Of a DNA stretch of 45,440 nt, positions 1-45,440 are shown one piece after another. A program made the position numbers and the translations under genes. Origin of the DNA: Bacteroidia bacterium (lineage in GTDB: Bacteria; Bacteroidota; Bacteroidia; UKL13-3); NCBI GenBank assembly GCA_021740845.1, contig JAIOYZ010000028.1, positions 1 through 45,440 on the forward strand, written 5' to 3'. The notes under the pieces are model-generated. The model worked only from the letters and a program-made list of their open reading frames with translations. It ran no database searches and was not told the origin of the DNA. How positions within the stretch are numbered: position 1 is the first letter of the stretch; every line of letters starts with the position of its first letter.

Positions 1-65
1 CGGACGGGACTCGAACCCGTCTCGTCATCCATGACGAGATGACAAGGCACGTATTCTAACCAGCT
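1..65 (-). pseudogene. tRNA-like fragment (tRNA-Asp-related, truncated by window edge)
   Basis: Read on the minus strand, this stretch begins with AGCTGGTTAGAATACGTGCC, identical to the D-loop-to-anticodon-stem part of the intact tRNA-Asp at 350-426. It ends with a tRNA T-arm (GGGTTCGAGTCCCGTCCG) also identical to that tRNA. Between them the normal anticodon arm is replaced by about 27 bases holding a 9-bp inverted repeat (TCTCGTCAT / ATGACGAGA). The 5' acceptor strand and D-stem are missing, because the GIY-YIG gene reads straight into the D-loop. The 3' acceptor end lies beyond the window. It is therefore either a tRNA remnant or a rearranged duplicate. I do not think it is a working tRNA as it stands. 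Confidence 0.6.
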
Positions 66-298
66 ATTAATTTTTCGATGGAATTCCTATTTAGTTTCTT
101 AATCCTGCGTTCCTCTATTAATGCTTCCCTTTTGGTTTGATAACCTTTTACATAAACTAATTCCCAAGGACCTTTATTTTCGGTATAACTGGATTGATTG
201 GTATTGTGTTCGATTATCCTATTCTCTGGATTTAATGAATATCCTTTGTAATAAATATCAAACGTCTGTGAATAAATTATATAGACAAAATGGGGCAT
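56..298 (-). CDS. small GIY-YIG nuclease-domain protein
   Basis: This 80-residue protein is essentially one GIY-YIG domain. It opens with VYIIYS and then YYKGYS (the GIY and YIG halves), followed by NRIIEHN, and later by PWELVY and KREALIEERRIKKL, which are typical of the short UPF0213/YhbQ-like (URI) group. Such proteins are predicted nucleases with poorly known roles; members of the wider family include homing and repair endonucleases. The gene starts about 50 bp after the 3' end of tRNA-Asp on the same strand, beyond the tRNA terminator. Its stop codon TAG lies inside the tRNA-like fragment at 1-65. The family call is good; the function is unknown. Confidence 0.75.
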   Translation of the reverse strand: MPHFVYIIYSQTFDIYYKGYSLNPENRIIEHNTNQSSYTENKGPWELVYVKGYQTKREALIEERRIKKLNRNSIEKLIAG

Positions 299-320
299 GG
301 CTAAATGAAATACTTTTCAA

Positions 321-349
321 AAAAAAAGCCCCAACTTTCGTTGAGGCTT
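321..349 (-). terminator. Rho-independent terminator of tRNA-Asp
   Basis: On the minus strand GCCTCAAC, a GAAA tetraloop and GTTGGGGC form an 8-bp hairpin (one G-T pair), followed at once by a run of seven or more T. It begins directly after the tRNA CCA end. Confidence 0.85.
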
Positions 350-426
350 TGGCGGTGCGGACGGGACTCGAACCCGCGACCCCGTGCGTGACAGGCACGT
401 ATTCTAACCAGCTGAACTACCACACC
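350..426 (-). tRNA. trnD: tRNA-Asp (anticodon GTC)
   Basis: The minus strand folds as a complete tRNA of 77 bases including an encoded CCA. The acceptor stem is GGTGTGG with CCGCACC (one T-G pair), the anticodon stem CGTGC/GCACG, the anticodon loop CTGTCAC with anticodon GTC (aspartate), and the T-arm GCGGG-TTCGAGT-CCCGT. The discriminator base is G, as expected for Asp. It has its own upstream promoter (494-523) and downstream terminator (321-349), so it is transcribed alone. Confidence 0.95.
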
Positions 427-493
427 ATTATTCTTTAGAACAACCCTCCTGAAGTTGGTAGCTTTTGGCTACTTTATTTCCGTTTGGGGAGTG

Positions 494-523
494 CAAATAT
501 AGAAATATAATTCTACTTGTCAA
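494..523 (-). promoter_or_regulatory. promoter of tRNA-Asp (TTG-N19-TAnnTTTG)
   Basis: On the minus strand TTG (521-523) is followed by exactly 19 bases and then TATATTTG (494-501). This matches the Bacteroidota primary-sigma consensus (-33 TTG, -7 TAnnTTTG). Transcription would start near 488, about 60 bases before the mature tRNA 5' end. Confidence 0.65.
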
Positions 524-604
524 GTGCTATTTTAAAAATTTTGAAAATAGTGTTATTTCATTAAAATTGCAGGGCTGCAAAGTAGCAAAAGTTAAAACTA
601 ATAT

Positions 605-1558
605 ATGGCACATTTTGATTTTGAAAAACCTATTGAAGAACTAGAAGAACAACTTGAAGAGATTAAAAAAGTTCACGAAAAAGGTAAAGTAGATATGCAC
701 GCTAAAATTGAAGAACTAGAAGCAAAAATTTTAGAAGCAAAAAAAGAAGTTTATGGTAAGTTAACTGGCTGGCAAAGAGTTCAGATTAGTCGCCACCCAG
801 AAAGACCTTATACCTTAGATTATATAGAAAATTGTTTTGAGAACTTTATTGAATTGCACGGCGATAGAACCGTGAAAGACGATAAAGCCATGGTGGGCGG
901 TTTTGCTAGCCTTAACGGAAAAAGCGTTATGGTAATTGGACAGCAAAAAGGCCGCAATACCAAACAAAGGCAATTCAGAAATTTTGGAATGCCCAACCCA
1001 GAAGGGTATCGCAAAGCTTTGCGCTTAATGAAAATGGCAGAACGTTTCAACTTACCTATTGTATGTTTAATTGATACTCCGGGCGCGTCTCCTGGCTTAG
1101 AAGCAGAAGAAAGAGGTCAGGGTGAAGCCATAGCTAGAAACTTGTACGAGATGAGTGTATTTAAAGTTCCTATTATTTGCATCATCATTGGTGAAGGTGC
1201 ATCTGGTGGAGCTTTAGGTATTGGCGTAGGCGATCGTGTATTGATGATGGAAAATACTTGGTACTCGGTTATTTCACCAGAATCTTGCTCATCTATTTTA
1301 TGGCGCAGTTGGGAACACAAAGAAAAAGCTGCAGAGGCACTTAAACTTACAGCTACAGATATGTTGGCCAATAAGTTAATTGATGGAATTATTCCTGAAC
1401 CTTTGGGCGGTGCTCATGCAGATACACAAGAAGTTTATGCAACTTTTAAGGAGCATTTAAATATGGAATTGGATAATCTAATAGGAACAGACGCTGATAA
1501 ATTGGTTCAAACCAGAATAGAAAAATTCTCGCAAATGGGAGATTTTATTGAAAACTAA
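605..1558 (+). CDS. accA: acetyl-CoA carboxylase carboxyltransferase subunit alpha
   Basis: AccA pairs with AccD to move the carboxyl group from carboxybiotin to acetyl-CoA, giving malonyl-CoA, the first committed step of fatty-acid synthesis in the cytosol. The 317-residue length is normal for bacterial AccA. Family signatures are visible in order: an N-terminal helical stretch ([19 protein letters not shown]), [20 protein letters not shown], the core [39 protein letters not shown], and the oxyanion-hole region [15 protein letters not shown]. The ATG at 605 gives the expected N-terminus; no Shine-Dalgarno sequence precedes it, as is usual in this phylum. It is transcribed alone and followed by a strong terminator. 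One copy of GGTTCAAACC lies inside the gene at 1504. Confidence 0.97.
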
Positions 1559-1572
1559 TTCTGTTTATAAGT

Positions 1573-1610
1573 AAAAAAAAGGCTTCGCAAAACTTGCGAA
1601 GCCTTTTTTT
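1573..1610. terminator. bidirectional Rho-independent terminator between accA and the 1630-5274 gene
   Basis: GGCTTCGCAA (1581-1590) and TTGCGAAGCC (1594-1603) form a perfect 10-bp stem with a 3-base loop. It is flanked by eight A on the left and seven T on the right, so it can stop transcripts from both convergent genes. Confidence 0.92.
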
Positions 1611-1629
1611 ATGCTCTTAATTTTATGAA

Positions 1630-4600
1630 TTAATCCATAAGAATAAATTTCTTAGATGTAATTTCTGTATCCGACTCAATAAATAATTGGTAAACCCCTG
1701 CTCCATTTCCATTCAAATCTAGGCTCAAAATAGGACCCATTTCTTTCTTCCAAATTTGATGGTAAACTTCTTTACCCATCATGTCTACAATACGAATAGT
1801 AAACTCTTTATTCATTAAATCTTTGTTTTCAATTTGGATCAAACCGAAAGATGGATTAGGGAAAATTGAAAAGGCATTTTCTAAAGAATAATTATTTAAA
1901 CCCACATTGCTTAAACTTACATTTATCAATTTTGGGTTTCCAACACAGCCATTAAGGGTGGTTTCAGTAACTTGAACATTGCCTGCCGTTGCACCTGTTG
2001 TCCATTTTACAAATATTTTATCTGTTCCATTTCCTGATTGAATACTTCCACCATTCACAATCCAATTATAAGTTGAACCAGCAGTATTGGCAACATAAAA
2101 CGAATCTATATTTTTATCGCTAGAACTGGTTTTACCAATAATATTAGGTGCGCCAGGATTAGAAAAAACAGTTACTGGGAAGCTAACACTACTCATACAA
2201 TTTTGGTTTGAACCAATAGTTAATTGAACCGAATATGTCCCAGCCAAGGTATAACTGTGAGTAGGATTTAATAAAGTTGAGGTTCCGTTATCCCCAAATT
2301 TCCAAGCAAAAGGTTCACCAGTTTGTGGTGAGGAAGAATTGGTAAATTTAAATGGTTGCGATTTAAAACATAAGGTATCGTTTTCGGCCACAAAATTTGC
2401 AATTGGTTTAGGAGAAATAGTAAAGGTTTTCTTGGTTTGAACCGAACACAAATCTGCGTTGGTAGCTATTAAAATTACTTCATAAACACCTGCAGAATCA
2501 TAAGAATACATTGGATTTTGTTGAGTTGATGTATCTCCATTTCCAAAATTCCAAAGATATGTATTTGGCAATGGTCCCATGTTTACAGTCATGTCTTCAA
2601 ATTGAATGGTATCACCTAAACAAGTTGATTTGCCTTTTAGGCCTCCAATCATACAATTGGTAAAAACATAAAACAGTTCGTTGCCATATTGAGGATGATC
2701 AGCTGAGAAATACAAGGTATCGCCCAATAAGGTTAAGAAGGAAGGATTAGAACTTTCTGAACCTAAATATACTTCAGAAATTAATTTAGTTCCAATGCTC
2801 GTTCCATCTGTGCGCCATAATTCCTGACCGTGAATACTATCGTTGGCAGAAAAATAAAGATAATTGCGAACTGCTAGCATATTTTTAATATTACTACCAT
2901 TGCTTCCACCCCAAATATCTTTCAGCATTTTTGTTCCTGAAGGAGTTCCGTCGGTAACCCATAATTCTTCACCGTTTATATTATCGTTGGCAATAAAATA
3001 AAGTAAATCCCCAACCACACGCATATTTTTGGGTGAACTATTCCCACTACCTGAAGCAATATCCAAAACCATTTCCGTTCCTGTTGATGTTCCATCCGAG
3101 CTCCACAATTCGTAACCATTTGTTCCATCAGTTGCAGAAAAATAAGCTTTGCCTTTAAAGGCAACCATATTAGAAATCCCACTTGCAGAAGCACCTGAAT
3201 TTATATCTTTTACTAAAACTGTATTGGCCGTTGTTCCATCAGTTTGCCATAATTCTGAACCAGTAGAACCGTTGTTGGCACTAAAGAATAACATAGAATC
3301 TACAGCCGTTAAATTAGCAGGACTTGCATCTGCACTGCCCGAGCGAATGTCTTTAACAATTTTTGTGCCTGCATAAGAACCATCTGTAACAAACAATTCT
3401 ACACCATTTGTATTTCCATCATCTGCACTAAAGTAAACCTTATCTTTAAAGGCAGTTAAATAATTGGCATTATCGCCAATATTGCTAGGGTTTAGGTTTC
3501 TAATATTTGCAGAGCTAGTACCGTTTGTACTTTTGTAAACCAAACCATAAATAGCGCTACCGGTTCTTACAAAATACAAGGTATTGTTGAGCCAAACAAA
3601 ATTTGATACAGATTGGGTTCCACCTGTAATAGAAACATAATTAGTTCCATTACTAGTTCCATCTGTTCCTTGTAAAATATTGGAGTTTAAAGAATTTCTA
3701 GTAAAGAAAACTTTAGAAGGAGTAGCAAACATATTTCTAGGCTGGGAACTACTTGAGCCAGATTCAATGTCTTTCACCAAAACAGTGGATGCAGAATCAC
3801 CAGTGGTTTTCCATAATTCATCTCCATTACTGGTAACTGCATTAAATAATAATTGTCCATTTAAAGCGGCCATTGTTGCAATACCAGAACCTTGGGTTGC
3901 AGGGTAAATATCTTTGAATAAAGTTGCAGAATTTCCATTGGCAGCCCACATTTCTATTCCCACTTTTTGGTCGTTGGCGGTAAAATAACATTTGCCTTTA
4001 AAGGCTGTTAAATTAGCAGGATTGCTTGATGTTGTTCCTACTGCTATATCCTTTATTCTACGGGGGTAGGTAGAAGATGGAGTTGCATAATAAATTTCAT
4101 AATCCTGGTAATTGGGCGATTCATGTGCAGTAAAATATAGAGTAGAATCAACAACCATCATATTATTAATTAAAGCATCTGTTTGAATGGGGTACAAATC
4201 GCGTGTCATTCTTGTACCTCCTTTAGTTCCATTACTTACATAGAGTTCTCTTCCATTATCTACGGTTGCAGTGAAGAATAATGTGCCATTGCAATTTACC
4301 AAAGAAGCTGGTGTGCTTGAACCAAAATCATCTATTTCAATTAAGAAAATGCTATCATTACCAGTTGTTCTTAATAGTTCATTACCTCCAGTGCTATTAC
4401 CTGCAAAATATAAATACGCTCCACTTACAGTTAAATAGTTGGGCGAAGTACTTCCAGTACCATTGATATAATCTTGATAAATTTGGGTACCAGAAGTTGT
4501 TCCATCTGTTCTCCATAATTCAACACCATGACTTCCATCATTTGCACTAAAATAGATATAGCCGTTAAATAAGGTTAGTCCGCTAATATTACTTCCAGTA

Positions 4601-5274
4601 CTACCAGAATAGATATCTTTTAACAATTGGGTGCCAGTTTCAGTACCATCCGTAACCCAAAGTTCCAAACCATTAGTTCCATCGTTGGCGGTAAAAAATA
4701 AAGAATCTCCTTTTTGAACCAAATTATTAATCTGTGGGTCGGTGGTTCCGGTTCTAATATCTTTCAACAATTTAGTTCCTAATTCAGTACCGTCAGAAAA
4801 CCATAATTCGTTTCCATTGGTTCCATTGTTGGCTACAAACAATAAATTATTATTAAAGGAAATTAGTCTAGATGGTGAGGATGAAGCTGAGGAAGCATAA
4901 ATATTTTTAACCAAAACTGTACCATTTGCCGTTCCATCCGTTTTCCATAACTCTATGCCTGAAACTCCATCTGTGGCGCTAAAATACAAGGTAGTTCCTA
5001 CGCTGCAAAAATTGGTAGGATTGCTGGAACCTGTACCTAGGAAAATATCTTTTACCAAATACGTTCCAGTATCGGTTCCATCAGTTCTCCATAGTTCTTT
5101 GCCTGTTGAATTTGTGCCTTGTGCAGCAAAATACATATAATCTCCATGCACAAATAAAGAAGTGGCTGAACTGCTTAAATAACCAGTATTTAAATCTCTA
5201 ACTAAAACAGGCTCTTGTGCAAAAAGAAATTGATTAAGAAAAAGGAGAAGAAATAGAATGTTGATTTTTTTCAT
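1630..5274 (-). CDS. secreted ELWxTDGT-repeat protein with PKD domains and T9SS sorting tail
   Basis: A 1214-residue exported protein. A clear signal peptide (MKKINILFLLLFLNQFLFAQ) is followed by about 18 repeats of roughly 47 residues. Their hallmark is G-x-ELW-x-TDGT-x-x-GT-x-LVKDI, preceded by LYFSAxDG; the pattern suggests a beta-propeller or solenoid. Some middle repeats are degenerate (for example GNELLRTTGN, EIYYATP). Two PKD-like domains follow (YLWNFGNGDTST; FAWKFGDNGTST), then a linker and a C-terminal sorting domain beginning FSIFPNPSFG and ending KKFILMD. This predicts export by T9SS and attachment at or release from the cell surface. Binding partner and function are unknown. It sits 45 bp downstream of the formate dehydrogenase alpha gene on the same strand, with a GGTTCAAACC site in the gap; a functional link is not evident. 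Confidence 0.9.
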   Translation of the reverse strand: MKKINILFLLLFLNQFLFAQEPVLVRDLNTGYLSSSATSLFVHGDYMYFAAQGTNSTGKELWRTDGTDTGTYLVKDIFLGTGSSNPTNFCSVGTTLYFSATDGVSGIELWKTDGTANGTVLVKNIYASSASSSPSRLISFNNNLLFVANNGTNGNELWFSDGTELGTKLLKDIRTGTTDPQINNLVQKGDSLFFTANDGTNGLELWVTDGTETGTQLLKDIYSGSTGSNISGLTLFNGYIYFSANDGSHGVELWRTDGTTSGTQIYQDYINGTGSTSPNYLTVSGAYLYFAGNSTGGNELLRTTGNDSIFLIEIDDFGSSTPASLVNCNGTLFFTATVDNGRELYVSNGTKGGTRMTRDLYPIQTDALINNMMVVDSTLYFTAHESPNYQDYEIYYATPSSTYPRRIKDIAVGTTSSNPANLTAFKGKCYFTANDQKVGIEMWAANGNSATLFKDIYPATQGSGIATMAALNGQLLFNAVTSNGDELWKTTGDSASTVLVKDIESGSSSSQPRNMFATPSKVFFTRNSLNSNILQGTDGTSNGTNYVSITGGTQSVSNFVWLNNTLYFVRTGSAIYGLVYKSTNGTSSANIRNLNPSNIGDNANYLTAFKDKVYFSADDGNTNGVELFVTDGSYAGTKIVKDIRSGSADASPANLTAVDSMLFFSANNGSTGSELWQTDGTTANTVLVKDINSGASASGISNMVAFKGKAYFSATDGTNGYELWSSDGTSTGTEMVLDIASGSGNSSPKNMRVVGDLLYFIANDNINGEELWVTDGTPSGTKMLKDIWGGSNGSNIKNMLAVRNYLYFSANDSIHGQELWRTDGTSIGTKLISEVYLGSESSNPSFLTLLGDTLYFSADHPQYGNELFYVFTNCMIGGLKGKSTCLGDTIQFEDMTVNMGPLPNTYLWNFGNGDTSTQQNPMYSYDSAGVYEVILIATNADLCSVQTKKTFTISPKPIANFVAENDTLCFKSQPFKFTNSSSPQTGEPFAWKFGDNGTSTLLNPTHSYTLAGTYSVQLTIGSNQNCMSSVSFPVTVFSNPGAPNIIGKTSSSDKNIDSFYVANTAGSTYNWIVNGGSIQSGNGTDKIFVKWTTGATAGNVQVTETTLNGCVGNPKLINVSLSNVGLNNYSLENAFSIFPNPSFGLIQIENKDLMNKEFTIRIVDMMGKEVYHQIWKKEMGPILSLDLNGNGAGVYQLFIESDTEITSKKFILMD

Positions 5275-5301
5275 TTTTTGTTTTTTTGTAAACCATTATT
5301 T

Positions 5302-5311
5302 GGTTCAAACC
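5302..5311 (+). repeat. GGTTCAAACC iterated motif (intergenic)
   Basis: Exact copy in the 45-bp gap between the formate dehydrogenase alpha gene and the downstream repeat-protein gene, in context TTTGGTTCAAACCGAA, the full 16-bp consensus. Confidence 0.85.
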
Positions 5312-5319
5312 GAATTAAA

Positions 5320-8067
5320 TTAAGATTGAACTAAATTGGTTTCTTTGGAAAATTTATGCTGCCCTTTACTTTTACGAATATTAACAGCAACTACTTTATA
5401 CTCCGGACAAAGTGCTTCACTGTCGTGTTCATCGCTGGTAATAATATTTAGCATAAGTTCTGGAAAATGGAAAGTAGTACTTAAAACACCTGATTTCACT
5501 TGGTCGGTAATTCGGGCTTTAATATCTACCTTACCTCTTGGAGATTCTACACAAACAAAATCTCCCTCATGAATAAAATGTTTTTCGGCATCTGCAGGGT
5601 TAATTAACAATACATCTTCTGTTAAAATATGAACATTGCCCGTTCTGCGAGTCATTGTTCCAGAATTATAGTGCTCTAACTCTCTATTGGTGGTAATGAT
5701 ATAAGGATACTCTTTACCATTCTTGGTAATTTCTCCTGATTCCTTCCAATCGAAATAATGGAACTTACCTTTGCCTCTATTGAATGCACCGTTGATATGC
5801 AAAATTTCGGTATCACTTCCATCTGCTTTAACTGGCCATTGCTTGCCGTTATCACCTAATTCATGCCATTTAACACCAGCGAAGAAAGGAACAATTTGAG
5901 AAATTTCTTTTAGCATTTCATTGGCATCATAATCTGCTTGAGGGTAACCCATACGGTTCATAATATCCACAATAATTTGTCCATCGGCTTTGGTACCTGG
6001 CAATGGTTCAACCACCTTTTGCACTTTCTGAATCCTTCTTTCTGCATTGGTAAATGTTCCAGACTTTTCTAGGAAAGATGCTCCAGGCAAAATAACCGTT
6101 GCATACTTTGCAGTTTCTGTCATGAACAATTCTTGAACCACCAATAACTCCAAGTTCTGCATGGCTGCGATTACTTTATTTGTATTTGGGTCGGTTTGTA
6201 CCACATCTTCACCCAATAGCCACATGGCTTTTAATTTTCCTTCAATAGACGCCTCAAACATTTCAGGAATTTTTAAACCCTTACCAAAAGGTATTTTGGT
6301 ATTATAAAATGCCTCGTATTTTTTGTTTATTTCTGGATCGTAAGCATCTAAATAACCAGCACCTTGGTGAGGCTGACAGCCCATGTCTGCTGCACCTTGC
6401 ACATTGTTTTGTCCGCGCAAAGGATTTACTCCAACACCTCTCCTACCAATGTTTCCAGTGATTAATGCCAAATCAGAAATTTGCATTACTGTGAAGGAAC
6501 CTTGCGAATGTTCTGTAACCCCCAATCCATGAAACGACATGGCATTTGGCGCAGAAGCATAAGCTACAGCAGCTGCTTTTACCAAGTTTTTATCTACTCC
6601 TGTAAGCGCAGATAATTCGTCCATGTTTAGTTTTAATATGTTCTCACAAAACTCTTCGTATCCTTCAGTACTTGCTTCAATAAAGGCTTTATCTGCTAAG
6701 TCTTCTGTGATAATATAATACAACATCATGTTCAACAAAGCCACATTTGTTCCTGGCCTTAACTGAAGATGATAGGTTGCATACCTTGCCATTTCTGTTC
6801 TTCTTGGATCAATAACAATACTTGGTTTGCCTTTCATAGCAAACTGTTTCAACTTAGCTCCGGTTACTGGATGTGCATCTGTTGGATTGGCCCCAATAAT
6901 CATAATACAATCGGTGTATTTTAAATCAACAACCGAATTGGTGGCAGCACCAGTTCCAAAAGAACGTTGCATACCAAGAGCAGTTGGCGAATGACAAACA
7001 CGCGCGCAACAGTCAATATTATTGGTTCCAACAACTGCCCTGATAAATTTCTGCATCAAATAATTTTCTTCGTTGGTACAACGAGCAGAAGAAATTCCAG
7101 CAACTGAATCTGGTCCGTGTTCTTTAAGGATATTTGTTAATTTATCAGCAATAAAATCATAGGCTTCATCCCAAGTTGCAGGTTCTAAAACTCCATTTTT
7201 TCTAATTAATGGCGTTTTGATTCTATCTGGATGCTTGTAAAACGAAAATGCAAATCTTCCTTTTAAACAAGTATGTCCTTGGTTCACCGCTGAATTATAA
7301 GGTGCTTGAATGGATTTAACTTTTCCATTTACTTTGGCAACTTCCAATTGGCAGCCTACACCACAATAGGTACAAATGGTTTTTACTTTTTCATCAACAG
7401 CAATTGATTTGGATTCAAACACATCGCTAATTGCAGAAGTTGGACAAGCTTGTGCACAAGCACCACAGCTCACACAATCAGATTCCATAAAGGAAGTTTC
7501 CATTCCTTTCACAATATGGCTATCAAATCCTCTTCCAGCCATACTCAAAACAAACTGACCTTGAACTTCATCGCAAGCACGCACACAACGCGCGCAATTG
7601 ATGCATTTGCTCATATCGGAGGTCATGTATGGATGACTCTTATCTTTCTTTCTATCCAAATGGTTTTTACCAGCAGGGTATCTAACATCTCTTACTCCCA
7701 CTTGTGCTGCAACAGTTTGCAATTCGCAATTGTTGTTTACTTCACAAGTAAGACAATCCAAAGGATGATCAGTTAATACCAATTCAACAATATTCTTACG
7801 GAGCTTTTGAACTCTATCAGAACTTGGATAAATATACGAATTAGCCATAACGGGAGTATGGCAAGAGGCTTGTGTTTTAACTGGTCCGTCTTGAACCAAG
7901 GCCACGTCTACACTACAAACTCTACAAGCACCAAAAGGATCTAAATTTGGTGCATCGCATAAAGTAGGTACCAGATTTTCACCTTTAATTCTTTTAACAA
8001 ATGCAAGGATGGTTTCTCCATCATTGATTTCATAAGCTTCGTTATCGATATAGGCAATTTTGCTCAT
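5320..8067 (-). CDS. fdhA: formate dehydrogenase alpha subunit, NAD-linked, molybdopterin type
   Basis: The catalytic subunit of a soluble NAD-linked formate dehydrogenase (formate to CO2), 915 residues, laid out like FdsA. An N-terminal NuoG-like part carries a 2Fe-2S site (C37, C48, C51, C69), a His-Cys3 4Fe-4S site (H101, C105, C108, C114) and two ferredoxin 4Fe-4S clusters (C155-C165 and C198-C208). The molybdopterin oxidoreductase core follows, with its own 4Fe-4S site (C232, C235, C239, C267). The active-site motif CARVCHSP places cysteine (C358) where some formate dehydrogenases have selenocysteine. There is no signal peptide, so it is cytosolic. It lies 12 bp downstream of its diaphorase partner. 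Close relatives can act on other substrates or run in reverse, but the CARVCHSP motif and the neighbour favour formate. Confidence 0.9.
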   Translation of the reverse strand: MSKIAYIDNEAYEINDGETILAFVKRIKGENLVPTLCDAPNLDPFGACRVCSVDVALVQDGPVKTQASCHTPVMANSYIYPSSDRVQKLRKNIVELVLTDHPLDCLTCEVNNNCELQTVAAQVGVRDVRYPAGKNHLDRKKDKSHPYMTSDMSKCINCARCVRACDEVQGQFVLSMAGRGFDSHIVKGMETSFMESDCVSCGACAQACPTSAISDVFESKSIAVDEKVKTICTYCGVGCQLEVAKVNGKVKSIQAPYNSAVNQGHTCLKGRFAFSFYKHPDRIKTPLIRKNGVLEPATWDEAYDFIADKLTNILKEHGPDSVAGISSARCTNEENYLMQKFIRAVVGTNNIDCCARVCHSPTALGMQRSFGTGAATNSVVDLKYTDCIMIIGANPTDAHPVTGAKLKQFAMKGKPSIVIDPRRTEMARYATYHLQLRPGTNVALLNMMLYYIITEDLADKAFIEASTEGYEEFCENILKLNMDELSALTGVDKNLVKAAAVAYASAPNAMSFHGLGVTEHSQGSFTVMQISDLALITGNIGRRGVGVNPLRGQNNVQGAADMGCQPHQGAGYLDAYDPEINKKYEAFYNTKIPFGKGLKIPEMFEASIEGKLKAMWLLGEDVVQTDPNTNKVIAAMQNLELLVVQELFMTETAKYATVILPGASFLEKSGTFTNAERRIQKVQKVVEPLPGTKADGQIIVDIMNRMGYPQADYDANEMLKEISQIVPFFAGVKWHELGDNGKQWPVKADGSDTEILHINGAFNRGKGKFHYFDWKESGEITKNGKEYPYIITTNRELEHYNSGTMTRRTGNVHILTEDVLLINPADAEKHFIHEGDFVCVESPRGKVDIKARITDQVKSGVLSTTFHFPELMLNIITSDEHDSEALCPEYKVVAVNIRKSKGQHKFSKETNLVQS

Positions 8068-8079
8068 TAGATATAATTT

Positions 8080-9732
8080 TTATGCTTGAAAATAAGGTGC
8101 TAATTCTTCTTTAAAATAATGCAAGGAGTTACGAATAGGTAAAGGCAATCCACCGCCAAGTGCGCATAGAGAGCCAATTTCCATCGTTGTTATTAAATCA
8201 TCAAACAACTCCGTATCAATTTTTGCATCGCTGTTTTTTGCTCCAGCAATTAATTCGTAACCTCGGGTTGAACCTAGTCGGCAAGGAAAACATTTACCAC
8301 AACTTTCGTGTGCTGTAAACTGAAACAAATGTTCAATATAATCGATGATTGGAAAATCTTGAGGCAGACAAACAACAGAGGCATGACCTAATAAAAATTT
8401 CTCTGAAGCAAAGGTTTCAAAATCTATACTCAAATCATTGATTTTAGAAACAGGCACCAATCCACCTAATGGTCCGCCAATATGCATGGCTTTTACTGGG
8501 GCTTTAAATCCTTGACCCAATTCTTCAATAACAGTTTTAAGTGGCGTTCCCATGGCAACTTCATAAATACCAGGACGATTAAAATAACCATCCAAAGAAA
8601 CCAATTTGGTTCCACTAGATTTTCCTTTTCCGATTGCTGCAAAGGCAGCTCCACCATTTTCAATAACAAATGGAATATTGGCCAAGGTTTCAACATTATT
8701 AACCACTGTTGGTTTATTAAACAAACCTTGTTGCGTTGGGTAAGGCGGACGAACACGAACCTCTGGTCTTTGTCCTTCAATGCTAGAAAGCAAAGCAGTT
8801 TCTTCTCCACAGATATATGCACCCTGTGCGGCAATCACTTTAAAATCAAAGCTAAAGTTTGAACCAAAAATTGAATTGCCAATAAAACCTTTTTCTCTAA
8901 TTTCAACAATTGCATCATTAGCAATTTTTATCGATTCAGGATATTCTCCACGGATATACAAAACACCGTAATTGGCACCCATAATGTAACCACCAATCAT
9001 CATTCCCAAAAGGACCAAGTGAATTTGATTTTCTAGCAAATACCTGTCGCTGTATGCACCTGGGTCGCCTTCATCTGCATTGCAAACAATAAATTTGGTT
9101 GAACCAATTGTATTTTTTGCAGATTCTAATTTGAACCCAATTGGAAAACCAGCTCCACCTCTACCACGCAAACCAGAAATTTTGAGTTGTTCTAATAATT
9201 CCTCAGGCGTTTGGTTCAAGGCTTTTTTCCATAACTCATAATAGGAATCTACATTTCCAAAGTCTTTGGTAAGAATTTGTGGACCAAAAGAACCCACATG
9301 GTATTTTTCTTGAAAAGGAAAGGCTTTGTTTTTTATTTCATCAATATGCTCAATTGCATCACCAGAATAATTATGACCATCGATGTGAAAGGCACTATTT
9401 TCATGGCAACGGCCAAGGCAACACATTTCACCAATTTCATTGGCTTGGAAATTTTGAAGCAATTTTTCTTTGATTTTTCCTTGCGAACCAGAAGTTAAAC
9501 AAGCCGTTCCATTGCATACATAGGCTTTTTTACCTTGGTTTTCGGGACGTAAAAAATCATAGAAACTGGTGGTGCCATATACATTGGCTTTACCAATTAA
9601 AAATTCTTCTGCTAAATTTTCAATGCTGTTGGCACTGGGTGTACCCGTTGATTTTGCTTGGATACCTAATTCTTCGAAAAGGTTTTTTTCTAGACCTTTT
9701 CTACCAGAAAGTTCACTAATATTTTTCGACAT
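8080..9732 (-). CDS. NuoE-NuoF fusion: NAD-reducing diaphorase subunit of formate dehydrogenase
   Basis: A 550-residue fusion of a NuoE/FdsG-like thioredoxin-fold domain (residues about 20-130) with a NuoF/FdsB-like flavoprotein (about 150-550). The first part holds the four cysteines of a 2Fe-2S cluster (C73, C78, then CCLGRC at 104-109). The second has the FMN/NADH-binding glycine-rich segment GLRGRGGAGFPIGFK, the segment CNADEGDPGAYSDRYLLE, and the 4Fe-4S motif ESCGKCFPCR (C478, C481, C484) with a later C523. It would pass electrons from the alpha subunit through FMN to NAD+. It is the first gene of a two-gene unit with the alpha gene 12 bp downstream. No fdsD- or fdhD-like accessory gene is seen nearby. 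Confidence 0.88.
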   Translation of the reverse strand: MSKNISELSGRKGLEKNLFEELGIQAKSTGTPSANSIENLAEEFLIGKANVYGTTSFYDFLRPENQGKKAYVCNGTACLTSGSQGKIKEKLLQNFQANEIGEMCCLGRCHENSAFHIDGHNYSGDAIEHIDEIKNKAFPFQEKYHVGSFGPQILTKDFGNVDSYYELWKKALNQTPEELLEQLKISGLRGRGGAGFPIGFKLESAKNTIGSTKFIVCNADEGDPGAYSDRYLLENQIHLVLLGMMIGGYIMGANYGVLYIRGEYPESIKIANDAIVEIREKGFIGNSIFGSNFSFDFKVIAAQGAYICGEETALLSSIEGQRPEVRVRPPYPTQQGLFNKPTVVNNVETLANIPFVIENGGAAFAAIGKGKSSGTKLVSLDGYFNRPGIYEVAMGTPLKTVIEELGQGFKAPVKAMHIGGPLGGLVPVSKINDLSIDFETFASEKFLLGHASVVCLPQDFPIIDYIEHLFQFTAHESCGKCFPCRLGSTRGYELIAGAKNSDAKIDTELFDDLITTMEIGSLCALGGGLPLPIRNSLHYFKEELAPYFQA

Positions 9733-9801
9733 ATGCTTGTCATCAATTTAATTTCGTTAGAATTGCTTTAAAACGAACACGTGCAATTTATAAAAAAATG
9801 G

Positions 9802-9811
9802 GGTTTGAACC
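9802..9811 (-). repeat. GGTTCAAACC iterated motif (divergent intergenic)
   Basis: Exact copy (GGTTTGAACC on the plus strand) in the 131-bp region between the divergent formate dehydrogenase operon and the vWA/LRR gene. A regulatory role is possible here but is not shown by the sequence. Confidence 0.8.
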
Positions 9812-9863
9812 ACATTTTATAAAGATTTGTAACCAATAATGACAAAAGTCAATTAGAAACAAA

Positions 9864-12023
9864 ATGATTACCCGTTTGAGTAAGTTTTTTTATGCTTTTT
9901 TCTGCCTCCTCGTTTTAGGTAATTTTAATGCGAAGGGCCAGAAATATTTCAATGAATCTAAACTCAAGGAGCCTAAAAAATATGGGCCAGAAGTTAAAGC
10001 AAAATTTAAAGAAGAGTTTGTTTACGAGTACAAAGTAGACCAAGGAAAACATGCTGTATTTTTAAGAAACGGATTGAGAAGTTCTAAGTTTATTGCACCT
10101 CAACTTTGGCTCAATAAAAGAGATTCTATTTACCCCTATCGGGTTGATATTGTTTACTCAAGATATCCTGTTCACGATGGTGTTTACAATGAAATCTATC
10201 CACTCCTTTGCAACCGATTGATACATCTTTTTGAGATGGACGGCGCCTTGAATGAAAGCGATTTGGAATGGAGAACCATCCTACAAACCCATATTGATAA
10301 CGATGATCAGGTGAATACTCTTTTTCATGGCGTAGTAATTTGGTATCGCACACCCGATGAGGAATCTGCCCTTACAGAAAAAGCAAATTCACCAGAAAAT
10401 GCGCCTTTGGTTCAAACCGAAATTGCTGCACAAAACAGCTTAAAGGAAACCACACAAACTATAGAAGGATTAAGGAATAGCGAATTACTAAACGATTCTG
10501 TGAAAAGCATTTTGTCTAATAAACCATTGGATGTACAAAAGCAAATCTTGAAATCGGTGTTTGTGGCACAAGCGGCAAAGCCCTCAACCATAAAATTGGA
10601 GGAGAGAACACCTTTAGAAATGTTTCAATACAAACGCCAAGTGGCGGAGTTTTTAAAGTTTAACCCAATAAGCGATAGTGTGGTTTGGAAGGTGATGGAA
10701 AGACATCCAGAATGGGCAGATGCCTTGGTGGTAAACGATTGGACAGGCAGCATGTATGGTTATGGAGCGCAAGTAGTTTCTTGGCATTTGCTTAATTATA
10801 AAAGTTCTGGGATACGCTACTTAACACTTTTTAATGATGGCGACGGAAAGACCAATGCCACCAAAGTAATAGGAGAAACTGGAGGCATTTATACTACAGA
10901 AGCAGGCGATATACCAAAGGTTTTGAGTCTTTTTAATTTGGTGAGACTAAATGGAAGTGGCGGAGATAGACAAGAAAATAATGTGGAAGCAATTTTAGAA
11001 TCCATCAAACAATTTCCGGACCATCAAGAAATTATTTTGATAGCTGATAATTATGCCTGCATACGAGATATTGAATTGGCTACCAAAATTAATAAACCTG
11101 TTAGGGTAATTATTTGTGGGTATATTGAAGGATTTGGAGTGAACCCACATTTGGCTTATTTGGCAAAAATTACCAATGGTGGACTGTATACTTTGGAAGA
11201 GGATATAGAAAATTTGAAAGTTGAATTGGGAGGAATTGGAGAAATTTTAAATGTTAAAGACAAGCGCTTTTCTTTAAGTATATTGGATTGCAGGCCCAAA
11301 CCAATTTACCAGATAAAATATGGCAAGGAAAGCTTTAAAACTTATACCAGCTACGATACTGCTTACCTTGAGAAATTGATGGTAAGGCAATTGGATTTGA
11401 GTGGACAATCGCTTAAAAATGTTCCTTCAGATATAAAGAAAATGAAGAACCTAATGGAGCTCAATTTGAGTAAAAATGATATCAGCCAAGTGCCATCGCA
11501 ATTAGCCAAATTAGGTAATCTCAAAAACTTAAACTTATCGCAAAACCATTTAACTAAACTACCCAAATCCTTTGTAAAATTAAGCTATTTAGAAAACCTT
11601 GATTTAAGTGATAACCACCTTGAAGACTTAAGTTTATTTTATCCAAATTGGTATTATTTAAAGAAAATAGATTTATCAAATAATCAATTGGAAAGTGCAG
11701 AAGGAATAAACAATTTAAAGAACTTGCAATACGCCAATTTAAGCTTTAATAATTTTGCAGAGTTGCCTGTTGAAATTCATCAACTAAAGAAATTAGTTAG
11801 TTTGGATTTGAGCAATAACAGATTGTTGTATTTGCCTAAAACATTTTCTGGACTAACAAAAATTGAAGAGATAAATTTAGAGAATAACCAATTGGGTTCT
11901 TTGCCACCAAAACTGTATCGTCTAAGAAAATTAAAAAGTTTGAACCTATCGGGCAATCCATTAAGCGAAAAAGAAAAGGAAAGAATTAGGGCAGAATTGC
12001 CTAATGTGGAGTTAACTTTTTAG
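9864..12023 (+). CDS. secreted protein with vWA-like domain and C-terminal leucine-rich repeats
   Basis: A 719-residue protein with a signal peptide (hydrophobic FFYAFFCLLVLGNF, cleavage near AKGQ). The middle part (about 285-455) resembles a von Willebrand A / metal-ion-adhesion fold: VVNDWTGSMYGYG supplies a DxTxS version of the MIDAS motif (D292, T294, S296), and a later strand reads IILIADNYACIRD. From about residue 503 to the end lie some nine leucine-rich repeats of 22-23 residues (LxxLNLSxNxLxxLPxx). There is no T9SS tail and no obvious membrane anchor, so it may stay in the periplasm or be an outer-membrane-associated binding protein. It is transcribed alone; a GGTTCAAACC copy lies at 10409 (encoding LVQT). 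The domain reading is fairly sure, the function unknown. Confidence 0.75.
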   Translation: MITRLSKFFYAFFCLLVLGNFNAKGQKYFNESKLKEPKKYGPEVKAKFKEEFVYEYKVDQGKHAVFLRNGLRSSKFIAPQLWLNKRDSIYPYRVDIVYSRYPVHDGVYNEIYPLLCNRLIHLFEMDGALNESDLEWRTILQTHIDNDDQVNTLFHGVVIWYRTPDEESALTEKANSPENAPLVQTEIAAQNSLKETTQTIEGLRNSELLNDSVKSILSNKPLDVQKQILKSVFVAQAAKPSTIKLEERTPLEMFQYKRQVAEFLKFNPISDSVVWKVMERHPEWADALVVNDWTGSMYGYGAQVVSWHLLNYKSSGIRYLTLFNDGDGKTNATKVIGETGGIYTTEAGDIPKVLSLFNLVRLNGSGGDRQENNVEAILESIKQFPDHQEIILIADNYACIRDIELATKINKPVRVIICGYIEGFGVNPHLAYLAKITNGGLYTLEEDIENLKVELGGIGEILNVKDKRFSLSILDCRPKPIYQIKYGKESFKTYTSYDTAYLEKLMVRQLDLSGQSLKNVPSDIKKMKNLMELNLSKNDISQVPSQLAKLGNLKNLNLSQNHLTKLPKSFVKLSYLENLDLSDNHLEDLSLFYPNWYYLKKIDLSNNQLESAEGINNLKNLQYANLSFNNFAELPVEIHQLKKLVSLDLSNNRLLYLPKTFSGLTKIEEINLENNQLGSLPPKLYRLRKLKSLNLSGNPLSEKEKERIRAELPNVELTF

Positions 12024-12033
12024 GCAAAAAAAA

Positions 12034-12070
12034 ATCGGTTTGAACCAAATTGATTTTGGTTCAAACCGAT
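12034..12070 (-). terminator. Rho-independent terminator built from two facing GGTTCAAACC motifs
   Basis: ATCGGTTTGAACCAAA (12034-12049) and TTTGGTTCAAACCGAT (12055-12070) form a perfect 16-bp stem with a 5-base loop. On the minus strand it is followed by nine T, giving a standard terminator for the SPFH gene that ends 23 bp upstream. On the plus strand the T-run is lacking, so stopping the vWA/LRR transcript would be weaker. Both arms are full copies of the window's iterated motif. Confidence 0.85.
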
Positions 12071-12092
12071 AATTAAAAATAAAATATTGGAA

Positions 12093-12992
12093 TTAATTAC
12101 CGCCTAGAATAACTGGCGTATTTCCTTTACCCATTATAATTACTTTACTATTTGGCGATTTAGCTAATTCTAAATTGGCTTTGATAGTCTCGTATTGCAA
12201 TTGTTTATCTGTTAGTCCTGAGCTTATGATGCGTTGGTAATCTGCAATACCTTGTGCTTCTACCCTTTTACGCTCGGCTTCTTGCTTTTCTTTTTGCAAT
12301 ACAAACTGCATTTTTTGAGCATCTTGTTCGGCATTAATTTTAGATTCAATACTTGCTTTAACAGAGGTTGGCAGGGTAATATTGCGAATTAACATTTGCT
12401 CTAAAATAATGCCTCTATCTTTAAAACTCTTCTCTATAGTATTGAAAATTCTATTTTGAAACTCATCTCTTTTGGTAGAATACAAAGCAACAGCCTCATA
12501 ATAAACTGCATTATCGCGAATGGCAGTTCTAGTAATTGGGCGAACAATTTTTGTATTGTAATCAATACCTGTTTCGTTTAATATTTTTGGAGCATCAGTA
12601 GGAGTTAATTTAAATAAAACTGTTAAATCAATAGTTACTTCCAAACCATCTGCTGTTAAAATTCTAATGGCATCATCACCAGAAACATCGCCCTCATCGT
12701 GCACGCCACTCATGGTATAATTTTGGGTTTTGGTATCCATCTTTTTCACATCAACCAAAGGGTTAACAAAATGCAATCCACTCTCCAGAACATCTTGCTG
12801 AACCTTACCAAAAAGTACTTTAACGCCAACATAACCGGCATCAATTTGAACAAAGCAAGAAGAAGAAATACCTGCCAACACCAGAACGATTGCTCCAACA
12901 CGTATCCCTGAGGCAAATTTTTCTGCCATTTCATTTTTTGCCGCCATTAGGCTAAGCACAAATACAATTACTCCTAAAATAATTAAGGCCAT
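12093..12992 (-). CDS. SPFH/prohibitin-family membrane protein
   Basis: A 299-residue protein of the stomatin/prohibitin/flotillin/HflK superfamily. Two hydrophobic stretches stand at the N-terminus (ALIILGVIVFVLSLMAA and VGAIVLVLAGISSSCF). The SPFH domain follows at about 50-210, with the prohibitin-like entry GYVGVKVLFGKVQ and LHFVNPLVDVKKMDTKTQNY. A long charged coiled coil (KEKQEAERKRVEAQGIADYQR) comes next, and the tail ends NTPVILGGN. Such proteins form large ring-like oligomers in the inner membrane and often scaffold or modulate proteases; the partner is not evident here. It is transcribed alone from the promoter at 13021-13050 and stops at the hairpin at 12034-12070. Confidence 0.9.
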   Translation of the reverse strand: MALIILGVIVFVLSLMAAKNEMAEKFASGIRVGAIVLVLAGISSSCFVQIDAGYVGVKVLFGKVQQDVLESGLHFVNPLVDVKKMDTKTQNYTMSGVHDEGDVSGDDAIRILTADGLEVTIDLTVLFKLTPTDAPKILNETGIDYNTKIVRPITRTAIRDNAVYYEAVALYSTKRDEFQNRIFNTIEKSFKDRGIILEQMLIRNITLPTSVKASIESKINAEQDAQKMQFVLQKEKQEAERKRVEAQGIADYQRIISSGLTDKQLQYETIKANLELAKSPNSKVIIMGKGNTPVILGGN

Positions 12993-13020
12993 AGTTTTTA
13001 ATATTAGTTGGGTTAAAAAT

Positions 13021-13050
13021 CAAAATTACGATTCTTTTCCTCCATGGCAA
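13021..13050 (-). promoter_or_regulatory. promoter of the SPFH gene (TTG-N19-TAATTTTG)
   Basis: On the minus strand TTG (13048-13050) is followed by exactly 19 bases and TAATTTTG (13021-13028), fitting TAnnTTTG. The ATG lies 28 bases further on. Confidence 0.6.
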
Positions 13051-13141
13051 TATCGGTAATAGATTAAGATTTTGCTTTTTTTATTTTTTACAACTCATAT
13101 TTTCCATGCAACTTTATTTTCACAAACAACTGTTAGTCAAT

Positions 13142-13171
13142 TTGGAAATTTAAATTTTATTGCTATTTTTA
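13142..13171 (+). promoter_or_regulatory. candidate promoter of the 13188 gene (TTG-N19-TATTTTTA)
   Basis: TTG (13142-13144), 19 bases, then TATTTTTA (13164-13171), one mismatch from TAnnTTTG. The ATG is 16 bases downstream. Confidence 0.45.
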
Positions 13172-13187
13172 TTTTAAAATTACACTT

Positions 13188-13436
13188 ATGGAAGAACAAA
13201 ATTTACCTTTAAACGATTCTATTTTACAAGAAAATTCTAGCGAAACAGGCACTTTAACAAACCGCACTACCAATGGGTTTAAATTTGTTTTATTAGGAGC
13301 AGCAGTGCTTGTAACAAGTTGTGTATTGGCCCTTCTCTCATCTATCTCAGACCCCATGTTTGATTATATTCTTTATGGCTTTACAAGCATTGGAGCTTGT
13401 GTTGTTATTTATGGATTGTATTGCGTATTTGAATAG
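13188..13436 (+). CDS. small two-helix membrane protein, unknown function
   Basis: An 82-residue protein with a polar N-terminus (about 30 residues rich in N, E, S and T) followed by two hydrophobic segments (FVLLGAAVLVTSCVLALL and YGFTSIGACVVIYGLYCV) separated by a short DPMFDYI loop. This is the layout of small conserved inner-membrane proteins in the phylum. A promoter-like sequence stands just upstream. An overlapping minus-strand frame (13169-13357) lacks comparable features. Its own transcript seems to end at the weak hairpin at 13450-13488. I do not recognise a named family. Confidence 0.7.
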   Translation: MEEQNLPLNDSILQENSSETGTLTNRTTNGFKFVLLGAAVLVTSCVLALLSSISDPMFDYILYGFTSIGACVVIYGLYCVFE

Positions 13437-13449
13437 AATTAAAGTCGGT

Positions 13450-13488
13450 AAAAGTATTTTATTAACTACTTTGTAAGTACTTTTTTTT
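13450..13488 (+). terminator. weak Rho-independent terminator candidate
   Basis: AAAAGTATTT (13450-13459) can pair with AAGTACTTTT (13475-13484) over 10 bp including one T-G pair, with a 15-base loop, followed by T to 13488. The stem is AT-rich, so strength is doubtful. Confidence 0.4.
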
Positions 13489-13526
13489 CAAGCAATATAG
13501 AAGGACATATCGAAATTGGATTAATA

Positions 13527-14915
13527 CTATCTTTTGATTATTTTTTGTATGCTCGAATTGCCATTCAATAATTTAAAAACCAAAAAATAAACTCCTACAT
13601 TTAAATCTTCAATAGAAATTAAAGCTGGATGGTTTGGTGTATTTATAGATTTTATTTTTTTTCCGAATACGTCTAAAATGTCAATTGATTCAGTTCTTTC
13701 CGATGCTGAAAATGTAAATTCATTTGTAGCAGGATTTGGGAATATTGAAAAATAACCCTTTGAATTCATTTTTTGAGATTCTATGAAAAGTGGAAAATTA
13801 AGTGAGAAAGATTGTAGCGAATGGAAAATTGTAGAATCTAGGTCCAAAACATTTATCCAAATAGTAGAATTATCTAAATATGCACTATATAAAAATGGCC
13901 TTTTAATGTTTGAAATGAAATATTTGCTAAAATAAAATTCATTTAAGTTTTCGTCAGTTTGGACAAATTGCAATGAAGTAGTTGTAGAATTTATAGAATC
14001 CATCCTTATAATTGAGAATAAATTTGAGGAATAGAAAAATGAGGTATAATTATATGAATATCCAAAAAAATTGGAATCGATTAAATTGTATTTACTAGTA
14101 ATTAAAATTCCATTTGAATCGTAGCAAAAAGTGTAAAAATACTGGTGGTCTAATGTATTTTTGACGATTGTCTGAAGGTAAATTTTATTGCTATGTTTTA
14201 TTAAATCTCCAGTTTGATTAATAATAATTTTTGTTCCATTATTATTTGTATCTTCTAATATAGTGATTGTTTTATCAAGGGAAAGTTCTAGGTTAAAAAT
14301 GTCTATAAATAAACCTAATTTAACTAAATTATTACTATCAATTTTTGCCCTGGTATTTGCAAATAATTTTGACCCAATAATTTCAAAATTTCGATAAACA
14401 TCAATTGAATTTGAATTTGTTTTATGAATAATTATTTCGATTTTTTGAGTATTTATTGAACCTAAAATACCGAATGAATCGGTTTCAGCCAAAAAGTAAA
14501 ATGACTTAGAATCCACAGATTTTAATTTCCTAATATTCTTAATTGTACGAAAATCATGAGTAAATATTTTAAGTAAACTATTTGCCTCTAAATTATATTC
14601 AAATAATGATAATGTGTCAATTGAACTTAATAGTAAATAAATTCGATTTTGGGCTTTATCAAAATAGATTGTACCAGAGTTATAATTATCGAATTTAAAA
14701 ATTGTTTGTAAAACCCCACTATTTGTATTTAATGAATCGAAGGAAATTCCTTTATCAGTAGGATGACTTAAAATGAAAATATTCTCATTTTCAGGAAGAA
14801 TGTCAATAATGGAACTGTTAAAATCAAAACTCTTTTTTTTGCTAATATTCTCCTGGGCCTTAATGTTTATTATGCCCAAAAGAAATAAAGTAATTAAAAT
14901 TGGTATTAATTTCAA
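13527..14915 (-). CDS. secreted protein with T9SS sorting tail, unknown function
   Basis: A 462-residue exported protein. Its signal peptide is MKLIPILITLFLLGIINIKAQ. A long, N/S/I/F-rich region follows whose strand-turn pattern (for example NIFILSHPTDKGISFDSL, RIYLLLSSIDTLSLFEYN) hints at a beta-propeller-like body. The C-terminal T9SS domain begins GYFSIFPNPATNEF and ends NGNSSIQKIIKR. The reading frame has no in-frame ATG before the signal peptide and an in-frame TGA a few codons upstream, so the start appears to be TTG at 14915, which is unusual. It is notably AT-rich and contains no GGTTCAAACC copy. No specific function recognised. Confidence 0.8.
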   Translation of the reverse strand: MKLIPILITLFLLGIINIKAQENISKKKSFDFNSSIIDILPENENIFILSHPTDKGISFDSLNTNSGVLQTIFKFDNYNSGTIYFDKAQNRIYLLLSSIDTLSLFEYNLEANSLLKIFTHDFRTIKNIRKLKSVDSKSFYFLAETDSFGILGSINTQKIEIIIHKTNSNSIDVYRNFEIIGSKLFANTRAKIDSNNLVKLGLFIDIFNLELSLDKTITILEDTNNNGTKIIINQTGDLIKHSNKIYLQTIVKNTLDHQYFYTFCYDSNGILITSKYNLIDSNFFGYSYNYTSFFYSSNLFSIIRMDSINSTTTSLQFVQTDENLNEFYFSKYFISNIKRPFLYSAYLDNSTIWINVLDLDSTIFHSLQSFSLNFPLFIESQKMNSKGYFSIFPNPATNEFTFSASERTESIDILDVFGKKIKSINTPNHPALISIEDLNVGVYFLVFKLLNGNSSIQKIIKR

Positions 14916-15159
14916 AGATTTAAAATTATTTCTTCAAACAACAGGCATATAAGTTGCCACAAATGTTACATAAAAAATTTTAAAAAAAATTATTCGATTA
15001 AAAAAATCCCCCCACAGGTTTTGTAATTGATCCGCGATTAGTCTTTGATAGAATTTTGCCTTGAGTGAAAAATTCTACTCGAATTTGAAGCATGAAAATT
15101 CAGCTTGGGCGAAATAAAAAACTGTGGATCGACAAAAAACTTCCACTTCAAGTTGTCAG
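14916..15159. other. intergenic region, nothing recognised
   Basis: AT-rich upstream sequence of the minus-strand T9SS gene, then about 150 bp (15001-15159) of more mixed composition. I see no open frame of note, RNA fold or promoter consensus here. Confidence 0.5.
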
Positions 15160-15205
15160 TGCTAAAGACTAAAGACCAACTACTAAAGACTATACAAAGA
15201 CTAAT
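15160..15205 (+). repeat. AAAGAC-rich simple repeat
   Basis: Irregular reiteration of AAAGAC units (CTAAAGACTAAAGACCAACT, then ACTAAAGACTATACAAAGACT), leading directly into the 101-bp tandem array. The same kind of A/C-rich sequence closes the window at 45301-45440. Confidence 0.7.
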
Positions 15206-15745
15206 ATGCTGCTAGCTACTGGCTGCTGGCATCTCTGGCGATTAGAAAAGGTAAGATCAAAATTTTAACCAAATTTGCTGCTGGATACTGGCGTTTTCAA
15301 AACCAAAGTCTAACCCCCAAAGACCAAAACTACAAACTTCAACCAAAGACCAAAGACTAATATGCTGCTGGCTACTGGCTGCTGGCATCTGGCGTTTTCA
15401 AAACCAAAGTCTAACACCCAAAGACCAAACCTACAAACTTCAACCAAAGACCAAAGACTAATATGCTGCTGGCTACTGGCTGCTGGCAACTGGCGTTTTC
15501 AAAACCAAAGTCTAACACCCAAAGACCAAACCTACAAACTTCAACCAAAGACCAAAGACTAATATGCTGCTGGCTACTGGCTGCTGGCATCTGGCGTTTT
15601 CAAAACCAAAGTCTAACACCCAAAGACCATACCAACAAACTTCAACCAAAGACAAAAGACTAATATGCTGCTGGCATCTGGCGTTTTCAAAACCAAAGTC
15701 TAACACCCAAAGACCAAACCTACAAACTTCAACCAAAGACCAAAA
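15203..15745 (+). repeat. 101-bp tandem repeat array
   Basis: Copies begin with TATGCTGCTGGC at 15361, 15462, 15563 and 15664, exactly 101 bp apart; the last copy lacks about 14 bp. Degenerate earlier copies lie at 15203-15235 and 15274-15360. Each unit has a GC-richer head (TGCTGCTGGCTACTGGCTGC, then TGGCATCTGGCG) and an A/C-rich tail (TTTTCAAAACCAAAGTCTAA onward to CCAAAGACCAAAGACTAA). Because 101 is not a multiple of three, the frames that run through it are repeat artefacts. There are no unique spacers, so it is not a CRISPR. Near-identity between copies points to recent expansion or strong homogenisation. Confidence 0.92.
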
Positions 15746-15832
15746 AATTGAGTTCAAGGTCAAATTGCCTCCAAATAGTACTTATTTACCTAATTATCAC
15801 CTAATACATAATTATAGTACTAACTTCACCAA

Positions 15833-16306
15833 ATGATTTCCCAAAATATCAATATTCTTCTAGCAGACGACGATAATGCAGATTGCCTACTTTTCAAGGA
15901 TGCTTTAGAAGAATTACCTATATCAGCTAATCTTACCATCGTTCATAACGGTGAACAAGTAATGGAAGAAATTTCAAGAAAGGATGGTCAGTTTCCTGAT
16001 ATTCTTTTCCTAGATTTAAACATGCCACGCAAAAACGGATTCGCGTCTTTAGGAGAGATAAAACGTAGCACTGAACTCGAAAGTTTACCAGTTATTATTT
16101 TCTCTACCGCTTCGGATTCAGAGACTGTTAAAAAGGTTTTCAGAGATGCTGCTCATTATTATATCTGTAAGCCATCAGATTTTGGGCAACTTAAAAAAGT
16201 AATTTATGAAGCTCTCACGCTCGTATTGCAGAAAAAAAATTCCCTTCCACTCCAAGAAAATTTTATGATATCAGGTGATTCTATAATAATCCCTGAAAAG
16301 GAATGA
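15833..16306 (+). CDS. single-domain response regulator (REC, Rcp1-like)
   Basis: A stand-alone receiver domain of 157 residues with no output domain. The acidic pocket is D12-D14 (LLADDDNAD), the phospho-acceptor D61 lies in LFLDLNMP, and the conserved Ser/Thr (IIFST, about 91-92) and K113 (CKPSDF) are in place. The LADDDxAD opening and the longer region before the phospho-site resemble the Rcp1-type regulators that partner with phytochrome-like histidine kinases. It overlaps the kinase start by 4 bases (ATGA), so translation is probably coupled. An extra 30-residue tail follows the domain. Confidence 0.92.
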   Translation: MISQNINILLADDDNADCLLFKDALEELPISANLTIVHNGEQVMEEISRKDGQFPDILFLDLNMPRKNGFASLGEIKRSTELESLPVIIFSTASDSETVKKVFRDAAHYYICKPSDFGQLKKVIYEALTLVLQKKNSLPLQENFMISGDSIIIPEKE

Positions 16307-18393
16307 AAACAATCTCAACTCCAAAAAAATCTCCACCAAAGGGAAAAATCAAAGGGGAATTAGGTTCAAACAGTAAAGAATTAGAGAAAACGAAAGAAGC
16401 AGTAGAAAGTGCCAAGCAAGAACCCACTAGCACTAATCAGGAACTGCAAACTCGCAACAACCTGCTTAATGAATCCTATGATTATTTAGAAGCTGTATTG
16501 GCCACTATTCACGAGCCCATGCTTGTGCTAGATAAAAATCTTCGTGTGAAATCTGCCAACAAAACATTTTATGAAATATTTAATGTTAAAGAAAAAGATA
16601 CAGAAGGAGTCTTATTATACAATTTAGGAAATAAGCAATGGAATATACCTCGACTACGCGAATTGTTAGAAGACCTACTTCCAAAAAATACCTACTTCCA
16701 TGGTTTTGAAATTACCCATGTATTCCCGCTCATTGGGGAAAAAACGATGCTGCTTAATGCCAAAAGAATTATACAGAAAACAAATCAGGAAGAATTAATT
16801 CTGCTCGCCATTTCAGATGTTACAGAACAAACAAATGCCAGAAGAAAAATAGAAGATAGCGAAAAGCGGTATAATATGATGCTAATGAATTCGCCATTTA
16901 CTTTTGCCGTGCTAAAAGGAAATAACCTAGTTATTGATCTTGCCAACGACAAGATTAAAGAAGTATGGGGAAGAGGGAATGATATAGAAGGCAAATCGCT
17001 GCTCGAAATTATGCCTGAACTTAAAAACACCAAATTCCTCAAAATGCTTGATGAGGTGCGCGCCACCGGTATTCCCTTTCATGGTATTGAAGTACAGAGC
17101 CCCAAAAATATGCATGGGCAAATTAAGGAAGATTATTTTTTCAATTTTGTTTTCCAGCCTTATCTGGAAGCTGACCAAACTATTTCTGGTATAACTATTA
17201 TTGGCAATGAAGTAACAGAGCAGGTAATTGCAAAAAAGAAAATTGAAGAAAGCGAAAAGAAATTTAAACAATTAGCCGAGTTATTACCGCAAAAAGTTTG
17301 GACTGCAGATGAGGAAGGCAACAAAACTTACTTTAATCAAACTTTGCTAGATTATGTAGGAATGTCTTATGAAGAATTAAATGGCGCTAAATGGAAACAA
17401 ATGATTCACCCAGATGATTGGGAAGAGGACGAAATGAAATGGAAGAAATCCATTAAAAGCGGAAAAATATATCAGTCGGAAAGCAGATTTCTAAATAAAG
17501 CTGGAAAATATTTATGGCACATGAATATAGCGGTACCATTAAAGGATGAACTAGGCAAAATCGTACTTTGGATAGGTTCTAAAACCGAAATCGAAAAGCA
17601 GAGAAAACAAAAAGAAATATTAAAAGAAGCTGTTGAAGGCAGAACTTCTGAATTGAAACAAGCCAATGAAGAGTTAATAAAAATGAACAAAGAATTAGAG
17701 GCATTCACCTATGTATCTAGTCATGATTTACAAGAGCCTTTGCGAAAAATACGAACCATTGCAGGGAGATTATTGGAAAAAGAAAATCAAAACTTATCTG
17801 ATAGCGGAAAAAATTATTTCCACTTGATGCAGAATGCAGCAGAAAGGATGCAAACACTTATTCAGGACTTACTTGCATTCTCCCATTTAAGCATGGCGGA
17901 TAGAAATTTTGAAACTATCGACCTCAACATTATTATTGAGGAAGTAAAAATAGAATTTAAAGATGCTTTACTAGAAAAAAATGCGGTTATAGAAGTTAAT
18001 GAAATTTGCAATGTAAAAATTATTCCCTTTCAATTTCGACAGTTAATGCACAATTTAATTAGCAACTCACTCAAATTTTCAAATCCAAATTTACCGGCTC
18101 ATATAAAAATAAGTAGCGAAATTGTTTCAAACAGCAAACTAAATTTTGTAAACCTAATACCGAATAAAGAATACTGCCATATTTCTATTTCCGACAATGG
18201 TATTGGTTTTGAAAAAGAATTTGCTGAAAAAATATTTGAAGTATTCCAAAAACTACATCCCAAAGATGAATATGCAGGCACAGGTATTGGACTTGCCATT
18301 GTAAAAAAAATAATTGAAAACCATAATGGAATTATTTTCGCCACAAGCATACTAAATATAGGAACTACATTTGACATTTATATACCTGCATAA
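16303..18393 (+). CDS. cytosolic multi-PAS sensor histidine kinase
   Basis: A 696-residue kinase without transmembrane segments. A charged coiled coil (about 20-60) leads to PAS 1 (about 60-175), PAS 2 (190-305), PAS 3 with a PAC-like end (315-430), a HisKA dimerisation helix with phospho-acceptor H474 in SSHDLQEPLRKI, and a HATPase_c domain (N-box HNLISNSLKFS 583-593, DNGIGF 631-636, GTGIGLAIV 659-667). The coiled coil and first PAS (TNQELQTRNNLL; SANKTFYEIF; LYNLGNKQWNIPRLREL; FPLIGEKTMLLNAKRI) look like the C-terminal PAS region of CheB-CheR fusion proteins. It should phosphorylate one or both flanking single-domain regulators. The ligand or cofactor sensed by the PAS domains cannot be told. 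Confidence 0.93.
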   Translation: MKTISTPKKSPPKGKIKGELGSNSKELEKTKEAVESAKQEPTSTNQELQTRNNLLNESYDYLEAVLATIHEPMLVLDKNLRVKSANKTFYEIFNVKEKDTEGVLLYNLGNKQWNIPRLRELLEDLLPKNTYFHGFEITHVFPLIGEKTMLLNAKRIIQKTNQEELILLAISDVTEQTNARRKIEDSEKRYNMMLMNSPFTFAVLKGNNLVIDLANDKIKEVWGRGNDIEGKSLLEIMPELKNTKFLKMLDEVRATGIPFHGIEVQSPKNMHGQIKEDYFFNFVFQPYLEADQTISGITIIGNEVTEQVIAKKKIEESEKKFKQLAELLPQKVWTADEEGNKTYFNQTLLDYVGMSYEELNGAKWKQMIHPDDWEEDEMKWKKSIKSGKIYQSESRFLNKAGKYLWHMNIAVPLKDELGKIVLWIGSKTEIEKQRKQKEILKEAVEGRTSELKQANEELIKMNKELEAFTYVSSHDLQEPLRKIRTIAGRLLEKENQNLSDSGKNYFHLMQNAAERMQTLIQDLLAFSHLSMADRNFETIDLNIIIEEVKIEFKDALLEKNAVIEVNEICNVKIIPFQFRQLMHNLISNSLKFSNPNLPAHIKISSEIVSNSKLNFVNLIPNKEYCHISISDNGIGFEKEFAEKIFEVFQKLHPKDEYAGTGIGLAIVKKIIENHNGIIFATSILNIGTTFDIYIPA

Positions 18394-18395
18394 AA

Positions 18396-18791
18396 ATGGA
18401 GAACAAACCACTTTTAATATTGCTAGCAGACGACGACGAGGCCGACCGCCTTCTTTTCCTGGAAATTTTCTCGGGATTAAGAATTAAAACAATTGTTGAA
18501 ACCTTTAAAAATGGAATGGAATTAATGCAATCCCTAAATAAAAAGGATGCTCTCCTGCCCCACCTACTTTTTCTCGACCTCAACATGCCACTTAAAGGCG
18601 GGATGCAATGTTTAAAAGAAATACGGAGCAGTGAAAAACTTAAAAGTATTTCCGTGACTATTTATTCTACATCCAATAATCAAAAGGATATGGATGAATC
18701 CATTTTCAATGGTGCAAACACTTACATAACCAAGCCTTCAAATTTTAATACACTAAAACAGGTATTGGAAACAGCCGTAAATTCTATTTAA
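18396..18791 (+). CDS. single-domain response regulator (REC)
   Basis: A 131-residue receiver domain with the acidic pocket D12-D14 (LLADDDEAD), phospho-acceptor D61 (LFLDLNMP), T/S at IYSTS (about 90-93) and K113 (TKPSNF). There is no output domain. It starts 2 bases after the kinase stop, so it is the third gene of the operon. Its alignment to the first regulator (same positions of D61 and K113) suggests both arose by duplication and serve the same kinase, perhaps one as output and the other as a phosphate sink. Confidence 0.92.
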   Translation: MENKPLLILLADDDEADRLLFLEIFSGLRIKTIVETFKNGMELMQSLNKKDALLPHLLFLDLNMPLKGGMQCLKEIRSSEKLKSISVTIYSTSNNQKDMDESIFNGANTYITKPSNFNTLKQVLETAVNSI

Positions 18792-18869
18792 TTCGAAGTT
18801 TCTTAAATTAAGAATTGTAATAATTAATTGGACCATCCATAAATATTTTCTAATCTAAAATATAGGTAT

Positions 18870-19277
18870 ATGAAAGAAAAAATCGGAACAAAAGAAAAAC
18901 CATTGGTTTTAAAAACGCCTCCATTATCAAGTGAATTCACCATGCACGTTGATGAAAAAGAGGGAAAGGAAATTTTAGTTTGTACAGTTGGTAAAACCGT
19001 ATTGCATTACGATATTAGATGTCTTACAGACCTACATTCCATGCTTAAAGAACACGGAGATTGGATGGAACTAGGAAGTGCCGATGAGCAAAAGCCAGCT
19101 AAGGAAGGAACCGTTGAAGCTTGGGGACGCTCAGAGAAAAATCCAGTTAAGGGTTGGTATGGATTGAAAAAAGGACTTCGTGGTCGCTTTGGAATGTATA
19201 TTCCACCCCTAATGGAAAGTTTAGGTCTTGCAGAGATTACACACGAAGCAAGAGGAAATAAAATGAAGGCGAAGTAG
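18870..19277 (+). CDS. conserved hypothetical protein, cytosolic
   Basis: A 135-residue soluble protein with no signal peptide. It has an N-terminal lysine-rich start, the segment LVCTVGKTVLHYDIRCLTDL, then HGDWMELGSADEQKP, a proline/glycine-rich middle and a basic end (RGNKMKAK). The region WGRSEKNPVKGWYGLKKGLR and RGRFGMYIPPLMESLGLAE looks like a folded, conserved domain of unknown function (perhaps one of the DUF families of Bacteroidota; the name is uncertain). It lies 78 bp after the response-regulator operon on the same strand but seems separate. Confidence 0.7.
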   Translation: MKEKIGTKEKPLVLKTPPLSSEFTMHVDEKEGKEILVCTVGKTVLHYDIRCLTDLHSMLKEHGDWMELGSADEQKPAKEGTVEAWGRSEKNPVKGWYGLKKGLRGRFGMYIPPLMESLGLAEITHEARGNKMKAK

Positions 19278-19573
19278 TATTTAGGTTCAACTAAAATTGA
19301 GTAAAGGGTTCCTTTAGAAATTAAATCAAGGAAAAGTTAAAATCAATCCGTTTTGAACCTACCCTAACATACAAATTTATGAAGCAATTATTATTCAAGC
19401 CCTCACAAAATCTCTTAAATATTTCCTGTTTTTGGGTTGCTAAATATTAGCTTAAGAGAAATTGGTTATAGCTCCAAACACAGACAAAATTGGGCATTAC
19501 TTAGGTTTAAGAATTCTTAAGAAAATAATTTAGTTTTAAAATCAATTTCTTTCTATTATTCGGTTTGAACCAA
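19278..19573. other. intergenic region with near-match and exact GGTTTGAACC motifs
   Basis: Part of a 466-bp gap. It holds GTTTTGAACC (19350-19359), one base from the iterated motif, and an exact GGTTTGAACC at 19562-19571. I see no terminator hairpin or promoter consensus, and the only open frames are very short. Confidence 0.5.
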
Positions 19574-19687
19574 ATGAAGTTATTTAGAAATTTTATCAAA
19601 CGGATTTTTGCCACTAAAAAAACCGAGGATAGAGCCTTCTTTCCGATGCCACCTGATTGGAATTTATCTCCAATTAATTATTTTTAA
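19574..19687 (+). CDS. possible 37-residue small protein
   Basis: A short frame starting ATG 2 bases after the GGTTTGAACC motif. It reads MKLFRNFIKRIFATKKTEDR followed by AFFPMPPDWNLSPINYF: a basic amphipathic head and a proline/tryptophan tail. Composition looks protein-like in an otherwise AT-rich gap, but there is no promoter or ribosome-site evidence, and it could equally be the remnant of a larger gene. Confidence 0.3.
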   Translation: MKLFRNFIKRIFATKKTEDRAFFPMPPDWNLSPINYF

Positions 19688-19743
19688 TATTTTTGCATGT
19701 TTGATTGCCTGCTTAGGAAAAACATATTATTAGCTTTTGTAAA

Positions 19744-20649
19744 ATGGACATGAAAAAGTATTTATTAATTTTTGCTTTGCTCTACTCTATACCCAATATT
19801 TATGGGCAGTTTGCTCCTGTAAATGCAACTTGGTATTATGGCTTGCCAGATGGAAATGGAATTGGTGTGGAGCGTTATATGACCTATGTTTCGGAAAAAG
19901 ACACTACTATTTTTGATGAAACCTATTCTGTTATTGTGGGTAGAAATGATAATTCTTTGGACCTACCTAATTTAAGATTTTACCTTTCGCAAAAAGGAGA
20001 TTCTGTCTTCTATTTCTATCAAAATGAAAAGAAAATTCTTTTTGTTTTGAACCGAAATATTTATGATACTTTTAATATTGATTTGCTTTATATGGATAAA
20101 AACACCTATCCATCCAAAGTAAAAATTGCTTCTATTTTTTGGCAAAAGTCGAATTTACTAGGTACCGATAGTTTGAAGTCTTATTCATTTGAGATTATTG
20201 GAGGTCAAACGGTACATGGCTTTGGGACCTATATTGAAAAGGTAATTTCTTCGCACAATAATGGCATCCTCCCTGCCTTAATTCAATATCCTATGATTCC
20301 AGAAGGATCTCCTTATTTAAGGTGTTATTCGGATACTAATTTTAATTATAAATTTCACCAAATTGCCTGCGATTTTAATAATGTGGGTTTAAATGATCTT
20401 CCACAAATAACGAAAATCAAATTATTCCCAAACCCTGCTAACAATGAATTATTTTTTGAATTAAACTCGCCTATTAATGAGAATACTATTCTTTCTATTT
20501 ACAGCCATTTTGGTCAGCTCATAAATCAAATCAATTTAGGTTTGAACCAAACCAATGCCATTGACATAAGTAATTTACCAACAGGGTTGTATTACCTAAA
20601 CCTTAGTTCGGATAATAGAAGTTATGGAGGGAGTTTTATAAAACAATAA
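19744..20649 (+). CDS. secreted protein with T9SS sorting tail, unknown function
   Basis: A 301-residue exported protein. The signal peptide (KKYLLIFALLYSIPNIYGQ) is followed by a beta-rich domain of about 195 residues (NATWYYGLPDGNG, DSVFYFYQNEKKILFVL, SYSFEIIGGQTVHGFG) often seen in T9SS cargo of this phylum. The C-terminal sorting domain starts IKLFPNPANNELFF and ends SYGGSFIKQ. MDMKK could also start at the second Met (19750). A TATTTTTG element (19688-19695) fits the -7 box but has no good -33 partner. One GGTTTGAACC copy (20539) encodes GLNQT within the sorting domain. Confidence 0.82.
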   Translation: MDMKKYLLIFALLYSIPNIYGQFAPVNATWYYGLPDGNGIGVERYMTYVSEKDTTIFDETYSVIVGRNDNSLDLPNLRFYLSQKGDSVFYFYQNEKKILFVLNRNIYDTFNIDLLYMDKNTYPSKVKIASIFWQKSNLLGTDSLKSYSFEIIGGQTVHGFGTYIEKVISSHNNGILPALIQYPMIPEGSPYLRCYSDTNFNYKFHQIACDFNNVGLNDLPQITKIKLFPNPANNELFFELNSPINENTILSIYSHFGQLINQINLGLNQTNAIDISNLPTGLYYLNLSSDNRSYGGSFIKQ

Positions 20650-20698
20650 ACACCCCTACCCTAAATTTCTTGCTTCTCTATTTTCAGAATCTTTCTTT

Positions 20699-20708
20699 GG
20701 TTCAAACC
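20699..20708 (+). repeat. GGTTCAAACC iterated motif (intergenic)
   Basis: Exact copy in full context CTTTGGTTCAAACCGAAAT, about 50 bp after the preceding stop codon; no second arm for a hairpin. Confidence 0.85.
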
Positions 20709-20875
20709 GAAATACCTGCTTTTGTATTTTATAAATTGCTAAAAACTATATAATAGATATTTTAGAATATGCGTTCTCTATTTTAGTTCTAACCTATTTT
20801 AATTTTATTTGAACCAAGCCCAATGCTTTAATAAAATTGGATGCAGCTTAATTTAAATCTTATTCAAATACCAGT

Positions 20876-21520
20876 ATGCGTAAACTTACTTTCTTTGCAT
20901 TGATAATACTTTTAGGTTTTTCACCGAGAGTTTTAGTTGGGGTAAAAAACACTAAGGAAAGTCTGCCAAGCTCTGTTAACAAAGAACTCTTTGACTTCCA
21001 TTCCAAAACAAAGGTATTTCAAAACCCAGAAAACCAAGATAATTTAATCCCTTGGTCGGAAGACAGAAAGTTAAGAATAGAAGACTTTAAAGCAATACCA
21101 AAGAAAGGAAAGTTTATTGCTTTAACCTCCTCTTCTATTTCGTTTGAGGCGCATGGAAGTAAAGAAACAAAAAAAGGAACAGTCATAATTAAAACCTTTT
21201 TTGATTGTGATAAATCCTATTTCAAGGTGGGTGCAGATTCCACAGAAACCTTAGCGCATGAGCAAATTCATTTTGATATTACGGAAGTTTATGCAAGAAT
21301 TTTCTTGAAAAAACTAAATGAAAAAACTTCCAATTACCAAGAATTCATAAAAAAGCACAAAGCTATTTACGAAACCGTTTTTAAGGAAATGTCGGCTAAA
21401 CAAAATGAATACGATAAAGAAGTTTATCCCGACCCAAGCAAGCAAGAAAAATGGAGCAACTGGGTTAGCAAGCAATTGAAAGACCTTTCTCAATACAGTG
21501 TGAAAGAGATGGTTTATTGA
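20876..21520 (+). CDS. DUF922-like predicted secreted zinc protease
   Basis: A 214-residue exported protein with a signal peptide (LTFFALIILLGFSPRVLVG). After a spacer comes the pattern PWSEDRKLRIEDFKAIP, a run of beta strands beginning with ALTSSSISFEA, and then LAHEQIHFDITEVYARIF. The HEQxH core (H128, E129, H132) with E137 a few residues later forms a probable zinc site of the DUF922 family, whose members are predicted but mostly unproven metalloproteases. The final third is helical and charged. It is transcribed alone and ends convergent with the GNAT gene, without a clear terminator. Confidence 0.72.
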   Translation: MRKLTFFALIILLGFSPRVLVGVKNTKESLPSSVNKELFDFHSKTKVFQNPENQDNLIPWSEDRKLRIEDFKAIPKKGKFIALTSSSISFEAHGSKETKKGTVIIKTFFDCDKSYFKVGADSTETLAHEQIHFDITEVYARIFLKKLNEKTSNYQEFIKKHKAIYETVFKEMSAKQNEYDKEVYPDPSKQEKWSNWVSKQLKDLSQYSVKEMVY

Positions 21521-21565
21521 AATGAAAATTTGAGCTAAAAAAGAATGCTATTATTTTTCTCAATT

Positions 21566-22366
21566 TCACCCCAAATTCCCGCCAATTCTATTGTAAATAT
21601 TTTCTGCTTTCCAGGTTTGGTTCAAACCAAAATGCATGCGTTTGGCTTCTCTAAAGGTGGTATATCCAAAATGTTTTAGAAAGTCCTTTGCAACCTGATT
21701 GTTTTTTGGAAAGCTTGTATAATCAAAATCTTTAAATCTATGTTTCATTAATTCTATTCCTGCTTCTGCTGTATTGGCGTTTATCATTCCATCACCTAAT
21801 TTGGGAAGGTAATAGCCACATAAATTTCCGTCTTTTATAAACAAGCTTGCTTCGTTTAAAAATGGTTCTAAATGAAACATTCTTTTCTCACCAGAAATTT
21901 CAAAATCCAATTGTGCTAAGGCGTTGAAATATTCGGGTTGATAAGCAACAATATTCTGCGTTTCCAAATCCTTTGGTTCAAACCGAAGCTCTTTATAAAA
22001 CTCATATGTAGTCTGAGTTTCAAAACCCAATTTCTCATATACAGTTGCGCCCAAATCTGTGGCTATAAGAAAAATACTTTCACATCCTTTGGCCTGCATT
22101 TGCTCCACCAAGGTTTGGGTAATCTTGCTTCCCAAACCTTGTTTTCTGTAATCTCTGTGCACAATTATATGTCCGAGCCAAGCAATGTTTTCATGCACAA
22201 TGCCCGCTCCTATTCCAATTAATTTACCATCCTCTTCCAACTTAATGGGAAAGGAAAAATCTTGGTCCAAATAATTTTGAAGATGTGGCCTTATGTCTCC
22301 CCATTCCTCTGGCTGTATGCTGGGAATCTGAATTAAATCCTGTGCAGTAAACGGAGCAAATTTCAT
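21566..22366 (-). CDS. GNAT-family acetyltransferase (tandem GNAT domains)
   Basis: A 266-residue acetyl-CoA-dependent acyltransferase. The N-terminal GNAT domain (about 1-130) has the acetyl-CoA loop RKQGLG (R74-G79) after the strand AWLGHIIVHRDY, and the closing ATVYEKLGFE segment. The C-terminal half (about 140-266) resembles the second, usually degenerate GNAT-like domain of such two-domain proteins (EISGEKRMFHLEPFL, LFIKDGNLCGYYLPKLGDG). The substrate is unknown. It begins 17 bp after the outer-membrane-type gene on the same strand, so the two may be co-transcribed. Two motif copies lie inside (21619 encoding GLNQT; 21975 encoding FEPK). Confidence 0.85.
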   Translation of the reverse strand: MKFAPFTAQDLIQIPSIQPEEWGDIRPHLQNYLDQDFSFPIKLEEDGKLIGIGAGIVHENIAWLGHIIVHRDYRKQGLGSKITQTLVEQMQAKGCESIFLIATDLGATVYEKLGFETQTTYEFYKELRFEPKDLETQNIVAYQPEYFNALAQLDFEISGEKRMFHLEPFLNEASLFIKDGNLCGYYLPKLGDGMINANTAEAGIELMKHRFKDFDYTSFPKNNQVAKDFLKHFGYTTFREAKRMHFGLNQTWKAENIYNRIGGNLG

Positions 22367-22383
22367 TTTTGGTTCAAACAGAA

Positions 22384-23877
22384 TTAGAATAATTGATATA
22401 CAAAACCTGCGGTTAAACTATTGCGCAATTGAAAAAAGGATACACTACTTTTATTCTGTGGCTTCTCCATAAAATCATTCTGACCTAAAACAAAAAAACT
22501 ATTGTAAACAGTAAAATTTAAATGTGGCGAAAACCATTTGTAGTATCTAAAAGTAATATTCATGGTAGGGTTAAGTGTAAATCGTTTATCGTAATAAATA
22601 TTATTAGGTAATGCATCCAAAAACTGAATATAGGTATAGGATGGCATGACTCTTAATATTAAAATATTTCTAGAATTTGGTTGGTATAAATGCTGCCAAT
22701 AGGCACTTAATTTAAAATTTAAACTTCCACTATTATAACCAAAAGCATCACCTAAATCTTTGGGTGCCGGAAGGCTATCTTCATAAGTTTGATAATAATT
22801 TGAGTTATATGCCAAACCACCAGTTAACGACCAACCGTAAGAGCGTTCTACTGTTAAAGATTTTTGAGTAGAAAAATCATAATCTACACCCATGAATGCA
22901 GAATATCTTTGGTCCCAAGAATTTCTCCTTGAATAAACTAATTGGGAATCCCATTCTTTGTTATTCGTTTTCGAATTTATAACATAGGTCTGAGGGTTAA
23001 AATAATAGGTCCAACGCTTACCTGAGAAGCGCAATTGCCTATTGCTATAAAGCCAATTATCTGTAAGGGTTGTATAATAGGTAATAGATTTATTTCCATT
23101 TATTCCATTGGCTTGCATAACACTATCGAGAGCAGTAAGCTGTTCTATAGTTTTAAACCTAAAATCTAAATAGCGTTTATTATTTATTTGGGTTATTCCT
23201 TTGGCAATATTCTCCAGCTGAAGTGCTGTATAATTTGTTCCAGCTTTCCTTTCTAAGTCTTGTAAAATAAATGCCGCTTGAACTGCATCCGTTACATTTT
23301 CTAATCTACCATTTCCTAAACCAAGCTTGAGATTAATTTGGTTTTGAGTTTGGTATTCCCTTCTCTTATAATCCAAATCTGAATTGTAGATGCTTTTTTC
23401 AAAAGAACTTTGTTGATTTAGGGTTGCCATAATTGACAGGTAGTTGAACTTCAATTCACTTTTATAAAATCTGGTTTCTTCTTGATAATTAAGGTCTAGA
23501 ATAATTCTAGTATTATTTTTCATCCATTTAACAGTAGAATTGGTTGAATGATTTTGCGTTGACAAACTAGAATATTCTCTAAAGGTAAAGTTCCTGTTTC
23601 TTTGAAGGTTTGCGGTATTGGTATATGTAAAATAATTACCACCCAGATTTAAGGATTGATTGCTTGTACGGTCTTTAAAACTAGTTGTATATTTCTTGCT
23701 CGAATCGGCAGTTGAAATATTGCTTAGGTTACCGTTAGAGCCCAAATCCAAAGAAAACAACAAACCTCGGTAATTTTGAAAGCGGTATTTGTAGTTGTTT
23801 AAATCATAGGTTTGGGCAAAAATTTGGTTCAAACCTAAACCCAAAAGTAGTGCAATTAGGTAATAGTTTTTTTTCAT
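22384..23877 (-). CDS. probable outer-membrane beta-barrel protein
   Basis: A 497-residue exported protein. The signal peptide is MKKNYYLIALLLGLGLNQIF, cut after AQ. The rest is rich in alternating aromatic and polar residues (TRIILDLNYQEETRFY, RQLRFSGKRWTYYFNPQTYV, MNITFRYYKWFSPHLNFTVY) and ends with an aromatic C-terminal residue (AGFVYQLF). Both features are typical of outer-membrane barrels. It is not TonB-dependent: no plug is seen. The GGTTTGAACC motif (23826) encodes GLNQ in the signal peptide. It is divergent from the GH20 gene across a 132-bp gap. Substrate unknown. Confidence 0.65.
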   Translation of the reverse strand: MKKNYYLIALLLGLGLNQIFAQTYDLNNYKYRFQNYRGLLFSLDLGSNGNLSNISTADSSKKYTTSFKDRTSNQSLNLGGNYFTYTNTANLQRNRNFTFREYSSLSTQNHSTNSTVKWMKNNTRIILDLNYQEETRFYKSELKFNYLSIMATLNQQSSFEKSIYNSDLDYKRREYQTQNQINLKLGLGNGRLENVTDAVQAAFILQDLERKAGTNYTALQLENIAKGITQINNKRYLDFRFKTIEQLTALDSVMQANGINGNKSITYYTTLTDNWLYSNRQLRFSGKRWTYYFNPQTYVINSKTNNKEWDSQLVYSRRNSWDQRYSAFMGVDYDFSTQKSLTVERSYGWSLTGGLAYNSNYYQTYEDSLPAPKDLGDAFGYNSGSLNFKLSAYWQHLYQPNSRNILILRVMPSYTYIQFLDALPNNIYYDKRFTLNPTMNITFRYYKWFSPHLNFTVYNSFFVLGQNDFMEKPQNKSSVSFFQLRNSLTAGFVYQLF

Positions 23878-23985
23878 AGTGGGATTTATTTATTGGTTTT
23901 AAAAACCAGCAATTATTATTCCAATAATAAAGATAAGTTGCCTAATAATTCCTTTAAAAAAGCTAAATTCTTTGGAATAGCTTAC

Positions 23986-23993
23986 TATATTTG
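23986..23993 (+). promoter_or_regulatory. candidate -7 box (TATATTTG) of the GH20 gene
   Basis: TATATTTG matches the Bacteroidota -7 consensus 16 bp before the ATG at 24010. No TTG occurs at the usual 19-base spacing, so this is tentative. Confidence 0.35.
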
Positions 23994-24009
23994 GCTTTTA
24001 CAATTTTAT

Positions 24010-25593
24010 ATGCAACTACGTTTCTTTGTTTTTCTTTTTTTTGTTTTCGGTCTGAACCTAAGCGCCCAAAACAGAATTAATATTATCCCAAAACCTACAT
24101 CTGTACTAGACCAGGATGGAGAGTTTATCATAAACGCCAAGACTTTAATTTATATTTCAGAACCCGGAATTGAAAAGGAAGCTAGCTATTTTATAAACTA
24201 TATGGAAAGCAATTATGGGTTTAAACTTAAACTTGCTTCTGGCAAACCCAAAAAGAAAAATTCCATTTTATTAAACAATCTAAAAACTGGTGAGTTCGAA
24301 AATTATGAACTGTCCATAAATAAAAAATACATTGGTATAACCGCCAATGCTGATGCTGGAATTTTTTATGGCTTGCAAAGTTTAATTCAATTGCTACCTG
24401 TATCAAAGCAAAGTTCATTGGCTGTACCTTGTGCCCTCATTCAAGACCATCCGCGGTATGCGTGGCGTGGCATGCACCTAGATTGCAGCAGGCATTTCTT
24501 TGAAACCAATTTCATAAAAAAATACATTGATTTTTTGGCAACCTATAAAATGAATGTTTTCCATTGGCACCTCACCGACGATCAGGGTTGGCGAATAGAA
24601 ATTAAGAAATATCCTCTACTTACCAAAGAAGGTGCTTGGCGCAAAGGTTCAATGATTGGTCCTTACTCAGATAACAAATTTGATAGTATTCGCTATGGTG
24701 GTTTTTATACACAGAATGAAATCAAAGAAATTGTGGACTATGCTGCCGAACGTCATATTACCATAGTACCAGAAATAGAAATGCCGGGTCATGCTTTGGC
24801 TGCATTGGCTGCTTATCCCATGTTTTCTTGCACAGGAAAACCCGTGGAAGTTGGCATGAAATGGGGCGTTGAAACCACCGTATTTTGTCCGAGTGAAGGA
24901 ACCTTTCTCTTTCTAAGAAATATATTGAACGAGGTAATGGATTTATTTCCTAGCAAGTTTATTCATATTGGTGGCGATGAAGTTTTAAAGGATGAATGGG
25001 ATTCATCAGCCTTATGCCAACAGATTATGAAAGACCAAGGTTTGTCTAATTCGCATGAGTTGCAATCATATTTTATTCAGCGAATAGAAAAAATAGTTAA
25101 TGCCAGAGGCCGCAGCATTATTGGTTGGGATGAAATTCTTGAAGGCGGTTTAGCACCCAATGCTGCCGTTATGAGTTGGCGCGGAATAGAAGGTGGAATT
25201 GCCGCAGCCAAACAAAAACATTATGTAGTTATGAGTCCGGGCTCGCATTGTTATTTTGATCATTACCAAGGAAAGAAAGAGCAAGAACCTTTGGCAATTG
25301 GTGGCTTTACTCCTTTAGAAAAAGTGTATTCCTATGAACCAACTCCCGATACACTTTCGGTAGAAGAGGCCACTTATATTTTAGGTGCGCAAGCCAATGT
25401 ATGGACAGAATATATCACCAGCAGTGCGCAAGTGGAATACATGGCCATGCCGCGAATGGCGGCTTTAGCAGAGGTTGTGTGGAGCAAGAAAGAAGACAGA
25501 AATTACAAAGATTTTTACAACAGATTATTGATTCATCGGAGTTTGTTAGATGCAAGAGGAATCAATTATAGCAAGACCGCTTTTCAAAAATAA
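24010..25593 (+). CDS. GH20 beta-N-acetylhexosaminidase, exported
   Basis: The enzyme removes terminal beta-linked GlcNAc/GalNAc from glycans. I start it at ATG 24010 (527 residues) because this gives a proper signal peptide (MQLRFFVFLFFVFGLNLSAQ); the frame extends upstream only to a TTG 15 bp from the divergent gene. A GH20b domain (IIPKPTSVLDQDGEF onward) precedes the barrel, which has the landmarks RYAWRGMHLDCSRHF, MNVFHWHLTDDQGWRIEI and the catalytic pair in HIGGDEV (D323-E324, the proton donor), then AAVMSWRGIEGG and ANVWTEY. There is no T9SS tail or lipobox, so it is probably periplasmic. It opens a plus-strand run of glycan-degrading genes. Confidence 0.93.
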   Translation: MQLRFFVFLFFVFGLNLSAQNRINIIPKPTSVLDQDGEFIINAKTLIYISEPGIEKEASYFINYMESNYGFKLKLASGKPKKKNSILLNNLKTGEFENYELSINKKYIGITANADAGIFYGLQSLIQLLPVSKQSSLAVPCALIQDHPRYAWRGMHLDCSRHFFETNFIKKYIDFLATYKMNVFHWHLTDDQGWRIEIKKYPLLTKEGAWRKGSMIGPYSDNKFDSIRYGGFYTQNEIKEIVDYAAERHITIVPEIEMPGHALAALAAYPMFSCTGKPVEVGMKWGVETTVFCPSEGTFLFLRNILNEVMDLFPSKFIHIGGDEVLKDEWDSSALCQQIMKDQGLSNSHELQSYFIQRIEKIVNARGRSIIGWDEILEGGLAPNAAVMSWRGIEGGIAAAKQKHYVVMSPGSHCYFDHYQGKKEQEPLAIGGFTPLEKVYSYEPTPDTLSVEEATYILGAQANVWTEYITSSAQVEYMAMPRMAALAEVVWSKKEDRNYKDFYNRLLIHRSLLDARGINYSKTAFQK

Positions 25594-25605
25594 TTCATTA
25601 AAAAC

Positions 25606-26610
25606 ATGAGTTCAAGAAAGTCATTTATTAAATCAGCAACGCTCTCGGGTATGGGAGTTTTATTGGGTTCAAACCTAATGGCTGAACCAAATAAAGAAGA
25701 TAAAAAAACCAAACCAACGGCAATTAGAAAACCTTTGGTTCTTTCTACTTGGCGCTTTGGAATTCAGGCAAACGAAGCAGCTTGGGCGATTTTGGGCAAA
25801 GGAGGAAAGGCTTTAGATGCTGTGGAAGCCGGTGTTAAAATTCCCGAGGGCGACCCAAAAGAACGCAGTGTGGGTTATGGTGGAAGGCCTGATAGAGATG
25901 GAAGAGTTACTTTGGATGCCTGCATTATGGATGAACTTGGTAACATAGGTTCTGTGGCTGCATTGGAACATATCAAGCATCCCATTTCTGTTGCTAGAGC
26001 AGTGATGGAAAAAACCCCACACGTAATGTTGGTGGGAGATGGAGCGCTTCAATTTGCCTTGGAACAAGGGTTTCCAAAAGAGAATTTATTGGTGGAAGAT
26101 TCTGAAAAAGAATGGAAAGAATGGCTTAAAAAAAGTGAATACAAACCCATTGCCAATATAGAAAACCACGATACCATTGGCATGATAGCCTTGGATGAAA
26201 ATGGAAATTTATCAGGTGCTTGTACAACTAGCGGAATGGCTTATAAAATGCATGGTAGAGTTGGTGATTCACCAATTATTGGTGCTGGCCTTTATGTTGA
26301 TAATGAAATTGGTGCGGCTACAGCAACCGGACATGGAGAAGAGGTAATTAGAATTGTGGGTTGTCATTTGGTGGTTGAGTTAATGCGCCAAGGTAAAAAT
26401 CCTGAAGATGCATGCAAAGAAGCAGTAGCGCGAGTGGTTAATTTAATGAAAGTGCGTGGCAAAAATTTAAAGGATATTCAGGTTGGTTTTATAGCCATAA
26501 ACAAGCAAGGTGAGCATGGGTCATACTGCGTTCAAAGTGGTTTCAACTATGCAATTTGTGATGGCAAAAGCAATGTTTTGGTAGATTCTGCTTACCATTC
26601 AAAAGTATAA
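25606..26610 (+). CDS. N4-(beta-N-acetylglucosaminyl)-L-asparaginase (glycosylasparaginase)
   Basis: An Ntn-hydrolase (EC 3.5.1.26 family) that cleaves the GlcNAc-Asn bond left after N-glycoprotein breakdown. The 334-residue precursor would self-cleave before T190 in HDTIGMI, making alpha and beta chains. Family landmarks are STWRFGIQAN, GGKALDAVEAG, SVGYGGRPDRDGRVTLDA, CTTSGMAYKMHGRVGDSP and TATGHGEEVIR. The N-terminus (SSRKSFIKSATLSGMGVLLG) looks like an export signal of the Tat-like type but with RK instead of RR. It starts 12 bp after the GH20 gene, so the two are almost certainly one operon. It contains one motif copy (25666). Confidence 0.92.
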   Translation: MSSRKSFIKSATLSGMGVLLGSNLMAEPNKEDKKTKPTAIRKPLVLSTWRFGIQANEAAWAILGKGGKALDAVEAGVKIPEGDPKERSVGYGGRPDRDGRVTLDACIMDELGNIGSVAALEHIKHPISVARAVMEKTPHVMLVGDGALQFALEQGFPKENLLVEDSEKEWKEWLKKSEYKPIANIENHDTIGMIALDENGNLSGACTTSGMAYKMHGRVGDSPIIGAGLYVDNEIGAATATGHGEEVIRIVGCHLVVELMRQGKNPEDACKEAVARVVNLMKVRGKNLKDIQVGFIAINKQGEHGSYCVQSGFNYAICDGKSNVLVDSAYHSKV

Positions 26611-26616
26611 AGGTTC

Positions 26617-26626
26617 GGTTTGAACC
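26617..26626 (-). repeat. GGTTCAAACC iterated motif (intergenic)
   Basis: Exact copy (GGTTTGAACC on plus) in the 47-bp gap between the glycosylasparaginase and cutC genes; no hairpin partner. Confidence 0.85.
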
Positions 26627-26657
26627 AACAATAAATTAAGTAAAGAAATTTAGCTCC

Positions 26658-27329
26658 ATGTTAGTGCAATTAGAAATAGCTTGTTTTGATATAGATTCTG
26701 CAATTACTGCTGAGAAAGCGGGTGCGCAAAGGGTTGAAATATGCGTTAACAAAACAGCTGATGGCTTAACTCCTCCCTTGGAAATGGTGCAAAAATTATC
26801 TCAGCATATTAAAATTCCCATGCGAATAATGATTCGTCCAAGAGCAGGAAATTTCCAATATAGCGATGATGAATTTATAGAAATGCAAAACCAAATTAAA
26901 GAGTTTAAAAATCTAAAGATAGAAGGTTTTGTAGTTGGCATTTTGGATGAAAACAAAAAATTAGACACATTTAGAAACAAGCAATTAATTGATTTAGCAT
27001 ATCCCCTACCCTGCACGCTGCACAAGGCTTTCGACGAAATTGAAAACCAAATAGAAGCATTAGAAATGGCCGTTGAAATTGGCTTTAATTGCATCTTGAG
27101 TTCTGGTGGAAAGCAGAATTGTATGGAAGGTTCTGAAATGCTTAGTCAACTTTTAGAGGCTGCAAAAAATAAAATTACCATAATGCCAGGAGGTGGAATT
27201 CGCTCAACTAATTTAAAGGAATTAAAACAACAAATTCCATCCCAATGGTTTCATTCGTCGGCTATAATAGAAAATGGTTTGGGAGCAGATTTTAATGAAG
27301 TTAAAAACCTAATTCAAGCACTTCAATGA
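26658..27329 (+). CDS. cutC: CutC family TIM-barrel protein
   Basis: A 223-residue protein of the CutC family, historically linked to copper homeostasis though its biochemical role is poorly defined. Landmarks: LEIACFDIDSAITAEKAGAQ, RVEICVNKTADGLTPP, IMIRPRAGNFQYSDDE, LHKAFDEI and IMPGGGIR near the end. There is no signal peptide, so it is cytosolic. Its stop overlaps the beta-mannosidase start (ATGA), and it is 47 bp from the glycosylasparaginase gene. It thus lies inside a glycan-degradation run, and a sugar-related role is as plausible as copper handling. Confidence 0.9.
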   Translation: MLVQLEIACFDIDSAITAEKAGAQRVEICVNKTADGLTPPLEMVQKLSQHIKIPMRIMIRPRAGNFQYSDDEFIEMQNQIKEFKNLKIEGFVVGILDENKKLDTFRNKQLIDLAYPLPCTLHKAFDEIENQIEALEMAVEIGFNCILSSGGKQNCMEGSEMLSQLLEAAKNKITIMPGGGIRSTNLKELKQQIPSQWFHSSAIIENGLGADFNEVKNLIQALQ

Positions 27330-29872
27330 AAGTAAGAGTTTATTTTCTTTTTCTATTTTTCGGTTTGAACCAAATGAATTTTCTATGGGCTCAAACCAAA
27401 AGTATTAACTTACAAAAGAACGATTGGCAGTTTAGAAAAGCTGGCGATGAGGAATGGAAAAAAGCTAGAGTTCCTGGCAATGTGCACCAAGATTTAATGG
27501 CGATTTCTGCTTTGCCCAATCCCTTTTTGGGCAACAACGAAAAACTAGTTCAATGGATAGAAAATGAAGATTGGGAATACCAATGTTATTTTGAGGTGGA
27601 CTCAGAAGCTTTTTCGTTTTCTAATATCTCACTTAAACTTAAAAACCTTGATACCTATGCCAAAATATTTTTGAATGGCAAACTCTTGGCTGAAACTGAA
27701 AACCAATTTAGAACTCATACTTTCGATGCAAAATCATTCTTAAAAATTGGAGAAAATCATATCCGCATTCATTTTGAATCTGCGGTAAAAAAAGGAAAGG
27801 AATTGGCCAAAAAACTTCCATATACCTTGCCCGGTGGAGAGGCTGTTTTTACTAGAAAAGCACCTTATCAATATGGTTGGGATTGGGGTCCGCGACTGGT
27901 TACCTGCGGCATTGGAGAAATTGAACTTGAATGTTGGAACAATCTAAAAATAGAATCCATTTCCCAAGTTCAAAATTTCTTAGCCGATTCATCGGTTTAC
28001 ATTCAATTTAAGATAAAGGTACATAGCGAGCAAAAATGTATAGTTTATTTATTGTTGTTGTGTCCGGAATTAGGCGAAAACCAAAACCGACTCCTAAACT
28101 TAAATTTATCTAAGGGCGAAAATTTGGTTCAAACCGAAATACATATTAAACAACCCAAACTTTGGTGGACCAATGGTTTGGGTGAAGCTTATTTACACCA
28201 TTTTAAATTCTTACTCACTTACCAACAAAAGATATTGGATCAAACCGAATTAGCAATTGGAATTAGGAAACTAAATTTGGTTCAAACCAATGATAAATTT
28301 GGCCGCAGTTTTTATTTTGAACTCAATGGCAAACCTGTTTTTATGAAAGGTGCCAATTATATTCCTCCCCATAATTTCTTAAATCACTTAGATAAATCTA
28401 TATATTCTGATTTGGTTCAAAAAGCAAAAGAGGCAAATATGAACATGCTTCGCGTTTGGGGTGGCGGGGTTTATGTGCCTGATGCTTTTTATAAGGCTTG
28501 CGACGAACAAGGAATTTTAGTTTGGCAAGATTTTATGTTTGCAGGTGGCTTGTATCCAGGTGATTCTGCTTTTTTAAACAATGTAAAAGAAGAAATCAAA
28601 GACCAGATTATTCGCTTAAGAAATCATGCTTGTTTGGCCATTTGGTGTGGCAATAACGAAATTGATGAATCGTGGAAAAATTGGGGTTACCAAAAACAAT
28701 ATCGGTATACAACTTCTGACTCGACTGAAATTGCTGAGAATTACAAGAAGTTATTCTTAGAAATCATTCCAAAAGAAATTGCTCTGCTTGATCCAAAAAG
28801 ACCTTACCACCCTAGTTCTCCAGAAATTGGTTGGGGACATGAAGAAAGCTTAAAGCAAGGCGATTCGCATTATTGGGGCGTTTGGTGGGGAATGGAACCT
28901 TTTGAGAAATACGAAGAAAAAGTGGGAAGGTTTATGAGCGAATATGGTTTTCAAGGAATGCCAGATTACAAAACCTTTGAAAAATTTATGACTAATTTCT
29001 CTAATGAGTTTGATTCGGCATCTTATAAAAATCATCAAAAACATCCAACGGGTTACCAAACAATTTCTACTTATGCAGCCAGAGATTTTCCTGAGCCTAA
29101 AAATTTTAGAGAGCAGATATACATTTCTCAATTAACACAGGCAAGAGGAATGCGCATAGCCATGGAGGCACATAGAAGAAACATGCCTTATTGCATGGGA
29201 ACCTTATTGTGGCAATTGAATGATTGTTGGCCAGTTATATCTTGGAGTGCTATTGATTTTTATGGAAATGAAAAGGCAGTTTACTTTGAAATTAAACATG
29301 CGTTTAATCCTCTTCTTCTCAGCTTTAAAGAGGAACAAGACACATTGTATTTGTACTTAGTTTCTGATAAACAAGAAGCCTTAACAGGAGAATTGAAATT
29401 GCAGATAATTCAATTTGATGGGCAGATTAAGTTTCAAACTAAATTAGCCAAACAGATAGCAGCTAATAGCAGTTCCATCATTTACAAACTAGCCAAAACA
29501 GAGCTTTCAAAATTGGGCATCAATCCCAATAAAATAGTAGTTAATGCTTCTTTTTCATCTCAAGAAAATTTGGTTCGAACCAATTATTATTTAGTAAAAC
29601 CAAAGGAGCTTTTATTGGAAACACCAAAAATAAGCATCAAAAAAGTTGGCCAAGATAAATTTGAAATTAGCTCCAATACTTTGGTAAAAGACTTATTTAT
29701 TTACGAGCAAAAATCAGAACAGGTAATGCTAAGTGAGAACTATTTCGACTTATTACCAAACGAAACAAAAACCATTGAAATCATTTGGATCAACTCCAAT
29801 AATTTACCCTTTTCAATAGAAGATATTTATTTCATAAATTTAAACCAATTGCATGTTAGAACCAATAAATAA
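27326..29872 (+). CDS. GH2 beta-mannosidase, exported
   Basis: An 848-residue GH2 enzyme of the beta-mannosidase type, hydrolysing terminal beta-mannose such as Man-beta-1,4-GlcNAc of the N-glycan core. A signal peptide (VYFLFLFFGLNQMNFLWAQ) precedes the sugar-binding jelly-roll domain (WQFRKAGDEEWKKARVPGNV; YQYGWDWGPRLVTCGIGEIE), an Ig-like domain, and the TIM barrel. The barrel has the acid/base WCGNNEIDESW (E445) and the nucleophile in FMSEYGFQGMP (E539). The C-terminal domains are Ig-like. The ATG overlaps the cutC stop by 4 bases, and the 3' end overlaps the PAP2 gene by 20. It holds three exact motif copies (27362, 28126, 28279) and one GGTTCGAACC (29572). Confidence 0.93.
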   Translation: MKVRVYFLFLFFGLNQMNFLWAQTKSINLQKNDWQFRKAGDEEWKKARVPGNVHQDLMAISALPNPFLGNNEKLVQWIENEDWEYQCYFEVDSEAFSFSNISLKLKNLDTYAKIFLNGKLLAETENQFRTHTFDAKSFLKIGENHIRIHFESAVKKGKELAKKLPYTLPGGEAVFTRKAPYQYGWDWGPRLVTCGIGEIELECWNNLKIESISQVQNFLADSSVYIQFKIKVHSEQKCIVYLLLLCPELGENQNRLLNLNLSKGENLVQTEIHIKQPKLWWTNGLGEAYLHHFKFLLTYQQKILDQTELAIGIRKLNLVQTNDKFGRSFYFELNGKPVFMKGANYIPPHNFLNHLDKSIYSDLVQKAKEANMNMLRVWGGGVYVPDAFYKACDEQGILVWQDFMFAGGLYPGDSAFLNNVKEEIKDQIIRLRNHACLAIWCGNNEIDESWKNWGYQKQYRYTTSDSTEIAENYKKLFLEIIPKEIALLDPKRPYHPSSPEIGWGHEESLKQGDSHYWGVWWGMEPFEKYEEKVGRFMSEYGFQGMPDYKTFEKFMTNFSNEFDSASYKNHQKHPTGYQTISTYAARDFPEPKNFREQIYISQLTQARGMRIAMEAHRRNMPYCMGTLLWQLNDCWPVISWSAIDFYGNEKAVYFEIKHAFNPLLLSFKEEQDTLYLYLVSDKQEALTGELKLQIIQFDGQIKFQTKLAKQIAANSSSIIYKLAKTELSKLGINPNKIVVNASFSSQENLVRTNYYLVKPKELLLETPKISIKKVGQDKFEISSNTLVKDLFIYEQKSEQVMLSENYFDLLPNETKTIEIIWINSNNLPFSIEDIYFINLNQLHVRTNK

Positions 29873-30482
29873 AGCCATTGGCAGGAATCTTATATTTCTT
29901 CTATTAGGAATTTTCACCTTTCTACCCAAAGCATCCTACTCTCAAAATTGGGATATTGATTTGTTAAGAAATATCAACCACAATAGAAATCCAAACTTAG
30001 ATGGAACCTTTCAGTTTTTGAGTAATAGTGAAACGCCTGTTTTGGTTTTAGTGCCTGCAACTTTGGCTACCAAATATTTAATTAAAAAAGACAGTGCTAG
30101 TAAGAAAGAATTTATTTTAGTAAGTGCATCTATCTTAATTACGGGTGGAATAACAACGGTTCTAAAATATGGAATAGATAGAACTAGACCGGGTGAAAGT
30201 TATTCAGATATTATAGTTTTAACTGGCACTGGAAGTCCTAGCTTTCCATCAGGACATACATCCACATCTTTTTCTGTTGCCACATCCTTGAGTATGGCCT
30301 ATCCCAAATGGTATGTGATAGCGCCCAGTTTTTTATGGGCATCAGGTGTTGCATATTCAAGAATGGATTTAGGTGCACATTACCCAACAGATGTTTTAGC
30401 AGGAGCGATTATTGGAAGTGGTTCGGCATGGCTAAGTTTTAAGTTGAATCAATGGTATGCAAAACGTTATTATAAAAAATAA
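29853..30482 (+). CDS. PAP2-family membrane phosphatase
   Basis: A 209-residue phosphatidic-acid-phosphatase-type protein. The three PAP2 motifs are visible: K105 to P113 (KYGIDRTRP), PSFPSGH (129-135) and SRMDLGAHYPTD (R170, H176). Hydrophobic segments surround them, and the N-terminus looks like a signal peptide or anchor (LIFLLLGIFTFLPKASYS). Likely substrates are lipid phosphates such as undecaprenyl diphosphate or phosphatidate, acting on the periplasmic face. It overlaps the end of the beta-mannosidase gene by 20 bases, so it is translated with it, but its link with glycan degradation is unclear. Confidence 0.88.
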   Translation: MLEPINKAIGRNLIFLLLGIFTFLPKASYSQNWDIDLLRNINHNRNPNLDGTFQFLSNSETPVLVLVPATLATKYLIKKDSASKKEFILVSASILITGGITTVLKYGIDRTRPGESYSDIIVLTGTGSPSFPSGHTSTSFSVATSLSMAYPKWYVIAPSFLWASGVAYSRMDLGAHYPTDVLAGAIIGSGSAWLSFKLNQWYAKRYYKK

Positions 30483-30670
30483 AATTCGTTTTGAACCAAA
30501 TTAAAAAGTCAATTAAAAGAAAATTAGTAGTGCCATTGGTTATTTTGATAGTAAAGGAAAATCATGCAATTAAAGATGAAAACAAGGATTAATTTGTCTT
30601 AATTTCTGGCATTGTCGGGCATTTTTCCTACCTTGCTTGCTTGTTTATTTACTTTCAAAATCCAATTAGA

Positions 30671-33226
30671 ATGATATTTTTTAAATTTATTTCCTCAAAC
30701 CAAAACTCATCTGCACTTTCTCGTTTCATTTTCTTGTTTGTTTTTGTAGCCTCATTTAATATAAATGTTTGGGGTCAAAAAATAACAGGACTTGATTACA
30801 TTTCCCCTAAACCAAACTCCAAAGGGATTGCAGTTCAGAGTAATATTATAATTCGTTTTGTGGAGGAGATAAATTTAGAAGGCGATATAACTGCTTATTT
30901 TCAAATTGAATCGGCAGGAATACTTTTACCATTTCATGTCGTTCCTCAAAACGACCCCAAGAAGCTCATTTTAAAAACCAACCAAGACTTCGCTGTTAAT
31001 TCAGAAATTGTTATTAAATGTTTGCAACCTTTACATACCATTCACCAAAAAATCCTTCCTAGTTTTCAATTTAAATTTTACACACACCACAAGACTTACT
31101 TTGAATATGTAAACAACGAGACTTCCACCACAAGCACCCTTCCAATTTTGCCTCAACCAACCTTAAAGGAAGCTTCAAATTCCAATCATTCAGGAACCAA
31201 AATACTTGAGAGTTTAAGTCTTCAACCAAGTTTTTATTTCAATATGTCGCAAGGTGATTCCAATGATTTCTTTTTATTGGGTTCAATGATGGCACCTAAT
31301 AATGCCAATAGTTGCATTATTGTAAATGGCTTAGGTGAAGTAGTGTTTGACAGAAAAACTCCATTCCATGCAGTTGATTTTAAAATGCATGAGGATAGTA
31401 TTTTTAGCTTTGTTAATTTAGCACCAATTGCTTCAGATTATTGCATCATTAGAATGGACAAAAACTTCCAAATTATTGATTCCATCAAACCTGGCAATGG
31501 CTATAACCTAGATATTCATGAATTGAAAAGAGATTATAAAACCGGGCATTATTTTATTTTAGCAGAAAGGATAATCACGGTTGATATGAGCCAAATAGTT
31601 GCAGGTGGTTTTACCGAGGCTACCTTGTTGGATATTATGATTCAGGAATTGGATAGCAACCAAAATGTAGTGTTTGAATGGAAATGCTTTGATCACCTGC
31701 CAATAACTGATGCCTTCCATGTTAACTTAACTTCCAACCAACAAATTGATTGGGTTCATTGCAATGGAATTGATTTGGATACAGACACAACTTTATTACT
31801 ATCCTCAAGGCATTTAAATGAAGTAACTAGAATTGATAGAAGAACAGGTGCTATAATTTGGCGTTTAGGCACCAACGCAAGTACAGATAGGTTTGAATTT
31901 GTAAATGATGAAGAAGGATTTACCTACCAACACGATTCACAAAAATTACCTAACGGAAATATTTTGCTATTTGATAATGGTAATTTTAAAAGTGGTAGAA
32001 GACATTCTAGAGCAGTGGAATACCAATTGGATGAAGTTACCATGAAGGCAGAAAAAGTTTGGGAATTTAATCACGACCCAGATATTGGTTCTGATTTTAT
32101 GGGAAGTGTACAACGCCTAAAAAATGGTAATACAGTGATTGGATGGGGTTCTGCCATTCCATCTTTAACAGAGGTGGATGAATATGGAAATATAGTTTAT
32201 GAAGGCTCTTTCCCTAATGGTGTATTGTGTTACAGAGTAAAAAAATACAATATCCGTGAATTAATAGAACGTAACCAACCTAAATTTACTTTGCCAGATT
32301 CCTTTACCATTTGCAAACTAAACGACCCAAAATTTGATTCAAAATTACTTGAAACAATGCAAACTTATGTTGACCCAAATGTGAGTACCGATTACCAAAT
32401 TTTTAATATAAAGGACAATGAAATGAATATGGTTTTGCAAAATCCTAACAATCATTGTTATTCCTTTAATTACCGATTGGTTGAATTTGATTCAGAAAAA
32501 ATGAAATTCTTAGATACCACCATTTGCTCTGGAAAAGGAATTGTTCCTTTATCAATAACTCCTGGCTGTACTAATTCAACTTATACTTGGAGCGATAATA
32601 CTGTTGGATCAACCACACAATACCAAACCAAAGACAACTTAAACAGAGTATTTTTAACCATAACCAATGGTTTGTTTACCCAAACAGATAGTGCTCATAT
32701 AAATGTTTCTCCTCTAGAACCATTTGAAGTAATTGGGCAAGATTTACTCGAAAAACCATTTACCGTTTATAGTTATTCAATTCCTTATATCAAAGATGCC
32801 AGCTATACTTGGAAAGCCATCAACGGAAATGTAATTGGTGGTTTTGAAACCAATTCAGTTGAAGTTCAGTGGGGAAACAAAAACTTAAGTTTCATAAAAG
32901 GTACAATTACTGATTCTTATGGTTGTTCGCTTAGTTCTGATTGGGATACCATTGTTTACCAAAGCAGTTCAACTGGTATTGAGGATTTGTATGAAACTCT
33001 TGGACTAAAGGTATTTCCTTCTCCATTTACCGAGCAAATTACCATAGACGGAGCTGTTACATACAGCTATGTATTATATGATATCAGCGGAAAAGCGGTA
33101 AAAGAAGGCGTTTCATCTGGTAAAGAATTAACCCAAATAGAAACTACAGAATTGCAATCTGGTATTTACGTTTTGAACCTAATAACAGATACCAAACAGG
33201 TTAGACTAAAATTAACAAAACCTTAG
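30671..33226 (+). CDS. arylsulfotransferase-like secreted protein with T9SS sorting tail
   Basis: I start it at ATG 30671 (851 residues): upstream the frame reaches only a TTG, and this ATG gives a good signal peptide (FIFLFVFVASFNINVWGQ). An SbsA-like Ig domain follows (ISPKPNSKGIAVQSNIIIRF). The central part (about 180-540) looks like the arylsulfotransferase (ASST) beta-propeller: WVHCNGIDLDTDTTLLLSSR, HLNEVTRIDRRTGAIIWRLG, YQHDSQKLPNGNILLFDNGN, GSVQRLKNGNTVIGWG. One or two PKD/Ig-like domains and a T9SS tail (LKVFPSPFTEQITIDG through QVRLKLTKP) complete it. ASST proteins move sulfate between phenolic compounds. Many T9SS-tailed homologues are uncharacterised, so the activity is inferred. 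Confidence 0.8.
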   Translation: MIFFKFISSNQNSSALSRFIFLFVFVASFNINVWGQKITGLDYISPKPNSKGIAVQSNIIIRFVEEINLEGDITAYFQIESAGILLPFHVVPQNDPKKLILKTNQDFAVNSEIVIKCLQPLHTIHQKILPSFQFKFYTHHKTYFEYVNNETSTTSTLPILPQPTLKEASNSNHSGTKILESLSLQPSFYFNMSQGDSNDFFLLGSMMAPNNANSCIIVNGLGEVVFDRKTPFHAVDFKMHEDSIFSFVNLAPIASDYCIIRMDKNFQIIDSIKPGNGYNLDIHELKRDYKTGHYFILAERIITVDMSQIVAGGFTEATLLDIMIQELDSNQNVVFEWKCFDHLPITDAFHVNLTSNQQIDWVHCNGIDLDTDTTLLLSSRHLNEVTRIDRRTGAIIWRLGTNASTDRFEFVNDEEGFTYQHDSQKLPNGNILLFDNGNFKSGRRHSRAVEYQLDEVTMKAEKVWEFNHDPDIGSDFMGSVQRLKNGNTVIGWGSAIPSLTEVDEYGNIVYEGSFPNGVLCYRVKKYNIRELIERNQPKFTLPDSFTICKLNDPKFDSKLLETMQTYVDPNVSTDYQIFNIKDNEMNMVLQNPNNHCYSFNYRLVEFDSEKMKFLDTTICSGKGIVPLSITPGCTNSTYTWSDNTVGSTTQYQTKDNLNRVFLTITNGLFTQTDSAHINVSPLEPFEVIGQDLLEKPFTVYSYSIPYIKDASYTWKAINGNVIGGFETNSVEVQWGNKNLSFIKGTITDSYGCSLSSDWDTIVYQSSSTGIEDLYETLGLKVFPSPFTEQITIDGAVTYSYVLYDISGKAVKEGVSSGKELTQIETTELQSGIYVLNLITDTKQVRLKLTKP

Positions 33227-33239
33227 GCATAATCATCAG

Positions 33240-33277
33240 AATCAAATGAGGGTTTATTAAAATTCCCTCATTTGATT
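33240..33277 (+). terminator. hairpin downstream of the arylsulfotransferase-like gene
   Basis: AATCAAATGAGGG (33240-33252) and CCCTCATTTGATT (33265-33277) form a perfect 13-bp stem with a 12-base loop. It lacks a following T-run, so it may end transcription weakly or protect an mRNA 3' end. It covers the frame's upstream TTG (33272), which argues that the next gene starts at ATG 33290. Confidence 0.6.
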
Positions 33278-33289
33278 AAATTGCCAGCA

Positions 33290-35920
33290 ATGAAATACTT
33301 GCCAAAGCCAATTTTCCTTCTTGTTCTTTTGTTGTACACCTTTGTTGCAAAAGGTCAGTATGCAATTATTCCAAAGCCAAATAAGTCTTTAACCCATAGC
33401 GGTTTATTTACCTTTTCTGCCAACCAAACTATTGAAATGGGCAGCAGGGATAGCACGCTACAAGCGCAGTTTAAGCAATGGCTTGGGTCTGATGCCAAAG
33501 AGAAAATTGTTACCAACAAAATGGTTCAAACAAAATTGGCCTTGCAAATATTAGGACCTAAAAAATGGGATGCTTATTTAAAAAAACTTCTATTCACCCA
33601 ACCATTTAATCCCGGAAAAGAAGGCTATGTAATCAAAATTGAGCAGAACAGCATTTTGCTTTTGGCTCAAACCGAAACAGCCATGTTTTATGCTTTCCAA
33701 ACCTTAAAGCAATTGTTTCGCTTGCCACAAATTCCTTGCGGAGAAATTTATGATAAACCCAGCTTTCCCGTACGTGCTTGGCAGGATGATATTAGCAGAG
33801 GTCCAATTCCCAAACTATCGCAATTAAAGAAAGAGATTGAAATATTATCTCACTATAAACTCAACTACTTTACACTGTATACCGAAAATGTTTTTCAGTA
33901 TTCTTCTCATCCAAACCTTGCTCCTAAAGATGGAATTACAGCCCAAGAAATTCTGGAATTAGAAAAATATGCCAAGCTATTTCATGTTGAGCTAATTGCC
34001 AACCAACAATCTTTTGGACATATGGAAAAGGTTTTGGCAAATCCTAAATATGCTCATTTGGGAGAAAACGGACATATTTTATCACCTGCTAAAAGTGAAA
34101 CTTATAAACTTCTTAACGACTTTTTTACTGAAATAAATACCTATTACAAAGGCAACTATTTTATGCTCAATGCTGATGAAACATTTGGTTTGGGCACAGG
34201 AATTACAAAACCTTTAGTTGATTCATTAGGCTTGGCAAAAGTGTATGCTTTGCATATTAATAAGTTGAATGAACTTTTAAAATCAAGCAAGAAAACGCCT
34301 TTAATGTGGGCGGATATCGTATTGGCTTATCCTGAAATGATTTCTCTCCTACCTAAAGAAATTATTCAGGTTCCATGGGCATACGGCAACAATCAAGATT
34401 TCTCAAAAATGTTGGATCCAATTTCTAAATCAGGTTTCGATTTTTGGGTGGCGCCTGGTGTTAGCAATTGGCAAAATGTATATCCTAATCTCATCACAGC
34501 TAAAGGAAATATTTTTAAATTGGTTCAAACCGGATTTACCAAAGGTGCCAAAGGAGTTTTAAATACCAGTTGGGACGATGATGGTTTGGCATTGTTTGGA
34601 AACAATTATTCTGGCTTTATTTGGGGAGCAGATATTAGCTGGTCGGCACCACAGGAAAAAGAAAATGAAGACCAAAGATGGCAAGATTTTTTAACAGCAC
34701 AAGACCTACAATTTTGGCACTGCGAGCTAAGCCAATTGCAATTAGAATATGCAAAAATGCACCAAGGTAAATTAAAAGACTTGCTAAGAAATGTTCATTT
34801 TTTGGAGCCAATTTTTCCATTAAATAGCAGCCTAACCTTAACCAATTCACAAAATGAATTGGAAGAGAATTTGGTTCAACTCAACACTATTTATAAAAAG
34901 GTAGATAGCTTGAGTTCTCAAGTAAATAGAGGGAATGTATCCATTTCTTATTTAAATTTTTCCATCCGCCAAACCCGATTTACCTTAGAGAAAGATTTGT
35001 TTAGAAAACATTACCAAAGCTTTTTGAACCAAACGTATAGCAAAGAAAAATTATTGAGCGAATTGAAACAATTAGAGGTATCCTTACAAAATATAAAATC
35101 TGATTTTATCGAATTATACGCGAGCGAAAACAGAGAGTTTTGGTTAAAAGAAAACCTTCAAAAACTAGATAAGCTATTAAAAGAATTGAATGATGTTCCA
35201 TACCATTGTTTTATAATTCCTGATGAAAACATTGGCAGCAAAGGTCGCAAATTTACACTTAGTGCACCTTTAAGCTCTGGTCCTATTTATTATTCTTTGG
35301 GCGGTTTGAACCCAAGTTTTAACGACCTAGTTTACACCAAACCATTTTATATTAAACAAGACATTAAACTCAAATGTGCTTTGTTTGCCAATAATAAATT
35401 GCAAGAAATGAGCAGCGATAGTTTTGTTTACCACAAAGCAATTGGCAAACTCAAAGAAGTAAATTTACCATATAGCACCTATCACCCAAATTTCTCTGGT
35501 GGAGGCAAATTTGCCTTAACAGATGGGAAAATTGGAAGTGCGATAAACATTAAAAATGGCAGGTGGCAAGGTTATACAGGTGCAGATTTAGTTCTCCAAC
35601 TAAATTTTGAAAAACCTATTACCATGAAAGAATTTAGAATGGGTTTCTACCAAAACGTGCCTGCTTGGGTAATCTTCCCAAAAGAAGTTTTGCTATTTGG
35701 TTCAGACAATGGCAAAGAATGGCATATGATAGGAAGCATTCCCAACCAAGTACCTGTTACCGATAACTCTGCGCAAAAAGTTGATTTTGTTTATAATGTC
35801 GACAAAACCAAATTCACTTACCTAAAAGTAATAGCTAAATATGGTGGAGATTTACCCGCTTCACATGCAAGTGCAGGACAAAAATCCATGCTATTTTGCG
35901 ATGAGATTATTATCCGTTAA
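33290..35920 (+). CDS. GH20-like hexosaminidase with C-terminal discoidin-like domain, exported
   Basis: 876 residues from ATG 33290, which yields a signal peptide (KPIFLLVLLLYTFVAKGQ). An N-terminal GH20b-type domain (YAIIPKPNKSLTHSG, YAFQTLKQLFRLPQIPCG) leads to a TIM barrel with FPVRAWQDDISRGPIPKLSQ, IANQQSFGHMEKVLA and the acid pair in LNADETFGLG (D296-E297), then GVLNTSWDDDG. A helical region follows, then a lysine-rich chitobiase-C-like Ig segment, and finally an F5/8C-like sugar-binding domain (FALTDGKIGSAINIKNGRWQ; DNGKEWHMIGSIPNQVP). It is more distant from typical GH20 than the gene at 24010 and may prefer a different linkage. It closes the glycan-degradation run. Confidence 0.82.
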   Translation: MKYLPKPIFLLVLLLYTFVAKGQYAIIPKPNKSLTHSGLFTFSANQTIEMGSRDSTLQAQFKQWLGSDAKEKIVTNKMVQTKLALQILGPKKWDAYLKKLLFTQPFNPGKEGYVIKIEQNSILLLAQTETAMFYAFQTLKQLFRLPQIPCGEIYDKPSFPVRAWQDDISRGPIPKLSQLKKEIEILSHYKLNYFTLYTENVFQYSSHPNLAPKDGITAQEILELEKYAKLFHVELIANQQSFGHMEKVLANPKYAHLGENGHILSPAKSETYKLLNDFFTEINTYYKGNYFMLNADETFGLGTGITKPLVDSLGLAKVYALHINKLNELLKSSKKTPLMWADIVLAYPEMISLLPKEIIQVPWAYGNNQDFSKMLDPISKSGFDFWVAPGVSNWQNVYPNLITAKGNIFKLVQTGFTKGAKGVLNTSWDDDGLALFGNNYSGFIWGADISWSAPQEKENEDQRWQDFLTAQDLQFWHCELSQLQLEYAKMHQGKLKDLLRNVHFLEPIFPLNSSLTLTNSQNELEENLVQLNTIYKKVDSLSSQVNRGNVSISYLNFSIRQTRFTLEKDLFRKHYQSFLNQTYSKEKLLSELKQLEVSLQNIKSDFIELYASENREFWLKENLQKLDKLLKELNDVPYHCFIIPDENIGSKGRKFTLSAPLSSGPIYYSLGGLNPSFNDLVYTKPFYIKQDIKLKCALFANNKLQEMSSDSFVYHKAIGKLKEVNLPYSTYHPNFSGGGKFALTDGKIGSAINIKNGRWQGYTGADLVLQLNFEKPITMKEFRMGFYQNVPAWVIFPKEVLLFGSDNGKEWHMIGSIPNQVPVTDNSAQKVDFVYNVDKTKFTYLKVIAKYGGDLPASHASAGQKSMLFCDEIIIR

Positions 35921-35991
35921 AATAAAATAATAAGCAAAAAATTAATGCTTGAAGGCAATTCTATTTCACGATTAGAAATGGGCTATGGGCT

Positions 35992-37218
35992 TTACTTGGC
36001 AATTTCTTCTGTTTTGGTTCTTACCATCCGAGCCATATAAAAACCATCAAAACCAGATTCACTTGGCAATACCACGCGCTCTTCTTCTAATGTAAATTGA
36101 TTGTTTTTAGAGAGGAAATTTTGAACTTGCAATTGATTCTCTGAAGGCAAAATACTGCATGTGGCATAAACCATTTTCCCACCTGGCTTCACTATTTTAC
36201 AATAGTCTTCCAAAATTGCTTCTTGCTGACCTTTAACCTTATCAATAAACTCAGGACTTAATTTCCATTTGGCATCTGGGTTTCTTTTTAAAACACCCAA
36301 ACCGCTACAAGGCACGTCTAGCAACAATCTATCGGCAGTATCGTATAATTTCTTAATAACTTTATTGCTATCAATTAAGCGAGTTTCCAAATTGCTTACT
36401 CCTGCTCTTCTAGCTCGTTTTTTAGCTTCGTCAATTTTCCATTGCTCGGTATCTAAGCTAATAATTTTGCCTTTGTTTTGAGATATGGAAGCAATATGAA
36501 GTGTTTTACCACCCGCACCAGCACAGGCATCAACAATGCGCATACCCGGTTCAATTTGTAAAAACTCAGCTACCAATTGCGAAGAAGCATCTTGAACTTC
36601 AAACATACCTTCTTTAAATTCTGGGGTAATAAAAAGGTTCTGTCTTTGTTTCAAAATTAAAGCATCCTTACAACCCTTAATTGGTTCAGTCATGATGCCT
36701 TTTTCTGCTAAGCTTTTAGCTAAATCTGTTTTATTGGTCTTTAAACCATTAACCCTTAAAACCACAGGTGCAGTCTCATTTAACGACTCAACTTCTTTGT
36801 TCCACTGCTTTCCAAGCTCTTTATAACACATGTCGTCCATCCAATCTGGGAAGGAATACATTATCTTTCTTTGTGTTTTAAGCTGCTTGTAGTTATGGGC
36901 TATTTTCTTTTCGTCAACGTTTTTAAACTCTTCCCATTTAGGTAAGGAAACGCCTTTTAGAATTTGCCAAGTACCAAATAAAGTAAAGAGATTGGTTTCA
37001 TTTAATTCATGCGTTTCCAATTCGGCAACGGTTCTAATTAAGCGCCAATAGCGCACCATGTCGTAGGTATTTTCTGCAATAAAGGCGCGATCTCTGGCAC
37101 CCCAAAGGTTATTGGATTTTAAAATGCGTTCTAAAACTTTATCGGCATATTTTTCATCTTCAAAAATGGTATAAATAGCCCTGTTTACTGCACGAAGTAA
37201 GTTTAAATGAAATTTCAT
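35992..37218 (-). CDS. RsmB/NOP-family RNA m5C methyltransferase
   Basis: A 408-residue SAM-dependent enzyme of the Nol1/Nop2/Sun group. An N-terminal helical domain (WGARDRAFIAENTYDMVRYW) precedes a ferredoxin-like RNA-binding part and the Rossmann core: VQDASSQLVAEFLQI, VDACAGAGGKTLHIA (SAM-binding), LLDVPCSGLGVLKRNPD and YATCSILPSENQLQ. The cysteines of PCSG and ATCS are the base-release and nucleophilic residues of m5C enzymes. The likely target is 16S rRNA (RsmB type). It is followed on the same strand, upstream, by a second family member 59 bp away. Confidence 0.88.
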   Translation of the reverse strand: MKFHLNLLRAVNRAIYTIFEDEKYADKVLERILKSNNLWGARDRAFIAENTYDMVRYWRLIRTVAELETHELNETNLFTLFGTWQILKGVSLPKWEEFKNVDEKKIAHNYKQLKTQRKIMYSFPDWMDDMCYKELGKQWNKEVESLNETAPVVLRVNGLKTNKTDLAKSLAEKGIMTEPIKGCKDALILKQRQNLFITPEFKEGMFEVQDASSQLVAEFLQIEPGMRIVDACAGAGGKTLHIASISQNKGKIISLDTEQWKIDEAKKRARRAGVSNLETRLIDSNKVIKKLYDTADRLLLDVPCSGLGVLKRNPDAKWKLSPEFIDKVKGQQEAILEDYCKIVKPGGKMVYATCSILPSENQLQVQNFLSKNNQFTLEEERVVLPSESGFDGFYMARMVRTKTEEIAK

Positions 37219-37277
37219 AATTGATAACGACCCATTTAGGTTCGGCCTGCGAAGGTAATAAAATTAGGCGAGCTAGC

Positions 37278-38636
37278 TTAAATATCTTTTAGAATGCGGT
37301 ACTCGGTGGGGTAATAATTATTCACTCGGTTCTGCAAAACTTTCATCCAACCCATAGGCAATCCCTTGTAGCAAGCCAAACACCAGCCTTGAGCCGTTTG
37401 AGAATTCAAAACTAAATTCCCCTTTTTCAAATAGGTTTGAGCTTCTTCTAAATTGAGTTCAATCCTTGCAACTGAATCAGAAACATAAATGCTTAATGCC
37501 AAGGAATGAGTAGGAATTAATTTTCCTGTTTTATCTAATTTCCCCAAACAAACCCCAGCATGTTTTACATACATGCAGCTGCGAATGCGCTCATAATGCG
37601 GAATATGTTTTAGTGGAAAGGCATGCACAAATTCATTTTCTATAAAAAAATCAAATAGCTCCGCTTGGTTCAGCCAGGGTTTTATTTCTGGTAAATGCTT
37701 TTTAGGCACAAAGTCTAAATTAATTTTCTTAGGATTATACTTGGTATTTTCTTGTTCGAAAGGCTTTTGTAGAACCGCCATAAAAAGCCCTTCACCCTTT
37801 GTTAAATGTGGCAAAAATCGAAACATAAACCCATCAATCTTCTTTATGGGCCAGGTTTCATCCAATAGTATTGGGTAAGGTTTAAGGTCGGTTTGAACCA
37901 AAAGATTATTTACCTGATTTTCGTTTTCTTCCTTGTTGAAAGTACAAGTTGAATAGATTAGAAACCCACCTGACTTTAAACTAGGCAAGATATCTTCTAA
38001 GATACGCTCTTGTCTGGCAACACATATTCCAACATTTTCCTCACTCCATTCTTGCATGGCATTTGCATCTCTGCGCCAAAGACCTTCTCCACTGCAGGGA
38101 GCATCCACCACAATTAAATCAAAGAAGTTCTCTAATTTTTGAAAATGCTTGGGATCATTTTGGGTAATAACAACATTTGGTTTCCCCCATTTAATAATAT
38201 TCTCTTGAAGGTTTAATACACGAGACTTGATAATTTCATTAGAAACTAACAAGGAATTGCTTGGTAAATTATCTAATAATAATGTGCTTTTTCCGCCCGG
38301 AGAAGCACATAAATCAAGAGCTACAGGAGAATCCGTATTAAACTTAAGTTGCTTAATTACCTCACTTAAAAATTGGCTAGAGCTTTCTTGAACATAATAA
38401 GCACCGGCAAAAAACAATGGATCTTCTACAAAAGAAGGACGTTCTTTAAGGTATCGTCCCTCCTGGCACCAAGCTATTTTTTCTTCCTCCGAAAATGCAT
38501 CTGAGGCTTTGTCTTTATTAAGACGAATTGAAGTAACAGGAGAAAGCTTAAGTGCATCAAAAAAATATCCTGCCTCTTCCGGAAAAAGCGACAGGATATT
38601 TTGTTTAAAGGCTTCTGGCAATAGGTTCATTGCCAT
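37278..38636 (-). CDS. RsmF/YebU-like RNA m5C methyltransferase
   Basis: About 452 residues from ATG 38636 (a second ATG at 38630 is possible; the frame's outermost codon is a TTG). It has the Nol1/Nop2/Sun core YYVQESSSQFLSEV, LDLCASPGGKSTLLLDNL (SAM site), VVDAPCSGEGLWRRD and YSTCTFNKEENENQV with both catalytic cysteines. The C-terminal extension (ERIRSCMYVKHAGVCLGKL through VNNYYPTEYRILKDI) is the PUA-like/RNA-binding tail of the RsmF type. The probable target is an rRNA cytosine. It starts 5 bp after the coiled-coil gene, so it is co-transcribed with it. It contains one motif copy (37890). Confidence 0.88.
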   Translation of the reverse strand: MAMNLLPEAFKQNILSLFPEEAGYFFDALKLSPVTSIRLNKDKASDAFSEEEKIAWCQEGRYLKERPSFVEDPLFFAGAYYVQESSSQFLSEVIKQLKFNTDSPVALDLCASPGGKSTLLLDNLPSNSLLVSNEIIKSRVLNLQENIIKWGKPNVVITQNDPKHFQKLENFFDLIVVDAPCSGEGLWRRDANAMQEWSEENVGICVARQERILEDILPSLKSGGFLIYSTCTFNKEENENQVNNLLVQTDLKPYPILLDETWPIKKIDGFMFRFLPHLTKGEGLFMAVLQKPFEQENTKYNPKKINLDFVPKKHLPEIKPWLNQAELFDFFIENEFVHAFPLKHIPHYERIRSCMYVKHAGVCLGKLDKTGKLIPTHSLALSIYVSDSVARIELNLEEAQTYLKKGNLVLNSQTAQGWCLACYKGLPMGWMKVLQNRVNNYYPTEYRILKDI

Positions 38637-38641
38637 CAAAA

Positions 38642-39025
38642 TTAATAGGTCTTAGCCAGAAATTTTTCAAAATCTTCTTTAAGTTCATTGTAGATCTTAA
38701 TGAAGATATCGTATTCTTCTTTCATAGCAGTTGGATTAGCCACATAACGATGATCGCTAGCAACTGGATTTTCCATCACATTCCTAGTAATTTCATTGTC
38801 AACTTGCTTCATGTCGTGCTTTAAGGTATCAATTACCTCATTCTGCCTAATAAACTGATTTTGGAAATGCTCTACATTGGCTAAAATGTCGTGGTTGTTA
38901 TTTGCTTTAACAACTTCTTCGAGTCTGTTTTGAAAGGTTTTCACCTCATCTTTATAAAAAGTTAAGTCTTTCACCCAAGTAATTAAATCGGTGTGAACAT
39001 CGTTTAAGTGTGCTCTGTTTTCCAT
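38642..39025 (-). CDS. small coiled-coil protein, unknown function
   Basis: A 127-residue cytosolic protein that is almost wholly helical and highly charged, with heptad-like stretches (FYKDEVKTFQNRLEEVV, IDTLKHDMKQVDNEI, IFIKIYNELKEDFEKFL). No catalytic motif or signal peptide is visible. It precedes the RsmF-like gene by 5 bp in the same direction, so a shared transcript is likely. A -7-like box (TATATTTG, minus strand) lies 26 bp upstream of its ATG. Confidence 0.75.
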   Translation of the reverse strand: MENRAHLNDVHTDLITWVKDLTFYKDEVKTFQNRLEEVVKANNNHDILANVEHFQNQFIRQNEVIDTLKHDMKQVDNEITRNVMENPVASDHRYVANPTAMKEEYDIFIKIYNELKEDFEKFLAKTY

Positions 39026-39050
39026 GGTAATAAAATTTAGTTTGCTTACT

Positions 39051-39058
39051 CAAATATA
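39051..39058 (-). promoter_or_regulatory. candidate -7 box (TATATTTG) for the 39025 operon
   Basis: On the minus strand TATATTTG matches the -7 consensus 26 bp before the start codon. The -33 TTG is not found at the exact 19-base spacing. Confidence 0.4.
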
Positions 39059-39206
39059 GGTTTAGCAGCAACGCAGAAACATGACAATTGTCAATGAAAT
39101 CGGCATAAAATAGAACAAATTGAAAACCAGCACAAATTTGATTTCCACCTGATTAATATCACCTTGAAACCAAACATTGGTCACAAAATAATGAGTAGAG
39201 GAAGAT

Positions 39207-39787
39207 TCTAGAGTCTAGAATCCAGAATACAGAATCCAGATAAAAAATTTCATGGCTTTAGCCATATCGAAAAATTCTCTGGGCATAGGATAATTCAAAA
39301 AAACATCCCATTAGAAAAATTCATTCAATTGCCCATGGCTTCAGCCTTGGGATTGGAGGGGAAAAGAATCCAGAATCCAGAGAAATATTTCAAATGGCTT
39401 TAGCCATATAAAAAAATCCTCCGGGCAATGGATAATTCAAAAAAACATCCCATTAGAAAAATTCATTCAATTGCCCATGGCTTCAGCCTTGGGATTGGAG
39501 GGAAAAAGAATCCAGAATCCAGAGAAATATTTCAAATGGCTTTAGCCATATAGAAAAACTCTCCGGGCAAAGGATAAAATAAAATAAAAACATCCCATTA
39601 GAAAAATTCATTCAATTGCCCATGGCTTCAGCCTTGGGATTGGAGGGGAAAAGAATCTAGAATCCAGAGTAATATTTCAAATGGCTTTAGCCATTTATGA
39701 AATGCTTTGGGTATTCGATTATTTTAAAAGAAATATCACAATTGAAAAATAATTCAATTGCCCATGGCTTCAGCCTTGGGATTGGGA
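39207..39787 (+). repeat. 142-145-bp tandem repeat with paired REP-like palindromes
   Basis: Four copies. ATGGCTTTAGCCAT recurs at 39252, 39394, 39536 and 39681. CCCATGGCTTCAGCCTTGGG recurs at 39332, 39474, 39619 and 39761. Both share a GGCTTYAGCC hairpin core, so each unit carries two REP-like palindromes about 70-80 bp apart. A GAATCCAGAATCCAG run stands at the unit start. The arrangement resembles REP/REPIN elements moved by RAYT-type transposases, but no transposase gene is in the window. The rest of the 1071-bp gap (39026-39206, 39788-40096) has no clear gene except the leader frame noted separately. Confidence 0.88.
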
Positions 39788-39810
39788 ATTGTATTTAATT
39801 AAAATGTTTC

Positions 39811-39820
39811 GGTTTGAACC
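39811..39820 (-). repeat. GGTTCAAACC iterated motif (intergenic)
   Basis: Exact copy (GGTTTGAACC on plus) between the REP-like array and the promoter of the 40097 operon. Confidence 0.85.
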
Positions 39821-39871
39821 TAAAAAAATTTCAATAGATAGAACCTAAAAAATAATTACCAAAATTGAGAT

Positions 39872-39901
39872 TTGTGCTATTAAGCAGTTTTTCTATATTC
39901 G
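39872..39901 (+). promoter_or_regulatory. candidate promoter of the 40097-45298 operon
   Basis: TTG (39872-39874), exactly 19 bases, then TATATTCG (39894-39901), one mismatch from TAnnTTTG. It would give a leader of about 190 bases before the first gene. Confidence 0.45.
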
Positions 39902-39922
39902 CTTTAACGAAGCCTAAACCCT

Positions 39923-40033
39923 ATGAACAACCATTTAATTATTTTTTCTGATTGCTCCCATAAGAAACCAGGAAACCAAGTTTACTTAATTGGAAAATTT
40001 GAAGTTCTGATTTGTAGGAAGGATAATTATTAG
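39923..40033 (+). CDS. possible 36-residue leader peptide
   Basis: An ATG frame about 15 bases after the predicted start site reads MNNHLIIFSDCSHKKPGNQV and continues to YLIGKFEVLICRKDNY, stop TAG. It lies in the leader of the lipid-like operon. No direct evidence of translation; it could be chance. Confidence 0.25.
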   Translation: MNNHLIIFSDCSHKKPGNQVYLIGKFEVLICRKDNY

Positions 40034-40096
40034 TGGGCAAATTAGACAGCACTCTATAACAAATAGAAGATTCGTAAAAAAATGAACAATTAAAAT

Positions 40097-41086
40097 ATGA
40101 GAATCCTTTTAACAGGTGCAACAGGTTTTTTAGGCTATCGAACGTTGGAGAAACTAGTTACACTAGACTATATAACTTCTATTGTGGCCACGGGGAGAAA
40201 CCTATTGCAATACAGAAAAATTGAAAGCAGCAAAGTGAATTACAAATTAGGAAATTTAGAGGACGAACACTTTGTAAATAGCTTGGTAGAAGGAATAGAT
40301 ATTATTATAAATACGGTTTCTTTATCCTCTCCTTGGGGAAAAGCATCAGATTTCTTTCTTGCCAATATTCAAACCCAATCAAATTTAATTCGAGCATCAA
40401 AAATCAATGGGGTCAAGAAAATAATTTATATATCCTCACCCAGTGTTTATTTTGACGGAACCAATAAAATTTTATTGAAAGAATCGGATGCATTACCAAC
40501 TAAGTTTATAAACGAGTACGCAAAAACAAAAAGAGAAGCAGAAATAATGCTTGAGCAGGCTTCTATTCCCTTTGTAATACTTCGCCCAAGAGCATTAATT
40601 GGCCGAGGAGATAGCATCATCATGCCCCGATTAATTAAAGCTTATGACGAAGGGAAATTGAAAATAATAGGTAATGGTGATAATGTAGTTGATTTAACAT
40701 CAGTTGAAAATGTAGTTGAAGCAATTATTCTTTCCTTAAACGCAAAAGAAGTTGCTTTAAATCAAATTTATAATATCACAAATGACGAACCTGTTTCGCT
40801 CTGGAAAAGCATTGAAAGTGTTTTGAATGCTTTAGAAAAACCACTGAGCAAATCGAAAATACCCTATAAAATCGCTTACTATTTTGCACGTTTTTTAGAA
40901 ATCAAGGCAAAACTCAATAATAATAAGGAGCCTACACTTACGGCATACAGTGTTGGAACTCTAGGACTATCTTTTACTTTAGACATAACAAAAGCAAAAG
41001 AATTACTTGGCTATCGTCCTATCACAACCACCCAGCAATCAATTGATGAATTTGTAAAATGGTATATATCCAATGAGAAAGTGTAA
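40097..41086 (+). CDS. NAD(P)-dependent reductase, 3-beta-HSD/OleD-like
   Basis: A 329-residue extended short-chain dehydrogenase. The Rossmann loop is TGATGFLG (G7, G10, G13), the catalytic set includes S113/S114 and Y141-K145 (EYAKTK), and the mid-domain signature LRPRALIGRGDSIIMPRLI matches the 3-beta-hydroxysteroid dehydrogenase/OleD branch. OleD reduces 2-alkyl-3-ketoacids to beta-hydroxy acids. Here the product of the ketosynthase in the same operon is a natural candidate substrate. There is no signal peptide. It is the first gene of a five-gene operon and overlaps the next by 14 bases. Confidence 0.82.
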   Translation: MRILLTGATGFLGYRTLEKLVTLDYITSIVATGRNLLQYRKIESSKVNYKLGNLEDEHFVNSLVEGIDIIINTVSLSSPWGKASDFFLANIQTQSNLIRASKINGVKKIIYISSPSVYFDGTNKILLKESDALPTKFINEYAKTKREAEIMLEQASIPFVILRPRALIGRGDSIIMPRLIKAYDEGKLKIIGNGDNVVDLTSVENVVEAIILSLNAKEVALNQIYNITNDEPVSLWKSIESVLNALEKPLSKSKIPYKIAYYFARFLEIKAKLNNNKEPTLTAYSVGTLGLSFTLDITKAKELLGYRPITTTQQSIDEFVKWYISNEKV

Positions 41087-41921
41087 GTTATTTTTAAATT
41101 ATTCTGGGTATTGTTTGGCAAAAGCACACCATGCCGTAAAAGGGGATGATAACATCAATATAAAGTTTCATGCCCTGTTTGGTTTAATACAACATCCAGA
41201 AATGGGTTGGATACTTTTTGATACCGGATATACAGATAGGTTTTTTAAGGCCACGGATTCTTTTCCCAATAAATTATATGCTTTAATAACAAAAGTAACT
41301 ATTGAAAAAAAAGATGAAGTAAAACAACAATTAAAATCTTATGGCATCTTACCTGAAGAGATTAAACATATTATTATTTCCCATTTTCATGCGGATCATA
41401 TTGGAGGATTAAAAGACTTTGAGAATGCCACATTTTATTGTTCACAAACTGCTTACCAGCAAGTTAAGAAAATAAATAATCTCCTCTCTTTTTCTAAAGG
41501 AATACTCAAGTATTTGATTCCCCACGACATTGAAAAGCGCTTAAAATTTATTGAAACTATTTGCGAACCCGAAATGGATGATATTTTTGGGAAAAGGTAT
41601 AATTTGTTTAACGATGATTCTATCTATGTATATGAATTGCCTGGCCATGCTGCTGGTCAAATTGGAATTTATTTACAAACAAATAAGGCAAAATACTTTT
41701 TAATTGCAGATGCTTGTTGGGATGAAAGAGCCTTTAAAATATTAGCATTTCCCCATCCAATTGTAAGATCCTTTTTCGATTCCTGGAAAGACTACAAAAA
41801 CATTATCCAGAAAATAAAGCGTTTTCATGAAAAAAACACAGATGTAATCATTGTACCTACACACTGCGAAACAACTACAAAGCTTCTCATTCAATCAAAT
41901 TTCAATATAGATGCTCTTTAA
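41073..41921 (+). CDS. metallo-beta-lactamase-fold hydrolase
   Basis: A 282-residue MBL-fold protein. Metal ligands: H104, H106, D108, H109 in HFHADHIGG, H192 in LPGHAAGQIGIYL, D213 in LIADACWDE, and H264 in PTHCETT. The entry GWILFDTGYTDRFF is like lactonases and thioesterases of the family (AHL lactonase, PqsE). No signal peptide, so cytosolic. Translation is probably coupled to both neighbours (14- and 11-base overlaps). In this setting it may hydrolyse an acyl-CoA/ACP thioester or a lactone made by its partners; the substrate cannot be read from sequence. Confidence 0.85.
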   Translation: MRKCKLFLNYSGYCLAKAHHAVKGDDNINIKFHALFGLIQHPEMGWILFDTGYTDRFFKATDSFPNKLYALITKVTIEKKDEVKQQLKSYGILPEEIKHIIISHFHADHIGGLKDFENATFYCSQTAYQQVKKINNLLSFSKGILKYLIPHDIEKRLKFIETICEPEMDDIFGKRYNLFNDDSIYVYELPGHAAGQIGIYLQTNKAKYFLIADACWDERAFKILAFPHPIVRSFFDSWKDYKNIIQKIKRFHEKNTDVIIVPTHCETTTKLLIQSNFNIDAL

Positions 41922-43203
41922 AGTCAAAATAGTATATTTTTTCATTCTGCTAAAATTATCCAAATGGTTTTATAGCACTGATTTTTCACGACTTCAAAAA
42001 AGGCGATGGAATAAACAAGTTAAAAGACTGAGACAATCTTATTTCTATAAATCGAACCAATATAGTAGCAAGAAATTACTGGACTTCCCTATTGTAAACA
42101 AGGCTACATTTATGGAACATTTCGATGAAATAAACACTTGTGGCATAAATTTAAAAGATGCTTTAAATACCGCAATAAATGCTGAATATTCAAGAGATTT
42201 TAGTCCAATAATAAATGGCATTACGGTTGGTTTATCTACAGGTACAAGTGGAAACAAAGGTTGCTTTCTAGTAAGCGAAAATGAACGTGCATTATGGGTT
42301 GCCTGTGTTTTAGATAGGGTAATTGGATTTTCATTTCGTAAAAGAAAAGTAGCATTCTTTTTGAGAGCCAATAGCAATTTATACGAATCTGTTAAATCTC
42401 GTTTATTAGAATTTCATTACTTCGATATTTTGGAAAACCAAGATGAAAACCTAAAAAAACTAAAAGATTTACAACCTGATATTATTGTGGCCCAGCCAAG
42501 TTTACTGTTGCTCATTGCTAGTGGTATAGAGAAAGGCAATATAAATCTTTCGCCAACACAAGTTATTTCCATTGCTGAGGTTCTAACTCCTGAAGACAAA
42601 TCCTATTTAGAAAAAATATTTCGGCAAACCATTCACCAAGTTTATCAATGCACAGAAGGACTATTGGCCACAACTTGCAGATTTGGAACATTGCATTTTA
42701 ATGAAGATTTTCTAATTATAGAGAAGCATTTTGTGAATGAAGAACAGAACAAATTCCATCCAATAATTACTGATTTATTTAGGATCAGCCAGCCAATAAT
42801 TAGATATGAGTTAAATGATATTGTTACCCTAAAAAATAGTTGCGCTTGCGGTAGTAAAATGATGGCTATTGAACAAATAGAAGGCCGTTCTGATGATATA
42901 TTATTATTCTACGACATAGCTAACAATGAAGTTAAACTATTCCCAGACATTTTTAGAAGGACCATTGTTTTAGCGGATGAAATTATAGCAGACTATGCAC
43001 TTATACAAAATGCTCCAGATTCGCTTGGACTCTATATAAAAAGTGAAAATACAAATTCGTTTGCTAACGTTGAACTTGCGATTAAGCAGTTACTTTTAGA
43101 TTATAATATTAAGAATGTAACTATTTTTAAAATAACAAATGACCCACATTTGGTAGGGACAAAAAAGAGAAGGATAAGAAATGATAGAAGGAAAAGCGAT
43201 TAA
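41911..43203 (+). CDS. F390-synthetase/PaaK-like adenylate-forming enzyme
   Basis: A 430-residue member of the acyl-adenylate/CoA-ligase superfamily in the short PaaK/coenzyme-F390-synthetase branch. The nucleotide loop is GLSTGTSGNKG (107-117), the acyl/aromatic-binding motif YQCTEG (245-250), then RYELNDIV and a metal-binding-like CACGS (C311, C313) before IEGRSDDIL. The C-terminal lid (about 345-430) is present. It should activate a carboxylic acid with ATP. It overlaps the MBL gene by 11 and the ketosynthase gene by 23 bases, which suggests an obligate pathway role. The real substrate is unknown; coenzyme F420 chemistry is unlikely in this phylum. Confidence 0.8.
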   Translation: MLFKVKIVYFFILLKLSKWFYSTDFSRLQKRRWNKQVKRLRQSYFYKSNQYSSKKLLDFPIVNKATFMEHFDEINTCGINLKDALNTAINAEYSRDFSPIINGITVGLSTGTSGNKGCFLVSENERALWVACVLDRVIGFSFRKRKVAFFLRANSNLYESVKSRLLEFHYFDILENQDENLKKLKDLQPDIIVAQPSLLLLIASGIEKGNINLSPTQVISIAEVLTPEDKSYLEKIFRQTIHQVYQCTEGLLATTCRFGTLHFNEDFLIIEKHFVNEEQNKFHPIITDLFRISQPIIRYELNDIVTLKNSCACGSKMMAIEQIEGRSDDILLFYDIANNEVKLFPDIFRRTIVLADEIIADYALIQNAPDSLGLYIKSENTNSFANVELAIKQLLLDYNIKNVTIFKITNDPHLVGTKKRRIRNDRRKSD

Positions 43204-44176
43204 AATTATAGGGTCAGGCACCTATTTACCTAATAAGGTTTCGTCTGAAGAGATTGAATTAAAGTTTGATTTGAAAAGAAACTTTTCGGAAAAATATTCG
43301 GGAGTAAAATTTAGGCACCAAGTTACGTTCGAAAGCAATGGATATATGGGTGCAAGAGCTATAGAAAAGGCACTACTAAATGCCAATTTAATCTTAAGTG
43401 ATATAGATTTAATCATTTCAGCTGCTGCTACATTTGATTATCCACTACCAAATCAATCAAGTGTAATTTTATCTGAAATCAAGCAACAAAATTTAAACAG
43501 TATTGCAACATTAGATATAGATACCACATGTTTAAGTTTTGTTACAGCATTCGAAGTAGCATCAAAAATGTTGGATGGAAACCAATATAAACGTATTATA
43601 ATAGTTAGCTCGGAAATAGCCTCAAAAGGACTCAATCCATCTAACCCAGAAAGCTTAACACTATTTGGAGATGGTGCTGCAGCATTTATATTAACCTATG
43701 ATGAGCAAAGTAATTCTAGATTCTACAAAAGTTCATTTAAAACTTTTCCAGAAGGTCTAAATTATACCATCATTAAAGGAGGTGGCAACAAATATCATTT
43801 TAAAGATTATCCCTATAACTCTAAACTTCATTCCTTTGAGATGGAGGGCTTAAAATTATTAAAATTAGCAAAGCAAAAACTACCCACTTTTATAAATGAG
43901 TTTTTAAATGAATTACAAATTGAAATGAATGATATTGATGTAATCGTGCCTCATCAAGCATCAAAAGCAGGACTAACAATTCTTAAAAACTCCTATTCAT
44001 TACGTGAAAATCAACTTGTAGAAAATCTGGAAACGCATGGAAATTGTATTGCAGCATCCATTCCAATTTTACTACACGACTCAATTAATAATGGAAAAAT
44101 TAAAAGAAATAATACTTGTTTATTAGTAGGAACTTCTGCGGGGTTTTCAATTGGCACCCTACTTATTAAATATTAA
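43181..44176 (+). CDS. KAS III-type ketosynthase (FabH/OleA/PqsD-like)
   Basis: A 331-residue thiolase-fold condensing enzyme. The triad is complete: C117 (DTTCLSFVTAF), H258 (VPHQASKAG) and N288 (THGNCIAAS). GDGAAAFIL and the C-terminal GTSAGFSIGTLLIKY are typical of the family. A housekeeping FabH would sit in a fatty-acid gene set; this one sits with an adenylating enzyme, an OleD-like reductase and an MBL hydrolase, so a special condensation (two acyl groups, or an aryl and an acyl group) is more likely. It overlaps the upstream gene by 23 bases and lies 12 bp before the hydroxylase. Confidence 0.88.
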   Translation: MIEGKAIKIIGSGTYLPNKVSSEEIELKFDLKRNFSEKYSGVKFRHQVTFESNGYMGARAIEKALLNANLILSDIDLIISAAATFDYPLPNQSSVILSEIKQQNLNSIATLDIDTTCLSFVTAFEVASKMLDGNQYKRIIIVSSEIASKGLNPSNPESLTLFGDGAAAFILTYDEQSNSRFYKSSFKTFPEGLNYTIIKGGGNKYHFKDYPYNSKLHSFEMEGLKLLKLAKQKLPTFINEFLNELQIEMNDIDVIVPHQASKAGLTILKNSYSLRENQLVENLETHGNCIAASIPILLHDSINNGKIKRNNTCLLVGTSAGFSIGTLLIKY

Positions 44177-44188
44177 AGTATTAATTAA

Positions 44189-45298
44189 ATGGAATTAGTC
44201 ATAGGAAATAGCTTGTTACTCATTTTTGTAATCATCGAAATTTTGATTTTACATTTCTTTAAAAAAGAACCTATCCCATGGAAAGAAATAATAATAAATT
44301 TAAACTCAGGTCATGTTTTACTTTGGGTATTTAGAGGCTTAGAAGTAGCAGCTTATTATTATACTTGGAAGTATCTTAATGTTGGTTTGGTAAGTTCATT
44401 GCCTTTTTGGATTAATTGGCTACTGGCTTTTATTCTTTGGGATTTTTGTTTTTATTGGTTGCATAGGCTCCATCATTTTTTCAAGGTTCTTTGGGGCGTT
44501 CATTCTGTGCACCATGAAGGCGAACATTTTAGCCTTTCACTTGGCATTAGAAATTCGTGGTACTCTTCCCTTACCTCCTTTCCATTTTTCATAATTATGG
44601 CAGTTCTAGGAATTCCCGTTGATATTTTTGTAGCCGTTTCTTCTATTCATTATTTCATTCAATTTTACAATCACAATCATTTGATAAAGAAAAGCGGCTG
44701 GCTAGAATATTTGGTTGTTACTCCTTCACACCATAGAGTGCATCACGGCAAAAATCAACCCTATTTCAACAAAAACTTTTCTGGGACATTTGTTATCTGG
44801 GATAAGATTTTCAATACATTCCAAGAGGAATTGGATGACAAACCAGTAGTTTTTGGTATTGATAATTATACTAATTCAAACAATCCAATAGCTGTAAACA
44901 ACTCGCCATTTATAAAACTATTTGGCAAAAATGGTTTGAACCAAACAAAATCAAAAAATAGACAAACCAATATTTCAAATTTTATGCTGGTTTCGGGAGC
45001 CTTATTACTTTTTATGTTACTGCTTTTTTATATCTATTTTGAAACTCAATTCTCCGATCAAAGAACCTTGGTTTTATTTACTATGATATTTTTAGGCACC
45101 ATAGGAAATGGGCTTATGTCTGATGGCAATAAATATGGCATTATAGTTTGGAGCCTTAGTGCCGTGGCTATTCCAATAATTTTACTCTTCTACTTTTCAC
45201 CCAATATTATTTTATTCAAGGTATTATTACTGATTTCCATTATCCACGGAATACTCTCCTTGGCAATAACTATTAAATCAGAAATTAGTCGGGAATAA
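44189..45298 (+). CDS. sterol desaturase / fatty-acid hydroxylase family membrane protein
   Basis: A 369-residue integral membrane di-iron enzyme. Histidine clusters are in order: HRLHH (92-96), HSVHH (105-109), H162/H164 (NHNH), and HHRVHH (181-186). Transmembrane segments lie before and between them. After about residue 260 come three or four further transmembrane helices, longer than the minimal family. Such enzymes use O2 to hydroxylate or desaturate lipids. It is the last gene of the operon, 12 bp after the ketosynthase; oxygen-dependent tailoring of the operon's lipid product is an attractive role. One motif copy (44933) encodes GLNQT. Confidence 0.87.
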   Translation: MELVIGNSLLLIFVIIEILILHFFKKEPIPWKEIIINLNSGHVLLWVFRGLEVAAYYYTWKYLNVGLVSSLPFWINWLLAFILWDFCFYWLHRLHHFFKVLWGVHSVHHEGEHFSLSLGIRNSWYSSLTSFPFFIIMAVLGIPVDIFVAVSSIHYFIQFYNHNHLIKKSGWLEYLVVTPSHHRVHHGKNQPYFNKNFSGTFVIWDKIFNTFQEELDDKPVVFGIDNYTNSNNPIAVNNSPFIKLFGKNGLNQTKSKNRQTNISNFMLVSGALLLFMLLLFYIYFETQFSDQRTLVLFTMIFLGTIGNGLMSDGNKYGIIVWSLSAVAIPIILLFYFSPNIILFKVLLLISIIHGILSLAITIKSEISRE

Positions 45299-45300
45299 TT

Positions 45301-45440
45301 ACAAAGTCAAAAGACCAAAGACTTACCCCAAAAACCCCAACCCAAATCCTAAAACCATAAACCCAAAACCAATTTCGGTTCAAACCAAAAAAAACTAATT
45401 AACCATCATCAAAACTCCCCAATGACCAAAGTCAAAAGAC
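45301..45440 (+). repeat. A/C-rich AAAGAC-type simple repeat, to window edge
   Basis: After the last stop codon the sequence becomes strongly A/C-rich with recurring AAAGTCAAAAGACCAAAGAC-like units (45302 on, and GACCAAAGTCAAAAGAC at the end). It resembles 15160-15205 and the tails of the 101-bp repeats. It includes one exact GGTTCAAACC (45377-45386). No terminator hairpin is seen for the operon. Confidence 0.7.

Follow-up and report, generated by a model that had tools for sequence, protein, structure and literature searches.

Which product, if any, is made jointly by the five genes lying together at the end of the window, i.e. the whole stretch of DNA analysed here, which is an entire contig of 45,440 bases? 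Genes A–E are five intact open reading frames, all on the forward strand, that span positions 40097–45298 (Table 1). According to their coordinates, A and B overlap by 14 bases, B and C by 11 and C and D by 23, and a gap of 12 bases separates D from E, exactly as given in an earlier sequence-only reading of this DNA. A tightly linked operon for a lipid-like or other small molecule had been proposed in that reading, with an OleD-like reductase, an MBL hydrolase, an adenylating enzyme, a KAS III ketosynthase and a membrane hydroxylase, and the last four names are borne out by matches to PF00753, TIGR02304, KAS III and PF04116, respectively.

Table 1. Positions of the five genes and of the region in front of them
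Feature	Position	Strand	Assignment
intergenic region upstream of operon	39026..40096	.	consensus promoter matches at chance level
gene A	40097..41086	+	OleD/NSDHL-type NAD(P)-dependent reductase (SDR), 329 aa
gene B	41073..41921	+	MBL-fold hydrolase, lactonase/thioesterase-like, full two-metal ligand set, 282 aa
gene C	41911..43203	+	TIGR02304 adenylate-forming enzyme ('F390 synthetase-related'), 430 aa
gene D	43181..44176	+	KAS III ketosynthase, MxnB/CorB clade, C117-H258-N288, 331 aa
gene E	44189..45298	+	membrane di-iron-type fatty acid hydroxylase/sterol desaturase family, cassette-linked subfamily, 369 aa

The contig ends only 142 bases past E, so an additional gene of the operon may lie beyond it; the last 14 bases of the contig are a repeat of positions 45302–45315. 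A sulfotransferase, which stands behind E in one related locus (L048), was sought as a sign of such a gene and gave no match in the own genome, in a search run without a positive control. The G+C content is 0.320 in the operon and 0.349 in the first 39 kb of the window. A consensus promoter scan over positions 39000–45440 gave 33 matches against 29.8 expected, i.e. the chance level.

The linkage of these genes was studied with C, which was aligned with its relatives and scanned against one genome per species (84,980 species). The scan matched 449 stretches, 397 of which encode relatives, and the co-occurrence data describe the best 80 of these 397 loci, with neighbours clustered by our own ORF calling and label propagation. 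Genes A, B and D were found beside C (start within 6 kb, same strand) in 71 of the best 80 loci, and in 53 of the 54 among them having more than 5.5 kb on both sides of C. In five loci short of the full core, the contig breaks off next to C (L046, L050, L051, L055 and L077); L100 is without B, and none of A, B and D is seen in L088, L109 and L095, the last of these likewise truncated. Within the same best 80, D lies after C in 49 loci (46 from Bacteroidota, 2 from Balneolota and 1 from a record bearing the title Rickettsiales) and before C in 25 (24 from Bacillota and 1 from Melainabacteria), the gene order being A-B-C-D in Bacteroidota and D-x-A-B-C in Bacillota. No D was found near C on two Pseudomonas plasmids and in L088 and L109, and the weaker C-like loci L027–L029 have short flanks without A, B or D.

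Judged by gene neighbourhoods, A-B-C-D is a conserved biosynthetic cassette, beyond a chance neighbourhood, because the above counts show linkage; the search for co-occurrence that had been suggested as a check of the operon thus came out in its favour. That the genes are unrelated neighbours having no joint function is barely credible to us: C and D each occur solo in some genomes, but the linkage counts across phyla, the gene overlaps and a row of homologues in Escherichia coli (see below) all speak against it, and the counts themselves, from the best 80 of the 397 loci, are strong evidence against chance neighbourhood.

The active sites of the first three enzymes are well preserved. The best named families for A are OleD reductases, with profile scores of 180.9 bits (NF042423) and 166.8 bits (NF042422), both far below the OleD cut-off of 580 bits; the OleD-like label therefore holds as the nearest resemblance, not as membership of the family. 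The active-site Tyr and Lys of A are kept in 85 of 85 aligned rows. B matches PF00753 (MBL) with 46.6 bits, and each of its seven metal ligands (H104, H106, D108, H109, H192, D213 and H264) is kept in 83 or 84 of 84 rows; against the AHL lactonase family NF045700 it scores 71.5 bits, under the 390-bit cut-off, the metal ligands nonetheless being present. C belongs to TIGR02304 by its score of 434.7 bits, which exceeds the curated cut-off of 251.9 bits, and the E. coli homologue reaches 755.5 bits. The adenylation-motif positions of C are kept in 85–90 of 90 rows; either S or T stands second in the P-loop, and a Gly near the C-terminal Lys varies. These alignments of the relatives of A–D (83–90 rows) include a few duplicates, as loci L110–L118 partly repeat genomes of L030–L109. 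To our knowledge, no tested function stands behind the TIGR02304 name 'F390 synthetase-related protein'. In the available text of the literature, F390 synthetase appears in list entries and as a candidate for phenol degradation.

The Cys-His-Asn triad of D, which had been called intact, is indeed present (C117/H258/N288), and the aligned Cys, His and Asn are kept in 83 of 83 D rows. D scores 182.6 bits with MxnB, 176 with CorB, 129.6 with a FabH and 51.6 with each of OleA and PqsD; its identity with MxnB/CorB (PDB 4v2p, 4yuc) is 32–33%. An AlphaFold model of D (pLDDT 93.4) is closest in fold to MxnB (Foldseek TM 0.93/0.94; Z 45.3), with second place shared by CorB (Z 43.1) and a FabH (Z 42.6). 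In a 47-row tree, which included 28 D rows from cassettes (six of these of plasmid or E. coli origin) as well as 5 solo rows, D, the solo KAS III enzymes and MxnB/CorB are split from FabH at 100/100, and the same split from FabH (SH-aLRT 100) was found in an earlier 72-row tree, in which 41 of the 83 D rows were used and four KAS rows were left out. Both trees were built without OleA or PqsD sequences; of the ketosynthase phylogeny recommended in the sequence-only reading, they accordingly answer the part concerning FabH. D scores 185.6 bits with the FabH model TIGR00747, below its cut-off of 292.1 bits, and the FabH of the own genome is encoded on a different contig, adjoining a gene that we take to be PlsX. 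D as a housekeeping FabH was rejected on the tree split, on this score and on the location of the own FabH. Neither of the outcomes named beforehand as speaking against an undescribed pathway, i.e. D grouping with housekeeping FabH or the genes being unlinked elsewhere, was seen.

Two positions in the ketosynthase are informative. The site of MxnB V94 is occupied by I, L or V in all 83 D rows and by Phe in 14 of 15 FabH rows, and that of MxnB T322 by Thr or Ser in 82 of the 83 D rows and by Phe, Ile or Met in all 15 FabH rows (these 'FabH' rows are 12 genome proteins, the best matches to the own FabH, and 3 PDB entries). In the available part of the source, T322 is placed near the junction of the two tunnels of MxnB, and T322L is given as causing a 7-fold loss of activity (PMC5724707). 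V94 was aligned by Kresovic et al., in the text available, with the catalytic Glu of PpyS (E105), which was compared with that of OleA (PMC4578411); the latter is Glu117, followed by Pro, in the accessible part of another paper (PMC7064751). In our alignment, itself containing no OleA sequence, the column of the OleA Glu was placed through MxnB V94. This Glu is found in 0 of 83 D rows, D of the window having Leu-Pro there, and D as an OleA was rejected for this reason. A search of 118 genomes for the KAS III family NF006720, presumably that of OleA, gave no match, and its controls were likewise unmatched, so this null result shows nothing.

From these data, D is, by sequence, a member of the MxnB/CorB-type clade, neither a housekeeping FabH nor OleA. 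The clade is wider than the cassette. D-like KAS III enzymes occur in 35 genomes of one family code, and these include none of the six C carriers among the 345 genomes in the phylum set; in 28 of these D-like loci, with about 1.5 kb on each side, B, C and E were absent and the sole A was a weak match (L220, 25%). MxnB and CorB stand closest to the solo enzymes in the 47-row tree, where just 26% of 200 bootstrap trees unite the cassette D rows. Inspected by eye, the solo enzymes have the MxnB-like residues at both sites too, and these residues therefore mark the wider clade, not the cassette; D could have inherited them without the two-chain reaction. In the portions of the papers available, MxnB and CorB serve polyketide synthase pathways to antibiotics, where they join two chains (PMC5724707, PMC12304814). 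Since these two, the characterised enzymes known to us in the clade, do so, condensation of two chains is by analogy, in our view, the most likely reaction of D.

Three other kinds of chemistry were weighed against it. D could instead add a single malonyl unit in the manner of FabH to an unusual acid activated by C, with reduction by A, release by B and hydroxylation by E, and no fusion of chains. Starter units are commonly adenylated first and then condensed, D has the full triad used for decarboxylative condensation, and the FabH model still gives it the score mentioned above. We nevertheless consider this variant, though a serious rival, unlikely, for D falls with MxnB/CorB outside FabH, carries aliphatic and Thr/Ser residues where FabH mostly has Phe, and no carrier protein was found among the ORFs of at least 80 aa in positions 36000–45440, where a shorter one could escape.

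Olefin-type logic with replaced enzymes would assign D, A, C and B the roles of OleA, OleD, OleC and OleB, leading through a 2-alkyl-3-hydroxy acid to a beta-lactone that is hydrolysed by B or is itself the final product. The same reaction types are united here within one operon, A is nearest to the OleD reductases, and clusters without oleB yield beta-lactones, as stated in the available part of PMC7064751. We hold this to be quite improbable in view of the OleA Glu117 missing in 83 of 83 rows, the weak similarity of D to OleA, the scores of A far under the OleD cut-offs and the membership of C in TIGR02304. A domain scan of A–E found no OleB-type alpha/beta hydrolase domain, which agrees with the earlier statement that OleB is absent, an MBL protein present and the adenylating enzyme of another branch; kinship with olefin synthesis finds no support beyond the resemblance of A to OleD. 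Kinship with quinolone signal synthesis finds no support either. A CoA ligase, a PqsD-like KAS III and a PqsE-like MBL protein are superficially the same three enzyme classes, but the score of D is 51.6 bits with PqsD against 182.6 with MxnB, and on this comparison of D we consider PQS-type logic highly improbable.

Around the core, the tailoring genes are, by gene content, variable between cassettes, and E appears as one among several alternative ones. Counted anywhere in the sequenced stretches of the best 80 of the 397 loci, the recurrent neighbours are an ATP-grasp enzyme (32 loci), a sulfotransferase (20), an SDR protein (19, two of these far away on the opposite strand), a GNAT/FemX-like protein (17), a Rieske oxygenase (10), DUF3419 (8), an alpha/beta hydrolase (6), a cupin (6) and two groups of fatty acid desaturases (5 and 6). 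The family names were taken from one example each, except one desaturase group that was judged by eye. A model of the FemX-like protein (pLDDT 91.0) resembles aminoacyl-tRNA-dependent transferases (Sbb17, Z 17.3; FemX, Z 16.9). Genes of MMPL, ABC-transporter and acyltransferase types were additionally found in L045. The neighbours in relatives are often of lipid type, including desaturases, the sulfotransferase and the L045 genes, as well as PAP2 and a desaturase in E. coli.

E itself matches the PF04116 fatty acid hydroxylase family with 92.2 bits (cut-off 31 bits), with histidine boxes that do not vary among the 10 aligned rows. Its sole NCBIfam match at E <= 0.01 is the ornithine-lipid hydroxylase OlsE, with 67 bits, far under the 475-bit cut-off. 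E-type proteins were found in 16 of the best 80 of 397 loci: directly behind D on the same strand in 7, further downstream in 3 and on the opposite strand in 6. Those directly after D are 46–54% identical to E, and 14 of the 16 score 265–392 bits; the E-like proteins of L039 and L050 reach 112–125 bits, with only 32–35% identity over short stretches. When E alone was compared with 72,556 plasmid records, 2 matches at E <= 1e-40 were obtained, both inside cassettes with A–D. Among 345 genomes of the phylum, with at most 5 candidates scored per genome, the best match outside the own genome has 176.2 bits; other PF04116 proteins are common, and 76 of the 345 genomes, the own included, match E at 1e-30.

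Among the plasmid matches of the Paenibacillus C protein, one turned out to be a stretch of E. coli. In strains Nissle 1917 (CIW80_RS24800–24830) and CFT073 (C_RS07890–07920), narI and the rtT/tRNA-Tyr genes flank a seven-gene operon in which all five families are represented, in the order D-A-B-C-PAP2-E-desaturase. The proteins A–E of the window are 34, 32, 41, 31 and 41% identical to their E. coli homologues, respectively. By megablast, the row is present in 672 of 5426 complete E. coli genomes, 671 of which hold at least 80% of it, and 671 of its 673 places are chromosomal. Ordinary chromosomal genes surround the row in the KE48 'plasmid', and this placement may stem from the assembly. Every one of the seven frames is open in the comparison of Nissle with strain MS1657, in which 47 synonymous and 32 non-synonymous codon differences were counted and dN is lower than dS in every gene; in strain S7, E is truncated near a Tn3-like element.

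Cassettes with A–D were also found in Paenibacillus, Pontibacillus, Ketogulonicigenium, Paraburkholderia and Burkholderia, where plasmids or large replicons carry them. Closer to the window, C exceeds the cut-off in only 3 of 19 genomes of the genus, and 6 of the 345 genomes in the phylum set have it; going from family to order level, the search still covered an identical 64 genomes. In the other two carriers of the genus (G006 and G017), D belongs to a separate lineage with Runella-type cassettes (100/100). This patchiness of C, together with the separate lineage of D, points to horizontal acquisition of the operon.

The operon may be interpreted as a unit because E stands behind D in seven loci, the core is conserved, and the E. 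coli row has dN below dS. The sequences display intact active sites, conserved linkage and the clade of D, and we infer each chemical step from condensation to hydroxylation. In the two-chain reading that we prefer, D would load an acyl chain on Cys117 and condense it with a second acyl thioester, possibly a beta-ketoacyl one, like MxnB/CorB; A would reduce the resulting beta-keto group, and B would hydrolyse a thioester or lactone to an acid. C may adenylate this acid, or a substrate acid, for transfer to CoA or to an internal hydroxyl, and E would hydroxylate the chain at the membrane with O2. In our opinion, there is about an even chance that the five genes form a biosynthetic operon which has spread horizontally and makes a lipid-like small molecule by the chemistry proposed. 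A bolder version is possible, though we rather doubt it: a transferred pathway spanning phyla, in which head-to-head fusion of two acyl chains, followed by reduction, activation and hydroxylation, would give a class of bacterial lipid or signal that has no name in the literature searched. Such a pathway would be chromosomal in about one in eight complete E. coli genomes and would have amino-acid-decorated versions in Bacillota (ATP-grasp enzyme plus a transferase of FemX/MprF fold).

The open-access literature searched yielded nothing on this operon and returned no characterised pathway with these genes; as the coverage was open-access only, this is weak evidence of absence, and it does not contradict the word 'undescribed' applied to the pathway earlier. 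A four-gene core common to Bacteroidota, Bacillota and Pseudomonadota, with differing tailoring, looks like a widespread lipid or natural-product pathway, which the annotations seen record by family names only and whose ketosynthases are related to two enzymes known from antibiotic synthesis. As the five homologues stand in one row of Nissle 1917, the product can be sought in a tractable strain.

Comparing the operon with known systems, we could not match this combination of known enzyme families, as read from the genes, to any described one. The Ole pathway likewise has a ketosynthase, an OleD-type reductase, an adenylating enzyme and a hydrolase in one operon, whereas here the OleA Glu is absent, C is of another family, an MBL protein takes the place of OleB and a hydroxylase is added. 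MxnB and CorB, the KAS III enzymes of myxopyronin and corallopyronin synthesis, are the nearest solved relatives of D by sequence and fold, with the same triad, an aliphatic residue at the position of the OleA Glu and Thr/Ser at that of T322, but they act in a polyketide synthase context, and no such synthase was seen beside D. The row between narI and tRNA-Tyr in E. coli contains homologues of all five genes of the window; it differs in gene order and in having two extra genes, and is annotated by family name only.

At one relative's locus (L060), the OleD-type reductase gene A (638-1618) encodes a protein with 70% identity to its counterpart in the window, versus 46-55% for genes B-E, as if, judging from these identities, single genes had been swapped among cassettes. 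On two Pseudomonas megaplasmids (L160 and L164), the gene for the adenylate-forming enzyme C occurs either alone or as a B-C pair with a distant, split A. No gene for the ketosynthase D was found within 7 kb of C on these megaplasmids, and therefore C may have a second use.

The tRNA gene was the only Rfam match at the gathering score in the whole window, and partial, diverged copies of the repeat listed below were found in two other contigs of the same genome (C51 and C63).

Other sequence features of the window
Feature	Position	Strand	Remarks
tRNA gene	353-426	-	Rfam match at gathering score
142-bp tandem repeat	39252-39785		~3.7 copies; upstream of the operon

This genome contains additional KAS III genes (L121 and L122), which are possibly further small biosynthetic loci. 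With neighbours named by eye, one is preceded by a KAS-like gene and followed by an SDR gene, and the other adjoins a glycosyltransferase-like gene.

D-like KAS III genes were found in 35 of the 345 genomes of the phylum set, all with the family code f18 and none of them among the six carrying C. Within flanks of about 1.5 kb at 28 of these loci (L198-L225), B, C and E were not seen, and A gave one weak match. In the tree, MxnB/CorB was the sister of the five f18 sequences tested (support 99/98).
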